Shown here: positions 1-35,685 of the stretch, one piece after another | Numbering within the stretch: the first letter of the stretch is position 1 | How the letters are laid out: each line of letters starts with the position of its first letter | NCBI GenBank assembly: GCA_029856235.1 | Contig: JAHQWP010000086.1 | Coordinates: 1 to 35,685, forward strand | Direction: 5' to 3' | DNA: 35,685 bases | Origin: Promethearchaeia archaeon | GTDB lineage: Archaea; Asgardarchaeota; Lokiarchaeia; Sigyniarchaeales; SOKP01 | Made by a program: the position numbers and the translations under genes | Notes under the pieces: model-generated | Seen by the model: only the letters and a program-made list of their open reading frames with translations | What the model was told of the DNA's origin: nothing | The model's database searches: none

Positions 1-190
1 GGTAAGATTTAATAGGTTCATAATCGTCAGTGTCATTCGAATCGTACTCAAAGACCGTTATAGTGTTCCCATACTGATCTGCGATAATAATTCCAATAAT
101 CGGGGGTATAACATTAAAATTATGTGTTCGATAAACGGTTTCTGTCAATTTTTTTTCAACGAAACTATCGTCTTTTCCAGCTTCGAGCAT
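1..190 (-). CDS. N-terminal fragment of an unknown protein, cut by the window edge
   Basis: An open frame reads leftward from the ATG at 188-190 for 63 codons to the window edge without a stop. The fragment begins MLEAGKDDSFVEKK and continues with a hydrophobic beta-strand pair around IIGIIIADQYG and ITVFEYD. Such strands resemble the start of small alpha/beta signalling folds (roadblock/longin type) that are common in Asgard genomes, but the fragment is too short to assign a family. An AT-rich leader of about 130 bases lies between it and the next minus-strand gene. The start is the first ATG of the frame. Confidence 0.55.
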   Translation of the reverse strand, partial: MLEAGKDDSFVEKKLTETVYRTHNFNVIPPIIGIIIADQYGNTITVFEYDSNDTDDYEPIKSY

Positions 191-262
191 AAATCTAAAT
201 AAACTTTAACACTATAAATTAAAGAGGGTGTGCTGATTTTTAGGAAAAAGTAGAGAATTACC

Positions 263-283
263 GACATTTATGATCGTGAAACA
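263..283. repeat. Copy 1 of a 21-bp intergenic repeat
   Basis: A 21-base element containing TGATCGTGAAACA recurs at 4303-4323 with a single mismatch. Both copies lie outside coding sequence. This one is upstream of the partial leftmost gene and downstream of the TPR gene. Its function is not known; an operator or a piece of a small RNA is possible. Confidence 0.5.
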
Positions 284-322
284 TTATACGCAAAGGAAAG
301 TATAAGGAAAAATTCAAATAAA

Positions 323-1741
323 TCAGCTACTAGTAATTCCCTTCAGATAATTACGCTTCTGGAGCAAAATTTGAATTTGGTCATCCACACGAGCCAAATC
401 CATTCGTTCTGATATTTTTCCTCCTGATGTTCTTAGTTTTTCCCATTTGAGAAAATTTTTTGATAATTCAGCTTGCTCATTTTCTACTCTTTTAGCTAAC
501 AACTTTAAACCATGCATATCAGCAACATTCAAAGCTTGGGCTAATAGCTCTTGAGCTTCTTTAAATTCAAAAGTAACTAACCGTATTTTAGCTTGTAACG
601 AGTTAATTTCAACAAGGAGAGGATAAACTCCTTCCTTTCCGGCGATAAACCGAATTTCGTCGATGTAAGGTTGAAGCTTGTCTATTTCTTTTAAATTGCT
701 AGTTTCCTTTAATCTTGTCAAATAAAGATCGCATAAATTTACTAAAGCTTCAAATTTAAACTCTACAAATGTAGTTTCTTTATCAGCAACTTCCTTGAAG
801 ATTTTTTCTGCTTTTGAATAAGAACCCTTATGAGGGGAATTTTTTAATAATGCTGCTTCTTGAAGACGATAAATTATCTTGTTAAATTTAGAAGTTCCCT
901 GTTTAACAAGTAACCCCATTCGATCGTGACATTGCTGAGCTTTTTCAAGAGAATTTGATTTTACATAAGCTTCAAAAAGAGAAGCACTTACTACAAAAGT
1001 CTTCCAGCTGTTTATTTCATAGCATAACGATAAACCTTTTTCCAAATGTTCTATTGCTCGCTCAAATTCATCCTTGTTTGTGTATGTAACTCCTAAAGAA
1101 TTATGAACTCCAATAATTTCTTGCTTATCGTTTAGTTCAACAGCTAATGCTAAATATTGTTTTTTATATTCCATCGCAGGATCACTTTCACCTTTAACAT
1201 CATAAGTGAATGCTAACCATTTAGTGGTATACATAATCAACTTTTTATCATTAATCTCTTTAGCAAGTTTAGAAGCTTCACCTAGATAACTTAGACAACG
1301 TTTAAGATCACCCAAACTAAAATAACAAGTACCTTTATGGTATAAAACATATCCTTTTTTCAATTTAAATTCTTTTGATGATTTTTGATTGTTCCTTGCT
1401 AGTATTTCTTCGGCTTCATTAATCACATTTAAAGACTTATTTGGTTCGACCATACCTCCAAAAATTTTACTCTTTAACACGAGAGAACTAATGATTTCAT
1501 AATCTGATTTAATTTCTTTACTTTCTTTATAGGCGAGTTCAGCGTAATTCATGGCTTCTTTAGAAAAGAAAAGATCAAAAAGAATAGAACTCTTCAAAAT
1601 ATAAAACTGAAATCTTTCAAGAGTAGTTAGATCTTTATTAACATCAAAATTATTCAAAATATTGAGAGCTTCTTTGGATTTCCAATTATTTTTAAGGTTT
1701 TCTGCCTGCTTTAATTTTTCATTATAAACAATCGGCATCAT
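323..1741 (-). CDS. TPR-repeat protein
   Basis: This is an all-helical protein of about 472 residues made of tetratricopeptide-like helix pairs from near the N-terminus to about residue 430. Clear units include YHKGTCYFSLGDLKRCLSYL and the GVTYTNKDEFERAIEHLEKG unit. The C-terminal 50 residues are charged. No signal peptide or membrane helix is seen, so it is probably a cytosolic scaffold; the partner is unknown. I prefer the ATG at 1741, which has a GAGG-like sequence upstream. A TTG at 1792 would add 17 lysine-rich residues and sits just after the stop of the upstream regulator gene (1810), with which it is probably co-transcribed. TPR assignment is firm; the function is unknown. Confidence 0.8.
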   Translation of the reverse strand: MMPIVYNEKLKQAENLKNNWKSKEALNILNNFDVNKDLTTLERFQFYILKSSILFDLFFSKEAMNYAELAYKESKEIKSDYEIISSLVLKSKIFGGMVEPNKSLNVINEAEEILARNNQKSSKEFKLKKGYVLYHKGTCYFSLGDLKRCLSYLGEASKLAKEINDKKLIMYTTKWLAFTYDVKGESDPAMEYKKQYLALAVELNDKQEIIGVHNSLGVTYTNKDEFERAIEHLEKGLSLCYEINSWKTFVVSASLFEAYVKSNSLEKAQQCHDRMGLLVKQGTSKFNKIIYRLQEAALLKNSPHKGSYSKAEKIFKEVADKETTFVEFKFEALVNLCDLYLTRLKETSNLKEIDKLQPYIDEIRFIAGKEGVYPLLVEINSLQAKIRLVTFEFKEAQELLAQALNVADMHGLKLLAKRVENEQAELSKNFLKWEKLRTSGGKISERMDLARVDDQIQILLQKRNYLKGITSS

Positions 1742-1809
1742 GTGAAACCCTAACCTCAATTCTTTAGTGCTTTTCTTTTTGGACTTCTCCAAATAAAGAC
1801 ATCTCTTAA

Positions 1810-2466
1810 CTATTTCTTTGATTTTATTTTTTTTTTTAGTTCAAAGAGAGCAGCAAGAGGTAATGAGATATCAAAATAAACAAAAGCCTCCTCCGTATTT
1901 AAATCTTCCTCCATTGCCAACTTCTGCAACTTTAAAATATACTCCGCATGGATATCCATTAATGCTTCAGCCCGCTTTTTATCAAGATAGAACACAACAG
2001 GTGCTGGGATAGAGGATAAATATTCGTCGTAGATATCTTTAGCTTTTTCAGGATCATCCAGCTCACTTTCAAGAAGATTTAGCAGTGGATCTAAATAACT
2101 CAATAATTTGCTTATGTTATATCCCGCCTTTCGATAATGTTTAATTACTCTTTTGTAAAAATTCTCCTCTTCTTCCTCTTCTTTTTTAAATTTCGGGTTA
2201 ATTCTAAAGATTTTGGGGGGGATTCTTCCTTTTATGACTTTCTTTGGTATTCTGCAAAGGAGAAGTCCGTCTTTTTCCATTAGTTTTAGGTGCCTAGCAA
2301 CCGTGGTTTTACCTTGGTCAACATAATGAGTAATTTGGGTAACATTCAATTCACTATGAAGTTCAAGTAAAGCCCATATATCAGACCTTATTTTATGTTT
2401 AGCTATTAATTGATCCCATTCTTCTTCAAATACATAATTATTTTCTGCAACCGACGAAATTTTCAT
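1810..2466 (-). CDS. Winged-helix (ArsR/MarR-like) transcriptional regulator
   Basis: The protein has 218 residues. Residues about 25-90 form a winged helix: a helix with IWALLELHSE, a recognition helix pair NVTQITHYVDQGKTTVARHL, and a wing around GLLLCRI. The rest is a charged linker (EEEEEE) and a helical C-terminal domain of about 110 residues with no family I recognise, perhaps for dimerisation or ligand sensing. The ATG start follows GAGGGT closely. The gene sits divergently from the beta-helix surface protein at 2826 and just upstream of the TPR gene. A local regulatory role is inferred from position, not shown. Confidence 0.75.
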   Translation of the reverse strand: MKISSVAENNYVFEEEWDQLIAKHKIRSDIWALLELHSELNVTQITHYVDQGKTTVARHLKLMEKDGLLLCRIPKKVIKGRIPPKIFRINPKFKKEEEEEENFYKRVIKHYRKAGYNISKLLSYLDPLLNLLESELDDPEKAKDIYDEYLSSIPAPVVFYLDKKRAEALMDIHAEYILKLQKLAMEEDLNTEEAFVYFDISLPLAALFELKKKIKSKK

Positions 2467-2825
2467 ACCCTCTGTATAAAATAATTTTTGATGTTGGCAT
2501 TATTCTTATTTTAATTTTATAATAACGATCTACATCAATTTTCGTAAAGATTTTACAATATATAGACTAAGGAATGTTATTATTTTTTATGTCTACATAA
2601 TATATAGTGATCTCGAATATAAAAATCTGATCGAAATGTTTATATACAAAACGTTCTGTTTTATATAATAATGGCACGATGTTAATATCACATTATACAA
2701 TATGTAAGAAGAGAGAATTAGAGGGTGCGAAATCCATATTTAGCTCTTATACTATGTGTCATAACTCTAAAATAAAAACACAAATGAAAAAAAAATTGTT
2801 AAACGCTTAAAAAAAGTGAATAAAA
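2467..2825. promoter_or_regulatory. Divergent intergenic region with a palindromic TATA segment
   Basis: These 359 bases separate the minus-strand regulator from the plus-strand beta-helix gene and hold no gene I can support. At 2640-2668 TTATATACAAAAC and GTTTTATATAA form an imperfect inverted repeat with one bulged base. The right arm contains a TATA-box-like TTTATATAA that could drive the plus-strand gene with a leader of roughly 130 bases. A second TATA-like segment lies near 2561 on the regulator side. There is no strong Shine-Dalgarno sequence before the ATG at 2826. Confidence 0.4.
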
Positions 2826-3968
2826 ATGAATCAACGAGAAAAAAAAGCAATAATATTAATAGCGTTAGGAATCTTTATCGCTCTCTTAACATTAAATAAC
2901 GATGACCTCAATTTTAATCCGGGAAATAGCGATGAAATTAATTTAGATAACGAATATATAGAAACTTCAGCAGTATCGGGAATAATTCATATTGATAACA
3001 ATTGGACCGCTGCCAAGGGTGCGCTAATTTGTACGGGCAATGGGATTTATTCCGACCCTTATGTTATAGAAGATTTTGTAATAAATGGAGGAGCTTCGGA
3101 AAGTTGTATCTTTATTGAAAATTCTGATGTATACTTTAAGATCGAAAATTGTACTGTTTACAATTCAGGAGTCACTATTGATGCGGGAATTCGATTAATA
3201 AACGTTAGTAATTCCCAATTAATTAATAACAATTGCTCATCTAATCGCAGAGGAATTTTTTTATATTCTAGTGATAATAACACAATCTCGGGAAACACCG
3301 CAAATAACAACACTGAATATGGGATAATTATACATCTGAGTAATTATAACACCGTTTCGGGAAACACCGCAAATTACAACGAATTTTATGGAATATTTAT
3401 AAACAGAGGTAATAATAACACAATCTCGGGAAACACCGCAAACGATAACATGGACCACGGGATTTTTCTATTCAATGCTGATTATAACACTGTTTCGGGA
3501 AACTCATTTAATTTCAACAATAATTATGGCATAATTTTAGAAAGAAGCACTCATAACACAATCTCGGGAAACACCGCAAATAATAACGAGGATGATGGGA
3601 TATATATAACTATTAGTGAGTATAACACCGTTTCGGGAAACACCGCAAATAATAACGAAGAAGATGGGATAGGTTTAGCTAGAGGGCATAATAGCACAAT
3701 CTCGGAAAACACGGCAAATTACAATACAAATGGGATAGATTTATATGATAGTGATTCGAATATCTTTTCGCTCAATACTTTAATCGGGAATGATGTTTGT
3801 ATCCATGAAGATGAATACTCTGAATTTAATGTTTTTGAAAATAATGATTGTGGTGAAGACGATGGAATTCCTTTCGAATTGATTATTTTAATTTCGGTTA
3901 TTAGTGGAGGAGCAGTGATAGGTGTAGTAATCCTACTATTAATTATCCGTAAAAGGAAAAGAATATAA
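2826..3968 (+). CDS. NosD-like parallel beta-helix surface protein with C-terminal membrane anchor
   Basis: The protein has 380 residues. An N-terminal hydrophobic helix (about 8-24) acts as signal or anchor, and a C-terminal helix (about 351-374) ends in RKRKRI, the usual positive-inside stop-transfer tail. Between them is a right-handed beta-helix of the NosD/CASH type, with 23-residue coils built on NT(I/V)SGNTAN; many Asn-x-Ser/Thr sites suggest glycosylation. Such folds bind or process carbohydrates or act as adhesins on the outside of the cell, but no catalytic residues are evident. The region 280-340 loses the repeat and is acidic before the anchor. Start: the ATG gives a complete signal helix. 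Confidence 0.85.
   Translation: MNQREKKAIILIALGIFIALLTLNNDDLNFNPGNSDEINLDNEYIETSAVSGIIHIDNNWTAAKGALICTGNGIYSDPYVIEDFVINGGASESCIFIENSDVYFKIENCTVYNSGVTIDAGIRLINVSNSQLINNNCSSNRRGIFLYSSDNNTISGNTANNNTEYGIIIHLSNYNTVSGNTANYNEFYGIFINRGNNNTISGNTANDNMDHGIFLFNADYNTVSGNSFNFNNNYGIILERSTHNTISGNTANNNEDDGIYITISEYNTVSGNTANNNEEDGIGLARGHNSTISENTANYNTNGIDLYDSDSNIFSLNTLIGNDVCIHEDEYSEFNVFENNDCGEDDGIPFELIILISVISGGAVIGVVILLLIIRKRKRI
3270..3730 (+). repeat. Seven-unit tandem repeat of about 69 bp with a 138-bp higher order
   Basis: Inside the beta-helix gene, a unit centred on ACAATCTCGGGAAACACCGC recurs about every 69 bases. Two DNA subtypes strictly alternate: one with ACAATCTCGGG (near 3278, 3417, 3558, 3696) and one with ACCGTTTCGGG or ACTGTTTCGGG (near 3348, 3487, 3627). 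The real unit of duplication is therefore a pair of coils, about 138 bases. Confidence 0.85.
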
Positions 3969-4393
3969 TAAAATCTTATAAAATTCTAAGAGGGATATAT
4001 TAATTCTGAGGGTGAAGAAGTCTGACCTCACGAAACAATTCGTTTTTTCTGGAATTGAGATCAAGAGAGAGTATAAATGAGGGTTGAATCCTATATCAAA
4101 GTATAGAATTGGAGGAATATGTTTAGAATTTTTATATCTAGAATAAGCGCCCCTAAACCACTGTTTTTCACTTCTATATTTTTTATTTTTTATTTTTGTT
4201 TGATTAACTAGTGCCATGATAATATAATCGGAAGAAAAAGAAATTCTATTAAAAATTTAATTTTAAATCTTTTTTGTTCATATCAATTATTACTTTAATT
4301 TAGACATTTTTGATCGTGAAACAAGTCTTTCACGCACAAATATATCACTCAGAAGATATATTTGAACAGTTTAAGAAAAAAAATTTAAAAAAA
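3969..4393. other. Non-coding stretch between the surface-protein gene and tRNA-Trp
   Basis: These 425 bases lie between two converging transcription units and contain no convincing gene. They hold the second copy of the intergenic repeat (4303-4323). Overlapping its end is a small hairpin, CGTGAAA ... TTTCACG at about 4315-4334 (7-bp arms, 6-base loop). The rest is AT-rich. Confidence 0.4.
4303..4323. repeat. Copy 2 of the 21-bp intergenic repeat
   Basis: This element matches 263-283 at 20 of 21 positions and includes TGATCGTGAAACA. Here its CGTGAAA portion also pairs with TTTCACG just downstream, forming a short hairpin not preserved at copy 1. It lies downstream of tRNA-Trp on the minus strand. 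Confidence 0.5.
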
Positions 4394-4497
4394 TGGGAAC
4401 GACCGGATTTGAACCGGTGACCAACAAGTCTGGAGCCTGCCGCGATCAGCACTTTGAACCGAAACGGCAAAGTTATACCGGGCTTCGCCACGTCCCC
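4394..4497 (-). tRNA. tRNA-Trp (anticodon CCA) with a D-loop insertion, probably an intron
   Basis: Read on the minus strand, the 104 bases fold as tRNA. The acceptor stem GGGGACG/CGTTCCC has one G-U pair and discriminator A. The D-stem is GCGA/TCGC, the anticodon stem GCAGG/CTTGT with loop CTCCAGA (anticodon CCA at 4431-4433), the variable loop TGGTC and the T-arm ACCGG-TTCAAAT-CCGGT. CCA is not encoded. The anticodon loop is uninterrupted, but the D-loop (about 4446-4484) is 39 bases instead of 8-11. The excess of about 28-31 bases contains ACTTTG ... CAAAGT, a 6-bp stem, and an inner CCG/CGG pair, as expected of a spliced intron. The exact bulge-helix-bulge cleavage sites cannot be fixed by eye. 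A T-run follows the 3' end. Confidence 0.87.
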
Positions 4498-4640
4498 ATG
4501 TTATAAATTAAAAAATTGTGGCGTAAAATAATTTGTTTATTATATCGACTAATTATTAAATCTTCTAATTACTCATTTTATTTCAGTTTTATGAAATGTC
4601 TAAATAATTTAGGATTAAAAAAATTTTTGAACTTTAGGGA

Positions 4641-5132
4641 TTAGACAATTTTCGAGCCGCAAAATTCACAAAATCTAAGATTTTCAGCATTTTTCAATGA
4701 AGCTCCACAAGTGGGGCAAAAGTTTGGTTTTTCGGGTACTTGGTCTCCCTCTTCATATACTTTATACTCAAACGGTAATTTCTCTCCTTCATATTTTGGA
4801 AACTCATATCCACAATTATCGCAATAATTAAGTTTTCCATCTGTGTAGATATTACAATTTGGACATTTATTTATTAGTTTAAGCCCACAGTTACGACAAT
4901 ACTCAGTATAAATACTAATTGGGACGTTACAACGAGGGCAATACTTTTTAGATTCTCCAGAATAGCGATATATTAGTAACCCAATTAAAGCAAAAATAAA
5001 GATTGGAAAAATTATCATCAGAATGATACCAATTTCCAACAAAAGCCCAATAGTAAAAAATAAAAGAGATAGAAAGACAAGAACTCCCGTCATTACTGAA
5101 AAACTCTTGCGATTGTAATCTCGGATACTCAT
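4641..5132 (-). CDS. Membrane protein with three zinc ribbons
   Basis: The protein has 163 residues. Two adjacent hydrophobic helices (about 12-32 and 34-55) form a membrane hairpin. They are followed by a soluble tail with six CxxC knuckles in order: CPRC, CRNC, CPNC, CDNC, CPTC and CEFC. These pair into three rubredoxin-like zinc ribbons ending at the C-terminus. Proteins of this design are frequent in Asgard genomes; the ribbons probably bind zinc and mediate protein or nucleic-acid contacts on the cytosolic face, but no specific function is known. The gene is downstream of the small zinc-ribbon gene at 5186-5365 in the same direction. Confidence 0.8.
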   Translation of the reverse strand: MSIRDYNRKSFSVMTGVLVFLSLLFFTIGLLLEIGIILMIIFPIFIFALIGLLIYRYSGESKKYCPRCNVPISIYTEYCRNCGLKLINKCPNCNIYTDGKLNYCDNCGYEFPKYEGEKLPFEYKVYEEGDQVPEKPNFCPTCGASLKNAENLRFCEFCGSKIV

Positions 5133-5185
5133 TTGAGAATGTTTTGATTTTGTATTAATTAGTTTTTATTACTAGTAAGATTTTA

Positions 5186-5365
5186 TTATTTTAATATTGA
5201 TTCATTTTTTTCTTGTGCTGTATTACAATAAGGGCAAATTTTTGCACCAAATTTGATTTTTTCTCCACAAGCGAAGCATGTATATTCGTTTTCCCCATAG
5301 AGGATTTTTTTGTCAATAGTTTTTGCTATTTTATGCGTTTCATCTTTATATTCTTTTTCAGACAT
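5186..5365 (-). CDS. Small zinc-ribbon protein (59 residues)
   Basis: An ATG at 5363-5365 opens a 59-codon frame ending in TAA at 5186-5188. The product has a charged N-terminus (MSEKEYKDETHK) and one zinc ribbon, CFAC (about 30-33) and CPYC (about 44-47), then a short polar tail. A TATA-like sequence (TTATATATATAAA on the minus strand, 5378-5390) sits about 20 bases before the ATG, the spacing expected of an archaeal leaderless transcript, which supports the gene. The ribbon resembles that at the end of the MIT-like protein at 7843 (CFACGSEIP). The function is unknown. Confidence 0.7.
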   Translation of the reverse strand: MSEKEYKDETHKIAKTIDKKILYGENEYTCFACGEKIKFGAKICPYCNTAQEKNESILK

Positions 5366-5377
5366 AATAAGACCAAA

Positions 5378-5390
5378 TTTATATATATAA
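5378..5390 (-). promoter_or_regulatory. TATA box of the small zinc-ribbon gene
   Basis: The minus-strand sequence TTATATATATAAA lies about 20 bases upstream of the ATG at 5365, so transcription would begin at or next to the start codon (leaderless mRNA). Confidence 0.45.
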
Positions 5391-5586
5391 TTTTACATGC
5401 TCTTCTATAAAATAGAATTAATGCTGAATCTATAAAAATAATGGAGTCCAATTTTTACTTTAAATTTAGTTTTAGTCGTGATAATAACAAAATTTAAGAG
5501 CTTATAATGATTTATTGATATTATAATCTATAATTAAATAAAGTTTTATAGTTTAAACAACAAAATTTAAAGGAGATACATAAAAT

Positions 5587-5790
5587 ATGCCAGGTTCTCA
5601 TGGAAGTTTAACTAAAGCTGGAAAAGTAAAACAACAAACTCCTAAAATTGAAAGAACGGGAGTAAATTCAAAAAAGAAAAAACCCCCAAGAATGAGATTT
5701 CGCGAACTTTATGTTCAGAGGATTGATAAAGGTCAATACGGAGGACAAAAAGATTCTCTTGGAGCCAAGCGGGCAAGTTATAAACGCTAA
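5587..5790 (+). CDS. rps30e: Small-subunit ribosomal protein eS30
   Basis: The 67-residue basic protein carries the eS30 signature: HGSLTKAGKVKQQTPKIER near the N-terminus, then the basic KKKKPPRMRFRE block. eS30 is found in eukaryotes and in TACK/Asgard archaea. Here it is not fused to a ubiquitin-like domain, unlike the animal FUBI-eS30 precursor. The C-terminal portion after the basic block (YVQRIDKGQYGGQKDSLG) is longer than I would expect for a minimal archaeal eS30. The start is preceded by AAAGGAG about 10 bases upstream. It is transcribed alone, convergent with the TPR gene at 5807. Confidence 0.92.
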   Translation: MPGSHGSLTKAGKVKQQTPKIERTGVNSKKKKPPRMRFRELYVQRIDKGQYGGQKDSLGAKRASYKR

Positions 5791-5806
5791 CTTCTTTTAA
5801 AAAGGT

Positions 5807-7696
5807 TTAAGCAATTACTCCAATCTTTTTTAATTGGTTTATTAATAATTGGCTTTGTTGATAATAGTGAGTTGAATTATCACTATCACGGGCTAATATA
5901 TCGTAGTAATCACACATTAATAAATTCCATCTAATAGATCTCCGGATACCGTGAATTTTCTTTAAATTGAGAGAAAGCTGGTTTTCAATACTCTTCATTA
6001 AATACAGTGCTTTCTTTGAATCAACTCTGTGATGTATATAGAACTCCGCTAATTCTAAAACTAAGTCATAAAGAATAGGAGTAAATTCCTTCTCGTCAAA
6101 ATTTATGCCTACCGAATCGATGCCAGCTCTCAGGAGTTTTTGAGCTTGGGATAAGTTACCTTTTGCTTTATAGATTTTAGCTCGCATTAGATGGTAACTT
6201 AACTTCACTTTAATAGAATTACTTCCTAATTGAAATGCATTTTTGAAATTAGTCTTAGCTTCAGCTAACTTACTAAGCGCTTCATTAATTAGACCTAGAT
6301 ACAAGTAAGCCATACCGAGAAATTCATCTTTATTTAACGATGGCTCTTCATTTTCTAAAAAATTAACGATGATATTGAAATGAGATAAGGCTTTATCGTA
6401 TTTTTCTATTTTAAAATATCTCTTTCCTAAATAATAATGGATTTTTATTATGTAATCTACTGGTACTTCTCCGGACTTGGCTACACCTAATGCAGTCTGT
6501 AAATAATTATAAGCAACATCATCGTGATTCAGTAAAAAAGCGATTTCTCTTAATTTTAATAGAATTGAAACTACAACTTTTTTCTGGCGATTTTTATTGA
6601 AAATTTTTAAAGAATTGTTTAAAAGTTGAGTGGCTTCATCAAACCGATAATTTTTAATTAATTGTTCTGCGTCGATATATGAGTTGATAGATTTAATTAC
6701 TTCAAAATTGGATGGTGGTGTATTAAATAAATCATTGTGGATTTGGTATAAATCTCCCTTTGACATTAAGCTTTCATAATGCAAAGCAGAAAAAGGAAAG
6801 TTATTACTTTCAAATTCAAAGTCATCTGTATCTAACTCGTTTTTAGGATTAAAATTAATAAAGTCATTTTGGTTAATATTTGCTAGACTGACTATTTCTA
6901 ATATTGAGTTAATCATCATTCTGGAAAATTTTATCCAGTTCTCAACATAAGTTTCGAGTCTAAAATCAGTTTCTTTAAATAAAGAGTGCAAAATATAGGG
7001 GGTATAGGAATCAAATGAGGACCTAATATAGAATTTATTATATTCTAAATCCTTGAAGAATGTGAAAAATCCTTTTTCAAATATGAAAAACTCATCAAAT
7101 TCTTCGTCGTTAGAGAAAAACAATGTTTCCGATGTCCTAAGTTTAGGTACACCATCTTTTAATTCCCAAGGTAGTTTGTAGGTGGGTTTTAACCTAGTAT
7201 TTTCCAGAACATTTACAATCTTGTTTGTATATAAATTGTCAAATTCTTCGAAGGTTATCCGTTTGTTCATAAGGGATATTCGGACACGGTTTAACCATCT
7301 ACTGTCATTTTCATCAGCGATAGTTTCAGGCATAAGCTGATTTAATAGATCGAGCAAATGAGTTTCCTTGCCCTTGATAGGAAAATTATGTTCTAGGGAG
7401 ATCTGGAGGGCTAGATCTCGCAACATTTTCAATATAAAAATTATAACTTTATTCGTATTTTGATTTAAATCCCATAATTTAAAAGCGAGAGAAATACGAA
7501 AACTCACTACTTCAAATGGAAAATTAAGTCTTAATGGTAGCGAAACCGGAAATTTTATCGTAAAAAGGATCAATTTGTCTTTTTTAACGCTGTATCGAAA
7601 ATAATTCTCAATAGTTCCCTTTAGACTAAATCCGTTTCGTTCAATTGCTTCTTTTAAATTAGTTAATTCAGTAGTAGAAAAAGGTCTTAATGACAT
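5807..7696 (-). CDS. Large protein with unknown N-terminal half and C-terminal TPR repeats
   Basis: The protein has 629 residues. Residues 1 to about 320 are mixed alpha/beta with many aromatic residues, no transmembrane helix and no motif I recognise. From about 340 to 600 there are successive TPR helix pairs, for example YLGKRYFKIEKYDKALSHFN and AYLYLGLINEALSKLAEAKT. The C-terminus is helical. It starts with ATG, 146 bases from the divergent MIT-like gene at 7843. The TPR half probably binds partner proteins; the N-terminal domain may be an effector or a second interaction module. Function unknown. Confidence 0.8.
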   Translation of the reverse strand: MSLRPFSTTELTNLKEAIERNGFSLKGTIENYFRYSVKKDKLILFTIKFPVSLPLRLNFPFEVVSFRISLAFKLWDLNQNTNKVIIFILKMLRDLALQISLEHNFPIKGKETHLLDLLNQLMPETIADENDSRWLNRVRISLMNKRITFEEFDNLYTNKIVNVLENTRLKPTYKLPWELKDGVPKLRTSETLFFSNDEEFDEFFIFEKGFFTFFKDLEYNKFYIRSSFDSYTPYILHSLFKETDFRLETYVENWIKFSRMMINSILEIVSLANINQNDFINFNPKNELDTDDFEFESNNFPFSALHYESLMSKGDLYQIHNDLFNTPPSNFEVIKSINSYIDAEQLIKNYRFDEATQLLNNSLKIFNKNRQKKVVVSILLKLREIAFLLNHDDVAYNYLQTALGVAKSGEVPVDYIIKIHYYLGKRYFKIEKYDKALSHFNIIVNFLENEEPSLNKDEFLGMAYLYLGLINEALSKLAEAKTNFKNAFQLGSNSIKVKLSYHLMRAKIYKAKGNLSQAQKLLRAGIDSVGINFDEKEFTPILYDLVLELAEFYIHHRVDSKKALYLMKSIENQLSLNLKKIHGIRRSIRWNLLMCDYYDILARDSDNSTHYYQQSQLLINQLKKIGVIA

Positions 7697-7842
7697 AGAA
7701 TATGATTGAATCGTATTTTCTTTAATAATGTAATAAAAATTCCCATTATTAATTTTTATACATATCCTTATATTAGCAATTATAAATAGTTGAATTAACT
7801 TGATAACTTTGAGAATTAATTAAAATTGCATTTTGTTTAATA

Positions 7843-8538
7843 ATGGATATCGCAAAATTCAACCAAGAACTAAGTTACAAAGTTGCTAAGGCAAATGGTT
7901 TAGAAAAACATAAGCAATTTCAAGAAGCCATCGATCTATGGTTAGATATCTCTGAAATGGCTTTGAACGCTTCTAAAGCGCCCAAGATCGAAGTGTATTA
8001 CAAATCAATGCTTATTGAAAAAACTAAACAAATAATAAACCACATTAAAGATCTTAAATCAAAAATATACGGTCAAAAAGAGAGAGCACAGATTCCAAAA
8101 CAGGAATTTATCACTCCATCAAAACCATCTGAAGTAGAATCAAGTGGAGAACCAGATCAAGAAGAGAAGGAATTTACACATTCTGAAACATCTGAAAGCC
8201 CAACATTTTCTGATGATATTGAAACATCAAGGGATATCAAGGATGTTAAAATTATTGAAAACAGTGATATCAAAAATCTGCCTATAGGTTTTAAAGAAAT
8301 TAAACCTGCAGAAGATTTTGAAATTATAACTCCTCACGATAAAGACTATGTTAAAAAAATGTTGAGTCAGGATCATGATATGAGTGTATTTACGCATGAC
8401 GATAAAGAAGTTAAAGTTCAAAGTCGACAAGAACCAGAGTCACCTTCAGCCAAGACTAAAATTATTTGTTTTGCGTGTGGCAGTGAAATCCCAGCTAATT
8501 CTAAAGTTTGTCCCACATGTGGTTCTAGTTTAAAATAA
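7843..8538 (+). CDS. MIT-like domain protein with C-terminal zinc ribbon
   Basis: The protein has 231 residues in three parts. Residues 1 to about 75 form three helices with the pattern of a MIT (microtubule-interacting and trafficking) domain: KANGLEKHKQFQEAIDLWLD, then a helix around YYKSMLIEKTKQIINHIKDL. Residues about 76-200 are acidic and probably disordered. Residues about 207-231 form a zinc ribbon with CFAC and CPTC. MIT domains bind ESCRT-III tails in eukaryotes and in archaeal Vps4-type ATPases; this protein lacks an ATPase. An adaptor role near ESCRT is an inference from the domain shape only. A TATA-like TTATAAATAG near 7780 suits the plus-strand start. Confidence 0.72.
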   Translation: MDIAKFNQELSYKVAKANGLEKHKQFQEAIDLWLDISEMALNASKAPKIEVYYKSMLIEKTKQIINHIKDLKSKIYGQKERAQIPKQEFITPSKPSEVESSGEPDQEEKEFTHSETSESPTFSDDIETSRDIKDVKIIENSDIKNLPIGFKEIKPAEDFEIITPHDKDYVKKMLSQDHDMSVFTHDDKEVKVQSRQEPESPSAKTKIICFACGSEIPANSKVCPTCGSSLK

Positions 8539-8554
8539 TGTTCGGTTTTTTCTA

Positions 8555-9238
8555 CTAGAAATTATAAAACTTTCCAGCGTCCTTTAAGGAAAAGATACCA
8601 AATCTTTCAGATCGTTTTCTTGTTAATGTTTGCCAACCAAGCCTAGTGTCCTTAAACAAGAGTTGAGTTTTATAAAGTTTCATAATTTCATAAACTTTTA
8701 ACCTGTAATCGGCGATCCTCTCCTTTTTTTGCATTTCCATTGGGGCTTTCATCACATTATAAATAGCGTAAACATAGAATTCTGCATATGCAAGGTTCAG
8801 TTCTATTGCTGCGCTTTTAGCCATACTATGCGTGGCTTGATGATCTGGATGATTGTTATTGTCACTGGGTATAACTATTCTATGTGCATCATTGATAATG
8901 TCTTTAGATAACTTCACTCCATTATGTATTTGGTTCATTGCATCTTGATCGTGGAATTTAAATAGGTGAATATTGCTATCCGGAAAACCAAATGCTCTAG
9001 CGACACTTTCAGCTTCTTTTAAGCATACTACACCGATTTCTTCCTCACTCAAATCAAGATATTCTTTCGCTTCTTCTAGTATTATTTGGTTATTCTTTTT
9101 CCCCCAGGTTATTAGTGCACGATTATCTGTAACATATACAATATGTACATCATGCCCTTCTTCCATCCATTTTAAGATAGATCCTCCGGCTCCATAAATT
9201 TCATCATCAGGATGAGGTGCAAATACTACAATCTTCAT
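8555..9238 (-). CDS. PIG-L/LmbE-family N-acetylglucosaminyl deacetylase-like protein
   Basis: The protein has 227 residues from the ATG at 9238. It is a zinc-dependent amidohydrolase of the PIG-L/LmbE family, which removes acetyl from GlcNAc-linked lipids or small thiol precursors. The metal-binding and catalytic motif HPDDE lies at residues 9-13 in the first loop of a Rossmann-like fold, and the second metal motif HPDH at 130-133. A TTG at 9265 would add nine residues before the first strand and is less likely. The gene lies about 40 bases after the regulator gene in the same direction, probably one operon, and across a shared promoter from two surface glycoproteins. A role in glycan or glycolipid modification of the envelope is therefore attractive but unproven. 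Confidence 0.85.
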   Translation of the reverse strand: MKIVVFAPHPDDEIYGAGGSILKWMEEGHDVHIVYVTDNRALITWGKKNNQIILEEAKEYLDLSEEEIGVVCLKEAESVARAFGFPDSNIHLFKFHDQDAMNQIHNGVKLSKDIINDAHRIVIPSDNNNHPDHQATHSMAKSAAIELNLAYAEFYVYAIYNVMKAPMEMQKKERIADYRLKVYEIMKLYKTQLLFKDTRLGWQTLTRKRSERFGIFSLKDAGKFYNF

Positions 9239-9277
9239 AATCTCACTTATTTTATAAGATAACAAATAGAAATTGTT

Positions 9278-9986
9278 TTAATTCAATTTAATAATTAAAT
9301 CAAAGTACGCATCCTCTTTCTTATCTGAAGGATGGATCTCTTTAATTTCACAGAAAACATTTGTTTTTAATTCTCTTTCTAGAATACCTTCAGTAATTCC
9401 ACATATAATATAAATATGGTAATCAAAATCTTTTGTTTCACTTAGAAATGGAGAATTTTTAAACCGAAAAGTAGCACTTTTTCCTTTGGTATCGATATTC
9501 ACAATTGAAATTTCAATTTCGGGGGAGAATGGGTCGTATACAGGATAAAAACTTCTAAAACTCTCTAAATGTACCCTTGAAATAGGGTTATCTTTCAGAC
9601 TCTTCATTTGCTTATAGATGCTAGGGCCAAAGGTGAACTTTATATCTGCTACTGCTTCTTTCCCGATCTTCTTAGCTAAACCTCCCGTATCAGGGATATA
9701 TTTTTTAAAGCGAGAGATGAGCGCTTTATAATAAGAAATGGCTAACTCAAGGGGAATATAATTTCTTTTCGTCGTAAAATATAGCCGATAGGCTCCAATC
9801 TTCTTACTAAAGATTTGTTTTTTAAGTTCCAAGATAGAGACATATTTAGATACTGTGTTTCTCGAGAATCTCGTAAAATTAGCAATATCTGAAGCAGTTA
9901 CTCCTCCGGGATTATCCCTTACACATTCTAAAATCTTAAGTTCGTGATTAATTGACGCTTTTTTGTCTGACGTAACTGTCTATCAC
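9278..9986 (-). CDS. HTH regulator with a possible V4R-like sensor domain; 5' end appears frameshifted
   Basis: The frame encodes a winged helix (LKILECVRDNPGGVTASDIA, then RNTVSKYVSIL) followed by about 180 residues ending in a V4R-like pattern (IICGITEGILE ... FCEIKEI). The open frame runs to 9979 but has no ATG, GTG or TTG before 9832, and starting at the 9832 TTG would delete the recognition helix. A GTG at 9984-9986 lies in the neighbouring frame and would join exactly if one base were removed from the six-T run at 9959-9964 (plus strand), giving about 235 residues. Either the gene carries a real or sequencing frameshift, or it uses an unusual start. Its placement beside a palindromic divergent promoter suggests it controls the neighbouring surface genes. 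Confidence 0.65.
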
Positions 9987-10032
9987 CTATCAAAAAGTTT
10001 TCAAATTTTGTTCCATATCTTTCAAAAGAAAG

Positions 10033-10069
10033 ATTTATATATTAATTTGTCAAAATTTAATATATAAAT
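10033..10069. promoter_or_regulatory. 37-bp near-palindromic divergent promoter
   Basis: ATTTATATATTAA (10033-10045) is mirrored exactly by TTAATATATAAAT (10057-10069). The spacer is itself partly symmetric around TTTGTCAAA, so 16 of 18 base pairs of the 37-bp dyad match. Each arm contains a TATA box, one facing each gene; expected start points are near 10014 (minus) and 10090 (plus), which fits the gene starts at 9986 and 10111. The two boxes are about 24 bases apart, so binding to both sides may compete, and the dyad could be an operator. Confidence 0.6.
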
Positions 10070-10110
10070 GTGATCACTATTTTTGATCATTAATTGTCAA
10101 GGTGAAAAAA

Positions 10111-11787
10111 ATGTCTAAAAAAATATTGGTTATCTCAGTTGTGCTAATTGCATTAGGTTCGGGTTTAGTACCGGGAGGTATTTTAATTGAGGATTATATT
10201 AATGATAACGTTGTAAATTCTATTGATGATGGTCTTCTAGGGATTGAAGAAGAAGCGATTCCACTAATCGAGCCAATGATCAAAGAGATGGGAATACCTC
10301 AAGCACTTCGAGGTATTAGAGATTTAGGAATCTCAGTCGTAGAAGACATGGTCGAGGTTACTTTTGTTGCAGTATTAATTGAAGTAATGGCTATCCTCGG
10401 TGGTGATGTCTTAGGTTCATTTTACCCTGCTATAGGTATGGAAAATTTCTTCAATAATGATACTGTTGGAGTTTGGGTTTTTTTTAGCGGTATCTCACAA
10501 TATCATATTCAACCACTTAATTTTACTGAAGATGCCCAACATAGGATATTATACGGAAATAGTACCACAATACCAGGTTATATTCCAGGCATTCAAGGTT
10601 TTCTAAATGATACTTCAACAGGGGCGGGGGTTGCTTTATTTTTAGAGCAATATTACGCAGCTAATTCAAGTGATACACCTAATTTAAACATGACAATGCA
10701 AGAAAACTATAATTGTACTTGGAGTCAGTTAACAAAATTAGTAGAGTATATAAACGGTTATTTAATCGACCTTATAATTCCCGCAATAATTTCATTAGGT
10801 ATGCATGTGGAATATATGCCATCATTAGCAGGACTTAATTCAGTAAATGCTATTGCAAACGCTTTATTCATGGAACAATGGGCAAACGGAACAATTTTAA
10901 ATGAGACTTTGTACGAAGGAGGAATTGATTTCAGTGAAATGGTTGATGAGATAAATGAAACTCTTGTAGGATTCGAAGTAGGTCGTGTAACACCATCTAA
11001 TATTACTCGACAAGTAGCTTATGCGCTCTTTGATGATATCAATTACGCTAATGCTTTAACAAACGACACCGGAATTAAAGAATGGATTACTGCATATACA
11101 AACTTCACAATTAAGAATACATTAATGAATGAGTTTAATCTAACTCAAACTCAAACCGACATGATTTTCTATTGGTTATTCGAAGAATCTTTTAAGGAAA
11201 ACATCGTCCCGGAGCTTATGAAACTCCCGCCTCCAGAGGGAGTAGGTATGAATATTACAGAATTTGCGAAAAAATTATTACGGGAACAGTGGGCAAACGG
11301 CACTGTACAAGGTGAGATTCTCTATACTTATGGGTTTCCACTTCCTTTAGAAGCTGGTGTAATTTATGGATTTGAAGTGGGTTATCAGGGAAAAAACATG
11401 TCTGTACTGCCAACCAATATGTCAACTGATTCAGCAAAGGCTCTTTGGGACATTTCAAGTGAATTTTCATTAGTAAACAAAATAGGCCTTAGCAAATGGT
11501 TTTCAGCGTTAGGAAATCCTACTTCCTTAGCTGCTATTGAACTACAATCTGCTAATTCCTTAAAAGACGATGAAATGAGTATGGTTCTAAGTTGGCTACC
11601 ATTGTTTAGAGATAATGTTATGCCATATCTCGCTCAAGAAGAAATGAATTTACCATCAGATTCAACAACATTTGCTAATTCAATTGAGCTTGGAATGGTA
11701 ATTGGGGGAGGAATTTCCATTGGTCTAGGATTAGTGGGCCTGGCAAGTAATATAATAGTAAAAAGAAAACGAAAAATAACTCAGTAA
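10111..11787 (+). CDS. Surface glycoprotein paralogue A, membrane helix at each end
   Basis: The protein has 558 residues from the ATG at 10111 (AAGGTG upstream; the GTG at 10102 would add three residues and breaks alignment with the next gene). A hydrophobic helix near residues 4-25 (ILVISVVLIALGSGLVPGG) and another near 520-545 followed by KRKRK anchor both ends with short cytosolic tails. The large loop is extracellular and carries about 18 Asn-x-Ser/Thr sites. Repeated motifs WANGT and LPPPEGVGM recur. The two-helix topology and the glycine-rich first helix resemble CD36/LIMP-2 scavenger receptors; this is a shape resemblance only. It is the first of two tandem paralogues. Confidence 0.8.
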   Translation: MSKKILVISVVLIALGSGLVPGGILIEDYINDNVVNSIDDGLLGIEEEAIPLIEPMIKEMGIPQALRGIRDLGISVVEDMVEVTFVAVLIEVMAILGGDVLGSFYPAIGMENFFNNDTVGVWVFFSGISQYHIQPLNFTEDAQHRILYGNSTTIPGYIPGIQGFLNDTSTGAGVALFLEQYYAANSSDTPNLNMTMQENYNCTWSQLTKLVEYINGYLIDLIIPAIISLGMHVEYMPSLAGLNSVNAIANALFMEQWANGTILNETLYEGGIDFSEMVDEINETLVGFEVGRVTPSNITRQVAYALFDDINYANALTNDTGIKEWITAYTNFTIKNTLMNEFNLTQTQTDMIFYWLFEESFKENIVPELMKLPPPEGVGMNITEFAKKLLREQWANGTVQGEILYTYGFPLPLEAGVIYGFEVGYQGKNMSVLPTNMSTDSAKALWDISSEFSLVNKIGLSKWFSALGNPTSLAAIELQSANSLKDDEMSMVLSWLPLFRDNVMPYLAQEEMNLPSDSTTFANSIELGMVIGGGISIGLGLVGLASNIIVKRKRKITQ

Positions 11788-11817
11788 AATAATTTTAATT
11801 TATTATGGTAGATAAAG

Positions 11818-13455
11818 ATGTCTAGAAAAATAATCATCACCACAGTTGTGTTATTAGCATTAGGTACTGGATTAATAGCAGGAGGATTTTTCGTCAACTC
11901 ATCTATTAACGATATGGTTGAGAGTTCTATTGACGAGGGTCTATTAGGTATTGAAGAAGAGGCACTTCCGTTGGTTGAATCTATGATTGCTGAATTAGGA
12001 ATTCCAAGAAGCTTGAGAGATATTAGAAAAAAAGGGCTTTCAGAGTTAGAGGCAATAGTTAACGCAACATTTTTCATGTTTTTAATAAACATGACATTAC
12101 ATACTGAACCAGTATTAGGAGTGGTTCCATTAACTATGCTCTTTGATAAATGGATACATTGGGTTTTGATTATTCCAGTTACTTACAGTTCCTCTCTAAA
12201 TGGGATGGGTTATCCGCCAATTAAAGGCATATCAGAATATTACCAACAAAATCTTTGGTATGGTAATGCTAAATTTCGACTTATAGAAGGAACAGATACG
12301 CTCCCAGGTCTGGTAGGTAATAATACTATGGGAACCGGCGTTTTAGAGTTCATTGAATTATGTGAAAAAGCTACAGGAAATTCAACATTAGAGCAAGAAT
12401 TAGTTACAGGATATAACGCTACATGGAATCAATTAGTTAAATTATCTGATTATTACAAGGATTATTTTGTCCCCATTGCAATTCCAATGATTGTCGCTAA
12501 TATGTCAGTCGTTATGCCAGAATATACTGGTTTGGACACTAAGGATATTACAAAAATGTATTTCTATGACCAATGGGCTAATTGTACAGTTTATGAAGAT
12601 GGATATGATTTCAGTGAGATTCTTGATGAAATAGAAGAACCACTTTTTGGGTTTGAAGTTGGACGCGTATATCCATCTAATATATCTAGATCTTCAATAA
12701 ATGCCCTATGGGACGATAATAACGAAAAATCTCTCACCAATGACACGGGAATAATTGAATGGATCGTAGCTGCGGAAAACTCTACAATCAAGGAAGAGTT
12801 AAGAATTGAATTTAACTTAGAAGTTTATCAAATCGATATGATTTTAGAATGGTTGTGGAATGAATCGTTTAAATGGGATATAGTTCCGGTTTTAATCACC
12901 CTTCCTCCTCCAGATGGGGAAGGCATGTCCTTAAGCGAATATGCTAGAGTCATTTTCTTAGAGGTTTGGGCAAACGGTACTGCGGATGGGAGGGCATTAT
13001 ATCCTTTTGGATTCCCTCTTGATTTAAAAGTTACTACGGTATATGGATTTGAGGTGGGTTATCAAGATCAAAACTCACCTGTAATTCCATCCAATATGTC
13101 TCTTGAGTCTGCAAGATCTCTATGGAATGCTTCGAATGAATTCTCCTTGGTATCTAAAAAAGGATTAGAAGAATGGTTTTACGCAGTAGAAAATCCTGAA
13201 TCGGCTACAGTTTATGGTCTAATGATGGCAAATCACTTAGAAGATGATGAAATGGCAATGCTTCTCTCGTGGTTACCCAAATTTAGAAATACTGTGATGC
13301 CATATTTAGCACAAGAAGAAATGAACTTAGTTATGGATTCAACATCTCTAGGAAATACTATTTTACTAAGTATGAGTTTAACGGGTGGAGTTCTTATAAG
13401 CCTTACTGGAATTGGTATAGTGAGGAGTGTAATGATGAAGAAGAAATTAAGATAA
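11818..13455 (+). CDS. Surface glycoprotein paralogue B, membrane helix at each end
   Basis: The protein has 545 residues and is collinear with the gene before it. Shared features are a first helix VVLLALGTGLIAGG, LLGIEEEALPLVESMIAELG, FEVGRVYPSNIS, LPPPDGEGMS, FEVGYQ and PYLAQEEMNL, and a final hydrophobic helix ending in KKKLR. There are about 12 Asn-x-Ser/Thr sites. Within each paralogue, a WANGT ... FEVG ... ALW/SLTNDTG module occurs twice (near residues 240-330 and 380-460), pointing to an internal duplication. It lies 30 bases after paralogue A, with GGTAG before the ATG, so the two are co-transcribed from the divergent palindromic promoter. Function unknown; surface receptor, lipid binding or structural roles are possible. 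Confidence 0.8.
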   Translation: MSRKIIITTVVLLALGTGLIAGGFFVNSSINDMVESSIDEGLLGIEEEALPLVESMIAELGIPRSLRDIRKKGLSELEAIVNATFFMFLINMTLHTEPVLGVVPLTMLFDKWIHWVLIIPVTYSSSLNGMGYPPIKGISEYYQQNLWYGNAKFRLIEGTDTLPGLVGNNTMGTGVLEFIELCEKATGNSTLEQELVTGYNATWNQLVKLSDYYKDYFVPIAIPMIVANMSVVMPEYTGLDTKDITKMYFYDQWANCTVYEDGYDFSEILDEIEEPLFGFEVGRVYPSNISRSSINALWDDNNEKSLTNDTGIIEWIVAAENSTIKEELRIEFNLEVYQIDMILEWLWNESFKWDIVPVLITLPPPDGEGMSLSEYARVIFLEVWANGTADGRALYPFGFPLDLKVTTVYGFEVGYQDQNSPVIPSNMSLESARSLWNASNEFSLVSKKGLEEWFYAVENPESATVYGLMMANHLEDDEMAMLLSWLPKFRNTVMPYLAQEEMNLVMDSTSLGNTILLSMSLTGGVLISLTGIGIVRSVMMKKKLR

Positions 13456-13466
13456 GGTAGAATAAA

Positions 13467-14024
13467 TCAGTAGGAATTTCTTCTATTATTTGCTTTAATT
13501 TCTTCATACTTCTCAATACATCTTTCTCGCCAAACCGTATTCCATTTCTTAAATCCGGATTTAACGTGTTTTTCTCTCCTATAGAAATCGTAAGAAACCC
13601 AATTGAAAAGAACAAAGTAGCGTTTTGCACCGCTTTTAATAGTTAATTTTCTTGACCTAATTCCTAAATCGTGTCTTAAATGATTAACTAATCTCATTTC
13701 AACAGCATCTTGAAGTTTCCCCTCAATAATTGCGTCTTCGTATAGGATACCTTCTTCAATAAAGTAAGCTCTTACATCATCAAAGATATTTCCTCGACAT
13801 AACAACACTTTTTCTTTCTGTTTATCAAATTTTAGTTCTTCCAAACCCTCTCTAACGAGTTCAACGGTTTTTTTTAAGGGCATTTTGTCCTCCCAATTTT
13901 TTCCTTTGAACAAATCTACAGGCAGAGCTTTAAAGAGTAGCTTATTCATATCCTTTCTATAAAACCCAATAAACGCATCTCCAACTAAGTCGCCGGTGCC
14001 GGCATCATCAATTTCTATCGTCAT
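13467..14024 (-). CDS. Conserved protein with an RNase-H-like N-terminal motif
   Basis: The protein has 185 residues. It opens with a beta strand and acidic turn, EIDDAGTGDLVG, that resembles the first catalytic strand of RNase HII (xDEAGRGPxxG), with D6/D7 as candidate metal ligands. Later acidic positions (GNIFDDV, EGKLQDAVE) could complete a metal site. The canonical later RNase HII motifs are not obvious, so I call it an RNase-H-fold relative only tentatively. The C-terminal 60 residues are basic and aromatic (FNWVSYDFYRREKHVK), suggesting nucleic-acid contact. It is convergent with the paralogue-B gene and close downstream of the MFS transporter. Confidence 0.6.
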   Translation of the reverse strand: MTIEIDDAGTGDLVGDAFIGFYRKDMNKLLFKALPVDLFKGKNWEDKMPLKKTVELVREGLEELKFDKQKEKVLLCRGNIFDDVRAYFIEEGILYEDAIIEGKLQDAVEMRLVNHLRHDLGIRSRKLTIKSGAKRYFVLFNWVSYDFYRREKHVKSGFKKWNTVWRERCIEKYEEIKANNRRNSY

Positions 14025-14079
14025 ATATCAATTTTTAAAATTTTACACATCATTTCAAGGTTTTCTTTTTATGACATAT

Positions 14080-15450
14080 TTAATGAGTTCTCCCATCCAG
14101 TTCGAGCTTTCTTCTTTTCATTAAGTCTCTGAGTTCCTTAAATTCCCTAGGATACGAGAAGTAAGGTATTAGCCAGAAAAAACCTCCAACTACTTGAACA
14201 CTTAATACTAAAGATATTGCAAGTGGTAAATAAGCCAGATTACTTTCGATTAACGATGAGATTAGAAGGTTTCCAATTATCGCACCAAAATTAGCCATTA
14301 ATCCGTTGAAAGAATTTGCCGTACTCCTTAATTCTGGTACAGTTACTTCTGAATAAATTGCAAAAGTATTGCCTTGATGTAAATTAGCTAAAAAATTTCC
14401 AATGAAGCCTAAAGCTAAGAAAAATATCCAAGAGAAAATGATCGCTATTGTAGTTGATGTAAAAAATGGGATTAAGTAAAATCCAAATAATAGAGTAACA
14501 CCTAATAATATGCCTATAAATGGAATTAATACTCTCCCTCTAAGCTTTCCTGATTCAGCATAGGAATCACCTAATTTACCTCCAATAATAGATCCTGGAA
14601 GTGAACCAATACCCGCTATAAGATAAAGAGTAGTCGCAATAAGGCCGGGATCTTCTGCGATTATTTTAGTCGTTATATAAAAAATCCCCCATGTACCAAG
14701 AGTAGATGCAGAAATTCCTTGACATAAGATAAATATTAGAATTCCGATCACAGATTTGTGTTTGAACAACTGAATTAGATTATTGAAAGTAATTTTATAA
14801 TCATATTTTACACCTTTTTCTAAGTTCTTAAGCTCTGGTTCTGCTTTACCCGTTTCTGGTTCAAATCCCCTAAGAATGTAAAATATGAGGGTTATTAACG
14901 CGAACAATGAGCCGATAAGGTATGCAAATCTCCATCCAATAGGACCTGTATAATTCCCTAATAATCCCCCAAAAATTATTCCTATACCATTACCTAACAT
15001 TAATCCTAGCTGCATAGTTCCATACTTCTGACCTCGAGATGTGGGTGAGTATAAATCACTAATTATTGAAAAGCTAATTGGTAAGAAGGCTCCTCCGCCA
15101 AATGAAGCAATTATAATGCATGTAAGATAAAAGAAATAGTTCACGGAAAAAGGGACTAAACTATACATTACGATCCAGATAGCAATGGTAATTGATAGAA
15201 TTTTTTTTCTTGAAAATTTTTCCGATAATCTACCTCCATAATAGCCAAAAATAAGAATACTTATGGATCCTATTAGTAAAGAACTCGCAACTACAACCCC
15301 TATACCAAAATTAGTTGTTCCTGGTAAATTTACTAATAAGTTTTCTATATTTACTGGAATGAATCCTCCGATAAAGTAATACATGAAATACAAACGCCAT
15401 AAAGAATTATAGGTTCTTTTCCTTTGCATAACGTGATCTTTATCTTTCAA
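14080..15450 (-). CDS. Major facilitator superfamily transporter
   Basis: The protein has 456 residues with about 12 hydrophobic helices in two six-helix halves separated by a charged cytosolic loop near residues 195-215. The MFS motif A, GGRLSEKFSRKK, is at about 72-83 between helices 2 and 3. A glycine-rich helix 5 (GLMLGNGIGIIFGGLLGNYTG) fits a proton-coupled antiporter or sugar/organic-acid symporter, but the substrate cannot be read. The TTG start at 15450 follows GGAG at suitable spacing; an ATG seven codons later (15429) is the alternative. The gene is divergent from the CinA-family gene at 15545. Confidence 0.88.
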   Translation of the reverse strand: MKDKDHVMQRKRTYNSLWRLYFMYYFIGGFIPVNIENLLVNLPGTTNFGIGVVVASSLLIGSISILIFGYYGGRLSEKFSRKKILSITIAIWIVMYSLVPFSVNYFFYLTCIIIASFGGGAFLPISFSIISDLYSPTSRGQKYGTMQLGLMLGNGIGIIFGGLLGNYTGPIGWRFAYLIGSLFALITLIFYILRGFEPETGKAEPELKNLEKGVKYDYKITFNNLIQLFKHKSVIGILIFILCQGISASTLGTWGIFYITTKIIAEDPGLIATTLYLIAGIGSLPGSIIGGKLGDSYAESGKLRGRVLIPFIGILLGVTLLFGFYLIPFFTSTTIAIIFSWIFFLALGFIGNFLANLHQGNTFAIYSEVTVPELRSTANSFNGLMANFGAIIGNLLISSLIESNLAYLPLAISLVLSVQVVGGFFWLIPYFSYPREFKELRDLMKRRKLELDGRTH

Positions 15451-15544
15451 ACTATCAACTCCAATTTAAAAATCTCAATAATATTATTTTACTTTGAATT
15501 ATTATAAATAGGTTTTCTACAATTGAACAAATCTGGATGGCATT

Positions 15545-16339
15545 ATGGAAGTTGAAATTTTAGTAATTGGAAACGAAATCCTCATCGGAAAGACGCTAGA
15601 TACTAATTCAAATTGGATGGCTAAACGCATAGTTAAGTACGGACATAAATTAAAAAGAATTACAACTATCGAAGATGATATTGCGATTATTTCTCAGACA
15701 TTTCAAGCAATTATAAAGCGTAATCCAGATATGGTGATTACAACAGGAGGTCTCGGTCCTACATTTGACGACATGACATTAGCAGGTATAGCAAAGGGTT
15801 TAAATCGAGAATTAGAGTTAAATCAACACGCTTATAATTCTATCAAAAAAGCCTACGAAAACGCTCACAAACAGGGCATCCTAAAACTTGAAGGTATGAC
15901 AAAAGAAAGAGAGAAAATGAGTTATCTACCTCAAGGATCTATACCTCTGCCAAATATAAGAGGAACTGCTCCTGGTGTTAAATTAAAAGAAGGACAAATA
16001 GATATTTTCGTATTGCCAGGCGTCCCTTCAGAAATGAAAGCGATTTTTCTAAATGTCGTTAAACCAATTTTAAAAGAGAAGAGAGGAAAATTTGTCGAAA
16101 AAGGCTTATTTTTTATGGGGATCGGGGAATCACAAATAGCTCCATATACCACTAAACTTGAGGAAAAATATCCACAGTTATGGATTAAAACTCACCCCAG
16201 AATTGGATTATCATTAGAAGTAGAAATCTCAATAACTGGTTTTAATGTTGAAAATGGAGATGAATTAGCAGATAAAGCTTTAGACGAAATTAGAGAGATA
16301 ATCTTGAGTTTAAACGGTAAAATTAGGGAACGAAAATGA
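15545..16339 (+). CDS. CinA N-terminal / MoeA-like nucleotide-binding domain protein
   Basis: The 264-residue protein belongs to the stand-alone archaeal form of the CinA N-terminal (MoCF-biosynthesis, COG1058-type) domain. In bacteria this domain has ADP-ribose pyrophosphatase activity and is fused to an NMN deamidase. Diagnostic segments are VIGNEILIGKTLDTNSNW at 7-24, TTGGLGPTFDD near 66-76, GTAPGV and VLPGVPSEM near 155-163. The C-terminal deamidase domain is absent, as usual in archaea. Its likely substrates are ADP-ribose-type nucleotides from NAD turnover. A TATA-like TTATAAATAG about 40 bases before the ATG, and GGATGG close to it, support the start. Confidence 0.88.
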   Translation: MEVEILVIGNEILIGKTLDTNSNWMAKRIVKYGHKLKRITTIEDDIAIISQTFQAIIKRNPDMVITTGGLGPTFDDMTLAGIAKGLNRELELNQHAYNSIKKAYENAHKQGILKLEGMTKEREKMSYLPQGSIPLPNIRGTAPGVKLKEGQIDIFVLPGVPSEMKAIFLNVVKPILKEKRGKFVEKGLFFMGIGESQIAPYTTKLEEKYPQLWIKTHPRIGLSLEVEISITGFNVENGDELADKALDEIREIILSLNGKIRERK

Positions 16340-16368
16340 TTCGCAAGTTTTGATCCAAGATTTATGAG

Positions 16369-16404
16369 TTTTTAATTTTTTTTTCTCTTTTTATTTTTTA
16401 TTTT
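16369..16404 (+). terminator. T-rich terminator after the CinA-family gene
   Basis: Several runs of 4-9 T residues follow the stop codon within about 65 bases. This is the usual archaeal intrinsic termination signal without a stem-loop. Confidence 0.45.
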
Positions 16405-16519
16405 CAAAATATATAGATTAAATATGAAATTCGAAGTCATTCCAATTCAGAAACTGGACCGAGTCCAAATTGGAAGTGCTTTAATTACGTTAGAAAATTT
16501 ATCAAAAAAACGAATAATG

Positions 16520-16873
16520 CTAGGTATACATTCCTTCAGGAGGAGGTTTAACATATGGAGCTCTATAGTAGTTCGAATATATTTGTCTTAAAATCTCCCT
16601 AAATCGGGTAGGATTATTTCTCCAAAGCATATCGCTCAAGTCTATATTTCTTGGATTGTAACCTGCCTGGTCATAGATTTTTCTTTTCTGAGGATCGCTT
16701 AGCGTTTCGTAGGCTTCGTGAAGTTTAATAAATTTCTCTTTGGCCTCAGAATCGGTTTTATTTAGGTCGGGATGATATTTTTTCGCTAATCTCCGATAAG
16801 CCAGTTTAATTTCTTCTTCAGAGGCGTCTTCTCCGACTTCGAGAATTTTATAAAATTCTTTATCCTTATCCAT
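16520..16873 (-). CDS. J-domain (DnaJ-like) protein
   Basis: The protein has 117 residues with an N-terminal J domain (about 5-70) containing the HPD triad at 34-36 and helix [12 protein letters not shown] domains stimulate the ATPase of Hsp70 (DnaK). There is no zinc-finger or C-terminal substrate-binding domain of full DnaJ, so this is a short co-chaperone. The last 40 residues are aromatic and proline-rich ([13 protein letters not shown]), and their partner is unknown. The ATG start has no clear Shine-Dalgarno sequence and may be leaderless. It lies downstream of selD in the same direction, with the SECIS element between them. Confidence 0.9.
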
Positions 16874-17067
16874 ATTTTTAATTTTTTTTCTTTTCGTATA
16901 TGAAGAAAACGAGGAAATATAAACTTAAGCTTGAGTTTCTATTGAAAATTTCCTCTTAACTTTTTAAATCTAAAGGTTTTTTCACTTAATTTTTTTTAAA
17001 AAATTAATTAAAACAGTTTAGTACTCTGTTAAAATATAATGAGAGAAAACAATATTGATGAAAAATT

Positions 17068-17135
17068 GACGCCGTTGTGCAACAGTATTCTCAATAAGCA
17101 CCCACATATGTGTTTCAGCTTATTTCATTGACGTC
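17068..17135 (-). promoter_or_regulatory. SECIS element in the selD 3' UTR
   Basis: It starts two bases after the selD stop. Minus-strand GACGTC (17130-17135) pairs with GGCGTC (17068-17073). Inside, ATGA (17125-17128) and GAGA (17089-17092) flank a perfect 7-bp helix AATAAGC (17118-17124) / GCTTATT (17093-17099), placing UGA opposite GA as in the kink-turn core of eukaryotic SECIS elements. The 18-base apical loop begins TGAAAC, offering the conserved unpaired A residues, and holds a small CAC/GTG pairing. A side hairpin GTTG/CAAC lies in the 3' strand. Location and core together support selenocysteine insertion. Confidence 0.75.
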
Positions 17136-17136
17136 T

Positions 17137-18168
17137 TTATATTTTGGTTATTTCAATCTGTTCTACTTTTTTCGATATCCTTACAAGTTCAGCTTCTTTG
17201 TTATCAATTGTTCCAACAGTCCAATTAGAAATGCCATTACTAGAGAGCGCGTTAGAAAAGTCCTCTACTTTGCTCGGATCGATAGCTAATAACATACCAC
17301 CAGCCGTTTCAGAACACAAACAACTGTCAAAAGCGTATCCTAATTCTTCAGAAAGGTTTTTCGAGAGCCTAATTGAAGGAATAGTTTCAATAATCGCAGA
17401 TAATCTTGATTTTTGAAGCATCTCCTTTAAATGCCCACTCAACCCAAAGCCTGTGACGTCAGTCATAGCGTGAATAAAAGAGAAATCGTCATACGTGTAA
17501 ATCGTTTTTACCACGCCTTGATTAGATGTTGTCATAAGATTTATAGCTAATTCAATAGAATTATTGAGCTCATTCGATGAATATTCCTCCAGCATATCCG
17601 GAAAATCTTTCTGTAACCTATACGCTGCCATAATTGCTTGTAATCCGATAGGTTTTGTTAGGATTAATTTATCTCCTTTTTTCACCCCGTGTTTCCGGAT
17701 TAAGTTGTTTTTATTTACAAAACCAGACGCTTCTCCACCAATAAGAGGCCATTCGCTATAAATTGTATGTCCTCCTACTACCTTAGAATTTATTTTTTGT
17801 TCCATGAACTTGTTAATTCCTCGGAGAATTCCTTCGGCGATATGCATTGGAGTGTTTTTATTTATAGCCAGGAACACAAGCATTCCTGAAACATCCGGAA
17901 CATTCATCGCAAAGATGTCATTTGTAACGTTACAGGCAGCGATTTGACCCATTATTTCTGGTTCGTCGATAATTGGTGTAAAGATGTCTATACTTTTCAC
18001 TTGAACCATGTCAGTATTTGGGACGGGAACAATAGCAGCATCTTCGATTAATCCTTTTAAACCAGTTTTCTCCAGTAATTGTTCTAATTGATTTGCACCA
18101 AGTTTACATGATCAACCATAGATTTTAACTTGTTTTGTCAATCGATAAGCCTTTTTTTCTTCTGTCAT
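17137..18168 (-). CDS. selD: Selenophosphate synthetase, itself a selenoprotein (in-frame UGA)
   Basis: The full gene has 343 residues and reads through a TGA at 18112-18114 (codon 19). The sequence around it is KIYGUSCKLG, matching the CGCK/UGCK active-site segment of SelD, where U19 is the catalytic residue and K22 the conserved lysine. The rest is collinear with SelD: DIFTPIIDEPEIMGQIAACN, NDIFAM, GGHTIYSEWPLIGGEASG and the TDVTGFGLSGHL motif. SelD makes selenophosphate from selenide and ATP for tRNA-Sec synthesis. The start is the ATG at 18168, preceded by GAGGTGA. Conventional gene calling would stop at TGA and begin at 18009, losing 53 N-terminal residues. The length is normal for the family. 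Confidence 0.93.
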
Positions 18169-18290
18169 TCACCTCACGCTTTTTGAGATAATCGTTTTTA
18201 TTTAATTCTACTATGATTTTGGTATGGATTAAAGTTTATTTAATTTTTCGATTATATTTATTATTTTTTTCGATAAATATATAGAACTTA

Positions 18291-18306
18291 TTATCAAATT
18301 TGATAA
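18291..18306. promoter_or_regulatory. 16-bp perfect palindrome upstream of selD
   Basis: TTATCAAATTTGATAA reads the same on both strands and lies about 125 bases before the selD start, in the 205-base gap after the 969-residue gene. TATA-like sequence (minus-strand CTATATATTTAT) follows it toward selD. It could be an operator, but AT-rich palindromes of this size can arise by chance. Confidence 0.3.
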
Positions 18307-18373
18307 ATAAAATATTAGGGTAGAAAAAGATCAATCTTTTAGTTTGTTGTATTTTAGCTGGAATCCTATACTG

Positions 18374-21283
18374 CTAAGGCAATAACAAATCAATCTTCTT
18401 TGTTATTTTATGAGCGATGTCAAAAGGATCCTTATAATAAATATCAAGGTTGACTTCGTCAACTGAAGGATCAGCTAAATTTTTTTCAATTTTATGCTTT
18501 AATTTTAAGATGTAATTAAATTTAAACACATTTCCGGGTTTTAGTTCGTTTAAATAGAGATACTTGGGGAAACTTTCTTCACGAATAAAACTAAGGTACT
18601 CAGGTGTTTTAAGCGAGATTTGTAAATCTGAAAATAGTAGATTTGTTGGGTTATTTAGTTTGAAGTTAAAAAAAATTTTATTTCCAAGAGTTTTTATGTT
18701 TTTGAAAAATAGGATTTCTCTTGGCTCAATGATGTCTTCTCTTTTTGGTGAATACAGCTCATCTTTTATTATTCGAGCATTGAGTTTATTTTTATTTACG
18801 AATTTTACAACCTTTTCTTTCAAAATATTAATGTCCATGTCGATATACGAAGCGAGATTTTCTAAGTTAATAGGATTTATGACATCAAGATAATAGTTAA
18901 TTTGATTCAGAATAAGCTCGTCGTTACTTTTCTCGGTGAAGGTTTTTAATTTGTTTATCAACATATTTTTCGCTAAAATGAACTTTTTTACTGATGGTCT
19001 CGCAAAAAGATTAAACACGTTATTATCTTCGGTTATTTTGCCAACTAGGTTATCAATTTGATTTTCATATTCTTCAATATAATTTTGAATTTGATTAGTA
19101 TTCATCTCTATTAGCTTTCTAGCATCTGAGAATTCGCTTTTCTTTAGTAATGTCTCTAATTTTGCTTTTATATTATCAAAATTATTGTTGAATTTTTTAA
19201 GACCTTCAATTCCTTGTGTTATAATTGATTGAATATGACCTTGAAATAATACTGAAGAGAGTAAGTTTAATTTCTGAGTATCATCAGTACCATTAGAGTG
19301 TTGGAGTTCATCTACCAGTTTATCCTTTGTGGATTTGATTTTCCGGTCTAAATCGCTTAGAAATTCTTGAAGTTCAATTTTGAAACCAACCCATTTACTT
19401 AGAAGAGTTTTAAAAATCTCGTTAAATTCTACATTTTTTACTAATATATCACGAATATCGTCATCAAGTTTAAACATATAATTTCGGAGCTGCGTAATCT
19501 GGGTGAATTTCTCCTCAATTTCTTCACTTTCAACCTTTTCTATTATTAAATCATCTAAATGACCAAGAAAGTTATAATCCTGTATATCTTCGTATTGAGC
19601 TGACAAGATACTAATGCGATCTTCTAAAAGTTTAATTCTTGATTTTAAATTTATGGTGAATTCTTCCTTTTTCTCTTCAAACACTTCGGAAATGAAAGCC
19701 TTAATAATGCTGAGCTCGTCCATTATCGTGACTTTAGTTTCTTCCCAATCCTCAATTAGATTAAAAGCTAACCTTTTGTATTCGAATTTATTTAATCTTT
19801 TGTTAAATTTCTTTATTTTATTTAGGATTTTACGATATATCTTATCTAGCTCTATTTCGGTTTGGTGAAATTTGAATTCTTTTATGAATTTAGACATTTT
19901 TTCCCGAAATTGAGCGGGTATTTTTTGAAACTCCTGAATTTTTTTATGAAAGATATCAAGATCTTCGTTGACTTCTTGAATTATATCATCAATGTTTTGA
20001 AAGTTCGCTTTAATATTCTTTATCGTATAAAGAATTTCCTCACTGACATCTGGATCATTTTCAATTTTCAAATTTTTCTCCAATTCAATAAAAATCCAGA
20101 CTGCAACTTTTTGACTCTCTAATATAAAACAGATATTTCGGAGTAGGCTAATTGTTTTTTTTCGTTCCCGCCAATACTTTGATTCTAGAGTATATAAAAT
20201 CTTCGTAATCTCATTTTCAATTTCTACTTGATACTCTTCGTAAAGGCGCTTGAAAACGAGTGCGACTCCACCTCTGACATTTTCTGATGGATTTTCAAAT
20301 TCTTCAAAAATATAATTGAAAATTTCAATAATATTACTCTGACATAGGTGGTAAAGAGCGTTAATAACTGTATTTCTAAATTCAGAATCACCAGTATAGA
20401 GAGCAGTAATTAAGTTTGCCCAAATTTGATCAAAATTATTCTCTGCTATCGTTACGAGAGAATCAATAACACGGAGTTGGATGCGATAATTATTCTCTTT
20501 TAAAAGATTTATCAACTTTGGAATAATTGGGATAATTTCGGATGACTTTTCTTTTCCAATTTCTCCGAATAACCAAATTATTAGCTCCTTAACCCGGGAT
20601 TCTTCGTTGTAAAGAAGATTTAATAGAACATAAGTTATTTTTTCTTTAGATAAAAAGTAAGTCCCAAGAATTTTTAGCAGCTCTGCTGCCGATCTTGCAA
20701 CATCGTCATCTTCGTCTCTTAAGTTGACAATAATGATCGATAGTAATGGTTCATACTCGCGGATCTTCGTAAAATCTTGATTCAAGATTTTTTTAAGCGT
20801 TTTAATTACTTGAAGCTTAACTTTCCAGTCGTTATCCATTAATTTCTCTGTAAACTCTTCAATAATGTTTTGTAATTCCTCTCTATCGATGTGTAAAGAG
20901 AGAATTAAATTTCCCATAATCTTAACTGCTAAACGTCTAATAGAAGATTCTTGATCAAATATTCGTAATCTAATCTCCTGCATTAGATCAATTAGTAAAT
21001 TTGGCCGATACATAGTTATTTGGTAAAGAATTTCTAATGAAACTAGTCTAACCCAAGAATTAAGATCGTTTATCGTGTTAGCTAAGTTTTTAACAGTTCT
21101 TAATGAAATTGCGGGAGATTTATCACAGATTTTATTCAACAACGTTAAACTGTCATAAATTAGTTCTTTATCGGAATTGGCAGGGTTTTCAATAATTTCA
21201 AAAAGTTCACCAGCTGCTTTTTCGTAGCTACCACTTAAAATCAAATCCTCAACTTTTTTTATATCTAGGTTTATAATAGTCAA
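18374..21283 (-). CDS. HEAT-repeat / coiled-coil / winged-helix / beta-sandwich protein, coat-adaptor-like architecture
   Basis: The protein has 969 residues. Residues 1 to about 430 are HEAT-type helix pairs (NSWVRLVSLEILYQI, DDVARSAAELLKIL, NVRGGVALVFKRLYEEY). Residues about 430-785 are long charged helices, probably coiled coil. Residues about 788-842 form a winged helix like the end of PCI domains (INLENLASYIDMDINILKEK). Residues about 855-969 look like a beta-sandwich with alternating strands (IFFNFKLNNPTNLLFSDLQI, LNELKPGNVFKFNYIL, VNLDIYYKDP). This order recalls adaptin/COPI large subunits: HEAT trunk, linker, ear. It has no membrane helix. The TTG start at 21283 is the only conventional start before a far-downstream ATG. 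The domain calls are by eye. Confidence 0.7.
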   Translation of the reverse strand: MTIINLDIKKVEDLILSGSYEKAAGELFEIIENPANSDKELIYDSLTLLNKICDKSPAISLRTVKNLANTINDLNSWVRLVSLEILYQITMYRPNLLIDLMQEIRLRIFDQESSIRRLAVKIMGNLILSLHIDREELQNIIEEFTEKLMDNDWKVKLQVIKTLKKILNQDFTKIREYEPLLSIIIVNLRDEDDDVARSAAELLKILGTYFLSKEKITYVLLNLLYNEESRVKELIIWLFGEIGKEKSSEIIPIIPKLINLLKENNYRIQLRVIDSLVTIAENNFDQIWANLITALYTGDSEFRNTVINALYHLCQSNIIEIFNYIFEEFENPSENVRGGVALVFKRLYEEYQVEIENEITKILYTLESKYWRERKKTISLLRNICFILESQKVAVWIFIELEKNLKIENDPDVSEEILYTIKNIKANFQNIDDIIQEVNEDLDIFHKKIQEFQKIPAQFREKMSKFIKEFKFHQTEIELDKIYRKILNKIKKFNKRLNKFEYKRLAFNLIEDWEETKVTIMDELSIIKAFISEVFEEKKEEFTINLKSRIKLLEDRISILSAQYEDIQDYNFLGHLDDLIIEKVESEEIEEKFTQITQLRNYMFKLDDDIRDILVKNVEFNEIFKTLLSKWVGFKIELQEFLSDLDRKIKSTKDKLVDELQHSNGTDDTQKLNLLSSVLFQGHIQSIITQGIEGLKKFNNNFDNIKAKLETLLKKSEFSDARKLIEMNTNQIQNYIEEYENQIDNLVGKITEDNNVFNLFARPSVKKFILAKNMLINKLKTFTEKSNDELILNQINYYLDVINPINLENLASYIDMDINILKEKVVKFVNKNKLNARIIKDELYSPKREDIIEPREILFFKNIKTLGNKIFFNFKLNNPTNLLFSDLQISLKTPEYLSFIREESFPKYLYLNELKPGNVFKFNYILKLKHKIEKNLADPSVDEVNLDIYYKDPFDIAHKITKKIDLLLP

Positions 21284-21442
21284 GAGTCTACAATATTGTA
21301 ATTCAATTATTAATCCAATTATCTTTTTGTTGTTGATGTTTAAAAATGTTTTTCACTATTAACATAAATTCTGTTATTTTAAAATTAATGAGAAGAAAAA
21401 CAAAAAAAATGAGGTTAAATAATTACAAATTTAGAGAGGAAT

Positions 21443-21991
21443 TCAATTAGAGAGCTCGATTATTGCAGTTCCGGGGGTAGAAACTCTCTCCCGATAGGTG
21501 AGAATTCCCTCTGGGACTTCCTTTGTTTTAACTAAACCCCTTTCGATGTCTTTTTCAGATATATAACCTCTTTCAGCTGCTTCGAATTGCTTTACAATAT
21601 TGCCTTTATTATCTTTAATGTCTACCTTTGTTATTGTTCGTTGTTCAACATCAAAAAAAACTCTTTTTCCTTCGATCCTATTAACTATTGCTTCTGTAAT
21701 GATTAGATCTCCACATCTTACCATCCCCCGCATTTCTATGTTAACCTCTATTAATTTACCTGATTTTCCTTGTTCTAAGTGATCTTCAAATAATTTAGTG
21801 ATTAAGCCGGTTGAGAATAATCCGTGTGCTATAATTCCTTTTAACCCTGCCCGTTCAGCTACAGCATCACTGGTGTGAATTGGATTAGTGTCACCCGAGC
21901 TTTTTGCGTATTCTCTCAGTAATTCTCGAGTAACGCCCTCAAATTGATCTTTTACGACATAACCGATATTATAATCAGAAATTTTTGCCAT
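21443..21991 (-). CDS. MaoC-type hot-dog dehydratase, catalytic subunit
   Basis: The protein has 182 residues from the ATG at 21991, which follows GGAGGG at good spacing; a longer form from 22015 would overlap the preceding gene. It is a hot-dog fold enoyl-CoA hydratase of the MaoC family. The catalytic pair sits in DTNPIH (D34, H39), followed by the hot-dog helix GLKGIIAHGLFSTG. The C-terminal 40 residues extend beyond the usual domain. Directly upstream is a second MaoC-like gene, so the pair likely forms a heterodimer hydrating or dehydrating 3-hydroxyacyl-CoA or a related substrate, as in split MaoC enzymes. The true substrate is unknown. Confidence 0.87.
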   Translation of the reverse strand: MAKISDYNIGYVVKDQFEGVTRELLREYAKSSGDTNPIHTSDAVAERAGLKGIIAHGLFSTGLITKLFEDHLEQGKSGKLIEVNIEMRGMVRCGDLIITEAIVNRIEGKRVFFDVEQRTITKVDIKDNKGNIVKQFEAAERGYISEKDIERGLVKTKEVPEGILTYRERVSTPGTAIIELSN

Positions 21992-21992
21992 T

Positions 21993-22493
21993 TTAATACC
22001 CTCCTTTTCTAACACCCGCAGTTATAACCACTCTACAAACGGGTTCTTCATTTTGATTCTTTACATTTACTAAGAATTTATAAAACAACATCATATTTGT
22101 CTCATTTAGCCATACATCTTCACATGAACCAGTAATAAATAATTTATCACCAGGTTTGACGTCAACGCACCCTTCCCAATTATAGATGTTCCCAGTATGT
22201 AATAATTTTCCCGGATCGAGCATTATTGCTCTCGGTTCACCATCTTGGTCTACTTGAAATCCTATGAGTAATTTGTAGACGGCTTTGATCGTGAAATGGT
22301 TGGCAAATGCATGGCAAGCCACTACGCCATCTTCTTCAGAACCTATATATTTTGGGTCAGTTATTCCATATACTTTAGCAAAGCTCACTAAAGATTTATA
22401 TCTAATAGTTACTTTAACAGTTCCGGGAATCTCTACTCCTTTAACATTTTTTATCAAAAATTCAGCATTACTTTTCATCTCTTCAATGTCCAT
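21993..22493 (-). CDS. MaoC-like (FAS1-dehydratase-type) partner subunit
   Basis: The 166-residue hot-dog protein is of the MaoC dehydratase N-terminal (FAS1-like) type. The segment YGITDPKYIG occupies the place of the catalytic D-x-N-P-x-H motif and lacks its histidine, as expected of the non-catalytic half that binds the acyl tail. HAFANHFTIK is the hot-dog helix. The stop is one base before the ATG of the catalytic subunit, so the two are translationally linked. The pair resembles two-subunit dehydratases of acyl-CoA metabolism. Start: the ATG at 22493. Confidence 0.8.
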   Translation of the reverse strand: MDIEEMKSNAEFLIKNVKGVEIPGTVKVTIRYKSLVSFAKVYGITDPKYIGSEEDGVVACHAFANHFTIKAVYKLLIGFQVDQDGEPRAIMLDPGKLLHTGNIYNWEGCVDVKPGDKLFITGSCEDVWLNETNMMLFYKFLVNVKNQNEEPVCRVVITAGVRKGGY

Positions 22494-22579
22494 AATAATT
22501 TCACTTTACTTTTTAAATTTAAAAATATTAGTTATATGCTTTCTAACTTTGTTTAAAACAATCTACTATTTGAGGTTAT

Positions 22580-23323
22580 TCATAGAGGGGGAGATGATTT
22601 TTGTACAATTTTGGTAAATATTTTTATTTCATCAGAGATGTTGGGATTAAAAAACTCACTAATTCTTTGGTGATTTTTGTTACCATTTATTAAAAAGCAA
22701 GGAATCCCGTATTGTTCAATTAAAGTTAACAGATAAGAATCAATTGGTTTAGATTTTTTAATACTGGCCTGGTCTAATCCGATTCTAGCCAATTTATTGT
22801 TTTTTTTTAACTCGATATATTGGAAGGTGGTAATTTTTTTAATTATTTCTTCATCAATACCATAGATTCCTTCTATATCCTTAATCAAGAAACATTTGTT
22901 AACTTGTAACTGAACAGCAATATAAAGTGCAATTGAATCGGAGGTAACATCCCAATTATGTGGAAGATTATCGTTCTTACGGAGATAATTATAAGGTAAA
23001 AAGATGCAGAAAATACTCTTAGAATCTTGAAAGTCCTTCAAATCTTCTATCAATTCTAATTCAGGATATTTTCTATTTAGTTCTATTCCGTTATAATTCA
23101 TTGAATATATAGCCATCCAATGAGCGAGTTCATCTCCAAGTTTTAATTCTTCATCTGTCTTCCTAATGAAATTAGCATAAGATCCTCCTCCAGGGATGAG
23201 AAGTATTTTCTGAAGAATATTTTCCTCATATAATTTAGTGAGTTGAGATACAGTTGATTCAATATTATTAGGGTTTTCTAAAATCTTTCCTCCAATTTTG
23301 AAAATGGCTTGGTTATTATCCAT
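22580..23323 (-). CDS. mfnE: Amino-acid-kinase-family protein, MfnE-like
   Basis: The protein has 247 residues and the amino-acid kinase fold: an N-terminal FKIGGKIL, the glycine loop LIPGGGSYANFIR (about 43-55), and LPHNWDVTSDSIALYIA (about 140-156) for nucleotide binding. MfnE phosphorylates the aminomethyl-furan alcohol phosphate in methanofuran biosynthesis, and the DVTSDSIA block and length fit that group. Immediately upstream (15 bases) is an MfnF-like gene, the next enzyme in the pathway, which strengthens the assignment. Methanofuran is the C1 carrier for formylmethanofuran dehydrogenase in the archaeal Wood-Ljungdahl pathway. Other amino-acid kinases are the alternative. Confidence 0.72.
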   Translation of the reverse strand: MDNNQAIFKIGGKILENPNNIESTVSQLTKLYEENILQKILLIPGGGSYANFIRKTDEELKLGDELAHWMAIYSMNYNGIELNRKYPELELIEDLKDFQDSKSIFCIFLPYNYLRKNDNLPHNWDVTSDSIALYIAVQLQVNKCFLIKDIEGIYGIDEEIIKKITTFQYIELKKNNKLARIGLDQASIKKSKPIDSYLLTLIEQYGIPCFLINGNKNHQRISEFFNPNISDEIKIFTKIVQKSSPPL

Positions 23324-23338
23324 AATAAATCCTAAGTT

Positions 23339-24415
23339 TCATAATTGAAAATAAAGTGCTCCCGCGACAGCATATGCAGAAGAACTGATATGATCAGGAA
23401 TGTTTGTTATTCTCTCATAATCTAAAATATTATTATATCCCAATTTTTGTAGTGTATTTCTTATAAGGAAATCTGCTGATAATCCTGTAAGAACAAACCT
23501 TGGATCGTCCCTAAACTCAGGTAGTCTTTTGCTTAAATCACTTAAAAATTCTTGAATATCGTTCGAAATTAGCTCAATTTGTTTATCGTATATATATTGT
23601 GCGATTAAATCTAAATCTTTTATTGAAACAGAGTCTAAATCCATACATATCACTCTTGCTAAGCGAGCGTAACAGTTATCTAAAGATTTTGAGCGATTAT
23701 CCGCAGTATCGTTGATATAATCTTTTTCAGATAGGTTATTTAAAATTCGATGAACATCAGAAATAAGCGCAAATTTTTCAAAAGAAATTCTAACCAATTT
23801 TTCATTATAGGGTACAAAATGCGTAATCGAAGGTATTGTTGCTCTAAGACCGCCTGTGTAAATCAATTCATGGTTAATTAATCTTTCTATATCGGTCTTT
23901 CCTTTAGCAACAGATACTGAATTCAAAATCGGTATTATGTCAATAGTAGTTGAACCTGCATCAATTAAAATGCAATTTGGAACGAAATTACCTAAAAATA
24001 ACGAAGTTGAAACCCAATTCGCTGCTGCAACTGAAATTGAATCCGATTTAACCTGATTGAAGTTTATGAATTCATTGTTATTATTAATAAAGAACATTTT
24101 TCCCTTTTCAAAGACTTGTTCTAGAGCATTCACTATAGTAAGTATTCCTTCTTGCTTAGTTTGAAACGCATCCGAGAGCTCAGCAGTGATTGTAATAGCT
24201 ATAAAGTTAATATCTTCTAATTTTAGATTGTTATGTATTAAATTCTCTACAATTCTTTTAAACATATTAGGAATTTCATTTAACGTTTTTTCCCAGAAAG
24301 GAAAGTATTCAATAATTGAAAAGGATTCGAAAATTTCTGAATTTTTAAACTTGATTAAAGCAGCTTTAGTATTTGCTCCTCCAATATCGAGTCCTAATAT
24401 ATTTATTCGTTTCAT
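23339..24415 (-). CDS. mfnF: MfnF-like ASKHA-fold protein (H4MPT-linked C1 pathway family)
   Basis: The protein has 358 residues of the hydantoinase/oxoprolinase-like ASKHA superfamily. The first phosphate loop is LGLDIGGANTKAALI (about 6-20), the second is LIDAGSTTIDIIP (about 148-160), and GGLRATIPS follows. This matches the family named 'H4MPT-linked C1 transfer pathway protein', now MfnF, which joins tyramine-glutamate to the furan moiety of methanofuran. It is followed after 15 bases by the MfnE-like kinase. The ATG start is at 24415. The evidence is family pattern plus gene pairing; substrate specificity cannot be read from sequence. Confidence 0.75.
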   Translation of the reverse strand: MKRINILGLDIGGANTKAALIKFKNSEIFESFSIIEYFPFWEKTLNEIPNMFKRIVENLIHNNLKLEDINFIAITITAELSDAFQTKQEGILTIVNALEQVFEKGKMFFINNNNEFINFNQVKSDSISVAAANWVSTSLFLGNFVPNCILIDAGSTTIDIIPILNSVSVAKGKTDIERLINHELIYTGGLRATIPSITHFVPYNEKLVRISFEKFALISDVHRILNNLSEKDYINDTADNRSKSLDNCYARLARVICMDLDSVSIKDLDLIAQYIYDKQIELISNDIQEFLSDLSKRLPEFRDDPRFVLTGLSADFLIRNTLQKLGYNNILDYERITNIPDHISSSAYAVAGALYFQL

Positions 24416-24491
24416 AATTACAGTTATAACAATTTGAAAATTCTAATATAGGATTAATAATAAAGATATAAAAAAATGAATTTATAAAGGT

Positions 24492-24962
24492 TTAATTTGT
24501 TTTCTTTCTCCTTTTCTTTGTTTCTTGAATTTCAAGGAACATTCCTAACGTTTCTTCAGTATCAAAGTAAACCCAATTTTGTTTTCCTATGCTACCCGAA
24601 TAAACTACATCATACCCTTTTCCTTTAAAATATTCAATATTAGGTTCTAATTCATCGACGAATAGACTTATATGATGTAAGCCTTCCCTACCCTGATCTA
24701 AAAATTCTTTGTAGAGACAGTCTCCTTCGATATGTTCAATAAGTTCAAACTGAATACCAAATTGGTGACTTAAGCAAATCTTTGTTCTCACATTTGAATC
24801 TTTACCTCTGTATTTAACAACATTGTTAAATTCTGGTATTAATGCAAATTTAGGGATATTAAGAATGTTTTCGAAAATTTTTGCTTGTTTTTCAATATCT
24901 TTAAACACGAATCCTAATTGGTCAACTTTTAGATTGTCCAAATTAATCTTAAATTCTTCCAT
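24492..24962 (-). CDS. VOC (glyoxalase/epimerase-like) protein
   Basis: The protein has 156 residues from the ATG at 24962; a TTG at 24977 is the alternative. It contains two beta-alpha-beta-beta-beta modules of the vicinal-oxygen-chelate fold, LGFVFKDIEKQAKIFEN and HHISLFVDELEPNIEYFKG. Candidate metal ligands are the Glu in QFELIEH, the His in GLHHISL and the Glu in GMFLEIQE. The first position is Gln (VDQLGF) instead of the usual His. The pattern is closest to methylmalonyl-CoA epimerase, but the Gln substitution and the absence of neighbouring mutase genes leave the substrate open. Confidence 0.75.
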   Translation of the reverse strand: MEEFKINLDNLKVDQLGFVFKDIEKQAKIFENILNIPKFALIPEFNNVVKYRGKDSNVRTKICLSHQFGIQFELIEHIEGDCLYKEFLDQGREGLHHISLFVDELEPNIEYFKGKGYDVVYSGSIGKQNWVYFDTEETLGMFLEIQETKKRRKKTN

Positions 24963-25088
24963 AATTACTTTTCTCAAGCTATGCTTATAAAAATTTCTAA
25001 ACGAAACTATCTTGTTAGATAGTGAATATTAATTGTATTTGATAGATCTCAAAATCTTAAAGATAATGCAAGAGTTTGATTTTCATTT

Positions 25089-26123
25089 CTAAGTGCTATA
25101 ACGGTTTGTTAAAAATTCTTTTAACAATTCTAAGTTTTCTCCGGATAGGGCATTTGTTAAAAAATAATCTTTTTCAGTGATATTCAATATATCTCTAAGG
25201 TATTTAATCTCTTCTGAGCTGGCTAAATCCATTTTATTGAATATGATAACCATCTGGATTTCTCCTTCTTTTGTAAAGTTATTTTTAACTTCAAGAAACA
25301 AATCGAGCTGTGAATCTATTGAATAGCCACACGCAGGGGTAGGATCAAACACAAAAAAGATTAAGTCTGATATTAATCGTAATGCGAGAATTGCCTGCAA
25401 TTCAATATTGTTTCTTTTAGACATCGGGCGATCTAAAATTCCCGGTGTATCTAGAAGTTGTAATTTGATTTTATCAAATCGCCTTTCGATATCAAAATGA
25501 CCCATAATTAGTTTTTTGGTTGTAAATGGGTATTCTTGAACTTCAATTTTTTTGTTGGTTGAAATTTGTTTTACGAAGCTACTTTTACCTACATTAGGGT
25601 ATCCCGCTACTACAATACAATGCAGAGAGTCATCAATTGAAGGTATTTCTCTTAATCTCCCTCTAACACTATTTAAATACTCTAGATTTTTATTTTGTTT
25701 ATTGATTATTGAAGAAATTCTACCAAATGCGGCCCTTCTTATACGATCAGCGTCCTTTGGAGCTTCAATCTGGCTTAGCTTTTTTGAAGATTCCCGTTCT
25801 AATTGGTGTAGTATCGGTAAAATTCCGTTAAGTCTACCGAGAGTTAGTTTTAGTTCGTCAACATCTACCAGCAAAGAGGCGAGTTCTTTATAAAAATCAG
25901 GTAGAGCGTCAATTATTGGCACCTTTTTAATTATTTTTAAAATCCTTTCTACGAACTCCTCGATGGCTACTTTAATTCTTTTGAACTCTTTTTTTTTTGC
26001 CTTTAACAGAATAGGAGCGTTCTTTGAGACTTGAGCACTACTTTTCATAGCTCTTTTGAACGCGATATCTAAAAGTTCTTTAGAATTGGGCACGTGGGAA
26101 AAAGACAAAAAAGGATTCTTCAT
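25089..26123 (-). CDS. NOG1-type ribosome-biogenesis GTPase
   Basis: The protein has 344 residues. The N-terminal helical bundle (1 to about 165) begins with the NOG1 pattern HVPNSKELLDIAFKRAM. The TRAFAC GTPase domain follows: G1 GYPNVGKSS at 174-182, G2 region YPFTTK, G3 DTPG at 225-228, and G4 NKMD at 296-299. NOG1 acts in maturation of the large ribosomal subunit in archaea and eukaryotes. The length fits archaeal forms, which lack the long eukaryotic C-terminus. It is 48 bases downstream of the coiled-coil MIT/TPR-like gene. The ATG start is well placed before the conserved N-terminus. Confidence 0.92.
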   Translation of the reverse strand: MKNPFLSFSHVPNSKELLDIAFKRAMKSSAQVSKNAPILLKAKKKEFKRIKVAIEEFVERILKIIKKVPIIDALPDFYKELASLLVDVDELKLTLGRLNGILPILHQLERESSKKLSQIEAPKDADRIRRAAFGRISSIINKQNKNLEYLNSVRGRLREIPSIDDSLHCIVVAGYPNVGKSSFVKQISTNKKIEVQEYPFTTKKLIMGHFDIERRFDKIKLQLLDTPGILDRPMSKRNNIELQAILALRLISDLIFFVFDPTPACGYSIDSQLDLFLEVKNNFTKEGEIQMVIIFNKMDLASSEEIKYLRDILNITEKDYFLTNALSGENLELLKEFLTNRYST

Positions 26124-26171
26124 GCAAAATCAAAATTATTTTAATTAGTAATTAAAAAGAAGCCTAAAATA

Positions 26172-27524
26172 TTACAATTTCGCTTTTACATCGATTATCT
26201 TCTGTTCAATTAATCTAATATCTTCTGTTAAATTAATAATATCTTTAGGAATAGAATTATACAATGAAAGGATGTACTGGTATCTTGATAATACTCTAGG
26301 GAAATTATTCATGCTCTCTTCTTTATCTGCTTTAGTGCGAACTAATTCCACCCTTTCTAACTTGCTCTTAATTTCGGGAGGGAGCGCTCGTTGTCTTTCT
26401 TGTTGTTTTGCCTGATTTTTTTGTTTTTCATTTAAAACATCTGAAACCCTTTTTTGGAAATCTTGCTCTTCTTTAATTTTACTATACGATGCTTTTTTTA
26501 GTTTTAATTCTTCTTCTCTCTTATATAATTCAATATTGCGTATTTCATTTCTCAAAATAGTTATCTGATCGTACCAACCAAGCTGAGTAAATAACCCAAT
26601 TGCTTGAGTATATAAGTTTTTAGCTTCATCGAATTCTTTCTGCTTTAGTTTTTGGTTACCCAGTTCTAAAAGTTCTTGTCCTTTACTAGTTAACTCATCG
26701 TCTTGTATTTTCTTGTCTCGTAAAATCTGAATTTTCTCTTGCTTTTCTTTCATTTTAATTTTTCTTTGCTTTTGTTGCTCTGTAACATTTGAGTAAGTTT
26801 GTTTTTTAAGTTGCTCTTCCTTTTGTTCACTCATTTTCATTTGTTCAAACAATTTGTGTGGAGTTTTCGCCGGCTCGCTTGGTTTTCTTGGCTTAGTTCC
26901 AGCGATTTCACTAGGAGCTTTTTTTACACCTAAACCTTTTTGTATTTTTTGGCGCCTTTTTTCGGCAGAAGCCAAGGATACAATATCTCTTAAGTTGAGT
27001 TGGATTCCTTTAGATTTTCGTAATTGTGCGGATCTATGATAATCTCTAATATCATTTATTTGCAATAAGATTTGTTTGCATTCATATTCAGAGTTCAGAT
27101 GTTTGAAAAGGCTATAAGCTTCGTTATAGAGTTTAATAGCTTCGTCGTATTTATCTTCAAGGGCAACTGTTCGTGCATTTTCTAAAATTTGGTATCCATT
27201 AGCTTCAGATATTGATGTATCTTCAGATTTTGTTTCCTTTAGTTTATCTTGGCTTATTTTAAATTGAGATATTTCCTCATGTATGAAGTTCTTCTCTCTA
27301 GGCAAAGTTACTGAAACATTCTTGTCTTGTGCTAGATTTTTCAACCTAACTATTTCTTTTATTACTATTGAAACCTGTCCTGTTAAACCTATTTTTGTAT
27401 AATTTTCTTTAGCTTTCATTAAAGCTTGAATAGCAAAACCATAATTATTACTTCTAATTGCAATTTTTGATTGATTTTCTAATTCTTCTGCTTCTTTCAA
27501 TAAATCTCTATCTTGATTTTGCAT
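26172..27524 (-). CDS. Coiled-coil protein with four MIT/TPR-like helical units
   Basis: The 450-residue protein is highly charged. Four short helical-hairpin units are spaced along it, near residues 5-65 (SNNYGFAIQALMKAKENY), 110-170 (EDKYDEAIKLYNEAYSLF), 280-340 (QKEFDEAKNLYTQAIGLF) and 390-450 (SMNNFPRVLSRYQYILSLY). Each has the MIT/TPR pattern of a polar helix, a turn and an acidic-aromatic helix. Basic coiled-coil stretches (QRKIKMKEKQEKIQILRDKK) separate them. There is no membrane helix or enzyme motif. It lies upstream of NOG1 in the same direction. A multivalent adaptor role is inferred; the units could equally be degenerate TPRs. Confidence 0.65.
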   Translation of the reverse strand: MQNQDRDLLKEAEELENQSKIAIRSNNYGFAIQALMKAKENYTKIGLTGQVSIVIKEIVRLKNLAQDKNVSVTLPREKNFIHEEISQFKISQDKLKETKSEDTSISEANGYQILENARTVALEDKYDEAIKLYNEAYSLFKHLNSEYECKQILLQINDIRDYHRSAQLRKSKGIQLNLRDIVSLASAEKRRQKIQKGLGVKKAPSEIAGTKPRKPSEPAKTPHKLFEQMKMSEQKEEQLKKQTYSNVTEQQKQRKIKMKEKQEKIQILRDKKIQDDELTSKGQELLELGNQKLKQKEFDEAKNLYTQAIGLFTQLGWYDQITILRNEIRNIELYKREEELKLKKASYSKIKEEQDFQKRVSDVLNEKQKNQAKQQERQRALPPEIKSKLERVELVRTKADKEESMNNFPRVLSRYQYILSLYNSIPKDIINLTEDIRLIEQKIIDVKAKL

Positions 27525-27637
27525 GGTTTTACATCTGGTTTTAACTTATTATTACAATATAACTAAAATAATTTAATAAAATTATTCAATAATCACTCAT
27601 TTTTGAAGTTAAAAATATAATATAAACTCAAATTAAT

Positions 27638-28732
27638 ATGTCTTCGGATAAAATTAAAATTGGAATTTTGGGAGCTACGGGTATAGTTGGACAAAATTAT
27701 ATAAAGCTTTTAGGAGGACATCCATGGTTTGAAATTACTGATGTTGCAGCGTCACCTCGTTCAGCAGGTAAACCTTATGCAGAAGCTGTTAAAGAAAAGT
27801 GGCAGATGTCAATAGAGATTCCCGGTAACATAAGAAATTTAATGGTAAGAGATGTTCAAGATTTTGCTTCCTTAAAATCTGATATACGCTTCGTGTTTTC
27901 AGCTATGGATTTACCAGAAAAAAAAGATACAAAAGCAATCGAGTTTAAATACGCTGAAAAAGGTATCCCGGTCATAAGTAATAGCTCAGCTAATCGATGG
28001 ACTCCAGACGTACCAATGATTATTCCTGAAATCAACCATCATCACATAGATATAATCCCTATTCAACAAAAATACAGAGGCTTCTCAAAGGGATTTGTCA
28101 TGGTAAAACCTAATTGCTCTATTCAGAGTTACATGACTCCAATTTATGCTCTTGAAAAGAAAGGATACAAAGTCGAAAAAATGATTGTCACTACGCTCCA
28201 AGCTGTTTCTGGGGCGGGATATCCAGGAGTTTCTTCCTTAGATATGATCGATAATATTGTTCCATATATAGGGGGTGAAGAAGAAAAATCGGAACAAGAA
28301 CCTTTAAAAATTTTAGGTAAAGTTGGAGACAAAGGAATAATCAACGACGATTCATTACAAATAAGTGCAACATGTACAAGAGTTCCAGTTTCGGACGGTC
28401 ATACAGCGTGCGTAAATATTAAGTTTAAAAACAAAATTCCCAGCAAAGAAGATATCATTAAAATCTGGCGAAATTTCAAATCAATCCCTCAAGAATTAGA
28501 TTTACCTTTCGCTCCAAAACAACCAATCATCTACTTAGAAAATGTTAATAGACCTCAACCTAATAAAGATAGGCAGAACGATAAGGGGATGGCAGTTACG
28601 ATTGGTCGATTAAGAAAGGATAATATTTTTGACTATAAATTTGTAGCATTAAGTCATAATACGATTAGGGGTGCTGCAGGAGGCGCCATTTTAAACGCCG
28701 AATTATTAAAAGCAAAGGGTTTTTTGAACTAA
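27638..28732 (+). CDS. asd: Aspartate-semialdehyde dehydrogenase (archaeal/fungal type)
   Basis: The protein has 364 residues. The Rossmann motif GATGIVGQ is at 12-19, the catalytic cysteine in KPNCSIQ at C160, and the later active-site segment TRVPVSDGHTACVNI. The enzyme reduces aspartyl phosphate to aspartate semialdehyde with NADPH, feeding lysine, threonine and methionine synthesis. The archaeal type is related to malonyl-CoA/succinyl-CoA reductases, which cannot be excluded by eye. The gene stands alone on the plus strand with a short leader; the ATG start directly precedes the first beta strand. It converges with the orphan gene at 28742. Confidence 0.88.
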   Translation: MSSDKIKIGILGATGIVGQNYIKLLGGHPWFEITDVAASPRSAGKPYAEAVKEKWQMSIEIPGNIRNLMVRDVQDFASLKSDIRFVFSAMDLPEKKDTKAIEFKYAEKGIPVISNSSANRWTPDVPMIIPEINHHHIDIIPIQQKYRGFSKGFVMVKPNCSIQSYMTPIYALEKKGYKVEKMIVTTLQAVSGAGYPGVSSLDMIDNIVPYIGGEEEKSEQEPLKILGKVGDKGIINDDSLQISATCTRVPVSDGHTACVNIKFKNKIPSKEDIIKIWRNFKSIPQELDLPFAPKQPIIYLENVNRPQPNKDRQNDKGMAVTIGRLRKDNIFDYKFVALSHNTIRGAAGGAILNAELLKAKGFLN

Positions 28733-28741
28733 TTGTATAAT

Positions 28742-30304
28742 TTAAAACTCGTGTTTATCTACAACAATCGATAACAAATCTTTCAAAAACGAGATACTTC
28801 CTTTCTTCTTTAACAAAGTATAAGGAGGTATTTCGGGATTTAGTTGAAAATACTGTGGATTTTTCAATAATTTAAAAATTTTTAAGAGTGAAAATACTGA
28901 AATTTTATGAGAGCCAATTATAAAATCTTCTATTATTTTTTTAATTAGGTGCTTATCCACCATTAATACATTTGATATGAAACCGTATTGTTCAGATATT
29001 ATTAATCTTGCTGATTCAAGTGATTGCTGATTGATTTCAGTAATTATGTCTTGATCGTTAATGTATTCAAGCTTATTAATAACCCCATTTTTAAAGTTAA
29101 AGAGAAATAATTCGGTTGGAGTTTGTTTTGAATTGTTTTTAATTTTATCAGTCAAAACCAACAAAATTTTTGCCTTTAGTCCTATAAACATAGCACCCAG
29201 ATCGAATAAAAAGTCAGGTATCGCCCAATGAGAGAGTTTTTTTAGATTTATGTTTATTCCAAAAAGACGAATAAGAAATCTAAGTAAAAAGTTATTTAAT
29301 TTTGGTTTGGGAAACATACTCCAATTTAGATCGTAACTTCTTATTCCATATAAAACTTTTTGAAACAACAGCTTAAACATCTCCTTGTTAGGGGGTATTT
29401 CCGCTTCAAATAATTCCGATAAGAACAGAAGAAATGGGTTTTGATTGAAATTTATAACTTTTTCAACATTGAAATCTGATTGGATAAGACTCAAACCAGC
29501 TTTATTAGTTTTAGTATTTAAATTATATTTTTCGCTCTCTAAAAGTGTTAATTTGATATCTATTTCGGAGTTAAGGGTTTTATTATTTTCTTTTTTAAGT
29601 TTTAGAGCAATTGGTAAACGGGTGGAATTCATTATTAATAATGTGTTAAATGAAGGTGATAAACTATCAAAAAACGTAAAGAGTTTGGATAATTGCAAAC
29701 CGTTGAGAAAACTAATACATTCTTTAAAAAATCTTAAAAAGTTAGGTTCTGGTTGGATAGAAAAGAGATCGTTCTTAAGAGAAATTTGAATTAAATCTAG
29801 CAAACTTATAAAAGAATCGGAAGTGTTCAGCTTGGTTAATTTTTCACAATGACTATTTATTAAATCAATTCCTCTTTTTCTTATTATTCTCATGCACGAT
29901 ATCTTGATACCATGCTCTTTTAGAAAAAAAGCTTGTAGTCTATTGAATAATTTCACCTTATCGCCTAACTCTTCCTGTTTAACCTCAATTGAGTCTTTTG
30001 GTAGTTTCTTAATAGCACTGTGTATTCCAGACTTAGTAGTTTCATACAAGTAAATCCCAAAGACGATATTTTCAAGCTCGAAATCAGAGACAATAATATC
30101 AAGGATGTTCTGTTGGTCGTTTACAAATCGAGGGTATAAAAGTTCAAAAAGGTGATATAAAAGAAAAGCATCAATTTCTATTGGGGTTAAAGGAATCCTT
30201 ACTGATTCTTTTAATTGTTTTGGGTTTTCAACTAAATTCAATTTTGAGTTAATTTTAAGGATTTTTAGCCAGTTTTCCTTGAAATAATCATTTATAATTA
30301 TCAA
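28742..30304 (-). CDS. Orphan 520-residue protein coupled to the DUF362 gene
   Basis: I recognise no family. The protein is mostly helical with scattered beta strands, rich in Leu, Ile, Asn and Lys, with no convincing membrane helix, signal peptide, cysteine cluster or nucleotide-binding loop. Its TTG start (30302-30304) overlaps the TGA stop of the DUF362 gene (30301-30303), with GGTGA just before it. The two are thus translationally coupled and probably act together. The next in-frame ATG is about 140 codons later, so the TTG is the likely start. Confidence 0.7.
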   Translation of the reverse strand: MIIINDYFKENWLKILKINSKLNLVENPKQLKESVRIPLTPIEIDAFLLYHLFELLYPRFVNDQQNILDIIVSDFELENIVFGIYLYETTKSGIHSAIKKLPKDSIEVKQEELGDKVKLFNRLQAFFLKEHGIKISCMRIIRKRGIDLINSHCEKLTKLNTSDSFISLLDLIQISLKNDLFSIQPEPNFLRFFKECISFLNGLQLSKLFTFFDSLSPSFNTLLIMNSTRLPIALKLKKENNKTLNSEIDIKLTLLESEKYNLNTKTNKAGLSLIQSDFNVEKVINFNQNPFLLFLSELFEAEIPPNKEMFKLLFQKVLYGIRSYDLNWSMFPKPKLNNFLLRFLIRLFGININLKKLSHWAIPDFLFDLGAMFIGLKAKILLVLTDKIKNNSKQTPTELFLFNFKNGVINKLEYINDQDIITEINQQSLESARLIISEQYGFISNVLMVDKHLIKKIIEDFIIGSHKISVFSLLKIFKLLKNPQYFQLNPEIPPYTLLKKKGSISFLKDLLSIVVDKHEF

Positions 30305-31719
30305 TCACCAGCCTTCATTTTAGGATTCGATGCCTTTTCATAAAAAGTTTTTATAAGATTATTGTAGAATGATAAATTAGGAGTTTGAGATTTCTTATAA
30401 TATTTTTGAATAGAATATAAACTCTCATATAAATTTGGTGGACATCCAGGAATTTCAATAATACGCTTATTAGTTTTTTCTTTTACTTTCGTAGTTTTTT
30501 GAGATTTGTAATCTTTTTTTATCTTTCCCTTAACATTCTCTACATAGTTTCTGTCAGTTGTAGTCCTAATTTTTCTAAATTCGTGATTTTTTGTACTATT
30601 TATAGCACATTCTCCGAAAACGATGATGTTATCTAAAGATTTGGGTTCTGGAGGGTTTTCTCCTGCCAAAAAGCATTGGTTTCTAATATATTTTAAATCC
30701 TTTGTCATGTAAGTTTTGACGAAGTTCAACAAATTATACGCTTCTTTAAAGCATCCAGAGCAAATTCGCCCAGCTTTAATAGTCGTATTTTTTATATTAA
30801 TATCTTCTAACTTATAAGTAGAAAATTTTACTTCTAAATTGATATTTTCGACGCTTTCCCCAGTAATTGTAATATTTGAGATGTCTGTTATTCCTAATTT
30901 TCTATTTCGTGCTTCTATAAGAATATCACTACTCGATAAATCATTACCTAACAATTTTAGTGTGATGAGATCGACTGCTATCGCATCCCGCCCAATTATT
31001 CCTAATCCCGGGGATATTAGATTAGAATCTCTATATACAAAAGGGCCCGCACCTTCTAAAAAATAGAACATATCATTAATAACTAAATCTGGCTTTTTAA
31101 TGCTATAAATATCGAGGATGTTTGAAATCAAATCTTGTCTATATTGATCCAAATGTAGATAATCCTTTCCGTTCCTTATTACTTTTTCAATTCTTTGATA
31201 TCTATTAGGTACCAGAGAGTACGAATTCAATATTGATAATGTAATCTTAAAAAGTGGATCCACACTCACTTGGTTAAAAATTATTAGTTTATCTGATTTA
31301 AGTATTATCTCTGGAATTTTAACGATCTTACCTTTTATTGCATGATCTATTAAAGGATAGTTAGTTTGATCCTCTAAAAATAAGAGTTCTACCCCAAGGG
31401 TTTCTAAATAGGACTGAATTCCGAGATTATTCACAATTGATTGAGTTTTCATTCCATGATCGGGGAAACTACCAATGAAAATTTGGCTTGCTCCTGCAGT
31501 TTTGCAAAGAATGATAAGATCTCGGAGAGATTCAAAGTTAACATTGACAGGAAATCCATAAGGCACTCTTAGATTAATTTTAATGAAAACCTGATCTCCT
31601 TTTTCTATAAATGCGGAGATTCCGCCAAGTTTTTCTATTCCTGTAGTTATAAGCTCACTTGGACTAGTACTTTTAATTATAGCAACTTTAGTACTATTTA
31701 CTTTAGAGTTCTCATTCAT
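30301..31719 (-). CDS. DUF362-family protein
   Basis: The protein has 472 residues. The N-terminal two thirds match the DUF362 pattern: KVAIIKSTSP, GDQVFIKINL, ESLRDLIILCKTAGASQIFI, DLVINDMFYFLEGAGP and GRDAIAVDLITLKLLG. The C-terminal third carries cysteines in ICSGCFKEAYN, FGECAINS and PGCPPNLYESL that could bind a metal or Fe-S cluster, interrupted by a basic lysine-rich insertion (about 395-425). DUF362 proteins are of unknown function, often linked to iron-sulfur or anaerobic metabolism. It is divergent from panK with only 53 bases between and coupled to the downstream orphan gene. The ATG start is at 31719. Confidence 0.8.
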   Translation of the reverse strand: MNENSKVNSTKVAIIKSTSPSELITTGIEKLGGISAFIEKGDQVFIKINLRVPYGFPVNVNFESLRDLIILCKTAGASQIFIGSFPDHGMKTQSIVNNLGIQSYLETLGVELLFLEDQTNYPLIDHAIKGKIVKIPEIILKSDKLIIFNQVSVDPLFKITLSILNSYSLVPNRYQRIEKVIRNGKDYLHLDQYRQDLISNILDIYSIKKPDLVINDMFYFLEGAGPFVYRDSNLISPGLGIIGRDAIAVDLITLKLLGNDLSSSDILIEARNRKLGITDISNITITGESVENINLEVKFSTYKLEDINIKNTTIKAGRICSGCFKEAYNLLNFVKTYMTKDLKYIRNQCFLAGENPPEPKSLDNIIVFGECAINSTKNHEFRKIRTTTDRNYVENVKGKIKKDYKSQKTTKVKEKTNKRIIEIPGCPPNLYESLYSIQKYYKKSQTPNLSFYNNLIKTFYEKASNPKMKAGD

Positions 31720-31772
31720 TACAAAATATTAAAATTAAAGAATCAAATAAATCTTTAGTAAAATATATCGAG

Positions 31773-32684
31773 TTGATTATAATTTCAGAGCAAAATACGA
31801 TTAAAATTCAGTTAAAAGATACTCGTGATAAAATCCCTACTGATACGATAGGGATAGACATTGGTCAGAGTCTTACGAAGATTTCTTATTCGGTAGGGAA
31901 CGAAATTATACTTACGATGAACCCAACAAGCTCTGACTTTAGTGAAATAAACGAATTTATAGAATTCAATAAAGATCGATATAAGAAGATTAACTTTACT
32001 GGAGGAAAAGCTTTTGTTCAATACAAAAAATATTCTAATGAATTCGAAACAAGCTTAATCAACGAATTTGATGCAAATATAGGGGGTGTAGAATTTCTGT
32101 ATGAATACAACAAAAGTAAGCCTTTACCTCCCTCAATTATAGTTACCTTAGGAACGGGAACATCTATAATATTGAAAACGGATGGTATTACACATTTAGG
32201 AGGTTCTGCAATGGGAGGAGGCTTCTTCATGGGATTAATCAGATTACTTTTCCAGGGATCTATTGCCGATTATTCAGAAGCGATTAACTATGCTAGTAAG
32301 GGAAATAGATATCAAGTCGATTTAAAAGTAGGTGATATCTATGATATTGAAGATATTAGAGTAGATAAGTTATTTAGAGAGTTTACAGCAGCAGCATTAG
32401 GTAAGATTAATAAAAATAGCGATGTTAAGACTGCTAAAAAGGAAGATATTATCCTATCACTCATTGGGAGCATTGGAGAAAATATCGGAACAATTGCTAC
32501 TCTAATGGCAGAGAATCACGAAGTAAAACATATCATTTTTTGTGGAGGTTTTTTAATTGGTAATAAACCATTAAAACAAACGCTGTCGCTACTATGCAAA
32601 TACAAGAGATTAAAGCCGTTGTTTTTAGAAAATTCGGTGTTTGCTGGAGCAATTGGTGCTCTTAAATTTAACGCTAACAGATAA
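31773..32684 (+). CDS. Type II (eukaryote-like) pantothenate kinase homologue
   Basis: The protein has 303 residues of the ASKHA superfamily. The first phosphate loop is GIDIGQSLTKI (about 27-37), the second TLGTGTSIILK (about 124-134), followed by HLGGSAMGGGFFMGL, characteristic of type II PanK (eukaryotic 'Fumble' and staphylococcal CoaW). These kinases phosphorylate pantothenate in CoA synthesis. Most archaea instead use pantoate kinase plus phosphopantothenate synthetase, so this homologue is notable. The start is uncertain: the TTG at 31773 is the only conventional start before the conserved loop, but a TATA-like AAAATATAT lies only a few bases upstream of it. Confidence 0.75.
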   Translation: MIIISEQNTIKIQLKDTRDKIPTDTIGIDIGQSLTKISYSVGNEIILTMNPTSSDFSEINEFIEFNKDRYKKINFTGGKAFVQYKKYSNEFETSLINEFDANIGGVEFLYEYNKSKPLPPSIIVTLGTGTSIILKTDGITHLGGSAMGGGFFMGLIRLLFQGSIADYSEAINYASKGNRYQVDLKVGDIYDIEDIRVDKLFREFTAAALGKINKNSDVKTAKKEDIILSLIGSIGENIGTIATLMAENHEVKHIIFCGGFLIGNKPLKQTLSLLCKYKRLKPLFLENSVFAGAIGALKFNANR

Positions 32685-32707
32685 ATATTTCAGAATAAGA
32701 TAAAAGC

Positions 32708-32780
32708 GTGCCCATGGGAGATATCTATTCATTGAAATTTAGTTGTGAAACTACTCTCATAGATACACTATAATGGGCAC
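32708..32780. ncRNA. Structured RNA candidate: three nested stems between panK and hxlB
   Basis: The 168-base gap between two converging genes contains a nested fold. The outer arms are GTGCCCAT (32708-32715) / ATGGGCAC (32773-32780), 8 bp. The middle arms are TATCTAT (32722-32728) / ATAGATA (32759-32765), 7 bp. The apical arms are TAGTT (32740-32744) / AACTA (32749-32753), closed by GTGA, a GNRA-type loop. Internal loops of 6 and 7 bases separate outer from middle stems. Read on the minus strand, GA after TATCTAT faces GA before ATAGATA, a possible kink-turn. Strand and class are not known; an H/ACA-like guide or a shared 3' UTR element are options. Confidence 0.5.
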
Positions 32781-32852
32781 AAAGATTGTAGGTAACAATA
32801 ATTTTTATAGTTTTGAGTTAAAATATTAAAAATTAGAATGAAATAAAGCATT

Positions 32853-33500
32853 TTAAATAGTTTCAGAATGTCTTCTTAACATATCAGCATTTGTCTTACC
32901 CATTTTAATTGCTAATTCAGCAATAATTGCATCTAAATACACAAAAGCTGCGATCTCGAACATTGTCCCTTCGGGAGTTAGAATAGCAGTATCGTCGTGA
33001 AGATCTACTTTATCTCTTTTAGATCGACCCTTTAATTTTATTGTAATGTCCCCAACTCTCCCAATTATAGTTTCAGGGTGAGATGTGATAGAAATTATTC
33101 CAAAAGGTTTTGCTGTGTTCACATAATTTTTTAAGAGGCTTACAACGATGGAAGTTGTACCTGATCCTGAAAGAACTATCAAGATATCATCATTTGAGAG
33201 AGCAGGTATAGAACCAAGGTTGGTAACCATATAAACGTCTGCACCAAGATGAACCAACCTTGTAGCAAAACACTGTAGAATGAAAGCTGAACGGCCACTT
33301 GCTAGTAGAAAAAATTTGCGCTTCTTAATTAATCCATCGTAAACCATGTCTATGAATTTTTGGGTGTGTTCGAAATGCTTAGTTTTACTAAGGTGTTCCA
33401 TGTTATCTTGGAGATTTTGCAGGATAACATCCATTGATTGGAACAAAATCTGTCTTTCTTTTCCATGTAATCTATGTTCATTATTAACTTTATCAGCCAT
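32853..33500 (-). CDS. hxlB: 6-phospho-3-hexuloisomerase (SIS domain)
   Basis: The protein has 215 residues with a single SIS domain (about 45-185): LLASGRSAFILQCFATRL, ILIVLSGSGTTSIVVS and IISITSHPETIIG. The C-terminus, TPEGTMFEIAAFVYLDAIIAELA, carries the PHI-type catalytic glutamate. The enzyme interconverts 3-hexulose 6-phosphate and fructose 6-phosphate. In archaea the reverse ribulose-monophosphate route supplies ribose phosphate when the oxidative pentose phosphate pathway is missing. The partner hexulose-phosphate synthase is not in the window. The ATG start is at 33500. The N-terminal 20 residues are longer than usual and polar. Confidence 0.88.
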   Translation of the reverse strand: MADKVNNEHRLHGKERQILFQSMDVILQNLQDNMEHLSKTKHFEHTQKFIDMVYDGLIKKRKFFLLASGRSAFILQCFATRLVHLGADVYMVTNLGSIPALSNDDILIVLSGSGTTSIVVSLLKNYVNTAKPFGIISITSHPETIIGRVGDITIKLKGRSKRDKVDLHDDTAILTPEGTMFEIAAFVYLDAIIAELAIKMGKTNADMLRRHSETI

Positions 33501-33699
33501 TTCTAATCAGAATTAATTTATTTTTGGATATATGTAACTTAAGTCGACATCAAAAAAATACATTTTGGTTAATACTATTTTTAATTGGAATATTATAAAT
33601 CCCTATTATCAAGGGAGTGATTTACTAACAGTATCTTCAATTTTTAATCAGAATTATTTCATTTCTAGAGAGTAAAAAATAAATAAAGAATTAACGATA

Positions 33700-34656
33700 T
33701 TGTACAAAAGTAATTATAAAAATACATTGAGATTAATCTTGAAAGAAATATTATTGGAACATTTAAAAGAACAATTTGAAAGTAGTGAGCTTAACCGCCT
33801 TCCTAAGGAATATGGGGGTGGAAAAATATTCTCTCAACCTTTAATTGGTGTCGCTCAAGGCAATGACCCTATCTTTTTTAAATTTAAGGAGATTGTAGGA
33901 CCTGAACATTATACCCCTTTGGAAATGTGGTTAGCAAGTGGTCAAAAACAAATACCCGCATCAAATCTTAACATTGTTTCTATAGCATATCCGTTTACTG
34001 ATGACATTAGAAAGAAAAGCATTACTCCAATTAAAATTTCAAAGATGATCCTACCCGCAGAAATTTATTCTGTAGCTAGAAATTTTGCAAAGGATTTTAG
34101 AAATTATATAATGGAGAAAACCATTGAATTCTTAAAAAGCAAAGGGTACAGTGCTATTTCTGGAAAACTTAGTGAAGCTTATACTTTGGTTGCAAAAAAA
34201 GATTTTTATTCTACATGGTCTGAAAACCATGTTGCATTTGCCGCGGGATTAGGAACATTTGGATTACATGAAGGCCTTATTACTGATTTAGGGTGTAATA
34301 TTCGATTAGCTTCGGTGATTACAAACGCACCACTTGAAGTTACGTTACGAAAAAATGATGAACCTTACGCTAATTGTTTATACTATGCTAAAGCAACTTG
34401 TAGAGAATGTGCAAAAAAGTGCCCTGCTAATGCTATTACTGAAAAAGGCTATGATAAAACAAAATGTAATAAATACCGTAATAAAGTTGCAAGAGAGATG
34501 GTACCACGCCTTAAACCAATTCTTAAAGCATACAGTCGTCGAATTAATTGGAAATACAAAGCGCAAAATTATCCCGTGGGCTGTGAATTATGTCAATTTG
34601 GAGTCGAATGCATGGATAAAAACCCTATGATCCGACATGATTTAGATTTCGATTAA
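33700..34656 (+). CDS. QueG/reductive-dehalogenase-like 4Fe-4S protein
   Basis: The protein has 318 residues. The middle contains ENHVAFAAGLGTFGLHEGL, the segment typical of QueG (epoxyqueuosine reductase) and related corrinoid reductases. The C-terminal part carries cysteines for two clusters: CRECAKKCPANAI and the later CELCQFGVEC, with an additional NCLYYAKATC upstream. QueG reduces epoxyqueuosine in tRNA modification using cobalamin; many archaeal members are annotated this way without proof, and a B12-dependent or ferredoxin-type reductase of other function is equally possible. The TTG start at 33700 is tentative, with no clear Shine-Dalgarno sequence and no earlier ATG. Confidence 0.78.
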   Translation: MYKSNYKNTLRLILKEILLEHLKEQFESSELNRLPKEYGGGKIFSQPLIGVAQGNDPIFFKFKEIVGPEHYTPLEMWLASGQKQIPASNLNIVSIAYPFTDDIRKKSITPIKISKMILPAEIYSVARNFAKDFRNYIMEKTIEFLKSKGYSAISGKLSEAYTLVAKKDFYSTWSENHVAFAAGLGTFGLHEGLITDLGCNIRLASVITNAPLEVTLRKNDEPYANCLYYAKATCRECAKKCPANAITEKGYDKTKCNKYRNKVAREMVPRLKPILKAYSRRINWKYKAQNYPVGCELCQFGVECMDKNPMIRHDLDFD

Positions 34657-34826
34657 AGTTTTATCAAGGTATTAATTTCTATTAAATCTTTATTAGACCT
34701 TTATTAAATGGATTCAAAAAGAAATTTTCTCCCAAATAAAGTTGAATCTTTCTTTAGATTAAGCATTAAGTAAAATATAAAAAAAAAGAAAAAAATAAGA
34801 TTAGAGCTCTAAACAAGAATGTTTCT

Positions 34827-35045
34827 CTATTTGTATTTAATTGAAAGCAAGAGATCATTCTTAGTGATTTTCTTTCGGTTAGCATGCATGGTAAAAGCTC
34901 GAGCTTGTTCAGTTAAACCAGTAGCTGTCTTTTCAAGATGGTCAATTAAAAGATCTACTGCGTTTCTTGCTACGATGCTTGCACCCTGTTGTTTCATAAG
35001 TCTCCGGATTGGTGACCATGCAAAACTATGTTTCTTTTTAGCCAT
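34827..35045 (-). CDS. Archaeal histone (HMf-like)
   Basis: The 72-residue single histone fold has helix 1 AWSPIRRLMKQQG, the long central helix VARNAVDLLIDHLEKTATGL with the following TEQARAFTMHANRKKI (helix 2-loop 2), and helix 3 KNDLLLSIKYK. Archaeal histones dimerise and wrap DNA. There is no long tail. The start follows GGAGG closely (minus strand), so the ATG at 35045 is firm. The following non-coding region carries its promoter. The protein is basic and of standard family length. Confidence 0.95.
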   Translation of the reverse strand: MAKKKHSFAWSPIRRLMKQQGASIVARNAVDLLIDHLEKTATGLTEQARAFTMHANRKKITKNDLLLSIKYK

Positions 35046-35671
35046 TTTTTATTCCTCCACTATTTAAATTTTTAAAGTATTGATTTTTAATTTTTTTTGT
35101 ATTTATTATTAAAGTTTCTTAGATAGTAATATATCCGAAGAGTTATTTAAATCTTTTGCCTATTTGTGAAGAACTTCAAGAATTTAGTGCATAAAAAATC
35201 ACGACAAAAAAACTTGGTTTTATTATAACTGTTAAAATCTATGATCATGCATTGGTTGATCATTCGAAAAATTTGAATTAACTTTTTTAGAATCAAAATA
35301 GTTCAAATATCAAAATAGACTCAATAATGTTTTATATCGGTTTTATTATCCTTGATTGAGTTTCTAAAAAATTTTGAATTGAATCACATCATCATCAATG
35401 AATGTCATGGTAAAATTTGAATGATCATACTAATTAAGTCATAACAGACCTAATTAATAAAAATTAGTTCCAAATAAGAAATTACACGATTAAACCTAAT
35501 ATGAAAAATCGATAAAATGATTTCAAGGATAATAAACCTTTATTTTATGTAAATTTCAATAAAATGTTATAATTTAAAACGAAAATTTTAATTAATTCTG
35601 AGTTTTTCTATAATTATAAGAAAGAACAATTAATTGTATCTTAAACTTATATTTTTGAAAAAGGTAATAAT
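35046..35671. other. 626-base non-coding region with inverted and direct repeats
   Basis: No gene is supported here. It holds an imperfect inverted repeat, GGTTTTATTATCCTTGA (35339-35355) against TCAAGGATAATAAACC (35523-35538, one base shorter). A second, overlapping one is TGATCATTC (35257-35265) / GAATGATCA (35419-35427), and a short one is ACTCAAT / ATTGAGT flanking 35330-35365. AAATTTGAAT-like direct repeats occur near 35270, 35370 and 35414. The sequence is AT-rich and includes the promoters of the histone and of the gene starting at 35672. Confidence 0.4.
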
Positions 35672-35685
35672 ATGTCTCAACAAAT
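35672..35685 (+). CDS. Start of a gene cut by the window end
   Basis: ATG TCT CAA CAA follows AAGGTAATAAT, a plausible Shine-Dalgarno sequence about 7 bases upstream. Only four codons (MSQQ) and two bases are visible, so nothing can be said of the product. Confidence 0.45.

Follow-up and report, generated by a model that had tools for sequence, protein, structure and literature searches.

SECIS elements generally serve the elongation factor specific for selenocysteine (Sec), in eukaryotes by way of SBP2 seated on a kink-turn. In the accounts of eukaryotic SECIS given in PMC2746813 and PMC13188914, the element is built of two helices, and form II combines a kink-turn core (AUGA/GA) with unpaired apical adenines and a ministem, all located in the 3' UTR. 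The sections of PMC11881835 and PMC9622424 that treat the euryarchaeal elements likewise describe a 3' UTR signal for Sec, characterized by a GAA_A bulge. In the passage of SECIS from archaea to eukaryotes, the Asgard elements are taken as intermediate. Eukaryote-like SECIS elements, mostly of type II with a ministem, have been reported in Asgard selD genes from 409 MAGs (Huang et al. 2024, PMC11227280); in the main text of that paper the model is limited to a core, an upper stem, an apical loop, an internal loop and a lower stem, and the segment-based alignments revealed no strongly conserved nucleotide in the last two. According to the same text, no homologue of SBP2 was found in Asgard archaea. 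A lokiarchaeal SECIS (that of vhuU, by the plasmid table) was nonfunctional in Methanococcus maripaludis (PMC11881835), and the lokiarchaeal element is credited in the relevant part of a review with only one apical loop (PMC9499178).

The element described here resembles the published Asgard type II in most respects: it lies in a selD 3' UTR behind a gene with an in-frame UGA, carries an AUGA_GA core of the GA_[G/A]A kind, and falls within the ranges stated in the main text of PMC11227280 for the upper stem (7 bp, range 7-15 bp), the bulge (UGAAA plus GGU, 8 nt, range 4-12 nt), the ministem (3 bp, range 2-8 bp) and the apical loop (AUAU, 4 nt, range 2-6 nt). It shares the kink-turn core, the unpaired apical A, the ministem and the 3' UTR position with form II of the eukaryotic elements. 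Unlike the published Asgard model and the two-helix eukaryotic SECIS, it contains a conserved, covarying side hairpin (P3) and, in contrast to the Asgard model, a conserved and covarying short helix under the core (P1b). It also differs from the euryarchaeal type in lacking the GAA_A bulge, and from the eukaryotic type in having no match to a curated Rfam SECIS family. The k-junctions described in PMC4005666 and PMC10573300 are kink-turns turned into three-way junctions by an extra helix on the non-bulged strand. The window element has the same parts, with a 3-nt bulge, GA/GA pairs and a third helix on that strand; in the k-junctions treated there the C helix of the kink-turn and the third helix are coaxial, whereas here 2-4 bp of P1b separate P3 from the GA pairs.

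No description of a third SECIS helix was found in the papers searched, a search that covered neither figures nor the founding paper (Mariotti 2016). In the main text of PMC11227280 the word "hairpin" is absent and "junction" occurs solely in a cited title, and in the text of PMC2746813 "three-way junction" likewise appears in a reference title only. The side arm is thus provisionally regarded as new, while a eukaryote-like SECIS in Asgard selD was already known.

The selD gene and the element behind its stop codon

The window, meaning the whole stretch of 35,685 nucleotides analyzed, encodes on its minus strand a selenophosphate synthetase gene, selD (17137-18168, 343 codons), which scores 203.2 bits against the NCBIfam model TIGR00476 (cut-off 125). 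Codon 19 is a UGA (18112-18114, context YGUSCKL); it is the single in-frame UGA, and the reading frame is open on either side of it up to the stop codon TAA (17139-17137). The nearest named relatives of the protein are Candidatus Lokiarchaeota/Lokiarchaeia MAGs, the best at 90% identity. Of 227 genomes from the phylum, 121 have a SelD match with E ≤1e-30, and the majority of the SelD matches listed contain one internal TGA; in the genome of the window itself, one Sec-type selD was seen.

The whole element extends from 17136 to 17067 on the minus strand, where the covariance model R1 (the selD element model of family f1) matches with 78.8 bits and E 5.7e-20; this match arises by construction, because the R1 alignment includes the window sequence. 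The outermost model pair, A17136 with A17067, is unpaired in the window copy. The basal helix P1 is formed by GACG (17132-17135) and CGUC (17068-17071), as assigned from covariation in 77 f1 3' UTRs. Inside it, P1b pairs UC (17130-17131), immediately under the bulge, with GA (17089-17090); both strands are assigned from f1 covariation, with changes on both sides at both pairs. The 3-nt kink-turn bulge AAU follows (17127-17129), which is 3 nt long with U third in all 77 rows, and then the core GA of the 5' side (17125-17126), so that AUGA occupies 17128-17125; the GA of the 3' side, placed by the aligned f1 rows, is at 17091-17092. Above the core, the upper helix P2 joins AAUAAGC (17118-17124) to GCUUAUU (17093-17099), as indicated by the fold and by f1 covariation. 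It is topped by unpaired UGAAA (17113-17117), whose A residues are conserved in the f1 alignment, and by the ministem CAC-AUAU-GUG (17103-17112), the type II apical part, with both-side changes at two of three pairs; GGU, opposite UGAAA, lies between the ministem and the 3' strand of P2. The side hairpin P3, CUGUU-GCAC-AACGG (17072-17085), is assigned from covariation and sits on the 3' side of the element, between P1b and P1. It is separated from P1b by AUA and from P1 by no base in the window copy, and the GG of the 3' strand belongs to it. Its loop here, GCAC, is not of the GNRA type.

This layout reproduces the original prediction in most of its details. The sequence agrees with its description and lies on the minus strand, and the 7-bp helix (17124-17118 with 17099-17093), the unpaired apical adenines (UGAAA) and the ministem of 3 bp (CAC/GUG with an AUAU loop) are all present. 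The hairpin does stand right behind TAA, but with a spacer of one base (17136) where two had been counted. Similarly, ATGA (17128-17125) and GAGA (17092-17089) flank the helix as described, but only the first GA of the latter belongs to the core, the second pairing with UC (17131-17130). The proposal of a eukaryote-like SECIS on a Sec-type selD is supported; the element is not a rare second example, since selD elements of the Asgard type had already been published from 409 MAGs (PMC11227280). A better SECIS elsewhere was also sought: a descriptor of the three-helix layout, composed after the relatives and the window copy had been viewed, has its sole match on both window strands at 17068-17135 (minus) and no second site, and it gave 0 matches when the minus strand was shuffled 20 times with its dinucleotides preserved.

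The fold energy of an 80-nt segment is ordinary (-15.3 kcal/mol, z -1.06), being equalled or undercut by 28 of 200 shuffles, as is that of a 68-nt segment (z -0.69, 43 of 200). With Rfam 15, no family reached its gathering score anywhere in the window, and the four sub-threshold matches around the element (up to E 10) include no SECIS family.

Conservation of the side helix in selD 3' UTRs

The SelD search gave 149 match ends, 7 of them without a stop codon in the stretch, leaving 142 3' UTRs (82 from f1 and 60 from elsewhere). A sequence-only MAFFT alignment, A1, holds 77 of the 82 f1 3' UTRs, the first copies of L017, L024, L025, L026 and L047 having been omitted by eye. The covariation in homologous selD 3' UTRs that the original prediction depended on is present in A1. 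Imposing the three-helix structure leaves 94.4% of cells paired, against a shuffle mean of 87.2% and against 32.5-54.7% for slid structures, and both-side changes occur at 19 of 21 pairs (shuffle mean 8.7), including all five pairs of P3, whose cells are 92.6% paired, and both of P1b. The inner P1b pair is C-G in 54 rows, U-A in 19 and U-G in 3, and unpaired in none. RNAalifold recovers P1, P2 and P3 from A1 unaided. Parsimony on the SelD protein tree agrees: in a count over P1, P1b, P2 and P3, with the ministem left out, double compensatory events number 19 for P3, 14 for P2, 13 for P1 (outermost pair included) and 7 for P1b, and those of P3 are distributed as 3, 2, 3, 3 and 8 from the outside inward. 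The side hairpin had been described as an unusual feature; it is present, but as a conserved, covarying third helix and not as an oddity of the window copy.

At least four of the five P3 pairs are formed in 77 of 77 f1 rows and all five in 54, with 28 distinct stems, under a parse that leans towards pairing because the best offset was chosen per row. The loop carries a G with C or U next to it on the 3' side in every one of these rows and fits G[CU][AG]A in 49. In the core, the GA faces either GA or AA, again in all 77 rows of A1. The lower stem, GACG/CGUC in the window copy, reads GAUG/CAUC in most f1 relatives; the pattern given for selD in the main text of PMC11227280 is G[A/U]G_C[U/A]C. 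A per-sequence hairpin test, comparing the 36 nt after the core with the next 36 nt as control, was weak: median p was 0.14, 0.16, 0.18 and 0.44 for f1 selD, other selD, frhD and vhuU, respectively, and 0.73, 0.58, 0.64 and 0.77 for the controls, with cores located by the test's descriptor in 80/82, 55/60, 30/30 and 24/31 sequences.

Among the 60 selD 3' UTRs outside f1, 35 belong to family f28 and form alignment A6, and the other 25 were seen through R1, its counterpart R2, the descriptor and inspection by eye. Family f28 is probably Thorarchaeia-like, judging by the GUGA core that the main text of PMC11227280 assigns to the Thorarchaeia. Here the stop codon UGA itself forms part of the core, and P1 joins a coding 5' strand to the UTR and covaries, with both-side changes at three of its six pairs. 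The pairings are GAGACC/GGTCTC (21 rows), GAGGCC/GGCCTC (4), GAGACT/AGTCTC (3), GAAACT/AGTTTC (2) and five others once each. As one P1 strand is coding in every row of A6 (L078 and 34 more), the late selD codons are constrained by the RNA structure as well as by the protein. P1b is UCC/GGA immediately under the 3-nt bulge in 34 of 35 rows. P3 has 94.9% of its cells paired, with both-side changes at all five pairs, and its loop is GNRA in 35 of 35 (GCGA 19, GCAA 15, GUGA 1).

The comparison of models with the P3 pairs (R1) and without them (R2) took in 65 loci, of which 60 lie outside f1. In these 60 selD loci, R1 matched at the right place in 15 and R2 in 12. Among the 11 matches held in common, R1 scored higher in 8, equal in 1 and lower in 2; R1 alone adds L090, L092, L105 and L106, and R2 alone adds L080. 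Weak misplaced matches were given by both models on the plus strand of L017, by R1 in L085 and by R2 in L097; L017:2762-2833 is a training row and so constitutes no test.

Elements behind other selenocysteine genes

The identical order of parts is found in the f1 3' UTRs of 30 frhD and 30 of 31 vhuU genes (L192 was omitted from alignment A3), and it recurs behind an hdrA-like gene, a peroxiredoxin-like gene and the small selenoprotein candidate described below. The 30 frhD sequences show both-side changes at 11 of 21 pairs, including three of five in P3; P3 cells are 83.8% paired, and the innermost pair is unpaired in 11 of 27. For vhuU, the P3 strands CCC/GGG are nearly invariant and uninformative, and all both-side changes lie in P2, P1 being uncounted because the 3' end is misaligned. 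In the aligned loop columns, the P3 loop contains G and a pyrimidine next to it in 28 of 30 frhD and 29 of 30 vhuU sequences.

The frhD-type element, modelled as R3, is tied to Sec genes. R3 matches 30 of 31 vhuU loci and the TGA-bearing frhD loci of the window's own genome (L138, L139), and it matches 0 of 11 FlpD-domain loci of that genome, which are Cys-type by the absence of TGA. With 150 candidates scored, R3 gives seven matches in the same genome: behind frhD on contigs C9 and C206, behind vhuU on C115, behind a TGA-containing hdrA-like ORF on C194 (sharing 74.5% identity and the place of the TGA with the ORF that precedes frhD on C9), behind a peroxiredoxin-like ORF with TGA on C93 (Pfam AhpC-TSA), behind a small ORF on C14, and weakly at L222:774-839 on the plus strand (G000:C4; 30.5 bits, E 0.005), where an 8-bp basal helix is visible by eye and no upstream gene can be named. 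Across the phylum, at least 63 of 222 genomes contain an R3 match (22 candidates scored), 60 of them from f1 and three from other families of the class; in this search no match was obtained in f2-f4 or f28, all of which have a Sec-type selD. R3 is therefore not a general Asgard model, and the unity of the element beyond the class consequently rests on A6 and on reading of the sequences. In the genome of the window, R1 matches selD only (150 candidates scored), and on 63 frhD and vhuU loci it gave one weak match, away from any element, recovering none of theirs.

Three selD copies, L026 (G106:C64), L024 (G107:C9) and L017 (G113:C5), are followed by an element that R3 recognizes. Since these matches lie right behind selD, the three copies carry an element of the frhD/vhuU type, as though genes had swapped elements.

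The small ORF on C14 is a candidate for a new family of selenoproteins. The gene, at L219:1313-1501 on the plus strand (G000:C14:6027-6215), has 63 codons and shows, after one apparent transmembrane helix recognized by eye, the motif GGGU-PSTC. Of 65 genomes searched, 19 gave a match, at identities as low as 32% and with E 0.005-0.007 for the weakest three, and all 19 keep the in-frame TGA. An R3 element follows all 19 genes, the first of which had led to the family. From the TGA on, differences at codon positions 1, 2 and 3 number 28, 38 and 50, a weak sign, and before it, compared without gaps, 211, 113 and 205. The protein reaches the cut-off of no Pfam or NCBIfam family and is outside the seven families in section 13 of PMC11227280. 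Its P3 was read by eye; judged on pairing alone, this helix has a competitor in an alternative local hairpin between the 3' side of P2 and the nucleotides following the core.

Proposed function of the junction and genomic setting

The hairpin is very probably a real selenocysteine insertion signal, and it can be stated with high confidence that the window element is the SECIS of a Sec-type selD mRNA with the architecture of a three-way junction. During translation, the UGA at codon 19 would be read as selenocysteine and not as a stop, because the 3' UTR structure 977 nt downstream would flag the mRNA for the elongation factor specific to Sec. In the fold shown by covariation, P1 forms the base, with a 5' strand that may sit in the coding sequence in relatives, and encloses the side hairpin P3, so that the three-way junction lies directly beneath the predicted kink-turn; P1b, of 2-4 bp, is capped by the 3-nt bulge and the GA/GA pairs, which are expected to form the kink-turn in three dimensions, and P2 with its unpaired A stands above. 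P3 may stack near P1 and may assist in holding or presenting the kinked element, for example if its loop docks on P2, the ribosome or a protein. The loop carries a near-invariant G-pyrimidine and is often of the GNRA type; in the GNRA form it may make a tertiary or protein contact. Kink-turns do accept a third helix in k-junctions. L7Ae did not fold the two k-junctions tested in PMC10573300; if P3 likewise hinders an L7Ae-type protein, a different binder would be needed.

A rival reading takes the element for a plain two-helix eukaryote-like SECIS, with the side hairpin incidental in a long internal loop and without a role. The Asgard model in the main text of PMC11227280 indeed has no third helix, and 12 distant selD elements are found without the P3 pairs, against 15 with them. 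This reading is nevertheless disfavoured and considered unlikely: P3 leads the four helices counted in double compensatory events, and the G-pyrimidine of its loop recurs in selD (77/77), frhD (28/30) and vhuU (29/30), with GNRA in 35/35 of f28. The five-U run after the window element, together with its position right behind the stop codon, would suit a transcription terminator, or a 3'-end stability hairpin standing by chance after selD. In f28, however, the 3' strand of P1 is followed by varied sequence and its 5' strand is part of the coding sequence, and the frhD-type element is missing from the 11 TGA-free paralogue loci of the own genome, which makes this explanation highly improbable. 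Least probable of all, with hardly any chance of being correct, is a euryarchaeal-type SECIS: GAA does occur within the UGAAA bulge over P2, but on reading of the window copy the opposite strand there offers GGU and no lone A, and what is conserved is AUGA/GA with the 3-nt bulge.

Within the three-way-junction reading, a broader proposal can be advanced only tentatively, as somewhat doubtful overall. Asgard SECIS would be three-way junctions in the Sec gene families examined; the GNRA-like arm would supply an SBP2-type contact (to P2, the ribosome or a protein), lost towards eukaryotes once SBP2 took over the kink-turn; and the junction model would find selenoproteins missed by homology lists, such as the candidate small membrane protein. 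If the third arm is conserved, two-helix models, searches and reporter constructs omit a conserved part. Such an omission might bear on the failure of the lokiarchaeal SECIS in a methanogen reported in PMC11881835. P3 also offers a concrete part for mutation, or a bait for an archaeal SECIS-binding factor.

As for the remaining Sec machinery of the own genome, SepSecS is represented by a match of 385.7 bits, in a family that also scores in control genomes. tRNA-Sec was not found there with Rfam or ARAGORN, perhaps because of an intron, as described for Lokiarchaeota in the pertinent part of PMC9499178. The sole Rfam tRNA-Sec match listed, G000:C181:7359-7442 (L215), is below cut-off and is a tRNA-Leu according to ARAGORN. 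Two tandem selD 3' ends, each with its own element, are present in 22 fetched f1 loci (for example L005, L008 and L012), and multiple selD genes are mentioned in the main text of PMC11227280.

Two further ORFs of the window lie on the same strand as selD. The 72-residue product of 34827-35045 is presumably archaeal histone-like. A short ORF with an HPD motif (16520-16873), which we take to be J-domain-like, adjoins selD.
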